Source of the DNA: an uncultured Gammaproteobacteria bacterium
Lineage (GTDB): Bacteria > Pseudomonadota > Gammaproteobacteria > GCA-002705445 > GCA-002716945
DNA length: 64,000 bases
Direction: 5' to 3'
Assembly (NCBI GenBank): GCA_902559355.1
Contig: CACEHM010000002.1
Coordinates: 62,001-126,000 of the forward strand
Shown here: positions 1 to 64,000 of the stretch, one piece after another
Layout: each line of letters begins with the position of its first letter
Numbering within the stretch: the first letter of the stretch is position 1
The notes under the pieces: model-generated
Databases searched by the model: none
Told to the model about the DNA's origin: nothing
What the model saw: only the letters and a program-made list of their open reading frames with translations
Translations under genes and position numbers: made by a program

Positions 1-243
1 ACCTATCAGTTCACCTTTAATATAAAGCTGAGGGAAAGTTGGCCAGTCAGCAAAGTTTGGAAGTTCTTGCATGATTTCTGAATCCAAAATTACATTAACA
101 TACGAAAATTCTTTACCACAACTTTTCAGGGCTTCAACTGTCCTGGATGAAAATCCACACATTGGCATTTGAGGTGTACCTTTCATATAGATTATTACTG
201 GACTCTCTTCTACTTGTTTTTTAATTCTTTCTAATGCTGACAT
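1..243 (-). CDS. grxD: Monothiol glutaredoxin, Grx4 family (3' end cut by window start)
   Basis: Reverse translation MSALERIKKQVEESPVIIYMKGTPQMPMCGFSSRTVEALKSCGKEFSYVNVILDSEIMQELPNFADWPTFPQLYIKGELIG; CGFS active site and WPTFPQLYIKGELIG motif. Confidence 0.95.
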   Translation of the reverse strand, partial: MSALERIKKQVEESPVIIYMKGTPQMPMCGFSSRTVEALKSCGKEFSYVNVILDSEIMQELPNFADWPTFPQLYIKGELIG

Positions 244-278
244 ACTATCTCCTTTATTGAATTATATAACTAGAATGA

Positions 279-2045
279 TCATACATCAACGTTAAGTTGT
301 AACCACCTTTCTAGTAGGGTAAAGTGCCAAAGCTCATTACCATTTAATTTTGTAAAATTATCATTAGGACTTGCGATTAATTTATCAATATATTTTCTAT
401 TATAGATATTTCTTTCTAAAGCAGCATCACTACACAGAATATTCTTACAATAATCATAAAATCTGTTTTTAATTATCTTGAGTGGAGGTACTGGAAAATA
501 GAACTTATCTCTATAAATTACTTCATTTTTAAGGTACTTCTCTGATAGTTTTTTTAAATAATATTTATTTATTTTATTTATTTTATTTTCGCTTTTTACA
601 GATAACATAAATTTAATTAAATCTATATCTAGGAAAGGCACTCTTGCCTCTAATGCATGAGACATAGTCATATTATCAACCCTTTTAACAGGATCATCTA
701 TTATGAGTGTAGACAGCTCTAATCTTAATACTTTATCAAGTACAGGTAAGTCTTGGTCCATTTCTTTAAATTTATTATTGATCTCATTGAATACATTATT
801 AGTACTTATATATTTTTTATTTATTGCATTACAATAATTTTCAAATGTCCTATCGAAATAATACTTAGATAATATCTCTGTATCATTTCTGCCTTGATCT
901 CTCATTATTTGTTCATACCAAAAATAACCTCCGAATACCTCATCTGCTCCTTGACCACTTAATACAACCTTGTTTGACAATGAAACATTCTTTGCTAACA
1001 AGAAAAAAGCTGATGAATCCTGACTGACCATAGGCTCACTCATATTAGATATAACTGTGTCTAGATTATGATATAAATCATCATTGGATATATTATATTT
1101 ATTATGTGACGTTTTAAAATCATCCGCTATTAAATCTGAATAATAAAATTCATTACCAATCTCATTATTTATCGTATTAAACCCAATTGAGTAAGTATTT
1201 AATTCTTCCTTATACTTTTTTGAAATTGCAGTAATTAGACTTGAGTCTAGTCCTCCTGATAACAATATTCCAACTGGAACATCTGCAATATTTAATCTTT
1301 TTTCTACAGCACTATTCAGAAGAACATCAATATTATTGATAATTTCATCATCAGTATATTTTTTTAGTTCGACATTATTGACATCAAAATATTTATGAAG
1401 GTGAGTCTCGCCTGATTTAGTTACATTAAGAGTATGTCCTGGTTCCAATTTTTTTATGCCGTCAATAATTGTATGTGGAGCAGGTACCATAGAATGAATC
1501 GTAAACTGATAGTTCAGGGCGATTGGATTTATTTCAATCTTACTTTTACTACTTAAAATACCTTTCATAGATGACGAGAATACTAACTCACTATTATTTA
1601 TAGAATAATAGAGAGGCTTTATACCTATTCTATCCCTCGCTAAAAAAATATTCTTCTTAGTTAAGTTGTATATGCAAAAGGAAAAAACACCATCATAATG
1701 GTCTACACATTTATCCCCATACTCAATATATGATCTAATTACAACTTCAGTATCACCTGTTGATTTAAAGATATGCCCCTTAGCAATTAGTTTCTCCCTG
1801 ATATCCTTATAGTTATAGATAATGCCATTGAACACGATCACATAATTTTCTACGACCATAGGCTGATTAGACTTATCTGAAGTATCAATAATCGATAATC
1901 TATGATGACCAAGAAATATATCTGTGTTTTTGAATGTTCCTTTTGAGTCTCTTCCTCTATTTGAGATTGAGCTCATTAGATTAGTCAACTTTACATCATT
2001 AAAGGATTTTCCATTAAATTTGAATTCACCACAAATTCCACACAT
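279..2045 (-). CDS. asnB: Asparagine synthase (glutamine-hydrolysing)
   Basis: The ORF extends to 2108, but the Ntn amidotransferase requires MCGICGEF with Cys2, so the start is placed at 2045; SGGLDSSLI PP-loop motif. Confidence 0.93.
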   Translation of the reverse strand: MCGICGEFKFNGKSFNDVKLTNLMSSISNRGRDSKGTFKNTDIFLGHHRLSIIDTSDKSNQPMVVENYVIVFNGIIYNYKDIREKLIAKGHIFKSTGDTEVVIRSYIEYGDKCVDHYDGVFSFCIYNLTKKNIFLARDRIGIKPLYYSINNSELVFSSSMKGILSSKSKIEINPIALNYQFTIHSMVPAPHTIIDGIKKLEPGHTLNVTKSGETHLHKYFDVNNVELKKYTDDEIINNIDVLLNSAVEKRLNIADVPVGILLSGGLDSSLITAISKKYKEELNTYSIGFNTINNEIGNEFYYSDLIADDFKTSHNKYNISNDDLYHNLDTVISNMSEPMVSQDSSAFFLLAKNVSLSNKVVLSGQGADEVFGGYFWYEQIMRDQGRNDTEILSKYYFDRTFENYCNAINKKYISTNNVFNEINNKFKEMDQDLPVLDKVLRLELSTLIIDDPVKRVDNMTMSHALEARVPFLDIDLIKFMLSVKSENKINKINKYYLKKLSEKYLKNEVIYRDKFYFPVPPLKIIKNRFYDYCKNILCSDAALERNIYNRKYIDKLIASPNDNFTKLNGNELWHFTLLERWLQLNVDV

Positions 2046-2128
2046 AATTGAGTTGCATCTCCTGTAGATTAAATATACTACTTCATTTATTATTAAACAT
2101 AATTTCAATCAACAAATGAGGCATATAT

Positions 2129-2746
2129 ATGAATCCTTTATTATCAATAAAAGGTACTATAATTTCAGGTTTTCTACTAGCGGTAGTATTTATAATGATA
2201 CTGACAGACGGAGCTATTCCTATCGAAGCAGAAGGCTATATTAGATGGTTACATTATCTATCAGGGGTCACATGGATAGGTCTTTTGTACTATTTTAATT
2301 TTGTACAAGTTCCAGCAATGGCTAAGGCAACTGCAGATAAGGAGCCCGGACCTGCAGCAATAGGAAAATACGTAGCACCTTTAGCTTTGTTATGGTTCAG
2401 ATGGGGCGCGGTAGTAACATGGGTAACAGGAGCAGCTTACCTAGGGCACCATGGTCAATTCGTAGATGCATTCACATTTGCAGGAGGCTACAGCTCAGTA
2501 ATCGGTGCTGGTGCATGGCTAGGAACAATCATGTTATTTAATGTGTGGGTACTTATTTGGCCAAATCAACAAAAAGTACTAGGTTTAGTGGATGCGACAG
2601 CAGATGAAATTGCAAAAGCAAAGAAAACAGCTTTACTTGCTTCGAGAACTAATACTGCACTGAGCATACCAATGCTCTTGTTTATGGGAGGAGCACATCA
2701 TCCAGGTCTAGTATCATTAGCATCCTTAATAACATTTATTGCTTGA
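2129..2746 (+). CDS. PuuD-like (urate hydroxylase N-terminal domain) integral membrane protein
   Basis: Multi-TM protein with RWLHYLSGVTWIGLLYYFNFVQVP and a GGAHHP tail resembling the membrane domain of PuuD; no cytochrome c domain seen. Confidence 0.7.
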   Translation: MNPLLSIKGTIISGFLLAVVFIMILTDGAIPIEAEGYIRWLHYLSGVTWIGLLYYFNFVQVPAMAKATADKEPGPAAIGKYVAPLALLWFRWGAVVTWVTGAAYLGHHGQFVDAFTFAGGYSSVIGAGAWLGTIMLFNVWVLIWPNQQKVLGLVDATADEIAKAKKTALLASRTNTALSIPMLLFMGGAHHPGLVSLASLITFIA

Positions 2747-2749
2747 TCA

Positions 2750-2785
2750 AAAAAAACCTAACCTGTTTAACAGGTTAGGTTAATT
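2750..2785 (-). terminator. Intrinsic terminator between convergent genes, strongest on the minus strand (porin); possibly bidirectional
   Basis: Perfect inverted repeat AACCTAACCT-GTTTAAC-AGGTTAGGTT (2755-2781); minus strand continues into TTTTTT. Confidence 0.85.
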
Positions 2786-2805
2786 TCTCATAATACTGAA
2801 CTAAA

Positions 2806-3867
2806 TTAAAACTTATGTGTTAGACCAAATCCAGAAGTACTTATATCAGTTCCATCTTGATCAAAATCTTGTTTAGTATAACCAATTGTAATATCTGAGT
2901 GTTTACTTAGATTAATCTTCGCAGAGATACTACGTGTATTATAATCTTGATTAGCTGCTCCCTCTGAGTCGCCTTCGGCAGCAACAAGTTGTAAATCAGT
3001 TGAGCCTATAGCGTAGTGAATACCAAAGGTTTCTATTTGACCATTAGTATTACTTGATGCTACGAAAGTATTTGCCACTTCAAGATCTTCAAGAGATGCA
3101 AATACGCCCATATTTGGCATTACTTTATAAGAAGCAAAGAATTTATCATTACTCTCACTATCGCCCCCAGAGACTTCATTATCATTATATGTTGCATATC
3201 CAAATGTTAAACCACTCATGACCATGTCTTTAAAAGTAATACCAAGAGAATAGTCTCCTCTGTCTGTATTTGTATTGTCATTAGCTGTATTATCTGTCGC
3301 TGCATACATAAACCCAAGTTCTATCGGGCCCATCATTGCATGATAAGCCATAGCACCTTCGAAGTTGCCAGCTATACCGCCTTGTCCTTGACTAAATCCA
3401 CCATGAGAGTTTAATGCGATAGCAGTATCCATATTGGTATCAAATTGCCCCATTGTTTTATATGGAGCTTCAAATGTACCAGCACCTATGTAACCTAAAG
3501 GTGTCATAAAGCCAAGATTACCTATATGCATATCAAATGTTTGACAGCCATTTGCATTATTAGTTCCACAGTTATTACCTGCACCACTTGTACCATCACC
3601 GATATCGAATTTATATTCTAAGTTTCCGACGATATTTCCAGATTTAATTTTAAGACCCAATCTACTTTTACCGCCACCATCATCTAATCTTTGAACTGAT
3701 CCCGATGTTTTATCATATCCTATGTATAATCTTCCATAGAAATGAACTCCGGAAGATGCCTTAGCTGAAGAAGCATGGTTATGTTCACCACCACTCATTG
3801 CTTGACCGCCAGCATAAGATAAAGATGAAAGGCCCATAAGTAGTACTAAACTTAATAGTTTTTTCAT
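2806..3867 (-). CDS. Gram-negative outer-membrane porin
   Basis: Signal peptide MKKLLSLVLLMGLSSLSYAG, VHFYGRLYIGYD start, beta-strand-rich repeats, C-terminal ...GFGLTHKF ending in Phe. Confidence 0.85.
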   Translation of the reverse strand: MKKLLSLVLLMGLSSLSYAGGQAMSGGEHNHASSAKASSGVHFYGRLYIGYDKTSGSVQRLDDGGGKSRLGLKIKSGNIVGNLEYKFDIGDGTSGAGNNCGTNNANGCQTFDMHIGNLGFMTPLGYIGAGTFEAPYKTMGQFDTNMDTAIALNSHGGFSQGQGGIAGNFEGAMAYHAMMGPIELGFMYAATDNTANDNTNTDRGDYSLGITFKDMVMSGLTFGYATYNDNEVSGGDSESNDKFFASYKVMPNMGVFASLEDLEVANTFVASSNTNGQIETFGIHYAIGSTDLQLVAAEGDSEGAANQDYNTRSISAKINLSKHSDITIGYTKQDFDQDGTDISTSGFGLTHKF

Positions 3868-3926
3868 GTTTTCCCCTATTGTTTAACGTTAACATGACTA
3901 TAATAAGGGAAATTGCACCAAAAATA

Positions 3927-3938
3927 CACATTAATGTG
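3927..3938. promoter_or_regulatory. Operator-like perfect palindrome CACATTAATGTG in the divergent porin/argD intergenic region
   Basis: 12-bp perfect palindrome read directly; flanked by TGCAC (3914-3918) and GTGCA (3936-3940). Confidence 0.35.
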
Positions 3939-4010
3939 CATCTTAAGTGAATTATCAGCTATATCTAGTATTCTTGATAATTTAATATAGAATACATTTT
4001 TCATGCGAAA

Positions 4011-5192
4011 ATGATGAATATGAAAAGTAATATAATGCCAACCTATAACAGAAAACCTGTTTCCTTTGTAAAAGGAGAGGGAGTTTATCTTTACGATAAT
4101 AAAGGGAAAAAATATCTAGATGCATTGTGTGGATTAGCGGTTACAAGTCTGGGGCACTCTAATCCAAAAATTACTGAAGCTATAAAAAAACAATCTCAAG
4201 AATTAATACACACATCAAATGCATTTCAAATTGATAGCCAAGAGAAGTTAGCAAAAAGACTATGCCAACTCACAGGAATGGAAAATTCCTTTTTTTGTAA
4301 CTCAGGTGCTGAGGCCGTTGAAGCAGCATTAAAAATAGCAAGAAAGTATGGCCACGACAGAGGTTATGAAAATCCAAAGATAGTTGTAATGTCAAATAGT
4401 TTCCATGGCAGGACAATGGGAGCAATGAGCGTAACATCTAACGAAGCTTCTCATCTAGCATTTGGACCTGTTTTAGAAGGGCTCGTAAGAGTAAAGTTTA
4501 ATGATATTAATGAGCTCAAAGAGGTCCTAACATCACATAAAGATATTGCTGCAATTCTATTGGAACCTATTCAAGGTGAAGGGGGTATCATTTCTTGTAG
4601 TGATGATTATATGAAAGAACTCAGTGATATGTGCATAGCTAACAAAATACTCCTTATGGCTGATGAAGTTCAATCTGGTTTTTGTAGAACAGGGAAATGG
4701 TTTAGTTATCAACATTTTAATGTATTACCTGATGTTGTCATGGTAGCAAAAGCACTTGGAAATGGTGTTCCGATAGGAGCTTGTCTAGCTAGAGGAGATG
4801 CAGCCAAAGTATTAAGCGCAGGTATGCATGGCTCAACATTTGGAGGAAATTATTTATCTACATCTGTCGGTTTATGTATTCTGGATATTATGAGAGATGA
4901 ACACATATGCAATCATGTGAGAGCAATAACTTCAACGATGAAAAATGCTGTACATTCAAAAATAAAAGATCTTAAAGCTGTATCAGATATTAGGATCTAT
5001 GGAATGATGATTGGTATAGAACTAGATTGCAACTGCACGGAACTAGTTGTGAAAGCATTAGAAAAAGGTTTAGTATTGAATGTAACCAAAGATAGAATAA
5101 TCAGATTACTTCCTCCTCTAATATGTGAAGAGCAACATATTTTGAATATTGTTGATATTATTGAACAGCTAATCAAAGAAAATTATGAATAA
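4011..5192 (+). CDS. argD: Acetylornithine aminotransferase family
   Basis: Class-III aminotransferase motifs NSGAEAVEAALKIARKYG, ADEVQSGFCRTG, MVAKALGNGVPIGA; adjacent to argF. Confidence 0.9.
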   Translation: MMNMKSNIMPTYNRKPVSFVKGEGVYLYDNKGKKYLDALCGLAVTSLGHSNPKITEAIKKQSQELIHTSNAFQIDSQEKLAKRLCQLTGMENSFFCNSGAEAVEAALKIARKYGHDRGYENPKIVVMSNSFHGRTMGAMSVTSNEASHLAFGPVLEGLVRVKFNDINELKEVLTSHKDIAAILLEPIQGEGGIISCSDDYMKELSDMCIANKILLMADEVQSGFCRTGKWFSYQHFNVLPDVVMVAKALGNGVPIGACLARGDAAKVLSAGMHGSTFGGNYLSTSVGLCILDIMRDEHICNHVRAITSTMKNAVHSKIKDLKAVSDIRIYGMMIGIELDCNCTELVVKALEKGLVLNVTKDRIIRLLPPLICEEQHILNIVDIIEQLIKENYE

Positions 5193-6093
5193 AAGAGATT
5201 TCAAATCTTTAATAGATATAAATACTCAAGAATTCTTGAAGATTATTCAAAGAGCAATTGATTTTAAAGAACTAGATAAATTAAATAAAATACCTAGACC
5301 ATTCTTGAATAAGACATTAGCAATGATATTCAAGAAAAATTCTACTAGGACGAGAGTATCATTTGAAACTGCAATGTATAAGTTGGGCGGACATGCAATA
5401 TTTTTATCCGAAGATTCCTCTCAATTAAAAAGAGGTGAGGATATTTCTGACACTGCTCAAGTGCTTTCAGGTATGGTCGATTTAATTATGATGAGAACGA
5501 ATACTCATGATGAAATTAAGAAACTTGCAAAATTTTCCTCAGTTCCTGTAATTAATGGTTTATGTAACCTTTTTCATCCCTGTCAGTTACTAGCTGATAT
5601 GCAGACAGTAGCAGAGACAAAAGGAAATGATTTTTCCAAGATGACAATTGCATGGATTGGAGATGGCAACAACATGTGTAACTCTTATATCAATGCATCC
5701 AAGTTATTAAACTTTAAACTCAATATATCAACGCCAAACGGTTATGAACCTGATTCGTATACTCTTGAAAAATTTGGTGATAATGTCGAATTATGTGACA
5801 TCCCTGGTACTGCTGCTAATAATGCTGACATAGTAACTACGGATGTATGGACAAGTATGGGTGATGAACAAGAAAATGAAGAAAGAAAAAAAATATTCAA
5901 AAGTTACCAAGTAAATATGAATTTAATGTCAAAAGCTAAAAAAGATGCAATATTTTTACATTGTTTACCTGCGCATAGAGGTGAGGAGATTGACGATATC
6001 ATCCTTGATTCAGATTTTAGCGCTGTTTGGCAACAAGCTCATAATAGACTTTATAGTAGTATGGCTTTAATTGAATTTTTGTTATCTGACTAA
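5185..6093 (+). CDS. argF: Ornithine carbamoyltransferase
   Basis: KKNSTRTRVSFE carbamoyl-phosphate motif, FHPCQLLAD, HCLPAHRGEE. Confidence 0.95.
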   Translation: MNKRDFKSLIDINTQEFLKIIQRAIDFKELDKLNKIPRPFLNKTLAMIFKKNSTRTRVSFETAMYKLGGHAIFLSEDSSQLKRGEDISDTAQVLSGMVDLIMMRTNTHDEIKKLAKFSSVPVINGLCNLFHPCQLLADMQTVAETKGNDFSKMTIAWIGDGNNMCNSYINASKLLNFKLNISTPNGYEPDSYTLEKFGDNVELCDIPGTAANNADIVTTDVWTSMGDEQENEERKKIFKSYQVNMNLMSKAKKDAIFLHCLPAHRGEEIDDIILDSDFSAVWQQAHNRLYSSMALIEFLLSD

Positions 6094-6095
6094 GA

Positions 6096-7814
6096 CTAAA
6101 GATTACTTATTAACTTTTCTCTTAGTAATCTATCATTAGATTTTAAAATTGCATTAACTTTCTTCTTAATTTTATTAATATTACTATTTAGGATAATATC
6201 TTTTACCTCAGGTATTGCTTGAGGATGCATACTAAAAGATTCTAATCCAAGACCTAGAAGTAACTTTGTATATGATTTTTCTCCTGCCATTTCACCGCAA
6301 ACAGTTACATCTATACTAGATTTATTACATGATTCAATAACTTTTTTTATTAAAGACAATACTGCTGGATTAGTAGGATCATATAGACTCGATACTTCAT
6401 CATCAATTCGATCTATTGCAAGCGTATATTGAATCAAATCATTTGTACCAATAGACATGAAATCTACATGTTTAGCTAGCTCATCAGCTTGTAATGCACA
6501 TGCAGGAACTTCAATCATAATTCCAAGTTCATATTTATTTGTGAATTTCTTTCTTTCTTTTTTCAATTCTAATTTTGCATTATTTATTAATTCTTTTGTT
6601 TTGATAATTTCATTGAGGGATGTGATCATGGGTATCAATATCCTTAATGAATTATTATATCCAGCTCTCAACATAGCTTTGATTTGGGTCTGAAATATAT
6701 TTTTTTCAGCAAGACTATATCTTATTCCTCTGAGTCCAAGTGCAGGGTTTTTGGCTATATCTCCAACTTTTATGTTTTCAGATACTTCTTTGTCTGAACC
6801 AATGTCTAGTGTTCTTAGTGTGACCGGCTTATTTTTCATTGCTTTGAAAACTTTCGTATAAACAGACATTTGTTCTTTTTCTGATGGAAGATCACTTCTA
6901 TTCATATATAAATATTCAGTTCGATATAATCCTATTCCATCACAATCACTATTTAAAAACTTTACTTCGTCTGATAATTCTAAATTAGACATAATATTTA
7001 TTTTTATTCCATCATCAGTAAGTGACTTTTTCTTTAAAACTTTCCTTAAATTTTTTTGTAATGAATATCTGTGTGATTGAATACCTTCAAAATATTCAAG
7101 TTCAAATTGGTCTGGATTGACAATAATAATTTCGTTATCTAAATCCATAATAATATCATCATTATTATGAATTATTTCTTTTGATGATTCTGCTTTAACT
7201 ATCATTGGTAAAGAAAGACTTTTACTTAATATTGCAGTATGAGACGATTTACTACCATGGGATGTTATTACGCCCGAACCTTGCTTTTGATAAATATCAA
7301 TAACATCTTTTGGTGTTATTTCATCAGTAACAACAACCTTATTTTCTAAACTAATCTTACTATATATGTCCTCTTTTTTATCCGAGTGTAGAAGATCTAG
7401 TAAGCTTATTACCATTTGTTTTATATCTATTAATCTTTCCTTTATATATTTATCTTTAATATCATCAAAAGATTTTTTAATACTCTTATATTCGATTGCA
7501 ATTGCCCAATTTGCTGTATACAAATTATTTTCAATCATTTCAATAATATGTGCCTGGAAATCTTGATCTTCAATAAAGAACAATTGCGTATCCATAAGTT
7601 TAGCCATTGGCAAATTATCTTTAATTTTTTCTTTAGACTTCTTGTACTCTTCCTTGATACTAGCTAGCGATTTTAGAAATCTTTTAGTTTCAATTTTTAC
7701 TTGAGATTTTTTGATAAAAGACGGCGCATAGTTAATATCATCTTTACTAATTAAAATTGCTTTTCCTATGCATATGCCTGTGGATACACTTAACCCTTTA
7801 ATAATTATGCTCAT
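6096..7814 (-). CDS. ptsI: Phosphoenolpyruvate-protein phosphotransferase (PTS enzyme I)
   Basis: SHGSKSSHTAILSKSLSLPMI phospho-His region, GLYRTEYLYMNR, GTNDLIQYTLAIDR, TVCGEMAGE; no GAF domain. Confidence 0.93.
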   Translation of the reverse strand: MSIIIKGLSVSTGICIGKAILISKDDINYAPSFIKKSQVKIETKRFLKSLASIKEEYKKSKEKIKDNLPMAKLMDTQLFFIEDQDFQAHIIEMIENNLYTANWAIAIEYKSIKKSFDDIKDKYIKERLIDIKQMVISLLDLLHSDKKEDIYSKISLENKVVVTDEITPKDVIDIYQKQGSGVITSHGSKSSHTAILSKSLSLPMIVKAESSKEIIHNNDDIIMDLDNEIIIVNPDQFELEYFEGIQSHRYSLQKNLRKVLKKKSLTDDGIKINIMSNLELSDEVKFLNSDCDGIGLYRTEYLYMNRSDLPSEKEQMSVYTKVFKAMKNKPVTLRTLDIGSDKEVSENIKVGDIAKNPALGLRGIRYSLAEKNIFQTQIKAMLRAGYNNSLRILIPMITSLNEIIKTKELINNAKLELKKERKKFTNKYELGIMIEVPACALQADELAKHVDFMSIGTNDLIQYTLAIDRIDDEVSSLYDPTNPAVLSLIKKVIESCNKSSIDVTVCGEMAGEKSYTKLLLGLGLESFSMHPQAIPEVKDIILNSNINKIKKKVNAILKSNDRLLREKLISNL

Positions 7815-8080
7815 AAATCTTCATCAAATTTATTTTGAAATAGTTTTTCTATAGAAATCATTGCTTGAATTTCATCATTACCTTCAACAGTGATATTTAT
7901 AATAGAGTCTCTTGAAGCAGACAGCATAAGTATTTTCATTATACTTCTAGCATCTGCCTGTTTGTCATCTTTTACAAGAGTAATGTCAGATACGAATTTA
8001 TTTGCTATGAAAACCAATTTTGCAGCTGCTCTTGCATGAAGCCCAAGTTTGTTTAATACTTGTAAATCTTTAGTAATCAT
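7811..8080 (-). CDS. ptsH: HPr family phosphocarrier protein
   Basis: 89 aa, GLHARAAAKLV phospho-His motif and ARSIMKILML regulatory serine region. Confidence 0.93.
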   Translation of the reverse strand: MITKDLQVLNKLGLHARAAAKLVFIANKFVSDITLVKDDKQADARSIMKILMLSASRDSIINITVEGNDEIQAMISIEKLFQNKFDEDL

Positions 8081-8084
8081 ATTT

Positions 8085-8465
8085 CTATAGATTCATGATA
8101 CCGTCAATACCTCCCTCGATTGCTTTTTCAGCAAGATTTTCAAGGGAATATTTAGGGTAGTTAAAAACATTTAAAATCATTGATAAATTCAATCCTGCTA
8201 CAACTCTAATCTTCTGATGTTTAATAGATTTAGCAATATTAGATGGAGTAGTTCCAATTATATCTGTTAAAACTAAAACTCCCTTTCCTTTATCTAAAAA
8301 ATTGACATATTTTTGACCTAGTTGGATTACATCATTAGGTTGATCAAAATTATCAACCGATAATAACTCAACGCGAAAAGGATTATTTCCATATACAGAA
8401 GTCGCAGTAAGCAGCATTTGCTTTCCAATATCACTATGGGTAATTATCAATATACCTACGTTCAT
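8085..8465 (-). CDS. PTS mannose-type EIIA domain protein
   Basis: MNVGILIITHSDIGKQML with the active-site His; VLVLTDIIGTTPSNIAKSI typical of EIIA-Man. Confidence 0.85.
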   Translation of the reverse strand: MNVGILIITHSDIGKQMLLTATSVYGNNPFRVELLSVDNFDQPNDVIQLGQKYVNFLDKGKGVLVLTDIIGTTPSNIAKSIKHQKIRVVAGLNLSMILNVFNYPKYSLENLAEKAIEGGIDGIMNL

Positions 8466-8924
8466 CTATATAAATATCAAGTCAGTTGATTCCAAACAAT
8501 TTAATATTTCTTCACTATTTCTGGCGCTTCGCAGCTTTTTCCTATTTGATATTTTATCAAGGATCTCGCTTAAACATGCCAACAGAGTAAGATGATTTTC
8601 TGTCTCTTCAGTAGGCACAATTAAACAAACAACAATATCTACATCAAGGCTATCAATATTATCAAAGTCAATTGGGTTATCTAGTATAATTACTGAAACA
8701 AATGGATGATTAATGCCTTTAATTCTTGCATGAGGTATAGCTACGCCATTGCCAACTGATGTAGATCCTAATTTTTCTCTTTCGTATAAACCAGCAAATA
8801 TCTCGTCAGTACTAATCCCAGAAGACTTACTTAATAATAAAGACAATCTTTGTAATATACTTTTTTTAGTTCTACAGTCATCATTTATGCTTATTTGAGA
8901 GTCATCTAGTTTAATATTTATCAT
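8466..8924 (-). CDS. ptsN: Nitrogen-regulatory PTS EIIA(Ntr)
   Basis: GVAIPHARIKGINHPFVSV active-site His motif; next to rpoN. Confidence 0.92.
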   Translation of the reverse strand: MINIKLDDSQISINDDCRTKKSILQRLSLLLSKSSGISTDEIFAGLYEREKLGSTSVGNGVAIPHARIKGINHPFVSVIILDNPIDFDNIDSLDVDIVVCLIVPTEETENHLTLLACLSEILDKISNRKKLRSARNSEEILNCLESTDLIFI

Positions 8925-8925
8925 T

Positions 8926-10260
8926 TCAATTCTTAACTCTTCTTTCTGTTGATTTTTCTATATTTAATCTCTCTCTATATTTCGTCACTGTCCTTCTGGC
9001 CACAGAAATTCCCTGATCTTCGAAGTATTTTGAAATTTGACTATCGCTTGAAGGCTTCATTTTATCCTCATTTTTTATGATTTCGTCAATCATTTTCATT
9101 ATCGCTTTCGAAGATACCATTTTACCAGTATCAGTGCTTAATTCTGACGAAAAGAAATACTTAAGTTCATATACTCCTCTAGGAGTTTGTACATATTTAT
9201 TATTGGTAGCCCTTGATACTGTAGATTCATGTATATCTAAAGAATTAGATATTTCTTTTAAGGTCATTGGGACTATTCCAATATCACCATCATTTAAAAA
9301 TCTTGACTGCCTTTTAAATATCTCATTACATACATTAAGTATGGTAATGTTTCTATTGCTGATAGATTTAATAATAAATTTTGCTTGATTATAGTTTTTT
9401 TCTAAATAATCTTTATCTGACTTAATTTTACTATCTCTCATCAATGAAATATATTCCCTATTCATAGTGAGCACAGGAGTATTCTTTGTTGATTCAACTA
9501 TCCACTGATTATTTCTTTTAAATATTATTACATCAGGATAGATATGATAAGTATTAAGCTTTTTAGAGATTATTAATCCTGGTTTTGGATTAAGTCTCTT
9601 TAAAAGAGCTAGAGTTTTTTCATTGGAAATTTCGTTATTATTTATTAATTTGACTATTCTATCAAAATTTAACTTTTCGTTAATATCTACTCCTTTAAGA
9701 GTATCCAGTATATGTTTTGCATCATCATAATAATTTGATTCTTTATGGTAATGATCTAGCTGAATATTTAACGAGTCACATAGGTCAATAGCACAGGTAC
9801 CAATAGGATCAAATCTTTGAAGGGTATGAAGTATATAGAATATATCTTGAAAAGATACTTCACTTATTCTGTTAGCTTGTATGAATATCTCTCTTAGATC
9901 TTCAGTTAGATAGCCGTTATCATCGACACAATCAATTATTATTAAAGCTACTTTTTTTTCTTCTTCAGAAAATGAAGACGTATCAAGCTGTTTATATAAA
10001 TATTCTCTTAAATTATCTGAGTCATGGTGATAGCTTAATATATCCTCAATATCAGCATTATTAGATCTTACAGAATGTTCTAAGTTATAACTAGGTTCCA
10101 TATCTATTTCTTTTTCAAGAAAAGGATTCTCAAGAATAATATTTTCTATTTCTTTGTGTAGGTCAAGAGAGTTTAGTTGTAAAATATTAATTGCTTGTCT
10201 TGTCTGGTGTGACAAGACTTTTTTTTGTTTTAGTTGAGTAGATTGTTTAAGTTTATTCAT
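8926..10260 (-). CDS. rpoN: RNA polymerase sigma-54 factor
   Basis: N-terminal QTRQAINILQLNSLDL, HESTVSRATNNKYVQTPRG, RpoN box ARRTVTKYRE. Confidence 0.96.
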   Translation of the reverse strand: MNKLKQSTQLKQKKVLSHQTRQAINILQLNSLDLHKEIENIILENPFLEKEIDMEPSYNLEHSVRSNNADIEDILSYHHDSDNLREYLYKQLDTSSFSEEEKKVALIIIDCVDDNGYLTEDLREIFIQANRISEVSFQDIFYILHTLQRFDPIGTCAIDLCDSLNIQLDHYHKESNYYDDAKHILDTLKGVDINEKLNFDRIVKLINNNEISNEKTLALLKRLNPKPGLIISKKLNTYHIYPDVIIFKRNNQWIVESTKNTPVLTMNREYISLMRDSKIKSDKDYLEKNYNQAKFIIKSISNRNITILNVCNEIFKRQSRFLNDGDIGIVPMTLKEISNSLDIHESTVSRATNNKYVQTPRGVYELKYFFSSELSTDTGKMVSSKAIMKMIDEIIKNEDKMKPSSDSQISKYFEDQGISVARRTVTKYRERLNIEKSTERRVKN

Positions 10261-10982
10261 AGTTTGAATTTTTGACCTAGATATACCTTTTTGACAGTCT
10301 CATTTTTAATCAAATCTTTTGTTTTACCTGAGGCAAGTACTTGTCCAGTATTTACTACATAGGATTTATCACATATTTTTAAGGTTTCTCTAACATTATG
10401 ATCTGTGATTAAGATACCTATATTATCTAGTGACAGTTCTTTAATTATTTCTTGAATATCTATTACGGAAAGAGGATCAATTCCTGCAAAGGGCTCATCT
10501 AAAAGTAGGAACTTAGGTCTTAAGGCTAATGCTCTGGCAATTTCAACTCTTCTCCTTTCGCCACCTGAAAGCTGCATACCTTGGGTATTCAAGAAATTTT
10601 TAAGGTCAAACCTAATAATTAGTTCATCAAGAATATCTTTCTTTTTCTGTTTACTCAATTTTTTGTCTGTTTCTAATATTGCCTTAATATTATCAAGTGC
10701 TGTCATGTTACGGAAGATAGAAGGTTCTTGAGGTAAATAACTAATTCCATATTCAAATCTTTTATGAATTGGCACCAAGGTAATATCTACTTCATCAATT
10801 ATTATAGAGCCCAAGTCAGATTTTATAAGGCCTACTATCATGTAAAAAGTTGTTGTCTTACCAGCTCCATTAGGACCAAGCAAGCCAATAACTTCACCAG
10901 AAGCAACCTCTAAAGATATATCTTGAACAACTTTTTTTGTATTATAATTCTTTTCAAGATTATTGCATTTAAGAATAGACAT
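10257..10982 (-). CDS. lptB: LPS export ABC transporter ATP-binding protein
   Basis: GLLGPNGAGKTTTFYMI Walker A, LSGGERRRVEIARALA signature, LLLDEPFAGIDPLSV; gene order. Confidence 0.95.
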   Translation of the reverse strand: MSILKCNNLEKNYNTKKVVQDISLEVASGEVIGLLGPNGAGKTTTFYMIVGLIKSDLGSIIIDEVDITLVPIHKRFEYGISYLPQEPSIFRNMTALDNIKAILETDKKLSKQKKKDILDELIIRFDLKNFLNTQGMQLSGGERRRVEIARALALRPKFLLLDEPFAGIDPLSVIDIQEIIKELSLDNIGILITDHNVRETLKICDKSYVVNTGQVLASGKTKDLIKNETVKKVYLGQKFKL

Positions 10983-10983
10983 A

Positions 10984-11652
10984 TTATTTAATGTAAAATG
11001 TTGTAGTAACTTTTTTCGTAATTATTTTTTTTAAATCATTTGCAGCTACGTCTTTGACTGTCCATTTCTCTTTATTAGCATCATAAATCATTTGATTACC
11101 TTCAATTATTCTAGACTTATCATTATCTCTTATTATTCTTTTAGCATTACTTAAAATTCTTATAATGCCAGTATCCATGTTAGCAGATAAACCTGAACCA
11201 GTCGTTGTGGAATCAGAAGTAATGATTGTAACATCACGATCAGTTTCAAATAAATTTTTTGATACATAGAAAATTGCATAAGATGTATACATCTTCATTG
11301 AAATACCATCTAGAAGATATTCTCTGTTAATAAATACATTATTTTTTAAATATATTTCTTCCATACTACCTGATGGATCTATGGCAGTATCAGATTTAAT
11401 GTCAACTGTAGATGTAGTCTTATATATATTGAGAAATGGTTTTTCGATTAGAGTTATATTATTGCTGTATTTTGTCAACATGCTTCCTTTAAGTTCCCAA
11501 TCAATGTCCATATCTTTGTTATTTTTTATCGTAGAAAAATTATATAATTGATTTTTGATCAAAACATTACTTTCTGACGAATTCCCAAAAACAGTTGTAC
11601 TTGAAAGAAGATATATAAAGAAGATTAGCCGTACTTTAATTTTACTAAGCAT
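10984..11652 (-). CDS. LptC/LptA (OstA-like) periplasmic LPS transport protein
   Basis: N-terminal TM/signal, LptC-like beta pattern (IYLKNNVFI...TDRDVTII...GSGLSANMDTGIIRILSNAKRII) followed by an LptA-like EGNQMIYDANKEKW tail; between kdsC and lptB. Confidence 0.75.
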   Translation of the reverse strand: MLSKIKVRLIFFIYLLSSTTVFGNSSESNVLIKNQLYNFSTIKNNKDMDIDWELKGSMLTKYSNNITLIEKPFLNIYKTTSTVDIKSDTAIDPSGSMEEIYLKNNVFINREYLLDGISMKMYTSYAIFYVSKNLFETDRDVTIITSDSTTTGSGLSANMDTGIIRILSNAKRIIRDNDKSRIIEGNQMIYDANKEKWTVKDVAANDLKKIITKKVTTTFYIK

Positions 11653-12187
11653 TAATTATTTTAGAAAAGTATATTAAATCACAGATATCTCGAATTGCCC
11701 CATTTCCTCCTTGTCTAGGAGTTACCCAGTCAAAATTTAATAGATTTAGTATTGGATTAGCATTTGGAACAATTACCGATAACCCGCAAAATTGTAGAAG
11801 TTCAACGTCAACGGTATCATCACCAACATAACATAACTTTTCTTTTGGTAGATTTATTTTTTGTTCGTGAAATGATTTTAGTTTATCCCTGCTACCTTGA
11901 ATAATTCTTTGGATACCAAGTTCTTCTCCTCTTTCTTCTACACATTTCGAATAACGACCAGATATAATCATTATATCAATATCAATTGATTGTAATATTT
12001 TTATTCCATGTCCATCTTGTGCGTAAAATCTCTTACTCTCGTTTCCATTATGATCAATATATAACCCGCCATCTGTAAGAACACCATCTACATCAAACGC
12101 TAACAACTCTATTTTACTAGCCTTATCAATAAGCTTATCTGTATATAATTCCTCAGCTAATTTTGTATATGTTGACTTGTTAATCAT
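11645..12187 (-). CDS. kdsC: 3-deoxy-D-manno-octulosonate 8-phosphate phosphatase
   Basis: HAD motif LLAFDVDGVLTDGGLYID, GDDTVDVELL; gene order. Confidence 0.94.
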   Translation of the reverse strand: MINKSTYTKLAEELYTDKLIDKASKIELLAFDVDGVLTDGGLYIDHNGNESKRFYAQDGHGIKILQSIDIDIMIISGRYSKCVEERGEELGIQRIIQGSRDKLKSFHEQKINLPKEKLCYVGDDTVDVELLQFCGLSVIVPNANPILNLLNFDWVTPRQGGNGAIRDICDLIYFSKIINA

Positions 12188-12188
12188 T

Positions 12189-13157
12189 TTAGTTAATAGA
12201 TTTAATTAGATCTTGCATGGTAATGATCCCTTTAATTACCGACTTATCTATTACAGGCAATGCGCTGATATTATTTTTCTCGAGAACTGATAATGCTTCA
12301 GCTGCAAGGATATCACCACTTACTTGTAAAGGCTTTCTTGTCATTACATTCTTGATTAGAATCTCATCGCTATTCTTATGATCATTCATTATTCTTTTTA
12401 TATCGCCATCAGTTATCACTCCTACTAATTTTTTTTCTTTATTTATAATTAAAGCGATTCCTAAATTATATTTTGTAGTCATATTGATAAGCTTAGAGAA
12501 GCTTGCATCTATATTTATTATAGGAATATTTCTCTTAATCATTATGTCATGAACATTTTTTAATAATCTTTTACCAAGAGAACCCTCTGGATGAGTCTTA
12601 GCAAAATCTTTCATTGTAAAATTCTTTTTTGATGAGACTGTCAAAGCTAAAGCATCTGAAATAGCAAGTGCACACATAATACTCGATGTTGGGGCTAGGT
12701 TATTTGGACAGGCCTCTTTAGTAACAGAGGCATCAAGCACTAAATCTGAATATTTAGCTAGCTGCGATTTTTTATTACCCGTGATTGAAATTATTTTACA
12801 TTTTAGAACTTTCAGCAAAGGAACAAGCTTTACTATTTCTTCAGTATCTCCTGAATTGGAGTAGAATATAATTACATCATTTGAATTAATGACACCCATG
12901 TCACCATGGAGAGCCTCTGTAGCATGTATAAAAATTGACGGAGTTCCAGTACTACTTAACGTGGCAGCCATTTTCATAGCAATATATCCTGACTTACCAA
13001 GACCTATTGTAACTACTTTTCCTGAGTTTTTTTTTATCAATTCACATGCTCTATCAAAGCTCGAATCAATCCTTTTCAAAGTTCTTGTTAGGGCCGTTAT
13101 CTCAGTTTTAATAATTTCTGTCGCAAGGCTAATATTAGATTTATTTCTCATCATCAT
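12189..13157 (-). CDS. kdsD: Arabinose-5-phosphate isomerase (SIS + two CBS domains)
   Basis: VVTIGLGKSGYIAMKMAATLSSTGTPSIFIHATEALHGDMG; CBS domains at the C-terminus; gene order. Confidence 0.94.
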   Translation of the reverse strand: MMMRNKSNISLATEIIKTEITALTRTLKRIDSSFDRACELIKKNSGKVVTIGLGKSGYIAMKMAATLSSTGTPSIFIHATEALHGDMGVINSNDVIIFYSNSGDTEEIVKLVPLLKVLKCKIISITGNKKSQLAKYSDLVLDASVTKEACPNNLAPTSSIMCALAISDALALTVSSKKNFTMKDFAKTHPEGSLGKRLLKNVHDIMIKRNIPIINIDASFSKLINMTTKYNLGIALIINKEKKLVGVITDGDIKRIMNDHKNSDEILIKNVMTRKPLQVSGDILAAEALSVLEKNNISALPVIDKSVIKGIITMQDLIKSIN

Positions 13158-14080
13158 TTTAAAATTAATATTAAGTATAAAAAGTATGTTATTACTAATG
13201 CCACTGAATATACAGTTCTAAACATACTTTTTGATTGAATAATAAGGTAGAGAACTAATGTTGACAATCCAAGCATAAAGATATCTCTTAAAAGAGCGTC
13301 AGATTCTATATGTGAAGCGCTGATAATCCCAGCAATCGACATAGCTATTGCAATATTAAAGAGATTTGAACCAATAATATTTCCAACTATAAAGTCGATT
13401 TTCCCTTTTCTAGCAGATTGAATACTAGCAGCAAGTTCAGGTAAACTTGTCCCTAAAGCGGCTAGCGTAAGACCAATCACATACGCGCTTACACCTAGAG
13501 CAGTTGCAATTTGAGTTGCACCATTTATGAAGAAGGTTGATCCGTATATTAACATGCCTAAACTTAGCAGCAGATAAAAAATTATATTTGATAAACTAGG
13601 TCCCCCTTTGTTATCTGCAAGCTCTTTGTCCTCTGGAGCTTGAAAATAATAAACGCATAGTATAAATAGTACAATCAATATTAAAGAGTCTTTTGCATCT
13701 AGAAGTTCATCAAAAAACATTAATACGAAAGCTGAAATAGATAATAAGATCATACTCACATAGGGCCTTATGGGTAGATTCTCTCTTATCAAATTTTTTT
13801 TAACAAAAAAAAGAGAAACACAAAATACTAAAGCAATATTTGAGATATTGGAACCAAGGACATTTCCTATTGCCAAAATTGTTTTATCTTGAAGAGCTGA
13901 TTCAATTGATATAAAAATTTCAGGTGCTGATGTTGCTATACCGATCATAAAGAAGCTTGCATAAAAACCAGATATCGAAAGGCGCTTAGAAGCATTATCA
14001 GTTGATGTGACTAAGATATTAGATCCTATTAATAATAGTGCCAGTCCTATTAACAAGATAGATATGGATTCTATCATCAT
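13154..14080 (-). CDS. Calcium/sodium antiporter (CaCA family, YrbG-like)
   Basis: Two inverted repeats GNVLGSNISNIALV and GNIIGSNLFNIAIA; 10 TM; gene order next to kdsD. Confidence 0.92.
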   Translation of the reverse strand: MMIESISILLIGLALLLIGSNILVTSTDNASKRLSISGFYASFFMIGIATSAPEIFISIESALQDKTILAIGNVLGSNISNIALVFCVSLFFVKKNLIRENLPIRPYVSMILLSISAFVLMFFDELLDAKDSLILIVLFILCVYYFQAPEDKELADNKGGPSLSNIIFYLLLSLGMLIYGSTFFINGATQIATALGVSAYVIGLTLAALGTSLPELAASIQSARKGKIDFIVGNIIGSNLFNIAIAMSIAGIISASHIESDALLRDIFMLGLSTLVLYLIIQSKSMFRTVYSVALVITYFLYLILILK

Positions 14081-14110
14081 ATTTATAATTGAATTATGTT
14101 AAGTATTGAA

Positions 14111-14860
14111 CTAGTAGTTAATTTCAAGAACATCTATTTCAAAATCTTGGACATCTTTGCCATCCGCAATCATTTTTGTTCTTTTTTGCAGGTATGATTC
14201 CCTTAAAAATATATATTTGTCTTTTGCTGCAGTATCTAAGATTTTTGTTGCTTGCAACAAGTTCGCTCTAGTGTCTATAACATTAGAAGCTTGAATTAGT
14301 TGCCTTTCTTCATGATGGAGTTCTGTATGTACTGGTGAGATACTTCTCTCTACTGCTATGTCTGCATAGAATCCAGGCGCATCTCGGAGAGTACTAGGTC
14401 CAAGAAAAGGTAAAACTAGATATGGACCAGCTGGTACGCCATAATAACCAAGTGTTTGTCCAAAATCCTCTCTATGTCTCTCAATTCCTAGACTTGAAGC
14501 TACATCAAACAGACCAAAAACACCTACAGTAGAATTTAATACAAACCTCGTAGATGAAGATACGGTTTTATCTAGCTTTAACTGTAAAGCGCTATTAAAT
14601 ATAGTATTAATCTCTCCTAGGTTGTTGAAAAAGTTGGACACACTATCTTCAACTGGATCAGGAGTAATCGCACGATAACCTTTGGCAACCGGCTCTAATA
14701 CTGCATCATCAATTACTTCATTAAAACCAAAGATTGCCCTATTAAATGGTTCAAGCGGGTCATCATCTGATGAATATACATTTTTAGAATTAAGAGCTAA
14801 TAAAAAAGCCAGTGATATGGACAATAAGCCAAAGAAGTTTTTAAATTTAATCGGTGACAT
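14111..14860 (-). CDS. mlaA: MlaA/VacJ family protein without a lipobox cysteine
   Basis: DPLEPFNRAIFGFNEVIDDAVLEPVAKGYR, GVFGLFDVAS, EDFGQTLGYYGVPAGPYLVLPFLGPSTLRDAPG; start trimmed from the 15295 ORF because upstream residues are antisense to mlaC. Confidence 0.92.
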   Translation of the reverse strand: MSPIKFKNFFGLLSISLAFLLALNSKNVYSSDDDPLEPFNRAIFGFNEVIDDAVLEPVAKGYRAITPDPVEDSVSNFFNNLGEINTIFNSALQLKLDKTVSSSTRFVLNSTVGVFGLFDVASSLGIERHREDFGQTLGYYGVPAGPYLVLPFLGPSTLRDAPGFYADIAVERSISPVHTELHHEERQLIQASNVIDTRANLLQATKILDTAAKDKYIFLRESYLQKRTKMIADGKDVQDFEIDVLEINY

Positions 14861-14866
14861 AGTGAG

Positions 14867-14876
14867 ATTATATACT
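14867..14876. promoter_or_regulatory. Candidate shared bidirectional -10 region ATTATATACT between mlaA and mlaC
   Basis: Minus strand reads TATAAT (14872-14867), plus strand reads TATACT (14871-14876), inside a 28-bp divergent gap; no good -35 on either strand. Confidence 0.4.
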
Positions 14877-14888
14877 AAAATATGTAAC

Positions 14889-15470
14889 ATGATTAAAAAA
14901 ATATCATACTTCATAATTTTCATATTCATATCATCCAGTGGGTACACAACGGAAAAACCTGATGATTTCCTTAAAAAGTCGGTCCAGGAGGTAAGTGCGC
15001 TAGTATCTAAGCATAAAGATAGATTTGAGAAAGACGAAGATTTCTTAAGAAACCAAATGAACTTGGTTGTTATGCCTAAACTTGACATTATTCTCATGTC
15101 CAAAATTATACTTGGAAAAGGTATTTGGACAGATATGACCTCACAACAAAAAACTGATTTCGTAGAAGCATTTAAGTATAGGATGACGAGTACATACATG
15201 AAATCGATCACAGCATTTGATGGTGAGAAAATAGAATTCTTACCATTTGTTCCAGGAAAAAAAGACAGAATTGCATTTGTGAAATCAAAATACATAATGG
15301 CAGCAGGTAATATAGACGTTGATTATCGACTAATCAAAAATAAAGACGGCTGGAGAGTCTACGATATTATCTTTGAAGGTATTAGTTTAATGAAAAATTA
15401 CAGAGCAGACTTTAGAGAACATGTGAACAAAAATGGAATTGATTCGCTTATAATTAGTTTAGGACAATAG
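14889..15470 (+). CDS. mlaC: MlaC/Ttg2D family phospholipid-binding (HpnM-like) periplasmic protein
   Basis: Signal peptide [85 protein letters not shown] are typical of MlaC; start trimmed from 14682. Confidence 0.93.
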   Translation: MIKKISYFIIFIFISSSGYTTEKPDDFLKKSVQEVSALVSKHKDRFEKDEDFLRNQMNLVVMPKLDIILMSKIILGKGIWTDMTSQQKTDFVEAFKYRMTSTYMKSITAFDGEKIEFLPFVPGKKDRIAFVKSKYIMAAGNIDVDYRLIKNKDGWRVYDIIFEGISLMKNYRADFREHVNKNGIDSLIISLGQ

Positions 15471-15473
15471 GTT

Positions 15474-17933
15474 CTATTTAATTGGTTTAAGCGTGATAAG
15501 CATTCTTGGCAACAACGTTAAAACAGCAATTAGCGCAACAAGCATTGCAAAACCAGTCAATACTCCAAATATAATAGTCGGTATAAAATTAGAGAGAATT
15601 AGTATAGAAAACCCAAATATAACTGTAATGCCTGTGAAAAAAATTGCTTTTCCTATGGTTGAGTGGCAAATAAGTATTGTTTGTTCGTAGTTACCACAAA
15701 TTTTTAACTCCTCTTTGAACCTATAAATGTAATGAATACTGTTATCTACGGCTATACCTACAGTTATGGCTGCTATAGTAATAGTCATCATATCTAATGG
15801 TAATTTCATAATACCCATTATTCCCAAAACTAATAATGCTGAAATCAGATTCGGTACAATTCCTATAACCATTAATGTAATAGATTTAAATAAAATGAGG
15901 AACATAGTAGCTATAATTAACATTACAAAACCTAAAGATTTTATTTGAGAATCAAATAAACTTTGTAACATATTATTATAAAGAAGAAGAATCCCTGTAA
16001 GTGTAATTTTTTCTGTTTTAAGATATGGGTCTTGATTCAAATCATTTTGAATTTTATTTATAAGATCAGCTCTTCTCAAATCAGGATTTGAATCCAGAAT
16101 CCTGATATTAATTCTAGCTTCGTTATTATCTATAGATAGATAGGGAGTCACTGCAATATCTTTAACTTCATCAGGTAACTTTTTATAAAGCAGAGACATT
16201 TCAAGACTATTTAATTCTTTATCATCATTTACAATTTCAGCAACACGTATTGAGGACGCAAAAGATAAGACTTTTCCTATATAATAATTTTCATCTAAAT
16301 AATCATGAACATATTTAATTTTATTAATTTTTTCAGTTGTAAACCAGTTTGATTCAACAGGCTCATCTTCATCACCTAATAGATCTTCAAACTCATCATT
16401 TTCAGGAGTTAATTTTTTTTCGTCGTTGAATTTAATAATTACATCCATTGGTGTTGTTCCACCAAGTTCATTATCAATTAGCTGCATACCTTTATATATT
16501 TCTGTGTCTGATCGAAAGTAATTTATAAAACTATTTTCAACTTTTAGTAGACTTAAGCCATATATAGTTACTAGAGTCACAAGTGTAAATATAACGTAGA
16601 TTGATTTACCAGAACTAATAGTAATTCTACCTAAAAAATCAGTAACAAATAATTTCGTCTGATTTTCATGGACTATAGAATTTTTTCTATTTGAAAAAAT
16701 CATAATTAAACAAGGTAGAAGAAAAAATGATGTCAAAAATAATGTAGTAAGCCCAAGTACCATCATATAACCAAAATCCATGACTGGTTTAATATCACTA
16801 AATATCAGAGATGCAAATGCAACTATTGTTGTTAGAGCTGTATATAGACATGGCCATATCATTTTTTGAGTAGTTTGTATTATTGAAAGTCTTTTGTCTT
16901 GATTTGAAGAGGTATATATCTGTCGATATCTTACTATAATATGTATATTCATTGATAGGGTCAGTATCAGCATCAATGATATAAAATTTGATGATATGAC
17001 TGTTACTTTCCAGTCTAGATAGCCCAGCAAACCAATCATAAACAGAACAGAGTAAATACAATTAATTATCGGTGTCATTACCCATATTAATTTTCTAAAT
17101 ATTATTACCAATGTAGCCAAAATGAATACTAGAACTCCGAAACCGAAATTTATTAAATCATTTTTTATAAAAGTAACCATATCATCAGTAATCATAGGTA
17201 TACCGCCAAGCCTTATTTCATATCTATCGCTGGTATATCTTTCTTGAACTTCTCTAATATCTTTTATGAGGTTACTAATATTTCTTTTCTGAATTTCACT
17301 TACACTATTATATTCTTGTTTTGATAGTAAATATTGAGCCTCAAAAGAAGCATCCTGTGAATATTTTTTGTAATGTAATTCTTTTTCTATAAGTGCCTCT
17401 TTTAATTCTATATTCTTTTTAAGAGTCACTTGCATAGCTGTTGTCTTAGCATCTTGACTAATCACCAAGTCTTTATAAATCGGGCTTGTTAATATCTCTT
17501 GTTGAGCAAGTTCAGGATCTATATCTTTACTAAAAATATTTGGAACATTATTTATTAATTCTGTTAGAGGTTTTTTTGAACTACTTACAAGGGGGATATT
17601 AGTTATTGCAGTCACTGATTGAACACTCGCAAACTCTTCGATTTCTAGTGTTAGGTTATGTATGTGTTCAAGAGTCTCATTAGCAAAAATATCTTTATTT
17701 TTATCTGTAACTGTTAAAATTAAAAATTCATTTGATTCATATCGATCATTTATTTCTCTAAATAATTTTAGATCCTTGTCATCATCAAGTATTAGGGTGT
17801 CTGCAGATGCATCTAACTTAAAATTATTTATGTTACTCAACGAGACCGCAAGTATAATTGATAGTAGTGTGAGAACCAAAGCTGGGTAGCCTAGAATATA
17901 GTGTTCGTAAAAATATGATATCTTTTTAATCAT
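15474..17933 (-). CDS. MMPL/RND family lipid transporter (HpnN-like)
   Basis: 819 aa with two TM-loop repeats, large periplasmic loops, [40 protein letters not shown]. Confidence 0.88.
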
Positions 17934-17987
17934 AGCTTTATTGAGTATAAACTCTTAGAATACCGAAACAAACTTAAAAAAATAACT

Positions 17988-19247
17988 ATGGATAAATTAT
18001 TAATTCAAGGCGGTCAATCTTTGTCTGGCTCTGTAAAGATATCAGGTGCTAAAAACTCTGTTCTGCCAATGCTTTGCGCATCTGTAATGCCTACAACAGG
18101 AGTCGTACAATTAGAAAATGTACCTCATTTACAAGACGTTACAACTACTACAAGATTACTAACACAAATGGGTGTCAGCGTTACTATGGATGAGTTTATG
18201 AATATTAGTCTTGATCCATCAGCAATTGATAATTTTTATGCTCCATATGATTTAGTGAAGACAATGAGGTCATCCATATTGGTATTAGGACCATTACTTT
18301 CAAGATTTGGTGAGGCAAAGGTTTCTCTTCCAGGTGGTTGCGCTATTGGATTGAGACCAGTGGACATGCATCTAAAGGCGCTTAAAAAAATGGGTGCTGA
18401 AATTAAAGTTGAAAGAGGTTACATCACTGCACGATCAAAGAGATTAGTAGGGGCTAATATTACTTTTGAGAAAAAAACAGTTACTGGAACAGAAAATATT
18501 ATTATGGCTGCATCATTAGCTAAAGGACTAACAAAAATTAGCAATGCCGCTAATGAGCCAGAAATTTCAGACTTATGTCTATTTTTAAATAAAATGGGAG
18601 CAAAGATAAGTGGATACGGTACTGACATGATTGAGATTGATGGAGTAGACGCTCTCAAAGGAACAAAACATAAGCCCTTACCAGATAGAATAGAAGCAGG
18701 GACTTTTATGATAGCAGCGGCTATAACTAGAGGAGATGTAGAGATAAACAATATTGTTCCTAAACACTCTTACGCTGTAATTGAAAAGCTTATAGAAGCT
18801 GGAGCAGAAATTACTTCTACTGATAATTCTATTAGAGTGAAGATGAGACAACGACCGAAGGCGGTTGACATAGAAACAAATGCTTATCCATACTTTCCAA
18901 CAGATATGCAGGCACAAATGACCGCTCTAAATTCTGTCGCAAAAGGCGACAGTTACGTTAGAGAGAACATTTTTGAAAATCGGTTCATGCATGTTCAAGA
19001 ACTTGAAAGAATGGGTGCATTAATAAAGGTTGACGATAATACCGCTACAATATCTGGGACAAAAAAACTTTTAGCAGCACCAGTAATGGCAACAGATTTA
19101 AGGGCTTCAGCTAGCCTGATATTAGCAGGACTAGCTGCTGAGGGAACTACAGAAATTGCAAGAGTTTATCACATAGACAGAGGTTATGACTGTATAGAGG
19201 AAAAACTACAGTTAATTGGGGCTAGGATTTCAAGAAAACCCATGTAA
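17988..19247 (+). CDS. murA: UDP-N-acetylglucosamine 1-carboxyvinyltransferase
   Basis: [27 protein letters not shown] catalytic Cys loop, [15 protein letters not shown]. Confidence 0.97.
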
Positions 19248-19258
19248 AATGCTACCAA

Positions 19259-19876
19259 ATGATTAGATTAGCCATCTCCAAGGGAAGAATATTAGAACAA
19301 GCTATTGAAATTCTTCGAAGAATTAACATTAATTGTAAATTTAATCCTATAGATTCCAGAAAATTAATAATTCCTACCAACATGAAGAATCTTGAGATCA
19401 TTATTATTAAGGCAAGCGATGTTCCCGTTTATATTGACTCAGGCAAAGTAGATATAGGAATAGTAGGATTTGATACTCTTTTGGAGGGAAGTATTGCTAA
19501 TCATTATCGTCTTTTAGATCTCCAAATAGCTAAATGCAAACTTGTAGTTGCGGGAAAGCCAAATACTACTTATTTCAATAATATGAAAATTGCGACAAAA
19601 TATCCAAACGCAGCAAAAAAGTATTTTGAAGAGATAGGATTACAGTGTTCTATCCTTAAGCTATATGGTTCCATAGAGCTTGCTCCAGTTCTGTCGCTTT
19701 CTGATTTTATTGTTGATATAGTCGAGTCGGGTAAAACTCTTAAGGAAAATGGATTAAAAGAATTTGATAAAATTTTTGATATATCATCATTATTAATTGC
19801 AAATAAAGTTTCATATAAGATAAAAAATGAAGAAATAAATTCATTCATAGACAAGGTAAAGACTCATGATAAATAA
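19259..19876 (+). CDS. hisG: ATP phosphoribosyltransferase, short (HisG-S) form
   Basis: 205 aa; IRLAISKGRILEQAIEIL, DIGIVGFDTLLE, DFIVDIVESGKTLKENGL. Confidence 0.94.
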   Translation: MIRLAISKGRILEQAIEILRRININCKFNPIDSRKLIIPTNMKNLEIIIIKASDVPVYIDSGKVDIGIVGFDTLLEGSIANHYRLLDLQIAKCKLVVAGKPNTTYFNNMKIATKYPNAAKKYFEEIGLQCSILKLYGSIELAPVLSLSDFIVDIVESGKTLKENGLKEFDKIFDISSLLIANKVSYKIKNEEINSFIDKVKTHDK

Positions 19877-20918
19877 AACAGATGATGTAAGGATAATCAA
19901 TACACAAGAACTGATAAGCCCTAAAGATATTATTAGTGAACTTTCGCCTTCAGAATCTGGAATAAAAACCATAATTGACACAAGATCTGAAATCAAAAAT
20001 ATCCTTGATAAAATATCAAAGAAATTTGTAATTGTTGTAGGCCCTTGCTCAATTCATGATATTGATGCAGCAAAAGAATACGCTATCAAATTAAAAAATT
20101 TAAAAAACTCATTATCGGAAAATATCTTATTGGTCATGAGAGTATACTTTGAAAAACCAAGAACTGTCATAGGATGGAAGGGCTTGATTAATGACCCAGA
20201 TTTAGATGGATCTTTCAAAATCAACAATGGTATAAAAATAGCAAGACAGTTATTAATAGACCTATCCGAGATGAACATACCATGTGGTCATGAGTTTCTT
20301 GATTTAGTAAGCCCACAATATTTATCTGACTTGATAAGTTGGGGCGCAATTGGTGCTAGAACTACAGAAAGTCAAAGTCATAGAGAGCTTGCTTCAGGAT
20401 TATCTTGCCCAGTTGGATTTAAAAATGGAACAGATGGCAGTATTCAAATTGCAATTGATGCAATGAATGCTGCAAGACACTCTCATAGTTTTTTATCTGT
20501 AACAAAAGAAGGAAAATCTGCAATATTCAACACAGCAGGCAACAATGACTGCCACATAATTCTCCGCGGAGGTAATAAAAAAACAAATTTCTCTTCTAAG
20601 GATGTGAAGGAATCTACTATCACATTAGAGAATAATAATTTGAAACCTAATATTATGATTGATGCAAGTCACGCCAACAGCAAAAAGGATTATAAAAAAC
20701 AGTCCACTGTTGTCGAAGATGTCAAACAACAGATATGTAATGGTGAAAAAAATATCATTGGAATTATGCTTGAAAGTAACCTTGTAGAAGGCAATCAAAA
20801 AATTAATAGTAGAGAAAAACTAAAATACGGTCAAAGCATTACAGATTCATGTATAGGATGGAGCGAAACCGAAGAAATTATATTATCACTCGATGAAACA
20901 TTAAAAAATAATTCATGA
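19866..20918 (+). CDS. 3-deoxy-7-phosphoheptulonate (DAHP) synthase, class I (AroFGH type)
   Basis: VVGPCSIHD, MRVYFEKPRTVIGWKGLINDPDLDGSF, GARTTESQSHRELASGLSCPVGFKNGTDG, IMIDASHANS. Confidence 0.95.
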   Translation: MINKTDDVRIINTQELISPKDIISELSPSESGIKTIIDTRSEIKNILDKISKKFVIVVGPCSIHDIDAAKEYAIKLKNLKNSLSENILLVMRVYFEKPRTVIGWKGLINDPDLDGSFKINNGIKIARQLLIDLSEMNIPCGHEFLDLVSPQYLSDLISWGAIGARTTESQSHRELASGLSCPVGFKNGTDGSIQIAIDAMNAARHSHSFLSVTKEGKSAIFNTAGNNDCHIILRGGNKKTNFSSKDVKESTITLENNNLKPNIMIDASHANSKKDYKKQSTVVEDVKQQICNGEKNIIGIMLESNLVEGNQKINSREKLKYGQSITDSCIGWSETEEIILSLDETLKNNS

Positions 20919-22204
20919 AAATTAAAACTTTAGATATTAGTAAAACGAACTTTAATAAAGACTTAAATGAATATCTTAAATTGAAGGTCGAAAATTCGAA
21001 AGCTATCGAAACTTCTGTTTCTGTAATATTAGAGGATATTAAAAAAAATAAAGACAAAGCTCTAGTAAAATTATCTAAAAGACTCGACAAAACTGCCTAT
21101 AAAAGCATATCTGAATCTGTTGTATCAAAAGCTGAAATAGCCAAAGCTTATTCACATATATCTAAACAAACATTAACAAGTCTAAAAAAAGCAATTATAA
21201 ATATAAAAAAATTTTCAAGAAAACAAATGTTGAAAAGTTGGTCAATGAAAATCAATGGATCAATACTTGGAGAGAAAGTGACAGCTATTGAGAAGATCGG
21301 TATATATGTACCAGGTGGGAAAGCATCTTACCCGTCTACTGTATTGATGAATGCAATTCCTGCAAGAACAGCGGGTGTAAAAAATATAACTATGGTTTGT
21401 CCTCCAATTAATGGGAAACTTGATCCACTTGTTTTAATTGCTGCAGATTTATGTAAAGTTGATGAAATTTATAAAATTGGCGGAGCTCATGCGATTGGGG
21501 CTCTTGCTTATGGCACAGAAACTATTGAACAAGTTCATAAAATTGTAGGCCCAGGCAATATCTATGTGGCTACTGCTAAAAGAAAAGTATTTGGAACAGT
21601 TGGTATTGATAGTTTTGCAGGACCATCAGAAATATTAATTATTGCTGATAAAGATGTGAATCCTGAATGTATAGCTATTGATATGTTTGCTCAGGCTGAA
21701 CATGACGAAATGGCACAATCAATTTTACTGACCACAAGTGGTAAGTTAATTTTAGACGTGAATAAAAAAATTAACATAATGATTAAAAATCAAAAAAGAA
21801 AAGATATTATAAAAAAATCACTTACTTCGAGAGGATTGTTTATCAAAGTAAAAACACAGTCGGACATTGTGAATATAGCAAATTACATAGCTCCTGAACA
21901 TTTAGAGATTCTTGGCTATAAAAAATTAAACTTACCAAAAAAAATTAATAATGCTGGTGCAATTTTTATAGGTGAGTCTAGCCCTGAAGTTTTCGGAGAT
22001 TATTGTGCTGGACCCAACCATGTGCTTCCAACAAACGGTACAGCTAAATACGCTTCCCCTTTGGGAGTTTATGACTTTTTAAAACGGTCTAGCATGATGC
22101 AAATATCAAAAACTCATGCAAAAGAGCTTTCAAAAATAGCTATTTCTATTGCAGATAGCGAAGGCTTATATTCACACTCAGAATCCGCTAAGTATAGAAA
22201 GTAA
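20915..22204 (+). CDS. hisD: Histidinol dehydrogenase
   Basis: EKIGIYVPGGKASYPSTVLMNAIPA, GGAHAIGALAYGTE, VGPGNIYVATAKR, AEHDEMAQSILLT. Confidence 0.97.
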   Translation: MKIKTLDISKTNFNKDLNEYLKLKVENSKAIETSVSVILEDIKKNKDKALVKLSKRLDKTAYKSISESVVSKAEIAKAYSHISKQTLTSLKKAIINIKKFSRKQMLKSWSMKINGSILGEKVTAIEKIGIYVPGGKASYPSTVLMNAIPARTAGVKNITMVCPPINGKLDPLVLIAADLCKVDEIYKIGGAHAIGALAYGTETIEQVHKIVGPGNIYVATAKRKVFGTVGIDSFAGPSEILIIADKDVNPECIAIDMFAQAEHDEMAQSILLTTSGKLILDVNKKINIMIKNQKRKDIIKKSLTSRGLFIKVKTQSDIVNIANYIAPEHLEILGYKKLNLPKKINNAGAIFIGESSPEVFGDYCAGPNHVLPTNGTAKYASPLGVYDFLKRSSMMQISKTHAKELSKIAISIADSEGLYSHSESAKYRK

Positions 22205-23200
22205 CTATCTATTTATGGTTTTATGAGTTACTGGCATCGCGGTTACCTCAATAGAAGACTGAACTAATTCTTCACCTCTTCGATATTTCACAGTAACTTT
22301 TTGATCTACCTCAAGAGAGGCTACAATTTTTACTACCTGTTTGATATTCTCTATTGTTATACCATTAATACTCACAATGATATCCCCAAGGGTTAATCCA
22401 GATTTATCAGCTGGGCCATTTTTTATTACATTTGTTATGACTACTCCGCTTGGGGTGTTATAGGCAGACATACCGACATATCCTCTGACTACTCTTCCAT
22501 ACTTGATTATCTGTTCAGTGATGTTCCTCACAAGATTAGAGGGTACTGCTAAGCCAATTCCATCACTGCCACCGCCAAGAGATAAGTTCATGGTGTTAAT
22601 GCCTACTAAATTTCCATCTGTATTAACCATTGCCCCACCTGAATTTCCTGGATTGATAGCAGCATCAGATTGGAGGAATTCATCAAGTGGATTTTCAGTT
22701 ATATGTCCACTATTTGTTCTTGAAATTATTCCCTGAGTTAGTGTCTGTCCAACTCCAAATGGATTGCCAATAGCTAGAACTATATCGCCTATCTTAACCA
22801 ATGTGGAATCAGAAAAAGTAATTGATTTACCTTCATAACTACTGTGCAATAATGCTATATCAGTTATAGAATCTACCCCAATAATTTTTGCTGGATAGAT
22901 TTTATTATCAGTAGTTATAATGTTAACTATTTGAGCTTGTCTAATAACATGTTCATTTGTAACAATATGCCCATCAGAAGTTACGATAACACCTGAGCCT
23001 CTTCCTTTGTCCGTTTGTATTGTAACAACAGAATCTTTTACACCTTCATATATATAGTTATAAGAATTTTTCCCCGATATAATATTTTCATTTGAAGTCT
23101 GATTTACTTTTATAGAGACAGGTTTATCTAAAATAACTAAATATGATGCGATACCTGCAACAACACCAATTACCATATATTTTAAAAGTTCTTTAAACAT
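22205..23200 (-). CDS. Trypsin-like serine protease with one PDZ domain (DegS/AlgW-like)
   Basis: N-terminal TM, HIVTNEHVI, LDEFLQSDAAINPGNSGGAMVN catalytic Ser, single C-terminal PDZ. Confidence 0.9.
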   Translation of the reverse strand: MFKELLKYMVIGVVAGIASYLVILDKPVSIKVNQTSNENIISGKNSYNYIYEGVKDSVVTIQTDKGRGSGVIVTSDGHIVTNEHVIRQAQIVNIITTDNKIYPAKIIGVDSITDIALLHSSYEGKSITFSDSTLVKIGDIVLAIGNPFGVGQTLTQGIISRTNSGHITENPLDEFLQSDAAINPGNSGGAMVNTDGNLVGINTMNLSLGGGSDGIGLAVPSNLVRNITEQIIKYGRVVRGYVGMSAYNTPSGVVITNVIKNGPADKSGLTLGDIIVSINGITIENIKQVVKIVASLEVDQKVTVKYRRGEELVQSSIEVTAMPVTHKTINR

Positions 23201-23273
23201 AATATTAATTTCTATGTCTAAAAGTATATATTAGAGAATCATTATATGATATATTATCGACAGAATTAAAAAA

Positions 23274-23870
23274 GTGAACAGGGACATGAGCGATAATAAT
23301 AATTCATCAAATAGAAGAAATTTCCTTACGAATGTAACAAAAGTTGTGGGCGGTGTCGGAGCAATTTTTGCTGCAATCCCATTTTTATCTTCAATGTCCC
23401 CAAGTGAAAAAACGAAAATGGCAGGTGCGCCTATAGAAATAGATATATCTGCAATCCAACCTGGTGCATTTAAAATTGTTGAATGGAGAGGAAAGCCTGT
23501 TTGGATAGTTCATAGAACAACAGAGATGCTTGAAAAGATTAAAAATGATGCCGAGCATTTAGCTGATCCTAAATCGGATGAGGAATATCAACCGCAATAT
23601 GCTCAGAATAAATTTAGATCGGTAAAGCCTGAATATTTGGTTCTAGTCGGAGTATGTACCCACTTAGGTTGTTCACCATTGTATAAACCAGGAGAGAATA
23701 AGGACTTAGGCCTCGAGTGGAAAGGAGGATTCTTCTGTCCCTGTCACGGATCAAAGTTTGATTTATCCGGAAGAGTATATAAGGCAATGCCAGCGCCTTA
23801 TAATCTTGAAGTACCACCATATTATTTTGCAAGTGAGACTAAGTTAGTCGTTGGAGAGGATAAAACATAA
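23274..23870 (+). CDS. petA: Ubiquinol-cytochrome c reductase Rieske iron-sulfur subunit
   Basis: CTHLGCSP and FFCPCHGSKFD motifs; RRNFLTNVTKVVGGVGA Tat-like N-terminus; GTG start at 23274 or ATG at 23286. Confidence 0.95.
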   Translation: MNRDMSDNNNSSNRRNFLTNVTKVVGGVGAIFAAIPFLSSMSPSEKTKMAGAPIEIDISAIQPGAFKIVEWRGKPVWIVHRTTEMLEKIKNDAEHLADPKSDEEYQPQYAQNKFRSVKPEYLVLVGVCTHLGCSPLYKPGENKDLGLEWKGGFFCPCHGSKFDLSGRVYKAMPAPYNLEVPPYYFASETKLVVGEDKT

Positions 23871-25087
23871 TGAGTAAATTTATAACATGGATTGATGAAA
23901 GATTGCCGGTATCAAACTTTGTAAAAAACCACTTATCTGAATATTACGCACCTAAAAACTTCAACTTTTTTTACTTTTTTGGGAGCCTGGCATTATTCGT
24001 ATTTATAATGCAAATTATTACAGGTATATTCCTCACTATCAACTATAAGCCAGATGCTGCCTCAGCATTTGCCTCAGTTGAATATATCATGAGAGATGTA
24101 GAATGGGGCTGGTTAATTAGGTATATGCATTCTACAGGAGCTTCATTTTTCTTCATTATAATTTATTTACATATGTTGAGAGCCTTGATGTATGGATCAT
24201 ATAAAAAACCACGAGAACTATTGTGGCTATTTGGAATGTTTATATTTGTACTTTTAATGGCAGAGGCGTTCATGGGATATCTTCTACCTTGGGGTCAAAT
24301 GTCATACTGGGGAGCCCAAGTAATCATATCATTATTTGGTGCTATTCCATTTGTAGGTGAGTCTTTGGCTTTATGGATACGCGGTGATTATGTAATCTCA
24401 GATGCTACATTGAACAGATTCTTTGCCTTCCATGTTATAGCTCTTCCGCTTTTACTTTTTGCTGTAATCTATCTTCATATTGCTGCTTTACATACAGTAG
24501 GCTCAAATAATCCTGATGGAGTGGAGATAAAACAAAATAAAGATAAAGATGGTAAACCAGTTGACGGCATCCCTTTTCATCCTTATTACACAGTTAAAGA
24601 CATCTTCGGTCTCGCAGTATTTTTAACTATATTTATGTTTGTAGTATTTTTCCTTCCAGAATTTGGAGGTTTTTTTCTTGAGAAAGATAACTTTGTTCCA
24701 GCAGATCCATTAAAAACACCAGAACATATCGTCCCTGTTTGGTACTTTACTCCTTTTTATGCAATTCTTAGGGCAATTCCTGATAAGCTTGGTGGTGTTT
24801 TAGCAATGGGCCTTGCTATTTTTGTTCTCTTTCTAATGCCTTGGTTGGATAGATGTAAAGTTAAATCTATAAGGTACAGATCCTTAACATATAAAATCTT
24901 ACTTATATCTTTTGTAATAAGTTTTATCGGTTTAGGTTATATTGGAATGAAGGCGCCTACACCCATTTTGACTATATTAGGTAGATTGTTTACATTAGTT
25001 TACTTTGGATTCTTTGTGTTGCTTTATCTCACGAGTAAGAATGAGAAAACAAAACCCGTACCAGAAAGAGTAACTATGCATGAATAA
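23870..25087 (+). CDS. petB: Cytochrome b subunit of the bc1 complex
   Basis: MHSTGASFFFIIIYLHMLRALMYGSY, GYLLPWGQMSYWGAQV, PEHIVPVWYFTPFYAILRAIPDKLGG. Confidence 0.97.
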   Translation: MSKFITWIDERLPVSNFVKNHLSEYYAPKNFNFFYFFGSLALFVFIMQIITGIFLTINYKPDAASAFASVEYIMRDVEWGWLIRYMHSTGASFFFIIIYLHMLRALMYGSYKKPRELLWLFGMFIFVLLMAEAFMGYLLPWGQMSYWGAQVIISLFGAIPFVGESLALWIRGDYVISDATLNRFFAFHVIALPLLLFAVIYLHIAALHTVGSNNPDGVEIKQNKDKDGKPVDGIPFHPYYTVKDIFGLAVFLTIFMFVVFFLPEFGGFFLEKDNFVPADPLKTPEHIVPVWYFTPFYAILRAIPDKLGGVLAMGLAIFVLFLMPWLDRCKVKSIRYRSLTYKILLISFVISFIGLGYIGMKAPTPILTILGRLFTLVYFGFFVLLYLTSKNEKTKPVPERVTMHE

Positions 25088-25796
25088 AAAATATGTATTT
25101 TTTTTTATCCTAATTTTTTCAACCCAACTTACATATGCTGCAAGTGGTGGTCAGCTCAAACCCGTACAAATTGATTTAGGAAATAAAGCCTCCCTTCAAA
25201 GAGGTGCGCAAATTTTTTTCAATAATTGTGCTGGTTGTCACACACTACAATATCATAGGTATAGTAAATTTGTAGGCGATTTAGGAATTAGCGAAGATAT
25301 GATTAAATCTAATCTTATTCTTACTACCAGCAAAGGTGAAAAAACTAAGTTGGGATCTACAATCGTAAATGCTATAAATCATGACTCTATTAAAGAGGGA
25401 TTTGGCGTTGTTCCCCCAGACTTAACACTGACGGCGCGTTCACGTGGATCTGAATGGATATATACATTTTTAACATCCTTTTATGAGGACAACACAAGAC
25501 CCATGGGTGTAAATAATGTTCTATATCCGAATGTAAATATGCCTCATGTACTCTGGTACAAGGAAGGTTTAAAAGAAATGGATGAAAATAATATTCTCAC
25601 TGTTAAGGTTCAGGGGCAGCTCACTCAAAAAGAATATGAACAAGAAATAACTGATTTAGTAAATTTTTTAACTTATGTATCTGAACCTGCTCAACTAGAA
25701 AGGTACTCAATAGGTCTATGGGTGATGTTATTCCTTGTATTTTTTGCCTTTATTACGTATCTTCTAAAGATTGAGTATTGGAGAGACATTAAGTAA
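25080..25796 (+). CDS. petC: Cytochrome c1
   Basis: NNCAGCHTLQYHRYSKF haem motif, PNVNMPHVLW; C-terminal TM; operon with petAB. Confidence 0.95.
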   Translation: MNKKYVFFFILIFSTQLTYAASGGQLKPVQIDLGNKASLQRGAQIFFNNCAGCHTLQYHRYSKFVGDLGISEDMIKSNLILTTSKGEKTKLGSTIVNAINHDSIKEGFGVVPPDLTLTARSRGSEWIYTFLTSFYEDNTRPMGVNNVLYPNVNMPHVLWYKEGLKEMDENNILTVKVQGQLTQKEYEQEITDLVNFLTYVSEPAQLERYSIGLWVMLFLVFFAFITYLLKIEYWRDIK

Positions 25797-26413
25797 TGAC
25801 CTTATTAGCTAATCGCAGATCTGCGATACTATTGTTCTCTCTCCCAAACTGTCTGGATAGTCATAGAACACGCATCGTAATTAAAGAGAAGGAGATATCA
25901 GCTGAAGTCCATGAGGTTGATACAAATAAAATTCCTGATGAGATTAAAGTCATCAGCCCCTATGACCAATATCCTTCTCTAGTAGATAGAGAGTTGATCC
26001 TTCAAAATTCTAGAGTAATTATCGAGTATTTAGATGAGAGGTTTCCTCATCCGCCACTATTGCCAGTAGACCCAATATCACGCGCAAAATTTAGACTTGC
26101 ATTAAATGAAATAGAACAACATTGGTATGTTAAATATAAGGAGTTATATATAGGTGAAGTTTTGGATATGAAGTTTGTTGATGAAATTAAAAATTATTTA
26201 CTTGAAATTGCTCCTATGATTAAAAATAGTTTTTTTATGAGCGATGATTTTGGTCTCGTAGACTGTAGCTTGGCACCATTATTATGGAGACTAAAATCAT
26301 TAGATTTTGATTTAGCTTCAAATAATAAAATAATTAGCGAGTACTCAGAGAGAATATTCGATAGAGAAGCTTTTCAAGAAAGTTTAACTGAAACAGAAAA
26401 AGAACTTTTTTAA
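25796..26413 (+). CDS. sspA: Stringent starvation protein A (GST-fold)
   Basis: Thioredoxin/GST fold; YDQYPSLVDRELILQNSRVIIEYLDERFPHPPLLPVDPISRAKFRL; downstream of petABC. Confidence 0.92.
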   Translation: MTLLANRRSAILLFSLPNCLDSHRTRIVIKEKEISAEVHEVDTNKIPDEIKVISPYDQYPSLVDRELILQNSRVIIEYLDERFPHPPLLPVDPISRAKFRLALNEIEQHWYVKYKELYIGEVLDMKFVDEIKNYLLEIAPMIKNSFFMSDDFGLVDCSLAPLLWRLKSLDFDLASNNKIISEYSERIFDREAFQESLTETEKELF

Positions 26414-26486
26414 ATTCCATAAACATTCATTAGGTCTTATGTTTTATATCATCTAATATAATTTAACATATGATAAAGTAATTCTT

Positions 26487-27317
26487 ATGTATGGTGACTT
26501 ATATATTGTTTCCACTCCTATAGGCAACTTGGATGATATCACTATCCGAGCACTAAATGTATTAAGGGATGTAGATTTCATTTTTGCTGAAAGTGTTGAA
26601 AGAACAAAATCTTTACTTGCACACTATGGAATTAAAAAGAAAGTAATATCCTATAATAAAGACAATGAAGTCAGAAAGGCAAGTACAATTATATCTTACC
26701 TTGAAGAATCCAATAATATTGCTTTAGTGACCGATGCTGGGACACCATCAATATCTGACCCCGGATATCATTTATTATCAAAACTTTATCCTGAGATTAA
26801 TGTAATACCAATACCAGGAGCATCATCGCTAAGCTGCGCATTATCAGTATCAAAAATACCAATGAATTCTTTTATTTTCATTGGATTTTTACCAAAAAAA
26901 GATAACGACAGAAAAAAGAAGCTAACTGAATTAGTTTTATATAATAATCCTATCTGTTTATTTGAGAGTAAACACAGATTATTGAAGCTCCTTAGAGATA
27001 TAAATGAGATATTCGGACAGAAGACTCAAATTGGTATATTCAGAGAGCTTACAAAGGTCTATGAAACTATTATTCATGATAGTGTCTCAAATTTGATTAA
27101 TTACTACAGCGAAAATCCCCCAAAAGGAGAGTTTGTAATCATCATTTCGTCAAAATCCTTACATAAGGCCCCAGATAAAAATTATTTGATAATTGTAGAA
27201 CAGCTGATCAAGAAGAAATTCACCAATAAAGACATAGTAGAGATAATCAACCTCATTTCGAATGATTCAAAAAAAGAAATCTATAAAAACGTATTATCTA
27301 TTAGACATAGCATATAG
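26487..27317 (+). CDS. rsmI: 16S rRNA (cytidine(1402)-2'-O)-methyltransferase
   Basis: MYGDLYIVSTPIGNLDDITIRAL, VTDAGTPSISDPGYHL, FIFIGFLPKK. Confidence 0.95.
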   Translation: MYGDLYIVSTPIGNLDDITIRALNVLRDVDFIFAESVERTKSLLAHYGIKKKVISYNKDNEVRKASTIISYLEESNNIALVTDAGTPSISDPGYHLLSKLYPEINVIPIPGASSLSCALSVSKIPMNSFIFIGFLPKKDNDRKKKLTELVLYNNPICLFESKHRLLKLLRDINEIFGQKTQIGIFRELTKVYETIIHDSVSNLINYYSENPPKGEFVIIISSKSLHKAPDKNYLIIVEQLIKKKFTNKDIVEIINLISNDSKKEIYKNVLSIRHSI

Positions 27318-27331
27318 TTTTATCGTATCAT
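27302..27331 (+). promoter_or_regulatory. Candidate sigma-70 promoter for carAB: TAGACA-N18-TATCAT
   Basis: 5/6 matches to each of TTGACA and TATAAT; overlaps the rsmI 3' end; would give a leader of about 80 nt. Confidence 0.5.
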
Positions 27332-27363
27332 TTAGTTTTAGTGGAACCTGCTAAACGACATAT

Positions 27364-27396
27364 AAGATGACTCTAATCGAGGCATCTTTTTTTTTA
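27364..27396 (+). terminator. Intrinsic terminator in the carA leader, possible attenuator
   Basis: AAGATG-A-CTC-TAATC-GAG-G-CATCTT stem-loop followed by an unbroken T9 tract, ending about 21 nt before the carA start. Confidence 0.75.
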
Positions 27397-27420
27397 TTTA
27401 AGACAAGGAAAAATACTTGA
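27367..27420 (+). CDS. Putative 17-aa leader peptide [17 protein letters not shown] overlapping the terminator and the carA start
   Basis: ATG at 27367 reads through the terminator and T-tract to TGA at 27418-27420, overlapping the carA TTG (27417-27419); no clear Shine-Dalgarno. Confidence 0.4.
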   Translation: MTLIEASFFLFKTRKNT

Positions 27421-28541
27421 AATCTTCTGCGATTCTTCTAGCGGACGACACGGTAATACCTGCTGAATCAATTGGATATGATTCAATTACCATAGGTGAA
27501 ATAGTATTCAATACATCTATGACTGGATATCAGGAAATTATTACTGATCCATCATACGATAAACAAATCGTTACTTTTACTAATCCACATATTGGGAACA
27601 CTGGAGTTAATGTCGATGATTATGAGTCTAGTTATAACGGATGCTCAGGAATTATTATCAGAAATCACCCTACAAAAGAAAGTAGTTGGAGAAACGAAAA
27701 TAATTTTCTTGAATTTCTCAAGGACAAAACAATTTCTGCTGTATGCTCGGTAGATACAAGATATTTGACATCACTTCTAAGAGAAAAAGGTTCTATTAAT
27801 GGATGTATAGTGCCAGATATAAAAAAATTGGATAAAGCAAAGGATTTATTATCAAAATTCCCAGGCCTAAATGGATTAGATTTAGCAAAAAATGTGACAA
27901 CTAAAGAGCAATATATTTGGAATGAAGGAACACACGATTTAGTAAATGTTGAGTCTTCAAAAGGTCAAAAAGAGCTGAGAGTATTTGTGTATGATTATGG
28001 CATTAAAAAAAATATATTAAGAATACTTACTGACTTGGGTTGCGATGTGACTGTTGTCCCTGCAGAGACTACTTATGATGAAGTATTGAAAAATAAACCC
28101 GATGGAGTATTTTTATCTAATGGCCCTGGGGATCCTGCAGCATGTGACTATGCCATAAACAACATCAGAAACTTATTATCAAAACAAATACCAATTTTTG
28201 GAATATGCTTAGGTTTTCAGTTGATGTGTTTAGCAAGTGGTGCAAAAACCTATAAAATGAAGTTTGGCCATCATGGCGCAAATCACCCCGTAATTGATGT
28301 TAATACAAGTAGGGTTTACATAACCAGTCAGAACCATGGATTTGCAGTGGATAAAGATTCATTAAAAAGCATCCATAAAATCACGCATAAATCTCTTTTT
28401 GATGAATCTCTTCAAGGAATTGAATTAACAGATACTCCTGCATATGGCTTCCAGGGACATCCAGAGGCTAGTCCTGGCCCACAAGATATTTATAATTTAT
28501 TTAAAAAGTTTATAGACAATATGAAAAAGAATAATGCCTAA
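27417..28541 (+). CDS. carA: Carbamoyl-phosphate synthase small subunit (TTG start)
   Basis: [50 protein letters not shown] start with upstream AAGGA. Confidence 0.96.
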
Positions 28542-31500
28542 AGAAAACGGAATAAATAGTATTTTGGTAATTGGTGCAGGGCCAATTATTATCGGTCAGG
28601 CATGTGAATTTGATTACTCTGGTGTTCAAGCATGTAAAGCTCTTAGAGAAGAGGGTATAAAAACTATTCTTGTAAATTCTAACCCTGCTACAATCATGAC
28701 TGATCCTGATATGGCAGATAAAATTTACATTGAACCAATACATTGGAGGAATATAGAAAAAATTATTGCTATAGAAAAACCAGATGCAATTCTTCCAACT
28801 ATGGGTGGCCAGACTGCGCTTAACACAACATTAGATCTCAATAGACATAAGATTCTTGAAAAATATAATGTCAAGATAATTGGAGCAAGCGTTGATTCTA
28901 TTGATATGGCTGAGGATAGAGAACTCTTTAAAAATGCGATGACAGATATTGGTCTTGAAACGCCAAGAGCTTATGTTGCTAAAGATTTTGATAGAGCATT
29001 AGTGATTCAAAAAGACATTGGTTACCCAATTATTATAAGACCTTCATTTACATTAGGCGGATCAGGCGGAGGCATTGCATACAACAAACAAGACTTTGAG
29101 AAAATAGTTAAAAGAGGTCTAGACTTATCACCAACGAATGAGGTTCTTCTAGAAGAGTCAGTAATCGGATGGAAAGAATTCGAAATGGAAGTTGTCAGGG
29201 ATAAGAATAATAATTGCATAATTGTTTGCTCTATAGAAAATCTAGATCCAATGGGAGTTCATACAGGAGATTCGATTACAATAGCTCCAGCACAAACTCT
29301 TACAGATAAGGAATATCAAAACCTTAGAAACCAGTCTATTCAAGTTCTTAGAAAAATTGGAGTTGATACAGGTGGATCAAATGTTCAATTTGCAATTAAT
29401 CCAGATAATGGAAAAATTTATGTCATTGAGATGAATCCAAGGGTCTCTAGATCTTCTGCACTTGCATCAAAAGCTACAGGTTTTCCTATCGCTAAAGTTG
29501 CAGCTAAATTAGCTATTGGTTATACCTTGGATGAGCTAAGAAATGAAATCACTGGAGATGTAATCCCTTCATCATTTGAACCAAGCATTGATTATATTGT
29601 AACCAAAATACCAAGGTTTGCATTCGAAAAATTTAAAGAGGCTGATTCTCATCTTACAACCCAAATGAAGTCAGTAGGTGAAGTAATGGCAATTGGCAGT
29701 TGTTTTAAAGAATCTCTTCAAAAAGCATTGAGGGGATTGGAGGTTGGTATAGATGGATTTGATGAAATTATATTTGAAGAATCACTGTCATCAAAAGAGA
29801 GACAAGATTTGATAGTCAAAGAAATATCAACGCCATCCTCTAATAGAATTCTTTATGTAGCACAAGCTTTCAGAGAAGGTATGAGCATAGATGATGTTTT
29901 CAATTTGTCTTTTATTGATAAATGGTTTCTTAATCAAGTATATGAGATCATTATTTCTGAAAATAAAATAAAAGATAAATCAATTGAACTAACAAAAGAA
30001 GAAGTATATGCAATGAAATCATTCGGATTTTCCGATAGGAGATTAGCAAAGTTATACAACACTAGCGAAAAAAATATTAGAGATTTCCGTAAGGACAAAT
30101 CTATAAGCCCAGTTTTTAAAAGAATTGACACATGCGCAGCAGAATTTAAATCATCAACAGCATACATGTATTCTACATATTCTGACTTTTGTGAATCTAA
30201 TCCTACAGACAACAAAAAAGTTATTATCCTTGGTGGTGGACCAAATAGAATTGGACAAGGAATAGAATTTGATTACTGTTGTGTACATGCCTCTATGGCT
30301 CTCAAAGAGGCTGGGTTTGAAACAATTATGATAAATTGTAATCCTGAGACTGTCTCTACTGACTACGATACTTCTGACAGGCTTTACTTTGAGCCACTCA
30401 CAGTAGAGGATGTAATGTCTATAATAGACATTGAGAGACCATGGGGTGTAATTGTTCAATATGGAGGCCAAACACCTTTGAAACTTGCAGATGAACTTGA
30501 GAAATGTGGCGTAAGAATAATAGGAACTTCTCCTGATTCTATTGACTTGGCAGAGGATAGAGAAAGATTTAAAGTTTTGGTTGAGTCATTAGGTTTAAGA
30601 CAACCTATGAATGAAACTGTAACCAATATTGCTGAAGCAAAAAAATCTGCAGAAGAGATAGGCTACCCATTGGTTGTAAGACCATCTTATGTTCTTGGTG
30701 GAAGAGCTATGGAAATTGTTACTAATACTTCTGATTTAGAAAAATATATGAAAGAAGCTGTAGATGTCTCTGATGATTCGCCTATCCTTCTGGATAAATT
30801 TCTAAATGATGCTATAGAAGTTGATATTGATCTTCTTTGCGACGGTAAAGATGTTTATGTAGCTGGTATCATGGAACACATAGAAGAAGCAGGTATACAT
30901 TCTGGCGATTCAGGTTGTTCGCTACCACCGTACACTCTTAAAGATGAAATCGTTGATGAACTGAAAGATCAAGCTTCTAAATTAGCTATGGCATTAAAAG
31001 TGATAGGTTTAATGAATGCCCAATTCGCCATCAAAGATGATCAAATATTTTTATTAGAAGCAAATCCAAGAGCATCAAGAACAGCACCATTTGTCTCAAA
31101 AGCTATTGGACTCCAACTAGCAAAACTAGGCGCTCTAGTCATGTCAGGTGCTACCATTAAGGAATTAAGTTTACCAACAGAAAGAAAAAATAATTCTTAT
31201 TTTTCTGTTAAAGAGGCTGTTTTCCCATTTTCTAAATTTCCAGAGGTAGATGTATTATTGGGACCTGAAATGAAATCAACTGGAGAAGTTATGGGTTTTG
31301 GTAAATCATTCGGTGAAGCATATTTTAAAGCTCAGAGAGCAGCTGGTGTTATTTTACCTAAAACTGGGAACGTATTTATAAGTGTAAGAGATCACGATAA
31401 AGAACCAATATGTGAAGTAGCAGCAGAGCTTATAAATATGGGATTTGATATCTACGCAACCTCTGGAACTTATCTTCACCTCAAAGAATCTGGAGTATCA

Positions 31501-31767
31501 TGTACTAAAATTAATAAAGTAAAAGATGGACATCCTCATATTGTAGATATGATAAAAAATAACGAAGTTCATTTAATAATAAATACGACCGAGGGTGCAC
31601 GCTCCATAAAAGATTCATTCTCAATAAGAAAAGAGGCTCAGAATCATAAAATATCCTTAACGACAACAGTGTCTGGAGCCAAAGCTTTTTGTAGAGCAAT
31701 TAAATTTATAGATGATTTTGATGCTGTTGATTTAAAGCTAAGACATGAGTCTTTAACTGTTAATTAA
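28534..31767 (+). CDS. carB: Carbamoyl-phosphate synthase large subunit
   Basis: 1077 aa; two ATP-grasp halves ([34 protein letters not shown]), [25 protein letters not shown]. Confidence 0.98.
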
Positions 31768-32984
31768 GATTTAAAAATAGTCTCATCTATTCTATTTTCA
31801 CTATTAGCAACTATGCAACTTATACAAAGGTCACCACTCACATTAATAGAGGTTCTCATCATATCAAGCAATCTATCAACACCTAAGAGTAATGTTATAC
31901 CCTCTAAAGGGATGCCTATTTGAGTAAAAATTACTGTTAGCATTATTATTCCAGCGCTGGGTATACCCGCAGTACCTATGGAAGCAATTGTTGCCGTTAT
32001 CACGATTGTAAGTATTTCAGGCATGCCAAGATCAATACCATAAAGACTGGCCAGGAAAAATGTCGCACAACCCTGCATAATTGCAGTTCCATCCATATTT
32101 ATAGTTGCACCTAATGGAATCGTAAAACTGCTTATCGATTTATTTATACCACATTTCTCATTAGCAGCTTTAAGTGTAAACGGAATTGATGCACTGCTAC
32201 TGGATGTACTAAATGTAAAAACAATGACGTCTTTTATATTGATAAAAAATTTCTTTGGGCTTAGGTTCGTGAAAGTTTTTAACATGAAATAAAAAGTTAT
32301 AAAGAAATGAAATAGCAGTACAAAAACGACCGTAAAAAAATAACCCATTAGTGGCGTGAGTGTTTCAAGACCTTGAGTAGCAAATGTTTTTGATAAAATA
32401 CAAAATACTGCGATTGGCGTAAAAGATATGATTATCTTTACAAGCTCATTAATCACGGCATTAAATTCATGAAAATAATTAACAAAAGTTTTAACTTTAT
32501 CTTTAACTTTACTTGCTGCAATACCAATTAGAACAGAGAAAATTAATAGATGAATGATATTTCCATTGGATAGTGATTTAAAGATATTAGTTGGGAAGAA
32601 ATTTGACTCAGTTTCAATATTATCTATAGAAACATCACTCTCAAGATTTGATAATAAAATTGGTTCATAATCTATAAATGATGAAAATAATAAACCTAAC
32701 GAAATAGCTATGACAGTTGTTAGCAAATATAACGATAAAGTTTTGATACCTAATCTAGAGAGTGAAACATCATCAGATAATGATATTATGCCGCAAACTA
32801 TGGAAAAAAATATCAGGGGAATAATAACTAGCTTGAGGGCAGAAATAAATAAATCTGATACTACACTGAAAAGATTTATAACAATTGAATCATCTGCAGA
32901 TACATCATAAGTAAATATGTTTAAAAATATGCCGGCTATAATTCCTAAAATCATTGCAACAATGATTTTTTTTGTGAAGGACAT
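31764..32984 (-). CDS. Dicarboxylate/amino acid:cation symporter (DAACS family)
   Basis: [17 protein letters not shown] serine-rich motif, [39 protein letters not shown]. Confidence 0.93.
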
Positions 32985-32986
32985 TA

Positions 32987-33487
32987 CTATTTAATTGAGT
33001 CTAATGCAGCTTGATAGTTAGGTTCATCAGCAATTTCAGTTACAAGTTCTGAGTGAAGTACTTTGTTATCTTTAGAGATTGTAACAATCGCTCTTGTTGT
33101 AATACCAGAAAGCGGGCCATCTACTAATAAAACACCATAATCTTTTGCAAAATTTCTTGACCTCATCATCGATACAGGCGTCACATTTGCAAGAGATTCG
33201 CTCGAGCAAAATCTTTTCATAGCGAAAGGTAGGTCGCTTGATACAATTAGCATCACTGTATCATCAAGTCCTGCCACTTTCTCATTGAAAACTAATGTTG
33301 ATTTTTGACATACAGGCGTATCGAGACTAGGAACAATACTTAATATTTTATTTTTACCATCAAAACTAGAGAGATTTACGTCTTGTAAATCAGAATCCAC
33401 AAGGATGAAGTCCGGAGCAATTGAGCCTTTGGCAACGATATCAGAATTTGTGTTAACTTCATTACCTTTCAATGTTATTTTAGCCAT
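32987..33487 (-). CDS. tpx: Thiol peroxidase
   Basis: IVPSLDTPVCQKST peroxidatic Cys, FCSSES resolving Cys, TRAIVTISKDNKV; start placed at MAKITLKGN. Confidence 0.94.
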   Translation of the reverse strand: MAKITLKGNEVNTNSDIVAKGSIAPDFILVDSDLQDVNLSSFDGKNKILSIVPSLDTPVCQKSTLVFNEKVAGLDDTVMLIVSSDLPFAMKRFCSSESLANVTPVSMMRSRNFAKDYGVLLVDGPLSGITTRAIVTISKDNKVLHSELVTEIADEPNYQAALDSIK

Positions 33488-33506
33488 GAACATAGATTAT
33501 ACCGAT

Positions 33507-34118
33507 ATGACAAAAAAGAAAAGTATAAAAAATTGGGTTAACAAACATTCTAAAGACAGGTATGTGAAGTTATCCCAAACTGAAAATTATAGATCAAGAG
33601 CATTTCATAAGCTTCATGAGATTCAAGAAAAATATACTATTTTTAAGTCTTCTCAGAACATACTTGATTTAGGTTCCGCTCCTGGTTCTTGGTCGGAGTA
33701 TGTTAGCAGAAACTTCAAGGAAAAAAATCTTGTCGCTATAGATCTCCTTGACATGAAAAAAATCAAAGGTGTACATTTTATTAAAGGGGATATCAATAAA
33801 TTGGCGGATAGAAGTCAAATATACGCTAAAATGAACAAAGCAGACCTTGTATTATCAGATATCGCCCCTAACATTAGTGGTATAGAAGATGTAGATCAGG
33901 CAAATTTCGTTGAGATTCTTGAGTCAATACTTAGCATATGTTCTGATTTACTCAAAATAAATGGAGTTTTAGTTATGAAGTTTTTCATTGGATCATCATA
34001 TGATTTTTCAAGAGAAAAGCTGAAACAGTCTTTTAGCAAAGTAGCAACTTACAAGCCTGATTCCTCAAGAAGAAGCAGTAATGAGGTGTTCTTTGTTTGT
34101 AATGGATATAAAGACTGA
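33507..34118 (+). CDS. rlmE: 23S rRNA (uridine(2552)-2'-O)-methyltransferase
   Basis: ILDLGSAPGSWSEYV SAM motif, DLVLSDIAPNISG; next to ftsH; the ORF also allows ATG 33486. Confidence 0.94.
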   Translation: MTKKKSIKNWVNKHSKDRYVKLSQTENYRSRAFHKLHEIQEKYTIFKSSQNILDLGSAPGSWSEYVSRNFKEKNLVAIDLLDMKKIKGVHFIKGDINKLADRSQIYAKMNKADLVLSDIAPNISGIEDVDQANFVEILESILSICSDLLKINGVLVMKFFIGSSYDFSREKLKQSFSKVATYKPDSSRRSSNEVFFVCNGYKD

Positions 34119-34179
34119 TATTATTGAAATTATTAATTAACAATGTCACACTTAGAATGATTCTAAGAAAGGGAGTATT

Positions 34180-36090
34180 ATGGGAGACTTAGTCAAAAAT
34201 TTAGTTATTTGGACAGTAATTGCGGTTGTAATTATGTCTTTATTTACAGGAGTTGGAGGAAGAAATACTGCCTCACAAGAATTTAATTACACAGATTTTA
34301 TGCAACAAGTCCAAACCGGCCAGGTTGAGGAAGTAACAATAGCAGGAAGAGAAATTTCTGGTTCATTCAAATCGGGTGAAACATTCAGAACTTATAGTCC
34401 TGAAACAGATAATTCTGCATTGGTAGGCGAACTCATTAAAGGCAAGGTGCGCATCAGCGGTAAAGCTCCGGAAAAACAATCTTTTCTGGCTCAAATATTT
34501 ATACATTGGTTCCCATTTCTTCTGCTAATTGGTGTTTGGATCTTCTTTATGAGACAAATGCAAGGCGGCGGTGGCCGAGGTGGAGCAATGTCATTTGGTA
34601 AAAGTAAAGCTAAAATGCAAACTGAGGATCAAGTGAAAGTTACATTTAAGGATGTTGCTGGAGTAGAAGAAGCAAAAGAAGAAGTTAAAGAACTTGTCGA
34701 TTTCCTGAGAGATCCTGCAAAATTTCAAAACCTTGGTGGTAATATTCCCAGAGGAGTATTGATGTCAGGTTCACCTGGTACAGGTAAAACACTCCTTGCT
34801 AGGGCAATCGCCGGAGAGGCAAAAGTACCATTCTTTACAATATCCGGTTCGGACTTTGTAGAGATGTTTGTTGGTGTTGGTGCTTCAAGAGTAAGAGACA
34901 TGTTTGAGACAGCAAAAAAACACGCTCCATGCATTATCTTTATAGATGAGATAGATGCAGTAGGAAGGCACAGGGGAGCAGGTGTAGGCGGCGGAAACGA
35001 TGAGCGTGAGCAGACACTCAACCAGTTGCTAGTAGAAATGGACGGATTCGACGGTAATGAAGGCGTTATTGTAATCGCAGCTACTAACAGACCAGATGTG
35101 TTGGATCCAGCCTTGTTACGTCCTGGCAGATTCGATAGACAAGTTACAGTACCTCTACCTGATATTCGTGGTAGGGAACAGATTCTTAAAGTACACATGA
35201 GAAAAATACCTATAGCAAATGATGTAAATCCTAAACTATTAGCAAGAGGCACACCTGGATTCTCAGGGGCAGACTTGGCTAATCTTGCAAATGAAGCTGC
35301 ATTATTCGCTGCAAGAGCTAATAAAAAAATTGTTGATATGGATGATTTTGAAAAAGCTAAGGATAAGATTCTAATGGGCGGTGAGAGAAAATCAATGGTC
35401 ATGAATGATGATGAAAAGAAACTGACAGCTTATCATGAAGCAGGCCATGCAATTGTAGGAAGATTAGTTCCTGATCATGATCCTGTTTACAAAGTAAGTA
35501 TTATTCCGAGAGGAAGGGCTCTTGGTGTCACTATGTTTTTACCCGAAGAAGATCGATACAGTAATAGCAGGCAACGCATAAATAGTATGATTGCAGCATT
35601 ATTTGGCGGAAGAGTAGCCGAAGAAGTTATCTTTGGTGATGATGCGGTAACAACCGGTGCTTCAAATGATATTGAAAGAGCTACTGACTTAGCAAGAAAT
35701 ATGGTAACAAAGTGGGGACTTTCAGAAAAAATGGGTCCATTAGCCTACAGCGAGCAAGAGCAGGAAGTATTTCTAGGTAAGTCAGCATCTCAAACAAATA
35801 AGAACATGTCGAATGAGACTGCTAGTTCTATTGATTCTGAAATCAGAAAAATTATTGATCATCAATATAAAAGAGCTACGAAGCTTATCAAAGATAACTT
35901 AGAAAAAATGCATTTGATGGCAGATGCACTAATGAAGTATGAAACTATTGATGTTGAACAAATTGATCAAATCATGGATGGCAAAGTTCCTGATGCACCT
36001 GATAGCTGGTCGGATGATGATAATGATTCATCTGGTAAACCAGCTAATACTACTTCAAAAGATAGCCCATCAGCTTCACCTGCATCATAA
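34180..36090 (+). CDS. ftsH: ATP-dependent zinc metalloprotease FtsH
   Basis: [18 protein letters not shown] Walker A, SRH region, HEAGHAIVG zinc-protease motif. Confidence 0.98.
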
Positions 36091-36100
36091 GACTTCAAAA

Positions 36101-36141
36101 TTAGTTCATGGTAGTATATAAAAAAAGCTACCATGGACTAA
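36101..36141 (+). repeat. 14-bp inverted repeat (hairpin) between ftsH and the nuclease gene
   Basis: TTAGTTCATGGTAG - TATATAAAAAAAG - CTACCATGGACTAA; all pairs Watson-Crick except one G.U. Confidence 0.8.
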
Positions 36142-36146
36142 ATTGA

Positions 36147-36839
36147 TTGTTACATCTTTGGAATAAAAAATTTTCATATAGTAATCTCTCCAGGGTAACA
36201 GACAAAACTGGTGGTAGATTTTATAGCTCAAATGGTGAGAAAGTACCATCTGTTACGACTATTCTAGATAAAACTAAATCTCAAAAAGATAAGGATGCCT
36301 TAATTGCATGGAAGGAAAAGGTTGGACAAATAGAAGCATCACGAATATCAAAAGAATCTATGTCGAGAGGAGATAAAATGCATAAGCATCTCGAAGATGC
36401 ACTGCATGGTAAACAGTCACTTGATTTTGATATCATGGATGATAATGAAAAGAAAATGTCACAAGTTATTCTTGATCAAGCATTAGAAAAAAAATTAAAT
36501 GAAATTTGGGGTTGCGAAACACCTCTTTTCTACCCGGATTCACACGCAGGTACAACAGATTTATGTGGGGTTTATAATAACAAGGAATCTATTGTTGATT
36601 TCAAATCATCAACAAAAACGAAAAGAAGAGAGTGGATTACAGATTACTTTCTACAAACCGCAGCCTACGCTCTCGCTCATGATTTGCAACATAATACTAA
36701 TATTAAACAAGGCGTTATACTAATATGTACACCTAAGTTTGAATTTCAAGAATTTATTATTAAAGATAATGAGTTTCTATGGTTTCAAAAAAAATTCTTA
36801 GAACGTGTTGCAAAATATAAAATGTTAAACAGAAATTAA
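36147..36839 (+). CDS. PD-(D/E)XK family exonuclease, phage/MGME1-like
   Basis: VPSVTTILDKTK..LIAWKEKVG, GDKMHKHLE, TTDLCGVYNNKESIVDFKSSTK (D...DxK core), QTAAYALA (QxxxY); probable TTG start without Shine-Dalgarno. Confidence 0.78.
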   Translation: MLHLWNKKFSYSNLSRVTDKTGGRFYSSNGEKVPSVTTILDKTKSQKDKDALIAWKEKVGQIEASRISKESMSRGDKMHKHLEDALHGKQSLDFDIMDDNEKKMSQVILDQALEKKLNEIWGCETPLFYPDSHAGTTDLCGVYNNKESIVDFKSSTKTKRREWITDYFLQTAAYALAHDLQHNTNIKQGVILICTPKFEFQEFIIKDNEFLWFQKKFLERVAKYKMLNRN

Positions 36840-36841
36840 AA

Positions 36842-37639
36842 ATGAATTCTAAAGTAGAAATAATGGGAGTTTTAAATATTACCGACAATTCATTCTATGA
36901 TGGTGGTAAATTTAATAGTCTAAAAGCATCAATTGATCACGCAAAAAAATTAATTAATGATGGTGCTGATATTATTGATATTGGCGCAGAATCATCTAAA
37001 CCAGGATCTGACCCAGTTTCAAGCACAGATCAAATACGTAAAATTGAACCTTTAGTAGAAGCTTTAAGAGATATTTCAAACATTACTATATCCATAGATA
37101 CAAGAAGCTCAAAAGTAATTTCCCATTTATTAAAATATAAAATTAACATTGTAAATGATATTTCATCTCTTGAAGATAAAGACCTTCTAGATATTGTAAA
37201 ATCTAATAGATTATCGATTTCATTAATGCATATGTTAGGTACTCCTAAAACTATGCAGATTAATCCAATTTACGATAATGTCGTTGATGATATATATGGG
37301 TATTTAAAAAATAGAGCGGAACTTTGCATTAATCATGGTATCGATAAAAGTAATATTATCATTGATCCAGGCTTTGGTTTTGGCAAAACATTGGATCATA
37401 ACTATGAGATATTAAATAACTTAGAAAAGTTCAGTAACATGGGATATCGCGTCCTCTCAGGAATATCAAGAAAAAGCATGATTGGTGATGTTCTTAATAA
37501 ACCTGTAACAGATAGACTTTACGGCAGTCTTGCTGCATCAGTAATAGCGATTAAAAATAGTACTAGCATTCTTCGCGTGCATGACGTTAGAGAAACTAAA
37601 ATGTTATTGAACTTCAAAGAACTAATTAGAAATTCATAA
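36842..37639 (+). CDS. folP: Dihydropteroate synthase
   Basis: MGVLNITDNSFYDGGKF, DIIDIGAESSKPGSDPVS, IIIDPGFGFGKT. Confidence 0.95.
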   Translation: MNSKVEIMGVLNITDNSFYDGGKFNSLKASIDHAKKLINDGADIIDIGAESSKPGSDPVSSTDQIRKIEPLVEALRDISNITISIDTRSSKVISHLLKYKINIVNDISSLEDKDLLDIVKSNRLSISLMHMLGTPKTMQINPIYDNVVDDIYGYLKNRAELCINHGIDKSNIIIDPGFGFGKTLDHNYEILNNLEKFSNMGYRVLSGISRKSMIGDVLNKPVTDRLYGSLAASVIAIKNSTSILRVHDVRETKMLLNFKELIRNS

Positions 37640-38982
37640 TGAAGTTATTTGGAACAGATGGTGTTAGAGGTACATATGGAAATTTTCCAATGGACAACCC
37701 TACAATCAAAAAAATAGGCTTAGCCTTGAGTAAAATATTAGATAATAATATCAAAAATATTTATATTGCTCATGATGGAAGAGAATCATTTAAATCAGTT
37801 TATAGAAATCTATTAGAAGGTATTCTTTTTGAAAAAGCATATTCTATCAAGTTTTTGGGAATGCTGCCTACACCAGCCTTACCTTTTATTCTTTCGCATA
37901 ATAAATCTCAAGATTCAATTGGTATTCAAATAACTGCATCTCATAATCCTTACAATGATAACGGTATAAAAATCTTTGGTTATAATGGGTATAAAATTTC
38001 TAGAAATGAAGAAAAAGCAATTGAGGAAATCGTTAATTCTCAAGATAATTTTCAAAAAGAAATTGATTGTGATTTAAATGTTGACCAGTCAACTGTGGAT
38101 CTCTATTCACATTATCTCTCAGAGAAGTTAACCAAAGATATAAAGTTTAAGAAAAAATTAAATATTGCACTGGACTGTTCAAATGGAGCAGTCTCAAATA
38201 TATTCAAATCACTAAAAGTTCCTAATAATATTTCATTTGCTCTATTGAATAACTTATCTAATGGAAAAAATATTAATCATAATTGTGGAGCCGTTTATCC
38301 AGAAAACCTTTCACAATTTGTCAAAGATACTAATAGGAAGCATGATAAAAATAATAATGAATGGATTGACTTCGGTATAGCTTTTGATGGAGATGGCGAT
38401 AGGACTATACTAATAAGTGATAGTGGTAAAATTATAGATGGAGATGAAATTCTATATATTTTATCCACCCATAATTTTCCTGCCACTTCAACAATAGTAG
38501 GAACTGTAATGACAAATTATGGAATAAGAACAAGCTTTGATAAATTGGGTTATAACTTTATAGAAACAGCAGTGGGTGATAAGAATGTTTTAGAGGGAAT
38601 TATTCAACATAATGCAAAGATTGGTTCCGAGTCATCTGGTCACGTAATTCATACCGACTCAAGTAATATACCTATTGGAGATGCTATAATCACACTAATT
38701 AAAATAATACATCTACTTGAAGCAAGTAATTCTTCACTTGATGAGTTATATCCTGAATCATTGAAAATACCATCTGAGCTTATTAACATCAAAGTAACCG
38801 ACAAAGAGTCTTGGATAAAAAATAATTATACAAATTTTAAGAAAGTAGAAGAAATCTTAAATGAAGATGGTAGAATCCTTATAAGAGAATCTGGGACGCA
38901 ACCACTAATAAGAATTCTCATAGAGCACAGATCTGAGAATACACTTTCCAAAGCAAAGGAAATTATTGATAATATTATATAA
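37639..38982 (+). CDS. glmM: Phosphoglucosamine mutase
   Basis: LFGTDGVRGTYG, ITASHNPYNDNGIKIFG, AFDGDGDRTILI, RESGTQPLIRIL. Confidence 0.96.
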   Translation: MKLFGTDGVRGTYGNFPMDNPTIKKIGLALSKILDNNIKNIYIAHDGRESFKSVYRNLLEGILFEKAYSIKFLGMLPTPALPFILSHNKSQDSIGIQITASHNPYNDNGIKIFGYNGYKISRNEEKAIEEIVNSQDNFQKEIDCDLNVDQSTVDLYSHYLSEKLTKDIKFKKKLNIALDCSNGAVSNIFKSLKVPNNISFALLNNLSNGKNINHNCGAVYPENLSQFVKDTNRKHDKNNNEWIDFGIAFDGDGDRTILISDSGKIIDGDEILYILSTHNFPATSTIVGTVMTNYGIRTSFDKLGYNFIETAVGDKNVLEGIIQHNAKIGSESSGHVIHTDSSNIPIGDAIITLIKIIHLLEASNSSLDELYPESLKIPSELINIKVTDKESWIKNNYTNFKKVEEILNEDGRILIRESGTQPLIRILIEHRSENTLSKAKEIIDNII

Positions 38983-39734
38983 TGTCAAAAAAAATAATCG
39001 CAGGTAATTGGAAGCAAAATGGAAACATCAAGTCAAGTATTAAGCTTGCACAAGATATTATTCTCGGAATAAAAAAAAATAATATTAAACACGAAGTAAT
39101 AATATTTCCGCCAAGCATTTATCTGTTATCAATAAAAAATATTAATAAAAAAGAAATTATTAATATTGGTTCCCAAAATGTATCTGCATATAATGATGGA
39201 GCACTCACTGGAGAGATTTCAGCTACAATGTTGAAAGACTCAAAAATTCAATATTGTCTTGTTGGGCACTCAGAAAGAAGACATATCCTAGATGAAAATA
39301 ACTTATCTCTATGTGAGAAGGTTTCAAGGCTTCGTGAAAATAATATTAAAGTAATATATTGTATTGGAGAGACTCTAAAAGAGTATAAAACTAAAAGAAC
39401 TAAATACATCCTCAATAAACAATTACAATCTCTATTTAAAAGCTTAAATAATTCAAAAAGATCCAATAAAGCAATAATTGCTTATGAACCTGTTTGGGCG
39501 ATAGGCACAGGTCTGATTCCATCAGCCAAAGAATTATCTAATACTTTTGGTTATATACATAATACTGTTAAGAGATATAACGAATCTAATGAGTCCATTA
39601 AGTTGCTATATGGGGGAAGTGTCTCACCAGAAAATGCACAATCTTTGATGAAGACACAATACGTTAGTGGGCTTTTAATTGGTGGCGCATCTCTAATAGC
39701 AAAAAAATTTATTGATATTTGTTCCACAATTTGA
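38982..39734 (+). CDS. tpiA: Triose-phosphate isomerase
   Basis: AGNWKQNG, LVGHSERRHIL catalytic His, AYEPVWAIGTG catalytic Glu, LLYGGSV. Confidence 0.97.
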   Translation: MSKKIIAGNWKQNGNIKSSIKLAQDIILGIKKNNIKHEVIIFPPSIYLLSIKNINKKEIINIGSQNVSAYNDGALTGEISATMLKDSKIQYCLVGHSERRHILDENNLSLCEKVSRLRENNIKVIYCIGETLKEYKTKRTKYILNKQLQSLFKSLNNSKRSNKAIIAYEPVWAIGTGLIPSAKELSNTFGYIHNTVKRYNESNESIKLLYGGSVSPENAQSLMKTQYVSGLLIGGASLIAKKFIDICSTI

Positions 39735-39746
39735 GATAAATACACA

Positions 39747-40058
39747 ATGCAAACAGCGATACTAACTATTCACATCATATTGGCAGTAATTTTGATTATA
39801 TTAGTGCTCGTTCAACAAGGAAAAGGCGCAGATGCAGGCGCAGCATTTGGCTCTGGCGCATCATCTACAGTCTTCGGCGCTAGAGGTAGTGCAACATTTA
39901 TGAATAAAGTTACAACAGTAATCGCTCTAAGTTTCTTTGTAACTAGCCTTAGCCTCGCCTATATCTCTTCAAATAAATCATCAGGTTCTAAAAGCTTGAT
40001 TAGCGATACCGTTCAGGAAGAGACAATTGATAAACAAGAAGAATTCAATAAACCTTAA
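39747..40058 (+). CDS. secG: Preprotein translocase subunit SecG
   Basis: 103 aa, VLVLVQQGKGADAGAAFGSGASSTVFGARGSATFMNK. Confidence 0.96.
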   Translation: MQTAILTIHIILAVILIILVLVQQGKGADAGAAFGSGASSTVFGARGSATFMNKVTTVIALSFFVTSLSLAYISSNKSSGSKSLISDTVQEETIDKQEEFNKP

Positions 40059-40140
40059 GCCGATGTGGTGGAATTGGTAGACACGCTGTCTTGAGGGGGC
40101 AGTGGCGTGAGTCGTGCCGGTTCGAGTCCGGCCATCGGCA
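40059..40140 (+). tRNA. leuU: tRNA-Leu(GAG)
   Basis: Acceptor GCCGATG/CATCGGC, loop TTGAGGG gives anticodon GAG, long variable arm, GGTTCGAGTCC T-arm; downstream of secG as in E. coli leuU; CCA not encoded. Confidence 0.95.
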
Positions 40141-40142
40141 GT

Positions 40143-40706
40143 TTATGGACTAACCCATAAATCTTCTTTTTTATCATTTAAGAATATATTTGCTCTTCTA
40201 TGTCCCTCTCTTTTAAGAAATAGCCAATCTATTTTGCGCAATTTTATTTCTACCACACAAAAAAAATCGCTTTCTTTATTCTCAATATTCTTTTCAAAGT
40301 TATCATAATTATTGATTGGAGTGCCAGGAAGAGGATTTTGAAAATAACATTCTTTAGAAATATCACCCATTTTCTTCCATGAGCTATCAGATTTTTTATT
40401 TTTATAATTAATATTTGCTATACCGAAGCACCTTATTTGGAGCTTTGACGATTTACTATAGAAAACACAACATACGTCAGGATTAGAATTTAGGTGTTCA
40501 ACTTTTTCTGCGTGAAAGTTTGTATGAAATGTAAGTAGATTATTTGTAGCATCATAGCCTCGTAAAACTACAGTTCTTCCAGAAGGTACTTCTCCGGTTG
40601 TGCAAAGAGTAAAAGTTCTAAAATCAGATTTTCTATTTTTCACACCATCTAGAAGATTTGATGATATGTTTTCTCTTACATTTACTAATGTTTCTATGTC
40701 TTTCAT
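40143..40706 (-). CDS. Pyridoxamine 5'-phosphate oxidase family (FMN-binding) protein
   Basis: PSGRTVVLRGYDATNNLLTFHTNFHAEKVEHLNSNPDVCCVFY, WLFLKREGHRRANIF; shorter than canonical PdxH. Confidence 0.75.
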   Translation of the reverse strand: MKDIETLVNVRENISSNLLDGVKNRKSDFRTFTLCTTGEVPSGRTVVLRGYDATNNLLTFHTNFHAEKVEHLNSNPDVCCVFYSKSSKLQIRCFGIANINYKNKKSDSSWKKMGDISKECYFQNPLPGTPINNYDNFEKNIENKESDFFCVVEIKLRKIDWLFLKREGHRRANIFLNDKKEDLWVSP

Positions 40707-40754
40707 GAAGGTTATCTACCTACAATGCCTGTTAGTATTTGATTACATATAGGA

Positions 40755-40760
40755 TATAAT
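40755..40760 (+). promoter_or_regulatory. Candidate -10 box TATAAT for the nuo operon
   Basis: Perfect TATAAT 5 nt before the nuoA ATG; possible weak -35 TTAGTA (40732-40737), 17-nt spacer. Confidence 0.45.
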
Positions 40761-40765
40761 AAGAT

Positions 40766-41122
40766 ATGTTATTTGAATACCTACCAATTTTAATTTTTTT
40801 ATTCATTGCTTTGATATTTGCATCTGTAATGATGACCGCGGGTTTCTTTTTCGGAGGGAGTAATCCTGATTCTGAAAAAAATTCACCATATGAGTGTGGA
40901 TTTGAACCGTTTGAAGATAGTCGAATGAAATTTGATGTAAGATTCTATCTTGTAGCCATACTATTTATCATATTCGACCTTGAGATTGCTTTTTTGTTTC
41001 CTTGGGCTGTCGTTCTAGATCATATAGGTCATGAAGGATTTTTAGCTATGGCTGTATTTTTATTTATTTTACTAATTGGTTTTATATATGAATGGAAAAA
41101 AGGGGCTTTAGAGTGGGATTAG
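40766..41122 (+). CDS. nuoA: NADH-quinone oxidoreductase subunit A
   Basis: [44 protein letters not shown]. Confidence 0.96.
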
Positions 41123-41592
41123 AAAATATAAAAAGAGACGGCTTTGTTTTAGCTGACTCAGATAGTTTATTTGACTGGGCAAGAACAGGTTCGTTATGGC
41201 CTATGACATTCGGTTTGGCATGCTGCTCTATAGAAATGATGCATGCAGGCGCTTCAAGATATGACTTAGACAGATTTGGAATGTTATTTAGACCAAGCCC
41301 TAGACAATCTGATGTTATGATTGTTGCAGGCACACTTGTAAATAAGATGGCTCCAGCTTTAAGAAAAGTTTACGATCAAATGGCTGATCCTAAATGGGTT
41401 ATCTCTATGGGTTCTTGTGCTAACGGAGGTGGATATTATCACTATTCATATTCTGTTGTAAGAGGTTGTGACCGAATCGTTCCGGTGGATGTTTATGTGC
41501 CTGGTTGCCCTCCAACTGCTGAAGCACTGCTATACGGTATCCTTCAATTACAAAATAAAATAAGAAATAAAAATAGAATAAAAATTAAATAA
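41092..41592 (+). CDS. nuoB: NADH-quinone oxidoreductase subunit B
   Basis: [57 protein letters not shown]. Confidence 0.97.
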
Positions 41593-41595
41593 CTT

Positions 41596-42240
41596 ATGAA
41601 TAAAATTAGGGAATTATTTCAAGAGTTAGTTATTGATTATGTTGAATCTGACATGATTACTCTGACTGTTGATAAATTAAATCTTAGGAAAGTTCTTAAA
41701 ACCCTCAAAGAAACAAAAGATTTACAGTTCAATCAACTAATAGACTTATGCGCTGTTGATTTAATTGAATATGGGCAATCAGAATGGGAAACAAAAGAGA
41801 CAACATCCAAAGGTTACAATAGAGGTATAAATCCTCAGTCACACAGCAGAATTGACTTTGTTACTGAAGATGTTAATCAGGAATATAAATTGTGTGTTGT
41901 TTATCATCTGCTATCTATTAAACATAATATGAGGATACGCGTTAAATGTAATTTATCTAATGAGTCATTAATTGTTCCGTCTGTAACGGATATTTTTGCA
42001 TCTGCTGATTGGTATGAGAGAGAAGCTTATGATTTATTTGGTGTATTATTCGAAGGCCATCAAGATTTAAGAAGGATACTTACTGACTATGGCTTTATAG
42101 GACATCCCTTCAGAAAGAAATTTCCTCTAATAGGTAATACTCAGGTTACTTATGACCCTGAGCAAAAAAAAGTAGTAAATGTCCCTGTTGATATATCACC
42201 AAGAACGCTAGTTCCAAAAGTTATAAGGAAGAGAAAATGA
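41596..42240 (+). CDS. nuoC: NADH-quinone oxidoreductase subunit C
   Basis: [43 protein letters not shown]. Confidence 0.96.
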
Positions 42241-43490
42241 GCGATTATAAAAATTTTACAATGAATTTTGGACCGCAACATCCAGCGGCCCATGGAGTGC
42301 TGAGATTAATCTTAGAAATGGATGGCGAAGTTATTCGTAGTGCTGATCCTCACATAGGACTTTTACACAGAGCAACAGAAAAATTGGCAGAGTCTAAACC
42401 TTACAATCAAAATATTGGCTACATGGACAGATTGGATTATGTCTCTATGATGTGTAATGAACATGCATATGTTCTAGCAATTGAAAAGTTATTAAAATTA
42501 GAAGTTCCAGTAAGAGCTCAATATATTCGTGTAATGTTTGATGAAATCACAAGAATTTTAAATCACCTTTTATGGCTTGGTGCCCATGCATTAGACATTG
42601 GAGCAATGTCGGTATTTTTATATGCATTCAGAGAAAGAGAGGATTTAATGGATTGTTATGAAGCCGTATCAGGAACAAGAATGCATGCTACATATTATAG
42701 ACCTGGTGGAGTAGCAAAAGACTTACCTAATGTTATGCCTAAGTTTATGCTAAACAAAAATCAAAATTTAGAGCAAATAGAAACACTTAATTATAATAGG
42801 GAAGGCACCTTATTAGATTTTATAGATAGTTTTGTAGATAGATTTCCTAAAAATGTCGATGAATATGAAAATTTATTAACAGAGAATAGGATTTGGAAAC
42901 AAAGAACTGTTGGTATTGGTGTGGTATCACCCGAGCGTGCTATTGATTTAGGGTTTACTGGCCCTATGTTAAGAGGGTCTGGTGTAAGCTGGGACCTTAG
43001 AAAAAAAGAGCCTTATGAAGTATACAAAAATCTTAAGTTCGACATTCCAATAGGAACAGAAGGAGATTCGTATGACCGCTATCTAGTAAGAATACAAGAA
43101 ATGAGAGAGTCGGCAAAGATTATCCAGCAGTGCTGTGAATGGCTAAAAAAAGATGATGGGCAACATATCTCGTCTAACTCAAAAATAGCACCACCTGATC
43201 GAGATGATATGAAAGATAATATGGAGTCTCTAATACATCATTTTAAATTATTCAGTGAAGGTTACTGTGTACCAGAAGGTGAGGTATATGCTGCAGTGGA
43301 AGCACCGAAAGGAGAATTTGGAGTATATATGATTTCAGACGGCGCAAATAAACCATACAGATTAAAAATTAGAGCACCAGGGTTCCCTCATCTTGCGGCA
43401 CTTAATGAGATGTCTAAAGGCCATATGTTATCAGATGTTGTAGCAATAATTGGTACTCAAGATATAGTTTTTGGTGAGATTGATAGATGA
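42237..43490 (+). CDS. nuoD: NADH-quinone oxidoreductase subunit D
   Basis: [63 protein letters not shown]. Confidence 0.97.
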
Positions 43491-43987
43491 CGGATTCTAA
43501 ACATATATTTTCAGAAAATATGAGTAAAGAGATTGACTTAATCAGAAGTAAATTTCCAAAGGATAAAAGTAAGTCAGCAATAATAGAATCATTATTAATC
43601 ATTCAGCATGATAATAATGGTTTCCTCAACGATGAACTAATCACCTCGCTCGCAAATTACTTAAGCATACAGAAAATTGATGTTTATGAAGTAGCAACTT
43701 TTTATTCTATGTTTAACTTAAAACCTATAGGCAAAAATATAATATCTGTATGTACAAACATTTCATGCATGTTAAGAAATTCTGATGGTATTGTTAGTCA
43801 TATTGAAAAGAGATTAAAAATTAAAATTGGCGAGTCCACTAAAGATAATAAATTTTACCTTAAAGATGAAATGGAATGTCTTGCTGCTTGTAACGGCGCT
43901 CCGATGATGCAAGTAAATCATATCAATTATGAGAATCTTACAACTGAAAAAGTTGATAAAATATTAGATGAGATTGCTAATGACTAA
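43487..43987 (+). CDS. nuoE: NADH-quinone oxidoreductase subunit E
   Basis: [20 protein letters not shown](x4)C and [12 protein letters not shown] 2Fe-2S ligands. Confidence 0.95.
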
Positions 43988-45245
43988 CTTATGCACATCA
44001 ACTTTTTCTCTTAAGAATCCTTCAAGTATTGAGACTTATCTGTCCCAAGATGGTTATAGCTCCTGGAAAAAGATAATTTCTGGAGAGATACCTAAATCTG
44101 AAGTTATAACAATTATAAAAGAGTCTGGGCTTAGAGGCAAAGGAGGAGCAGGATTCTCTACGGGACTGAAATGGTCATTTATTAATTCAAGTGATCAACA
44201 AAAGTACCTTGTTTGTAACTCCGATGAAAGTGAGCCAGGTACATGTAAAGACCGGGATATACTCAGATACAATCCTCATGCTGTCATAGAAGGAATGTTA
44301 ATTGCTTCTTATGCTATTGGGGCATCTGTTGGCTATAATTATTTGCGTGGAGAATTTATCGGTGATCAATGGGTTGTATTTAACAAAGCCGTCAAAGAAG
44401 CTTATGAATATAATTTTATAGGTAAAAATATTTTGAAATCTAATTTATGTATTGAGATAGTCCCACTAATTGGTGCAGGAGCTTATATTGTTGGTGAAGA
44501 AACTGCAATGTTAGAATCTATTGAAGGCAAAAGAGGAATGCCAAGGATAAAACCGCCTTTTCCTGCTGTACAAGGACTGTATGGTAAACCTACAATCATT
44601 AATAACACTGAAACACTAGCCACTGTTCCATATATTATAAAAAATGGTTCGGAATGGTATAAAAATCTTGGAGTAAATGATTCTGATGGAGTAAAAATGT
44701 TTTGCATGAGCGGACATCTAAATAAACCATCTGTAATTGAGGCACCACTAGGCGTACTATTTTCTAAATTATTAGATGAATGTAAGGGTGTACTGGATGA
44801 CAAAAAACTAAAAGCAGTTATACCTGGAGGGTCATCAGTTCCAGTAGTAAAAGGTGAAGATATCATGGAAACACCAATGGATTATGAGTCCCTAATGAAG
44901 ATAGGGACTATGCTAGGTTCTGGAGGAATTATTGTAATGGACGAATCTACGTGTATGGTCTCCGTCCTTGAAAGAATTTCAAGATTTTATTATGCAGAAT
45001 CATGTGGGCAGTGTACTCCATGTAGAGAAGGAACTGGATGGTTATACAAGACATTAGTTAAAATTAGATCAGGTAATGGCGATCAATCAGATCTAGATTT
45101 ATTAAATAAAGTTGCAACTCAGATAGAGGGACATTGTATTTGTGCATTAGGAGATGCAGCGGCCATGCCTGTAATAAGTTTTCTTAAACACTTTTGGACT
45201 GAATTTGAGTATTATGTCGATAAGAAGCAATCAATGGTTATATAG
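43980..45245 (+). CDS. nuoF: NADH-quinone oxidoreductase subunit F
   Basis: GLRGKGGAGFSTGLKW, NSDESEPGTCKDR, ESCGQCTPCREGT; start trimmed from ORF 43968. Confidence 0.96.
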   Translation: MTNLCTSTFSLKNPSSIETYLSQDGYSSWKKIISGEIPKSEVITIIKESGLRGKGGAGFSTGLKWSFINSSDQQKYLVCNSDESEPGTCKDRDILRYNPHAVIEGMLIASYAIGASVGYNYLRGEFIGDQWVVFNKAVKEAYEYNFIGKNILKSNLCIEIVPLIGAGAYIVGEETAMLESIEGKRGMPRIKPPFPAVQGLYGKPTIINNTETLATVPYIIKNGSEWYKNLGVNDSDGVKMFCMSGHLNKPSVIEAPLGVLFSKLLDECKGVLDDKKLKAVIPGGSSVPVVKGEDIMETPMDYESLMKIGTMLGSGGIIVMDESTCMVSVLERISRFYYAESCGQCTPCREGTGWLYKTLVKIRSGNGDQSDLDLLNKVATQIEGHCICALGDAAAMPVISFLKHFWTEFEYYVDKKQSMVI

Positions 45246-47486
45246 ATGGATATTTATATTAATAACAATAAATATCAAGCATTAGATGATGAAACTATCA
45301 TACAAGTTGCTGACCGTCATGATATTCATATTCCAAGATTTTGCTATCATAAAAGATTAAGTATTGTAGCAAGTTGTAGAATGTGTCTTGTTGAAGTTGA
45401 GGGTGCTAAATATCCTCAACCTGCATGCTCTACAATTGTAAGAGATGGTATGAAAGTTAACACTGTGGGCTCAGTTACAGAAGATGCTCAAAAAAGTACT
45501 ATGGAGTTCTTGTTAATTAATCATCCACTAGATTGTCCTGTTTGTGATCAAGCTGGCGAATGTGAACTTCAAGATATCTCCTTAGATCATGGAGATTATA
45601 AATCAAATTATAAAGAGATAAAACGTACTGTAATAGATAAAGATATTGGCAATCTTGTTACAACTGAAATGACCCGGTGTATTCATTGTAGTCGATGTGT
45701 ACGTTTTGGAGAGGAAGTTGCAGGCATAAAGGAACTTGGTATGACAGGTAGAGGCGAGGAGACGAAGATTGAAACATTTGTAAATCAAAGTCTGACTTCT
45801 GAACTATCTGGAAATGTTATTGACCTTTGCCCTGTAGGAGCATTAAATAACAACCTGTATAAGTACAGTGCTAGAACATGGGACTTGAAGCAAATTAGTT
45901 CTATTTCTTCAAATGATTGTTTAGGTTCAAATATTTATTATCATACATATAAAAATGAAATTAAAAGAACTGTTCCAAAAGAAAATGAACAAATAAATTT
46001 ATCATGGTTAGCTGATAGCGACCGATTCGGGCATGAAGGAATTGAATCTGAAGAAAGAATACTTTCCCCATTTGTCAGAAGTGAGAATAAGCTTATTCAA
46101 TCTGATTTGGAAACACTTAATCAAGCTGTATCTCAAAAAATGCAAGAGTATACATCAAGCACAACAGCTGTGATGTCAGCACAATCATCATGCGAAGAGA
46201 TGTACTTATTTCAAAAAATTCTTAGAGAAAGTGGTATTCCTAACATTGATCATAGAAGTAAAGAGTGTGATTTTGGATATCAAGATTACTATCCTATTAT
46301 CCCATCATTCGATATAAAACTTAGTGAAATCGAATTTATGGAAAATATAATTCTTGTAAATGTTAACATTAGCAAAGAATTCCCCATACTATCCGTATAT
46401 TTAAGAAATGCAGTCAAACAAAACTCTACTAATATTATCTCTTTGTCAGCTTATGAATACTTGGAGAATTTTGATATCTCTCATTCAGAAACGTTAAGCC
46501 CAAAAGAGCTCGAAAAATATTTTACTACCACTTCAAATAATATTTTGTCAAATATTAACAAAGATAAAAAAAATCTAATAATCATGGGTCCATCAACAAC
46601 TTATTTGAAGAATTATACTAATATTACTAATAATATTAGTAGATATGCAAAATCAATAAATTCTAAATTATCTCTTTTAGGGGATCAATGTAATACATCA
46701 GGTGCTTGGGCAATGGGCGTTGTTCCTCATAGATTGCCGGGAGGTATTGAAATAGCAGAATTTAAGAACACAGCTTACCTTTCATCGTATCCTAAGAATG
46801 ACTTATTAATCATTTATAATCTTGAGCCTGAATATGATTTCTCTAATGACACAGAAATTATAGATAGATTAAAAAATTCTAAATTCAATGTATTCTTTTC
46901 TTCTTATATGACAGATTCTATTAATAAGTATGCAGATGTTGTTTATCCGCTAGCTGTTCAACAAGAATCTCATGGCTCTTACATAAATACAAACAAACAA
47001 CTTCAAGTATTTAATCAAGTTATATCTCCAAGAGGACAATCCAAGAATGGATTAGAGATACTATTAGGACTTTCAAAAAGACTTGGAATTAACATTGATG
47101 ATGAGCAAATCTCTAAAGATATAAATGAAATTTTATCTAAAATGAATATTAAAAGTAATTACATTCTTATTGATACTATAGAGATGACAAACGAAAAGAA
47201 TACCCTAGAAAAAATAATTATCAGAAGCTCAAACTCAAATAACCCAACATTGAGAAGATGTAAATCTTTACTAACCACACATGATAATGATGATTTCATG
47301 AGCATCCCCAATAGTATGAAAATCAATAGTGAGTCAAAAATTACAATTAATGAATCAGAAAATAGTTTTAAAATTAAAGCAAATATTAAAGTTCATGATA
47401 AACCTGATAATACTATTTTGGTAAAAATGAATGGAAGATATGCACAGAAAATTGGTTCTTACAATACTAGTGTAGACCTATCATAA
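45246..47486 (+). CDS. nuoG: NADH-quinone oxidoreductase subunit G
   Basis: N-terminal 2Fe-2S domain, [29 protein letters not shown]. Confidence 0.95.
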
Positions 47487-48499
47487 TGGAAGCAATATTT
47501 TATATCATAAAGACCTTGATATCTATTTTAGTGGTCATTGTACCTTTATTTTTAATAGTTGCATATGTTACTTACTCGGAAAGAAAAATAATTGGATTCA
47601 TGCAATCAAGAATGGGTCCAATGAGAGTGGGCCCCTCTGGTCTACTGCAACCTATCGCAGATGTTCTCAAGCTAGTATCAAAAGAAATAATAATTCCTAC
47701 TAATGCTAACAAAGGCATTTTCCTAACTGCTCCTATGCTTATGCTTATTCCATCTTTATTAGTCTGGTCTGTAATTCCGCTTTCAGAATACTTTATTATT
47801 TCTAATATTAATGCTGGGTTATTATTCATTTTAGCACTAACATCATTAAGTGTTTACGGTGTGATATTAGCTGGATGGGCTTCTAACTCCAAATATGCGT
47901 TCCTAGGTTCTATGAGATCAGCAGCACAAATAATCGCCTATGAGATTGCAATGGGTTTTGCCTTAGTTGGAGTGTTGATGCTTTCTGGAAGTCTAAACTT
48001 GCAAAACATTATTTACGCTCAATCTGGAAGCCTATTTAATTGGTATTGGCTGCCTTTATTCCCATTATTCTTAATATACTTTATTGCTGGAGTTGCAGAA
48101 ACTAATAGAGCACCATTTGATGTATCTGAAGGTGAGTCTGAGATTGTTGCTGGTTTTCATGTGGAATACTCAGGGATGGCATTTGCTATGTTCTTTTTAG
48201 CCGAATACATGAACTTAATATTAATAAGCATATTATGCAGCATTATGTTTTTTGGAGGGTGGTTATCGCCATTTCAGGGAACTGTAATAGATTCATATTT
48301 ATCTTTTATTCCTGGATTCATTTGGCTTTCTATTAAAACGCTTATATTTATTTTCGTATTTCTCTGGCTCAGAGCTACTCTTCCAAGATACAGGTATGAT
48401 CAAATCATGAGACTGGGATGGAAAGTATTTCTCCCAATTACTTTTTTTTGGCTTACCATTATTGGTATTTTAATATATCTTGATTACTTACCACTATAA
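47486..48499 (+). CDS. nuoH: NADH-quinone oxidoreductase subunit H
   Basis: [60 protein letters not shown]. Confidence 0.97.
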
Positions 48500-48501
48500 T
48501 T

Positions 48502-48987
48502 ATGAACAGTATAATCAAATTCATTAAAAGTTTATTTTTCCTTGAGATTTTTAAAGGACTAAGTATTACAGGTAAAAAACTTTATAAGAAACCTATCACT
48601 ATTCAGTATCCTGAAGAAAAAACACCACAATCAACTAGATTTCGTGGTCTCCATGCACTAAGAAAATATCCAAATGGAGAAGAGAGATGTATTGGTTGTA
48701 AACTTTGTGAAGCTGTTTGTCCTGCACTTGCGATAACAATTGATACAGAAGAGAGGGCTGATGATAAAACAAGAAGAACAACTAAGTACGATATAGATCT
48801 CTTTAAATGTATATACTGCGGTTTCTGTGAAGAGGCATGCCCTGTTGATGCAATTATTGAGACAAGCATTTTTGAGTACCATTTTGAAAATAGAAACGAT
48901 GGAATTATGAATAAAATAGATCTTTTAAAAATTGGTGACTTATATGAACAACAAGAGTTAAAAGACAGAAGTGCAAATGACTTATGA
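48502..48987 (+). CDS. nuoI: NADH-quinone oxidoreductase subunit I
   Basis: Two 4Fe-4S motifs [12 protein letters not shown] and [16 protein letters not shown]. Confidence 0.97.
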
Positions 48988-49580
48988 ATATTGAATTAGT
49001 AACTTTTTTTATATTTAGCACATTACTTATATTTACTTGTTTTAAAGTTATAACATCATCAAATCCTGTTCTATCAGCGATTAATTTAGTCTTTTCATTT
49101 TTTTTATCTGCAGTTCTATGGTTGCTTCTTGGAGCTGAATTCTTATCAATCATTCTAATTCTCGTATATGTAGGTGCTGTAATGGTCCTTTTCCTTTTTG
49201 TAGTAATGATGCTAGATATAAATATTGCAAAAAAAACAGCAGCATATATAAAATATCTTCCTTTAGGGATAGCAGTTTTTATAGCCTTCAACATACTCAT
49301 AATTTATTTTTTCATTAACACATTTGAGAATATTGACTACAATGCAGTTAAAAATATAGAAATTATAAGTGATAGCAATACTCAAAACTTGGGTTATCTT
49401 TTATTTACAAAATATATTATTGAGTTTGAGATTGCTGGACTAATACTATTACTCGGAATCATCTCAGCGATTGTACTTACTTATAGGAAAAATCCGAAAA
49501 ATAAATATCAGAATCCTACTAAACAGATTTCAGCTTCCAAAAAAGATAGACTAAAGATAATAACGGATCTCAAAGAATAA
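48984..49580 (+). CDS. nuoJ: NADH-quinone oxidoreductase subunit J
   Basis: [51 protein letters not shown]. Confidence 0.95.
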
Positions 49581-49581
49581 T

Positions 49582-49887
49582 ATGATTCCAATAAGTTATT
49601 ATTTGATATTAAGTACAATTATATTCACTATATCAATAGCTGGTATATTTCTTAACAGAAAAAATATTCTTGTTTTATTAATGTCCCTAGAATTAATGTT
49701 TTTATCAGTTAATTTTAATCTAATTACATTAGGCAATTACCTGGGGGATCTTACTGGACAAGTTTTTGTATTTTTTGTATTGACTGTCGTTGCAGCTGAG
49801 TCTGCAATTGGTCTAGCTTTATTGATTGTATTATTTAGGAGTAAAAAATCTATTGATGTAGATGATTTGTCGGAGCTAAAAGGTTGA
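49582..49887 (+). CDS. nuoK: NADH-quinone oxidoreductase subunit K
   Basis: 101 aa, [35 protein letters not shown]. Confidence 0.96.
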
Positions 49888-51806
49888 TAAATATTGCTTT
49901 GTTACTTTTACTTACTCCACTCATAGGGACTCTAATCCTTTTGTACTTGCAAAACTCATCAAAAAAACTAACTATTATTATTTCAAATTTATCTATATTA
50001 TTTTCTTTCTTGCTTTCTGTGTACTTACTAATTCTTTATATATCATCCAATGCTTCTACTTTATCTAAAGATGTATTAGTCTTCGCTGATGTAAAGATAT
50101 ATTCCTTAGCATTTGGACTTTATATTGATTCATTGTCCCTAGTAATGTGTACTGTAGTCACCTCAGTCTCCTTTCTTGTTCACTATTATTCTATTTCTTA
50201 TATGAAAGATGAAAAATCATTTAATAGATTTTTTATCTACACAAACTTTTTTACATTCTCAATGCTTCTAATAGTTTTATCAAATAACTTTTTTCAACTA
50301 TTTATAGGATGGGAGCTTGTAGGGTTATCTTCTTATCTATTAATTGGTTTTTGGACTAAGAAAGATTCAGCCATTAAAGCAAACTACAAAGCATTTCTGG
50401 TTAATAGAGTGGGTGATATAGGATTAATCCTAGGGTTATGTTTGATATTTATTTCATATAATACAACTAACTATAATGAAGTATTTCAACTAAAAGATAC
50501 TATAAATAATACAAACATAAACATTTTTGGATATACATTTAATACTCTAAGTTTTATTTGCTTTTTGCTATTTATAGGCGCAATGGCTAAATCTGCACAA
50601 GTGCCGCTTCATTTTTGGCTTCCAGATTCTATGGAGGGCCCAACGCCAATATCTGCCCTTATTCATGCTGCTACTATGGTAACCGCAGGTATTTATATGG
50701 TCGCAAGGCTATCACCTCTTTATGTTTTAGCAGAAGATGTTTCATTGTTTATATTGTACGTTGGTTCGATTACTGCATTTTTCCTTGGAATAGTTGCATT
50801 AGTGCAAAATGATATTAAAAGAATTATTGCATATTCAACTATCTCACAGTTAGGCTATATGACTGCTGCACTAGGTGCATCATTATATTCATTAGCTATT
50901 TTTCATTTAATCACTCATGCTTTCTTCAAAGCACTATTATTTCTGTGCGCTGGTTCAATAATTATAAAATGTCATCATGAGCAAGATATCAGGAAAATTG
51001 GAGGTTTGAGAAGGTTTATGCCTATTACGTATATGGCATTTTTATATGCCTCACTATCTTTAATTGGATTTCCTCTCACATCAGGTTTTTATTCCAAAGA
51101 GACAATTATTGATGCGGTGGGATATTATGGTCACACAATTCCATATATAATGCTTTTATTATCGATATTTACCACCACACTATATACAGCAAAAATATTC
51201 TCTAAGGTCTTTTTTGGTGAATGTACTTTACATTTAGATAATGAATTAAAAAATAAAGAAAATGATAGTGAAATGTTAATGCCGCTTGTGGTATTAACCA
51301 TACCTTCAGTATTTTTAGGTATATTTATTTATGACTCTTTAATGTTGGGGACATTATTTGGAACTTCGTTAGCAGCACAAGAACTTGTGGAATCATTCTA
51401 TAATGATTATGTTATTAATTCTCTAAATTTTTTTCTACACTCTTTTTTGACTATTAATTTTTTAATATTATTATCAGCTATAATCTTCGGATATTTTTAT
51501 TACTATAAAAAATCTTTTGTGATAAAGACACCTTCTTTTATCAAAAATATCTTAACAGAAGAATATGGTTTTAACATTTTTTCATCTAAATATATTCCTG
51601 AACTTCAAAACTTTATAACTAAATATTTATGGAGACGTGTTGATATATCAGCTATTGATAATGGATTTGTTAATAATACATCATATTTGCTTAATAAAAT
51701 TTCATATAAGGTTCGCAAAGTACATACAGGTTTCATATATCATTACTCACTAACCATAATTTCTGCTTTAATATTATTACTATTAATCATTGGGTATAAG
51801 AACTAA
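49884..51806 (+). CDS. nuoL: NADH-quinone oxidoreductase subunit L
   Basis: [58 protein letters not shown] start. Confidence 0.97.
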
Positions 51807-53309
51807 ATGTTTGATTATCCTATTCTTAGCTTGTTAATATGGATACCTATACTTATAGGACTATTGCTAATTTTATCAAAAAATATTAGTGACAATATAT
51901 CTCAACTCATAACATTGCTAACATCGTTTTTAATACTGGTTGTTTCATTAAATTTAACTCAAGCTTATGATCATACAACAAGTCAACTTCAATTTATTGA
52001 GCGTATCGAATGGATATCTGGCCTTAATATATTTTATTATCTTGCAGTTGATGGGATATCTGTTTCACTTATATTACTAACAGCTTTTATAAACTTTTTA
52101 ATTGCGATTTATGCGTCCTCAGAAAACTATGTGAAAAAGTCTTCTTTTTTAGGTTACTTTTTAATTTTAGAAGGGCTTCTAATAGGAACCTTTTCAGCAT
52201 TTGATAGCATTCTTTTTTATATATTTTTTGAAAGTTTATTAATTCCATTATTTCTAATTATAGGTATATGGGGTGGAGCTAACAGAAAATATGCTACTTT
52301 GAAATTCTTTCTTTATACATTATTTGGTTCTGTTTTAATGTTAATTTCTATAATTTATTTAGCAAAAATATCTGGATCATTTGCAATTCAGGATTTTTAT
52401 TCTGTTAATCTGTCATTTCAAGAAGAGATATTGATACTCTTAGCATTTCTAATAGGATTTGGAATTAAAATACCAATGTGGCCTGTTCATACATGGCTGC
52501 CAGATGCACATGTAGAAGCCCCAACAAGTGGATCAGTTATTTTGGCTTCAGTTCTTCTTAAAGTTGGTGGATATGGAATGATTAGATTTATGTTGCCTGT
52601 AACAACAGACGCTGGAATTTATTTAAGTGAGTATATGATTTATTTATCTCTAATAGCTATCATCTATATTAGTTTTGTAGCTTATGCTCAAGAAGACATG
52701 AAAAAACTAATTGCATATTCTTCTGTAGCGCATATGGGTTTTGTTACACTAGGTATCTTCCTGGTTTTTAATCTACTTGACAGTAATACATCTGCTGCAA
52801 TAATTGGCCTAGAGGGTGCTATGGTTCAGATGATATCTCATGGATTAATATCTGCGGCATTATTTTTTTGTATAGGAATAATATACAAGCATTCCAAATC
52901 GAGACTTCTTAAAGATAATTATGGCGTTTCTAAATTCATGCCAATTTTCTCTTTTATGATGATTTTTTTTCTTATGGCAAACTCTGGCTTACCAGGGACT
53001 TCGGGTTTTGTTGGGGAATTTCTTGTAATTACTTCATCTTTAGGCTCAAGCTTTTTATTCGGTTTTCTTGCAGCGACATCACTACTTCTATCAGCATCAT
53101 ATTCACTTAAAATGGGTAAAACTGTTTTATTTGGAGATAACCTTAAAAACACACAAGGATATATAGAATGTAGTTTTAATGAGAAAATTGTTCTAACAAT
53201 TCTAATTATATTCATTTTATATCTTGGTATTATCCCAGATTACTTATTTAAAATTATTGACCAATCTGTTATTGGAATTATTGAGTCGTTATCAGCAGGT
53301 AAAATATAA
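51807..53309 (+). CDS. nuoM: NADH-quinone oxidoreductase subunit M
   Basis: KIPMWPVHTWLPDAHVEAPTSGSVILASVLLKVGGYG, KKLIAYSSVAHMGFV. Confidence 0.97.
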   Translation: MFDYPILSLLIWIPILIGLLLILSKNISDNISQLITLLTSFLILVVSLNLTQAYDHTTSQLQFIERIEWISGLNIFYYLAVDGISVSLILLTAFINFLIAIYASSENYVKKSSFLGYFLILEGLLIGTFSAFDSILFYIFFESLLIPLFLIIGIWGGANRKYATLKFFLYTLFGSVLMLISIIYLAKISGSFAIQDFYSVNLSFQEEILILLAFLIGFGIKIPMWPVHTWLPDAHVEAPTSGSVILASVLLKVGGYGMIRFMLPVTTDAGIYLSEYMIYLSLIAIIYISFVAYAQEDMKKLIAYSSVAHMGFVTLGIFLVFNLLDSNTSAAIIGLEGAMVQMISHGLISAALFFCIGIIYKHSKSRLLKDNYGVSKFMPIFSFMMIFFLMANSGLPGTSGFVGEFLVITSSLGSSFLFGFLAATSLLLSASYSLKMGKTVLFGDNLKNTQGYIECSFNEKIVLTILIIFILYLGIIPDYLFKIIDQSVIGIIESLSAGKI

Positions 53310-54739
53310 TGTTGAATATTTTATTCATACCCGAAATAATACTTTCAATCGGAGTGATGATAATCATTCTATTTGACTTATTTTTTCAAAAACAGAAAGG
53401 ACTCTCATTCACTTTAGTACAGTTTCTATTATTAATAGCTGCCTATTACTCTCTGGATAATAAGTTTTCACCTAGTTATAGCGCATATACACTTAATGAA
53501 TTTACAAACGTTTTTAAATTCATTCTTTTAGTTGGCTCTCTTACGATATTTCACTATACATATAAGCATCTTAAATTTCTAAAAATTCTTAAAATCGAAT
53601 ACTTCACGATTTCGTTACTAGGCCTTATTGGAACTATGATTATGATTTCAGCAAATAGTTTACTAATGTTGTATCTTGGTATTGAATTATTATCACTATC
53701 TTTATACGCACTCATTGGTTTCAATAAAAAATCATCTTTATCATCTGAAGCTGCAATTAAATATTATGTTCTGGGAGCAATGTCATCCGGCATACTATTG
53801 TTTGGTATTTCATTAATTTACGGCTTCACAGGTTCTATAGTCTATGATGATATAGCATCTCAATTGATTAGTATCGATATGAATTCAGTCGATTACATAG
53901 CTATTGTTTTTGGAATCATTTTTATAACTGCCAGCCTATGTTTTAAGTTTGGTGCAGCCCCATTTCATATGTGGGTTCCTGATATATATCAAGGTTCTTT
54001 AATAAGTACTACAATATTATTGAGCACTCTTCCAAAGATTGCAGTTTTTATTGTTTTTCTTAAATTGTATTTCATACCATTTATTCTTCTCAGAGAAGTA
54101 TGGTCAGATATATTAATTTTTGTCGGAATGCTCTCTATAGTAATAGGGAGTCTGTTTGCTTTAACTCAAGAAAATATAAAAAGACTTCTAGCATATTCTG
54201 CTATATCTAATATAGGATTTATCATATTATCACTTGGCCTTATCTCGGTCGACGGCATTCATGCATCACTCTACTATACTGTGGTGTATAGTCTAACAGC
54301 ACTTGCGTCATTTGGTATTATTACTCATATTACCTCCAACAGTAACGGCATTGAAAAGATAACCGATCTAGCAGGACTATCAAAGACACATCCATACTTT
54401 GCTTTTTTAATTTTAATTACTATGCTGTCCTCAGCAGGCATTCCACCTTTAGTTGGATTTCATGCAAAGTTAATGGTAATTAAGGCGTTAGTAAGTAGTT
54501 CATATATTATACTTTCAATCATTGTTGTCATAATGACTGTTGTATCAGCTTATTACTATTTAAAAGTTATTAAAACGATTTATTTTGATAACAGAGAGGA
54601 TTTAATCTCAACTTTCTCTAATAGTGATATAATTTTATCGATAAACGTTTTATCACTTATAGCTTTAGGAATTTTTCCTTATCTATTATTCAATTTAACT
54701 AGTTACCTTATGAGAATATTTTCTGTAATTTCTATTTAA
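53309..54739 (+). CDS. nuoN: NADH-quinone oxidoreductase subunit N
   Basis: AAPFHMWVPDIYQGS, NIKRLLAYSAISNIGFI, last nuo gene. Confidence 0.96.
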   Translation: MLNILFIPEIILSIGVMIIILFDLFFQKQKGLSFTLVQFLLLIAAYYSLDNKFSPSYSAYTLNEFTNVFKFILLVGSLTIFHYTYKHLKFLKILKIEYFTISLLGLIGTMIMISANSLLMLYLGIELLSLSLYALIGFNKKSSLSSEAAIKYYVLGAMSSGILLFGISLIYGFTGSIVYDDIASQLISIDMNSVDYIAIVFGIIFITASLCFKFGAAPFHMWVPDIYQGSLISTTILLSTLPKIAVFIVFLKLYFIPFILLREVWSDILIFVGMLSIVIGSLFALTQENIKRLLAYSAISNIGFIILSLGLISVDGIHASLYYTVVYSLTALASFGIITHITSNSNGIEKITDLAGLSKTHPYFAFLILITMLSSAGIPPLVGFHAKLMVIKALVSSSYIILSIIVVIMTVVSAYYYLKVIKTIYFDNREDLISTFSNSDIILSINVLSLIALGIFPYLLFNLTSYLMRIFSVISI

Positions 54740-54778
54740 CTTGAAAATAATTTCCATAAATTATAGACTTCATACCAG

Positions 54779-54855
<77 letters not shown>

Positions 54856-54911
54856 TAAAATAATCAAATTCTCTTTCGCATTACATCTATTTTGATATAC
54901 AATACAAACAC

Positions 54912-54927
54912 GGCTCCTATTGGGGCC
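54912..54927 (+). promoter_or_regulatory. Hairpin in the rimP 5' leader
   Basis: GGCTCC-TATT-GGGGCC stem (one U.G), followed by ATTTT; upstream promoter-like TTCGCA-N17-TACAAT. Confidence 0.5.
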
Positions 54928-54944
54928 ATTTTAATGCTTGTTTT

Positions 54945-55400
54945 ATGAATGAAGTTGAAGAAAACATAATGAATAAATTGAATGAATTGCTTCCAAATGA
55001 TTTGAAAGCTATAAATGTGAATATATTTGGTAATAGCGATTCTAGAAGTATTCAAATAATGATTGAGTCTGATTCTGGTGTATCCATTGATCATTGCTCA
55101 AAGGTAACAAAGCTAGCTAAAAATATAATCACATTAGAAAAATATATTGACGATAACTATAGCATTGAAGTCTCTTCACCTGGCATAAATAGACCGCTTT
55201 ATAACATGGGTGATTTTATCAAATACCAGGGAGAAAAAGTATTTATAGAATTAAAAAAAAATATTAATAATCAGAAAAGATTCAAGGGATATTATGAGGT
55301 GATTGACGATATAATTTGTATCAATTATAAAAAAGAAAAAATATCAATAACATTCGATGCTATAAAAAAAGCTAATTTAGTTAGGGAGATAAAAATATGA
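54945..55400 (+). CDS. rimP: Ribosome maturation factor RimP
   Basis: YSIEVSSPGINRPLYNMGDFIKYQGEKV; upstream of nusA. Confidence 0.95.
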   Translation: MNEVEENIMNKLNELLPNDLKAINVNIFGNSDSRSIQIMIESDSGVSIDHCSKVTKLAKNIITLEKYIDDNYSIEVSSPGINRPLYNMGDFIKYQGEKVFIELKKNINNQKRFKGYYEVIDDIICINYKKEKISITFDAIKKANLVREIKI

Positions 55401-56902
55401 ATAAAGAGATACTTCTAATAATTGACACAGTCTCTAATGAAAAAAATGTTGATCGAGAAATTATTATTGATGCAATGGAGCATGCATTAGCATCTGCTGT
55501 AAAGAAAAAATATAAACTTGATAATAAAACTCAAGATGAAATTGACGTGGATGTTAGCATCAATCAAGATGATGGTTCATACACGACTATGAGAAAATGG
55601 GAAGTTGTAAATGAAATGTTAGTAGACGATGAGTATGAAAAGAAAATGCTTATTGAGTTTGCTAAAGAAAAAAATTCTGATATCAATGTTGGTGAATATA
55701 TAACTGAAGAAATTGAATCAGTAGAGTTTGGTAGGATTGTGGCTCAAACAGCAAAACAAAACATAGTTGCTAGTCTGAAGGCAGCAGAGAGAAACAGAAT
55801 AGTAGATCTTTATGCACCCAGAATAGGAGAACTATTATTTGGTATAGTAAGAAGAGTTGACAAAAATAATGTATTTCTTGACCTGAACTCCAATGAAGGT
55901 AGCAGCCTTTCTGATGAAGCTATGATTCTGAAAGAAAATCTTATACCTAGAGAAAATATTAAACCAGGCGACAGAATTAGGGGTTATTTGAAGGATGTAC
56001 AATCAGAGTTAAGAGGTCCTCAATTATATATTTCTAGAAAATGCTCAGAGTTTTTAATCGAGCTTTTCAGATTAGAAGTTCCAGAAGTAGGTCAAGGTAT
56101 TATTGAGATATTAGGAGCTTCAAGAGACCCAGGACTGAGAGCTAAAATAGCAGTTAAATCAAATGATCCAAAACTTGATGCAATTGGAGCATGTGTTGGT
56201 ATGAGGGGATCTAGAGTACAGTCAGTATCTAATGAACTTGCTGGAGAAAGAATAGACATCATCCCATGGGATGAAGATCCAGCAAAATTTGTTATTAATG
56301 CTATGTCTCCTGCTGAGGTCTTATCAATAGTAGTTGATGAAACGAGTAAGACTATGGATATAGCTGTTGCAGAAGAGCAGTTATCACAGGCTATTGGGCG
56401 AGGGGGTCAAAATGTCAGATTAGCAAGCGAGCTAACAGGCTGGAATCTTAATGTTATGAGTAAGGATGATGCTGATGACAAAAATACTAAAGAAGAAGAG
56501 GAAACGGCAACTAAATTTCAAAATGAACTTAATGTTGACAACGATGTTGCAAAAATACTTGCTGAAGAAGGTTTTACTTCTATTGAAGAGATAGCATTAT
56601 GTGAAATTGAAGAACTTGAAAATATAAATGGTTTTGATACAGATCTTGTAAATGAACTTAGAAAAAGAGCTAATGATGAATATGATAAGAAACAAAAAGA
56701 AATAGAGGATAAGTCGTCGTTGAAAAACTTATCTGATCTTACAGATGATCATATAATATTACTTAAAAACAATGATATATTAACTATTAGTGATGTGGCA
56801 GATTTATCAATTGATGAATTGCTTGATTATATTGAGTTATCGAATGAAACTGCCGGAAAGGTTATAATGCAGGCTCGTGAGAGTTGGTCTGAAGAGGAAT
56901 AA
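55397..56902 (+). CDS. nusA: Transcription termination/antitermination protein NusA
   Basis: S1/KH domains: DPGLRAKIAVKSNDPKLDAIGACVGMRGSRVQSVSNELAGERIDIIPWDEDP. Confidence 0.97.
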   Translation: MNKEILLIIDTVSNEKNVDREIIIDAMEHALASAVKKKYKLDNKTQDEIDVDVSINQDDGSYTTMRKWEVVNEMLVDDEYEKKMLIEFAKEKNSDINVGEYITEEIESVEFGRIVAQTAKQNIVASLKAAERNRIVDLYAPRIGELLFGIVRRVDKNNVFLDLNSNEGSSLSDEAMILKENLIPRENIKPGDRIRGYLKDVQSELRGPQLYISRKCSEFLIELFRLEVPEVGQGIIEILGASRDPGLRAKIAVKSNDPKLDAIGACVGMRGSRVQSVSNELAGERIDIIPWDEDPAKFVINAMSPAEVLSIVVDETSKTMDIAVAEEQLSQAIGRGGQNVRLASELTGWNLNVMSKDDADDKNTKEEEETATKFQNELNVDNDVAKILAEEGFTSIEEIALCEIEELENINGFDTDLVNELRKRANDEYDKKQKEIEDKSSLKNLSDLTDDHIILLKNNDILTISDVADLSIDELLDYIELSNETAGKVIMQARESWSEEE

Positions 56903-59070
56903 TGTCAGAAAAAGACAACATAAAACTTAAAACGGATACTTTATCTTCAAGGAAAAGTAGCGCTTCAGTGGGCGTACATGTCAAAAGAAAAAGAAAGATT
57001 ATTGCTAAGCCAGCATCAAAAGACTCATTAAAAAAAAATGACGTTTCCGTTTTAAAAAAAGAAGTTAAAAATTCCTCTCCACTAATAAAAACAAATAACG
57101 AAAAAAAAGTTAAAACATTAGTTAAAGTTAGTGAAGCACCAACACAGGATATTAAGCCTTCAAAAAAACAAAAAATTAATAAAGATGAAAAAATTGAAAA
57201 AATGGAGAGCAAAGAGCTTCATCTTAAATCACCCAAACAAAAAAAAGATAAAAATAAAAAGAACAAAAATCATATCAAAGATATAGCTCCAACTCATAAG
57301 TTTGAAAAGCCAACCGAACCTGTAAAAAGAGATGTGAAAATAAGTCAATCTATGACGGTAGCTGAACTTGCTAATCAGATGGCTTTGAAAAATACCGATC
57401 TTATATCAAAAATGATGAGCTTGGGAGTTATGGCTACTGTAAACCAATCTCTAGATCAAGATACAGCAATTCTTATAACAGAAGAAATAGGACACAACCC
57501 AGTTATACAAAAAGAGAATGAAGATGATATTACACAACCAGAAAAGATAAAAATAACTGATGGAAAAGCTCGTGCTCCAATAGTAACAATTATGGGCCAT
57601 GTAGATCATGGTAAAACTTCACTGCTAGACTATATCAGAAAGTCAAAAATTACTGAGTCTGAATCTGGCGGAATTACACAACATGTTGGTGCATACAGAG
57701 TCAAAACTAACAATGGTGAAATAGCTTTTCTTGATACACCTGGACATGCCGCATTCACCAGTATGAGGGCTAGGGGCGCTCAAGTAACTGATATAGTAAT
57801 ACTTGTTGTTTCAGCAGATGACGGAGTAATGCCTCAAACTGAAGAGGCTATTGAGCATGCTAGAGCAGCGGGGGTACCATTAATAGTTGCTATAAACAAA
57901 ATTGATAAAGAAAATGCTGATCAAGAAAAAGTTAAAAATGATTTAGCAGCAAAGAATGTAATTCCTGAGGAATGGGGTGGTGAAACAATTTTTATCCCTA
58001 TATCTGCACTTACTGGAGAAGGTGTCGATACCCTTTTAGATTCTGTTGTTCTGCAGGCTGAAATTCTAGAACTGAAAGCTCATGACACTGGCCCTGCCAC
58101 AGGCGTTGTAATTGAATCGTCACTAGATAAAGGTAAAGGACCTGTTGCAACCGTATTGATTCAAAATGGTATATTAAATATGAAAGATTTTGTTCTAGTC
58201 GGTCAAACATTTGGAAGAGTAAGAGCTCTTTTCAATGAGTTTGGTAAACCGGTTAACAATGCAGGACCAAGTACTCCTGTAGTTATTACTGGTTTGTCTG
58301 CTACACCAAATGTGGGTGATCAGTTAATATCAACAGATGATGAGAAAAAAGTCAAAGAAATTGCATCTACAAGAGAGAAAAAACAAAAAGAAATTGACAT
58401 GCAAAGCAAACAAAAGAATTTTTCAATAGAATCATTTGGTGATGCTAATGGTACTAAAAAAATTATAAACTATCTAGTAAAGACTGATGTTCAAGGTAGC
58501 TGTGAGGCTATTTTAAATAGCTTACAATCTATAGAAAATCCAGATGTTGGTTTAGAGATAATATATAGCGGTGTTGGTGGCATAACGGAATCAGATATCA
58601 ATTTAGCTCTAAGTGCACAGGCTCATGTAATAGGATTTAATGTAAGGGCAGATAGTAAAGCTAAAAAATTAATCGAATCACACGATATACCCTTACAATA
58701 CTTTAGCATAATTTACGATTTAATAGATGCTGTGAAATTTGACTTGTCTGGTGAACTTGAACCAGAGGTTAAAGAAGAAATTATAGGTATAGCTACGGTT
58801 AAAGATGTATTTCGTTCATCAAAGCTTGGCGCAATAGCAGGAACTATAGTATCAGAAGGAACAATTCAAAAAGATCAACCCATAAGAGTATTACGCGAAA
58901 ATACAGTTATTTATGAGGGAGAGCTAGAATCTTTAAGAAGGTTTAAAGAAGATGTTAAGGAAGTTAAAAGCGGAACAGAATGCGGTATTGGCGTTAAGGA
59001 CTATAATGATATCAAGTCTGGTGATCAGATAGAAGTTTACAAGAGAACTGAAATCAAGCGCTCTGTTTAA
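56902..59070 (+). CDS. infB: Translation initiation factor IF-2
   Basis: VTIMGHVDHGKTSLLDYIR, DTPGHAAFTSMRARGAQVTD, NKIDKENAD. Confidence 0.98.
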   Translation: MSEKDNIKLKTDTLSSRKSSASVGVHVKRKRKIIAKPASKDSLKKNDVSVLKKEVKNSSPLIKTNNEKKVKTLVKVSEAPTQDIKPSKKQKINKDEKIEKMESKELHLKSPKQKKDKNKKNKNHIKDIAPTHKFEKPTEPVKRDVKISQSMTVAELANQMALKNTDLISKMMSLGVMATVNQSLDQDTAILITEEIGHNPVIQKENEDDITQPEKIKITDGKARAPIVTIMGHVDHGKTSLLDYIRKSKITESESGGITQHVGAYRVKTNNGEIAFLDTPGHAAFTSMRARGAQVTDIVILVVSADDGVMPQTEEAIEHARAAGVPLIVAINKIDKENADQEKVKNDLAAKNVIPEEWGGETIFIPISALTGEGVDTLLDSVVLQAEILELKAHDTGPATGVVIESSLDKGKGPVATVLIQNGILNMKDFVLVGQTFGRVRALFNEFGKPVNNAGPSTPVVITGLSATPNVGDQLISTDDEKKVKEIASTREKKQKEIDMQSKQKNFSIESFGDANGTKKIINYLVKTDVQGSCEAILNSLQSIENPDVGLEIIYSGVGGITESDINLALSAQAHVIGFNVRADSKAKKLIESHDIPLQYFSIIYDLIDAVKFDLSGELEPEVKEEIIGIATVKDVFRSSKLGAIAGTIVSEGTIQKDQPIRVLRENTVIYEGELESLRRFKEDVKEVKSGTECGIGVKDYNDIKSGDQIEVYKRTEIKRSV

Positions 59071-59071
59071 A

Positions 59072-59401
59072 ATGAGCAGAATGCATAAAATTGAAGATCT
59101 TCTTCATAAAGAAATTGCCAGTATAATCGTTACTAAAATAGATAATCAGGATGTTAAAAATACTGTAACTATCACTGACATAAAAGTCAGCAAAGATATC
59201 CGTAGTGCTATAGTATATTTTACAACTTTAAAAAATGATTTTAAGAAAATTGAAAAAATAATGAACACACTCAAACCAACAATCAAATTCTATCTATCAA
59301 AAAATGTACATCTTAAAAGAATTCCAGATTTTAAATTTATTTTTGATGACACAGTAATTAAGGGACAAAAAATTAATACTCTTCTTAATTCACTCAAGTA
59401 A
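59072..59401 (+). CDS. rbfA: Ribosome-binding factor A
   Basis: RMHKIEDLLHKEIASIIVTKI..VTITDIKVSKDIRSAIVYFT; between infB and truB. Confidence 0.93.
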   Translation: MSRMHKIEDLLHKEIASIIVTKIDNQDVKNTVTITDIKVSKDIRSAIVYFTTLKNDFKKIEKIMNTLKPTIKFYLSKNVHLKRIPDFKFIFDDTVIKGQKINTLLNSLK

Positions 59402-59408
59402 TTGATTT

Positions 59409-60290
59409 GTGATTAACGGAATAATTTTACTTAATAAATATAAATTTGTAACTTCAAACAAGGTTCTTACTCTTTTTAAAAGAAAACTAAAAATAAAAAA
59501 AGCAGGATTACTAGGAATATTAGATCCACTAGCTACAGGCGTCCTTCCTATAGTTATTGGTGAAGCTACAAAATATATTACTTATATTGAAAGCAATAAA
59601 AAAAGTTATAATGTTAAATGTAAGCTTGGTGTATATAGTGAATGTGGAGATTTTGAGTCCAAACCTATCGAATTCGGTGATGAAAAATTAATTATACATA
59701 ATCTGCAAGAACATACAATTAAAGACACTCTAGCTAAATTTATTGGTGACTATACTCAAGTTCCGCCAATGTTCAGTAGCACAAAATATAATGGAAAACC
59801 TCTTTACACCTATGCTCGCAAAAATATTGAAATCAAACGTGAACCCAAAAATAGACAAATTCATAAAATAAAATTTATATCTCTTAAATCAAATATTTTA
59901 GAATTTTCAGTTGTTTGTTCTTCTGGTACATATATTAGAACACTTGTACAAGATATTTCAAAAAAATGGGACTTACACTCATGTTTATATAGTTTGCATA
60001 GATCCAATGTAGAACCTTTTGAGGATTTTGATAATGTTACGCTAGAAAATTTAACTACCAAGAACTTTCATGAGCACTTAATTACAATACCTACTATGTT
60101 ATCAAAACTGCCAAGATTATTGTGCACTGAGGAAGAGATAAATAAGTTGTACAATGGACTTTATATAGAAAAAAATGTAAATACTACATCAAAGTCGCTT
60201 CATAGGATTACAAGCAGAGATGATATATTTCACGGTGTTGGATTTTTTAAAGAAAATTATCTATATCCTAAAAGATTGATGAAAAGATGA
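59409..60290 (+). CDS. truB: tRNA pseudouridine(55) synthase
   Basis: KAGLLGILDPLATGVLPIVIGEATK, YTQVPPMFSSTKYNGKPLYTYAR; GTG start. Confidence 0.93.
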   Translation: MINGIILLNKYKFVTSNKVLTLFKRKLKIKKAGLLGILDPLATGVLPIVIGEATKYITYIESNKKSYNVKCKLGVYSECGDFESKPIEFGDEKLIIHNLQEHTIKDTLAKFIGDYTQVPPMFSSTKYNGKPLYTYARKNIEIKREPKNRQIHKIKFISLKSNILEFSVVCSSGTYIRTLVQDISKKWDLHSCLYSLHRSNVEPFEDFDNVTLENLTTKNFHEHLITIPTMLSKLPRLLCTEEEINKLYNGLYIEKNVNTTSKSLHRITSRDDIFHGVGFFKENYLYPKRLMKR

Positions 60291-60355
60291 TATTTAGTTT
60301 GTAATAGTGCAGGGACATGATAAAATCCACACGTTAAAGAAATAGAAAAGAAAAT

Positions 60356-60625
60356 ATGGCATTAAATAATGAAACAAAAGCTGAAATTATAAAGAAATTT
60401 AAACAGTCTGATGGTGACTGCGGTTCTAGTTCAGTCCAGATAGCTCTTCTTACAGAAAATATCAATAAGCTTTCTGATCACTTTAATAAAAATAAAAAAG
60501 ATAATCACTCAAGGTTGGGTCTTTTGAAGATGATCATGAAAAGAAGATCTCTAATGAGATACCTAAAAAGAACAGATATAACTACATATGAAAAGCTAAT
60601 CAAAGAACTAGGACTAAGAAAATAA
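60356..60625 (+). CDS. rpsO: 30S ribosomal protein S15
   Basis: 89 aa, [49 protein letters not shown]. Confidence 0.98.
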
Positions 60626-62697
60626 TGCAAACAAAAGAATTTAAATTAGGTTCCCAAACAGTAAAAATAGATACAGGTCTCATAGCAAAGCAGGCAAATG
60701 CATCGGTAACCGTAGAAATAGATGGTACAGTCATTTTGGGTACGCTTGTCGCCTCATCAGAACCTAACACAAGAGATTTTTTCCCTTTAACAGTAAATTA
60801 TAATGAAAAGTCTTATGCTGCAGGTAAAATACCTGGAAGTTTTTTTAAACGAGAAGGAAGACCAAGTGAAAAGGAAACATTAATAAGTCGTTTGATTGAT
60901 AGACCTCTTAGACCTTTATTTGCCGCGACTTACAATCAAGAAGTTCAAATAGTTTTAACATTAATGTCATACAATCCAGAAATAGATCCTGAAGTTCCAG
61001 CATTAATTGCCGCATCAACATGTGTGAAGCTTGCGGGCTTACCATTTAATGGAACATTGGGTGCAGTTAAAGTTGGTTATGAAAATAATGAATATGTTCT
61101 CAACCCTACATCATCACAGCTTGAGACATCTCTCTTAGATTTGACAGTAGCTGGGACAAATAATGCTGTCCTCATGGTTGAGTCAGAGGCTAAAGAACTT
61201 ACTGAAAAACAAATGCTAGATGCTGTTAATTTTGGACATGACAAAATGCAGGATATTATAAAAGCTATCGATGAATTAGTAAGTGAAGTGGGTGTAAATG
61301 TTATGGAAGCAGAACCTGCAGAGGATAACTCAGAGTTATACAATTCTTTAAAAACAAAATATGGCAATGAAATATCTGATGCATATCAAATAACTATCAA
61401 GCAAGATAGATATGAGAAACTATCAACATTAAAAGAGGATATAATGTCTAAAGAAGTTTCTGATGAAGACGATAATTCAGACAAATTATCTGCAGTTTTT
61501 AATGATTTAAAAAAAGATATTGTTAGAGAAAGAATTCTAAGTGGTGAAAAAAGAATTGACGGAAGAGATAATTCGACAGTAAGACCTATATCAGTTCAAA
61601 CAGGTGTCTTACCGAGGACTCATGGTTCTGCGTTATTCACTAGAGGCGAGACCCAAGCTTTAGTAGTCGCTACATTAGGCACAAATAAGGATGCTCAAAT
61701 AATTGATTCACTAAACGGCAGAGTTGACGACCCATTTATTTTTCATTATAACTTCCCACCATATTCTGTTGGAGAAATTGGAATGATTGGTTCACCAAAA
61801 AGAAGAGAAATTGGTCATGGAAAGCTCGCTAGAAGAGGCGTACAAGCAGTGATGCCATCTTTAGAAGATTTTCCATACACAATTAGAGTTGTATCAGAAA
61901 TTACTGAATCAAATGGTTCTAGCTCCATGGCTTCAGTATGTGGTTCAAGCTTGGCAATGATGGATGCTGGTATTCCTTTAAAAGGCCCTGTCGCAGGTAT
62001 TGCTATGGGTTTAGTAAAAGAAGGTGATAGACATGTAGTTCTTACTGATATTCTTGGTGATGAGGATCATTTAGGTGATATGGATTTTAAGGTAGCAGGA
62101 ACTGAATCTGGAATTAATGCACTTCAAATGGATATAAAAATTGATGGTATTACTTCAGATATTATGGAAACAGCATTAAGTCAAGCAAAAGAAGCCAGAC
62201 TACATATTCTAAATGAAATGAATAAAGAGTTAAGCGAACCAAGAGGCGATGTATCACAATTTGCACCTAGATATACTACAATGAAAGTCGACCAATCGAA
62301 GATTGCTGAGGTTATTGGTAAGGGCGGTGCAGTTATTAAATCAATAGTCGAGCAGACCGGAGCAGTAATAGATATAAATGATGATGGCGTCATTAAAATT
62401 GCCGCGTCTGATCAATCAAAAAGCGATCATGCAAAGTCAATAATAGAGGAAATCACAGCTGGTCCACAAGTTGATAAAATTTACGAAGGTAAAGTAGCAA
62501 AAATAATGGACTTTGGGGCATTTGTAGCAATTACACCTAACAAGGATGGTCTAGTTCACATATCACAAATCAGTGAAGACAGAGTCAAAGATGTTAAAGA
62601 TGTATTATCTGAAGGTGATATGGTTAAGGTTAGAGTTCTTGAAGTTGATAAACAAGGAAGAGTAAAATTAACAATGAAAGGAATAGATCAAAGCTAG
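60625..62697 (+). CDS. pnp: Polyribonucleotide nucleotidyltransferase
   Basis: [23 protein letters not shown] motif [13 protein letters not shown]-terminal S1 domain. Confidence 0.98.
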
Positions 62698-62704
62698 CCT
62701 TGAA

Positions 62705-63136
62705 TCAATCCATCTGAGTTTTTTCTAACTTTTCATGCCTTTCTTGAGCTTCAATTGAAAGAGTAGCTATAGGCCTAGCCTCTAATCTTTTTATTCCGAT
62801 TGGTTCACCTGTATCCTCACAGTAACCATAAGATCCATCATCTATACGATTAAGAGCTTGGTCAATTTTTGATATTAACTTTCTTTCTCTATCACGTGTT
62901 CGTAATTCTAATCTAAATTCTTCCTCTTGTGTTGCTGCATCATTTGGATCTGATAATTTAGATGAGTCTTGTTTCATATGATCCATTGTTTTCTCAGCTT
63001 CTGTCATCAGTAATTTTTTCCATGAATAAAGAATATTTTTAAAGTGATCAATTTGCTCTAAAGACATATAGTCTTCACCTTTTTTAGGTTTATAGGGTTT
63101 GAAATTAAGATATTTCTCTAAATTGGATGTAGCCAT
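62705..63136 (-). CDS. dksA: RNA polymerase-binding transcription factor DksA (one-cysteine finger)
   Basis: DPNDAATQEEEFRLELRTRDRERKLISKIDQAL coiled-coil tip, YGYCEDTGEPIGIKRLEARPIATLSIEAQERHEK. Confidence 0.95.
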   Translation of the reverse strand: MATSNLEKYLNFKPYKPKKGEDYMSLEQIDHFKNILYSWKKLLMTEAEKTMDHMKQDSSKLSDPNDAATQEEEFRLELRTRDRERKLISKIDQALNRIDDGSYGYCEDTGEPIGIKRLEARPIATLSIEAQERHEKLEKTQMD

Positions 63137-63183
63137 ACCGATAGATTATTTTGCTATTTGTTTAGCTTCATAGCAAGTCTTTT

Positions 63184-64000
63184 TTACTCTTTTCTCTTAA
63201 CTTTTATTAAACCATCAGATACTTGTATTACAAGCTCACATTGGGGTTTAACATCATTAATACTTTTTACAATTTTATTATTTTTATCTTTTACAATTGC
63301 ATAACCTTTGTTCAATATTAAATTAGGGTTAATTTGTTTTATTTGCTGAACTTTAAGATTAAGAAATTCTTTGTTAGCAATAATATTTGAATCTAAAGAT
63401 TTTTTTATATTTTTATATAATTTATTGATATCAATATTATAATCATCAACACTCATTAATATCTCTTTCATTAACTTGATCTGTCTATCTTTACAATCTT
63501 GTACAGACTTATGATTTAATTTAATTTTATTATCTATTACTCTATGCAATAATTTTCTCTGCTGGATAAATTCTTTCGAAAAATCAATAATGATCTTAAT
63601 AGGCTTGCTCATCTTAATAATAGTTAAAAAACCTTTTAATTTATTTTGCAATGAAATAATTAAATTATTAATTCGTTTTATAAATGAGATCTCAATATAA
63701 TGTATGTCTTGTTTAAGTGTTTGGATGTCTGGAACTGATTTGATAGCTGCAGCTGTCGGAGTTTCTTGTGCACAGTCTGATGCATAATCTGCAAGAGTTA
63801 TATCTGGTTTATGTCCAATCCCTGTAACCGTGGGTATTGATGAGGCAGAAATCTCTCTTACTAAATCTTCATCATTAAATGCCATTAGATCTTGAAGTGA
63901 ACCGCCACCTCGCACGATTAAAATGACTTGAACGATAGCATCTTTATTTATTCTTTTGAGTTGTTTAATTAAATTTCTTGGAGCCAAATCACCTTGAACT
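63184..64000 (-). CDS. xseA: Exodeoxyribonuclease VII large subunit (5' end cut by window end)
   Basis: VQGDLAPRNLIKQLK, VIQVILIVRGGGSLQDLMAFNDEDLVREI, PTVTGIGHKPDITLADYASDCAQETPTAAA; frame open to the window edge. Confidence 0.95.
   Translation of the reverse strand, partial: VQGDLAPRNLIKQLKRINKDAIVQVILIVRGGGSLQDLMAFNDEDLVREISASSIPTVTGIGHKPDITLADYASDCAQETPTAAAIKSVPDIQTLKQDIHYIEISFIKRINNLIISLQNKLKGFLTIIKMSKPIKIIIDFSKEFIQQRKLLHRVIDNKIKLNHKSVQDCKDRQIKLMKEILMSVDDYNIDINKLYKNIKKSLDSNIIANKEFLNLKVQQIKQINPNLILNKGYAIVKDKNNKIVKSINDVKPQCELVIQVSDGLIKVKRKE

Follow-up and report, generated by a model that had tools for sequence, protein, structure and literature searches.

MlaA, MlaC and an unnamed MMPL/RND transporter in the mla position of an uncultured gammaproteobacterium: a probable replacement of MlaFEDB by an RND protein

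The window analysed here is a stretch of 64,000 nucleotides from the genome of a small, uncultured marine gammaproteobacterium. Open reading frames and family profiles place mlaA (-), mlaC (+) and a gene for an MMPL/RND transporter (-) in the interval between yrbG and murA, the canonical position of the mla genes. The gene order is rpoN-lptB-lptC-kdsC-kdsD-yrbG (all -), followed by mlaA, mlaC, the RND gene and murA (+). All genes named for this slot in the original prediction were recovered on the predicted strands, with support from Pfam profiles (Table 1). Genes for the MlaF ATPase and the STAS protein MlaB are absent from the yrbG–murA slot.

Table 1. Genes and features of the yrbG–murA interval and its surroundings (window coordinates).
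Feature	Position	Strand	Evidence
lptB, lptC, kdsC: LPS export and Kdo genes	10257..12187	-	curated profiles
yrbG-like Na/Ca exchanger, left border of canonical mla slot	13154..14080	-	PF01699 E=9e-51
mlaA, outer-membrane phospholipid-channel protein	14860-14111	-	PF04333 E=8e-75
mlaA–mlaC divergent intergenic space, 28 bp	14861..14888		ATG starts of both genes
mlaC, periplasmic phospholipid-binding carrier	14889-15470	+	PF05494 E=3e-40
MMPL/HAE3-type RND transporter, 819 aa, unnamed subfamily	17933-15474	-	PF03176 (MMPL) E=1.5e-36
murA, right border of canonical mla slot	17988..19247	+	TIGR01072 572 bits, cut-off 393

Both mlaA and mlaC are intact, full-length reading frames. The mlaA frame as listed (394 aa) is an upstream over-extension; translation probably begins with the ATG at 14860, which leaves about 250 codons. 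The genes mlaC and RND are convergent, with stop codons 3 bp apart. Because mlaA and mlaC diverge while mlaC and the RND gene converge, the three form a tight cluster and not a single operon. Promoter-like matches across the cluster are not in excess (22 vs. 24.6 in shuffled sequences). The yrbG-like product scores 162 bits against TIGR00367, slightly below the cut-off of 180. Because lptB (TIGR04406, 359 bits, cut-off 240), lptC (TIGR04409, 70 bits, cut-off 38) and kdsC (TIGR01670, 149 bits, cut-off 107) all exceed their curated cut-offs, the cell is taken to make and export LPS and to possess an LPS-bearing outer membrane, the asymmetry of which must then be maintained.

The solved structures closest to the MlaA protein are those of MlaA (5nuo, 5nuq and 8i8r, E=1e-29 to 1e-32). 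In the source genus MlaA carries a signal peptide without a lipobox cysteine, and no cysteine precedes the DPLEPFNR motif; the lipobox cysteine is also absent in two other genera of the family and kept in three genera. Lacking this cysteine, MlaA probably relies on its fold and its partners to stay in the membrane. The AlphaFold model of MlaC (pLDDT 88) has as top fold matches the lipid-bound MlaC/Ttg2D carriers of Bordetella, Pseudomonas and E. coli (TM 0.76-0.83); as modelled, the protein keeps the lipid-binding fold. It scores 70 bits with the HpnM model, the cut-off of which (160) is not reached, and 48 bits with the E. coli-type MlaC model. In E. coli, the MlaC residues Y72, L76, Y82, I130, R134, R147, R153, A168, N179 and R186 are reported to bind MlaD (PMC10245069). 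These contact positions do not divide MlaE-lacking from MlaE-bearing genomes and are unconserved even among the latter.

By its profile scores the RND protein represents an unnamed MMPL subfamily, below every curated subfamily cut-off compared: HAE3 (TIGR00921, 170.9 bits, cut-off 351.9), HpnN (TIGR03480, 102.6 bits, cut-off 751.9; NF052374, 72.8 bits, cut-off 1100) and BstA (NF045600, 19.1 bits, cut-off 1400). Ten class-level relatives likewise fall short of these cut-offs, those of HpnN and BstA by a long way. The label 'HpnN-like' in the original prediction is appropriate at the superfamily level but not as an assignment to HpnN, both models of which are missed by a wide margin. An identity with HpnN is ruled out by these cut-offs together with the missing squalene-hopene cyclase (PF13243), which a whole-genome search that was positive in other control genomes did not detect in the source genome; the search was likewise negative in 11 relatives from the order.

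The AlphaFold model of the RND protein (pLDDT 83.7, pTM 0.78) comprises MMPL domains, the RND fold and two periplasmic loops, which span roughly residues 35-240 and 465-645. In Foldseek it resembles MmpL4, MmpL5, MmpL3, HpnN and NPC1-type proteins, with a probability of 1.00 to MmpL and HpnN; the solved structures closest by sequence are HpnN and MmpL3. Among 70 RND relatives S314 and N316 are invariant, D730 is found in 69/70, and H331 and H734 in 68/70. The conserved intramembrane residues D730, H331 and H734 are of the proton-relay kind and consistent with a working proton relay. Typical RND proteins carry an aspartate in the fourth helix; the residue pattern observed here is consistent with its replacement by a His/Asn pattern.

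The source genome comprises 1.04 Mb in 18 contigs and is 93% complete. Whole-genome profile searches, positive for the E. coli control, found neither MlaE (PF02405) nor an MCE domain of any kind (PF02470, including MlaD), so that the mlaE and mlaD genes for which a genome-wide search had been suggested do not turn up elsewhere in this assembly. A divergent or unassembled MlaFED, overlooked because of incomplete assembly or an insensitive search, is highly improbable. The gaps in the assembly would leave room for it, and the family search cannot separate MlaF from other ABC ATPases; against this, MlaE is also missing from all three genomes of the order that were searched (the source genome, G004 and G008), MCE domains are missing along with it, and the same absence is seen in assemblies that are 100% (G117, G223) or 99% complete (G008, G026, G071) or consist of one contig (G181), while MlaE was detected elsewhere down to E=1e-14.

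The order is represented in the collection by 25 genomes, all of them small (0.7-1.2 Mb), and 22/25 yielded MlaC. In 22/22 the mlaC gene is flanked by the RND gene on one side and by mlaA, in divergent orientation, on the other, and yrbG follows beyond mlaA wherever the flank is long enough. The layout spans six genera. Besides the source genome, 11 members of the order yielded a full-length RND, and all of them show this layout. The arrangement of mlaA, mlaC and RND recurs within the order and is not due to chance. Two genomes (G012 and G013, 86-87% complete) have neither the cluster nor MlaC nor a close RND, which may reflect joint loss or an unassembled locus. Named relatives, with an RND identity of 72-70%, are the uncultured marine gammaproteobacteria AG-894-P10 and ERR599066_bin.47.

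A class-wide sample of 232 gammaproteobacterial genomes with a completeness of at least 90% was searched for RND, MlaE, MlaC and MlaA. The RND matches are clearly split into two sets: close RNDs, which are long relatives with at least 31% identity and at least 254 bits, and other RNDs, which do not exceed 28% identity or 197 bits; this threshold was chosen after the scores were seen. MlaE is absent in 25/232 genomes, five of which (G181, G185, G188, G193 and G223) were recognised as genomes that carry the RND but do not appear among those with MlaE. MlaC is kept in 19 of the 25, and all 19 also possess MlaA and a close RND. The remaining six lack both RND and MlaC; two of them are of endosymbiont size. 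The RND occurs in 19/19 MlaC-bearing genomes without MlaE vs. 25/198 with MlaE (Fisher p=1.6e-15, the genomes not being independent, and with four RND candidates scored per genome, so that RNDs in MlaE-bearing genomes could be undercounted). Counted by family, the values are 14/14 vs. 19/138 (p=4e-11), and with the family of the source organism left out the RND is still present in 16/16. MCE domains are wholly absent in 17 of the 19 genomes, among them G181, G185 and G223; in G188 and G193 they occur only in multi-MCE PqiB/YebT-like proteins. As MlaE loss in MlaC-keeping Gammaproteobacteria is always accompanied by the RND, an exchange of the motor is likely. The RND also occurs in 26 MlaE-bearing genomes, one of these without MlaC, so its role does not depend on the ABC system being absent.

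These MlaE-bearing genomes would also suit a different, and unlikely, explanation, in which the RND moves another envelope lipid (a hopanoid, a sterol as for HpnN or BstA, a pigment or a wax), its gene is a neighbour of mlaC and mlaA and no more, and MlaC and MlaA are what remains of an Mla system in decay. Many different lipids are carried by RND/MMPL proteins, HpnN and MmpL3 are the nearest solved sequences, and G147 has a hopanoid cyclase about 8 kb away from its RND gene. Yet leftovers would not be expected to persist together with the RND in every one of the 19 genomes from 14 families, or as the intact frames described above. The squalene-hopene cyclase, missing from the source genome and its 11 relatives, scores above cut-off in only 6/54 RND-bearing genomes, the HpnN and BstA models are far from being reached, and the RND gene repeatedly adjoins mlaC or mlaA in unrelated lineages.

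In the class sample this linkage to mlaC and/or mlaA occurs in seven families (f1, f3, f24, f36, f48, f85 and f103), for which a crude estimate gives a chance probability of 2e-10. Within the slot, the orders kdsD-RND-mlaC-murA (G059) and kdsD-RND-mlaC-bolA-grx-murA (Acidiferrobacteraceae SAT1475) are found outside the order of the source organism. RND-mlaC-bolA-murA occurs in Thiotrichaceae UBA973, in RBG_16_51_14 and in f103, which also keeps a separate mlaD-mlaE locus. Other linked layouts are mlaA-RND-mlaC (f48), RND-mlaA-yrbG (f85) and RND-mlaC (G166). The neighbourhood survey proposed with the original prediction lends its reading strong independent support in both co-occurrence and linkage; the use of the RND in this slot, which it called the unusual part, is not confined to the source organism but recurs in several gammaproteobacterial lineages, and the motor swap is broader than first thought.

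Of the 14 MlaE-lacking families, 11 have kept mlaC in the mla slot, next to murA or near it and often between yrbG/kdsD and murA, but have no mlaFED there, which indicates that the mla locus was reduced to mlaC, with the RND gene in the slot or elsewhere. Most MlaE-lacking families have the RND gene not adjacent to mlaC, and the linkage is found in 5/14 MlaE-lacking families vs. 2/19 in the comparison group (p=0.11, not significant). On a quick RND tree with some long branches the MlaE-lacking lineages are scattered: supported branches force at least six changes for the unlinked MlaE-lacking lineages, and the in-slot RNDs require at least three. This scatter suggests that RND-bearing lines have probably lost the ABC part on several occasions.

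RND relatives of about 50% identity occur throughout SAR11, next to rpsF, rplI, dnaB, cvpA and purF-like genes (identified by eye from their translations), and neither mlaA nor mlaC was found within their 7-kb flanks. Such unlinked copies would fit an RND that exports phospholipid in the anterograde direction independently, is widespread in Proteobacteria, SAR11 among them, and makes the Mla ABC transporter dispensable while MlaC and MlaA work passively or with another inner-membrane acceptor. RND proteins usually export, and the separation of RND and mlaC in most MlaE-lacking families points the same way, for example in G026, where mlaC lies beside murA and the RND gene elsewhere. Against it, the RND-mlaC and mlaA-RND-mlaC linkages in several lineages suggest joint work, and 17 of the 19 genomes offer no alternative MCE acceptor; this explanation is rated as quite unlikely.

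The preferred reading is a modified Mla system in which MlaFEDB has probably been lost and an RND transporter has taken its place, with MlaA and MlaC kept. The original suggestion that RND, MlaC and MlaA replace the Mla ABC pathway is, at the level of genes and genomes, supported by the gene absences, the co-occurrence in 19/19 genomes and the linkage. Of the two findings that the original prediction named as refuting it, neither came to light: no MlaE or MCE protein was found elsewhere in the genome, and no hopanoid cyclase. In such a system the docking site for MlaC would be the periplasmic domains of the RND protein and not an MlaD ring, and the proton-motive force would drive the RND through its conserved intramembrane Asp and His residues. 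Phospholipid would be the substrate, and either direction can be envisaged: in the retrograde option the RND would receive lipid from MlaC and bring it into the inner membrane, as in the passage from NPC2 to NPC1, and in the anterograde option, the usual RND direction, it would load lipid onto MlaC. The direction and the energy source of phospholipid movement between the membranes are an open question, and the probable natural swap from an ATP-driven to a proton-driven motor offers a test of the direction of Mla. The wider proposal, that in a branch of the Proteobacteria including abundant marine lineages a proton-driven RND together with MlaC and MlaA moves phospholipids and has made MlaFEDB repeatedly dispensable, is put forward tentatively, at somewhat less than even confidence.

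Published work describes the Mla system as a feature of all Gram-negative bacteria (PMC11289387). A phylogenomic study regards MlaEFD as the ancestral core of Mla and raises the question of what takes its place in LPS-bearing lineages that have no Mla (PMC10665443). The lineages described here show the reverse reduction, with MlaA and MlaC kept, MlaE and MlaD gone and one unnamed RND subfamily always present. This subfamily is a concrete candidate for the motor and predicts a new protein contact between MlaC and RND. If true, an 'RND-Mla' system would account for the fact that some LPS-bearing bacteria can do without the Mla ABC transporter. No report joining MlaC or MlaA with an RND transporter was found in an open-access library that covers neither subscription journals nor bioRxiv, which is weak evidence.

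With the canonical MlaA-MlaC-MlaFEDB system (ttg2) of E. coli, Pseudomonas and Acinetobacter the cluster shares the MlaA and MlaC families, the position between yrbG/kdsD and murA and an LPS-bearing host; it differs in that an RND stands in place of the MlaE permease and the MlaD MCE ring, and in that mlaA adjoins mlaC on the opposite strand. Veillonella, which has only MlaEFD without MlaA and MlaC (PMC10665443), likewise possesses a reduced Mla system and is the mirror image of the present case. HpnN and its MlaC-like partner HpnM resemble the pair described here in combining an MlaC-family protein with an RND comparable in size and fold (5khn, TM 0.66), but both proteins here miss the respective cut-offs, a cyclase is lacking and MlaA is present. 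The sterol transport proteins BstA-BstB-BstC (PMC10942540) also join an RND with a periplasmic lipid-binding protein; there the partner is phosphonate-binding-like, here it belongs to the MlaC family, and the BstA model is far from its cut-off. The eukaryotic cholesterol carriers NPC2-NPC1 share the transfer from a soluble carrier to an RND-superfamily protein, and the NPC1 fold matches with a TM of about 0.67, but the likeness is an analogy of mechanism only, with an unrelated carrier, another membrane and another lipid. MmpL3, MmpL4 and MmpL5, exporters of lipids and siderophores, are the best Foldseek matches (TM 0.67-0.70) and share the single-chain MMPL architecture, but have only about 13% identity to the present RND protein, beside which no MmpS or AcpM partners are seen.

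Within the window's family, the lipobox cysteine is gone from MlaA of the window's own genus and of genera g4 and g6, but genera g2, g3 and g5 retain it (..GCST..); loci L002-L012 and L028-L049 were compared. MlaA of family f48, in which mlaA, the RND gene and mlaC are linked, seems to lack the cysteine as well. Judged from these sequences, MlaA need not be a lipoprotein. The search of the class sample found no MlaA in 45 of 232 gammaproteobacterial genomes. Many of these, such as G055, G075, G079 and G081, retain MlaC and MlaE, so cells may likewise be able to replace the outer-membrane partner or do without it.

In genome G062, mlaC and yrbG are separated by a gap, the expected place of mlaFED, that contains a transposase-like ORF fragment (seen by eye), possibly a scar left by mlaFED loss. 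Family f126 possibly represents another altered Mla variant: MlaE is matched very weakly in its genomes G149 and G248 (E=1e-14 to 1e-17), and the gene after mlaC in G248 (locus L163) encodes an ABC ATPase and adjoins yrbG. Family f103 carries two RND transporters of the window's subfamily, each adjoining its own mlaC (L084 and L099 in G126; L086 and L100 in G231); it also has a hopanoid cyclase and, at a separate locus, mlaD-mlaE.

A close relative of the RND transporter (about 50% identity) is present in genomes of SAR11, which are very abundant bacteria (L170, L188, L213 and about 55 further Pelagibacterales loci). Neither mlaA nor mlaC was found within 7 kb of the RND gene in any of these loci; in the three that were read, it is flanked by a dnaB-like gene and cvpA/purF-like genes, the neighbours being named by eye.

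Coordinates of the features discussed and of an ORF at the end of the window
Feature	Sequence	Positions	Remarks
MlaA	window	14111-14860	lipobox cysteine absent
mlaC-yrbG gap	L131 (G062)	4450-6364	
RND match	Pelagibacterales loci	about 7001-9400	
Exonuclease VII large subunit-like ORF	window	63184-63987	by eye; truncated near the window's end; listed start not genuine
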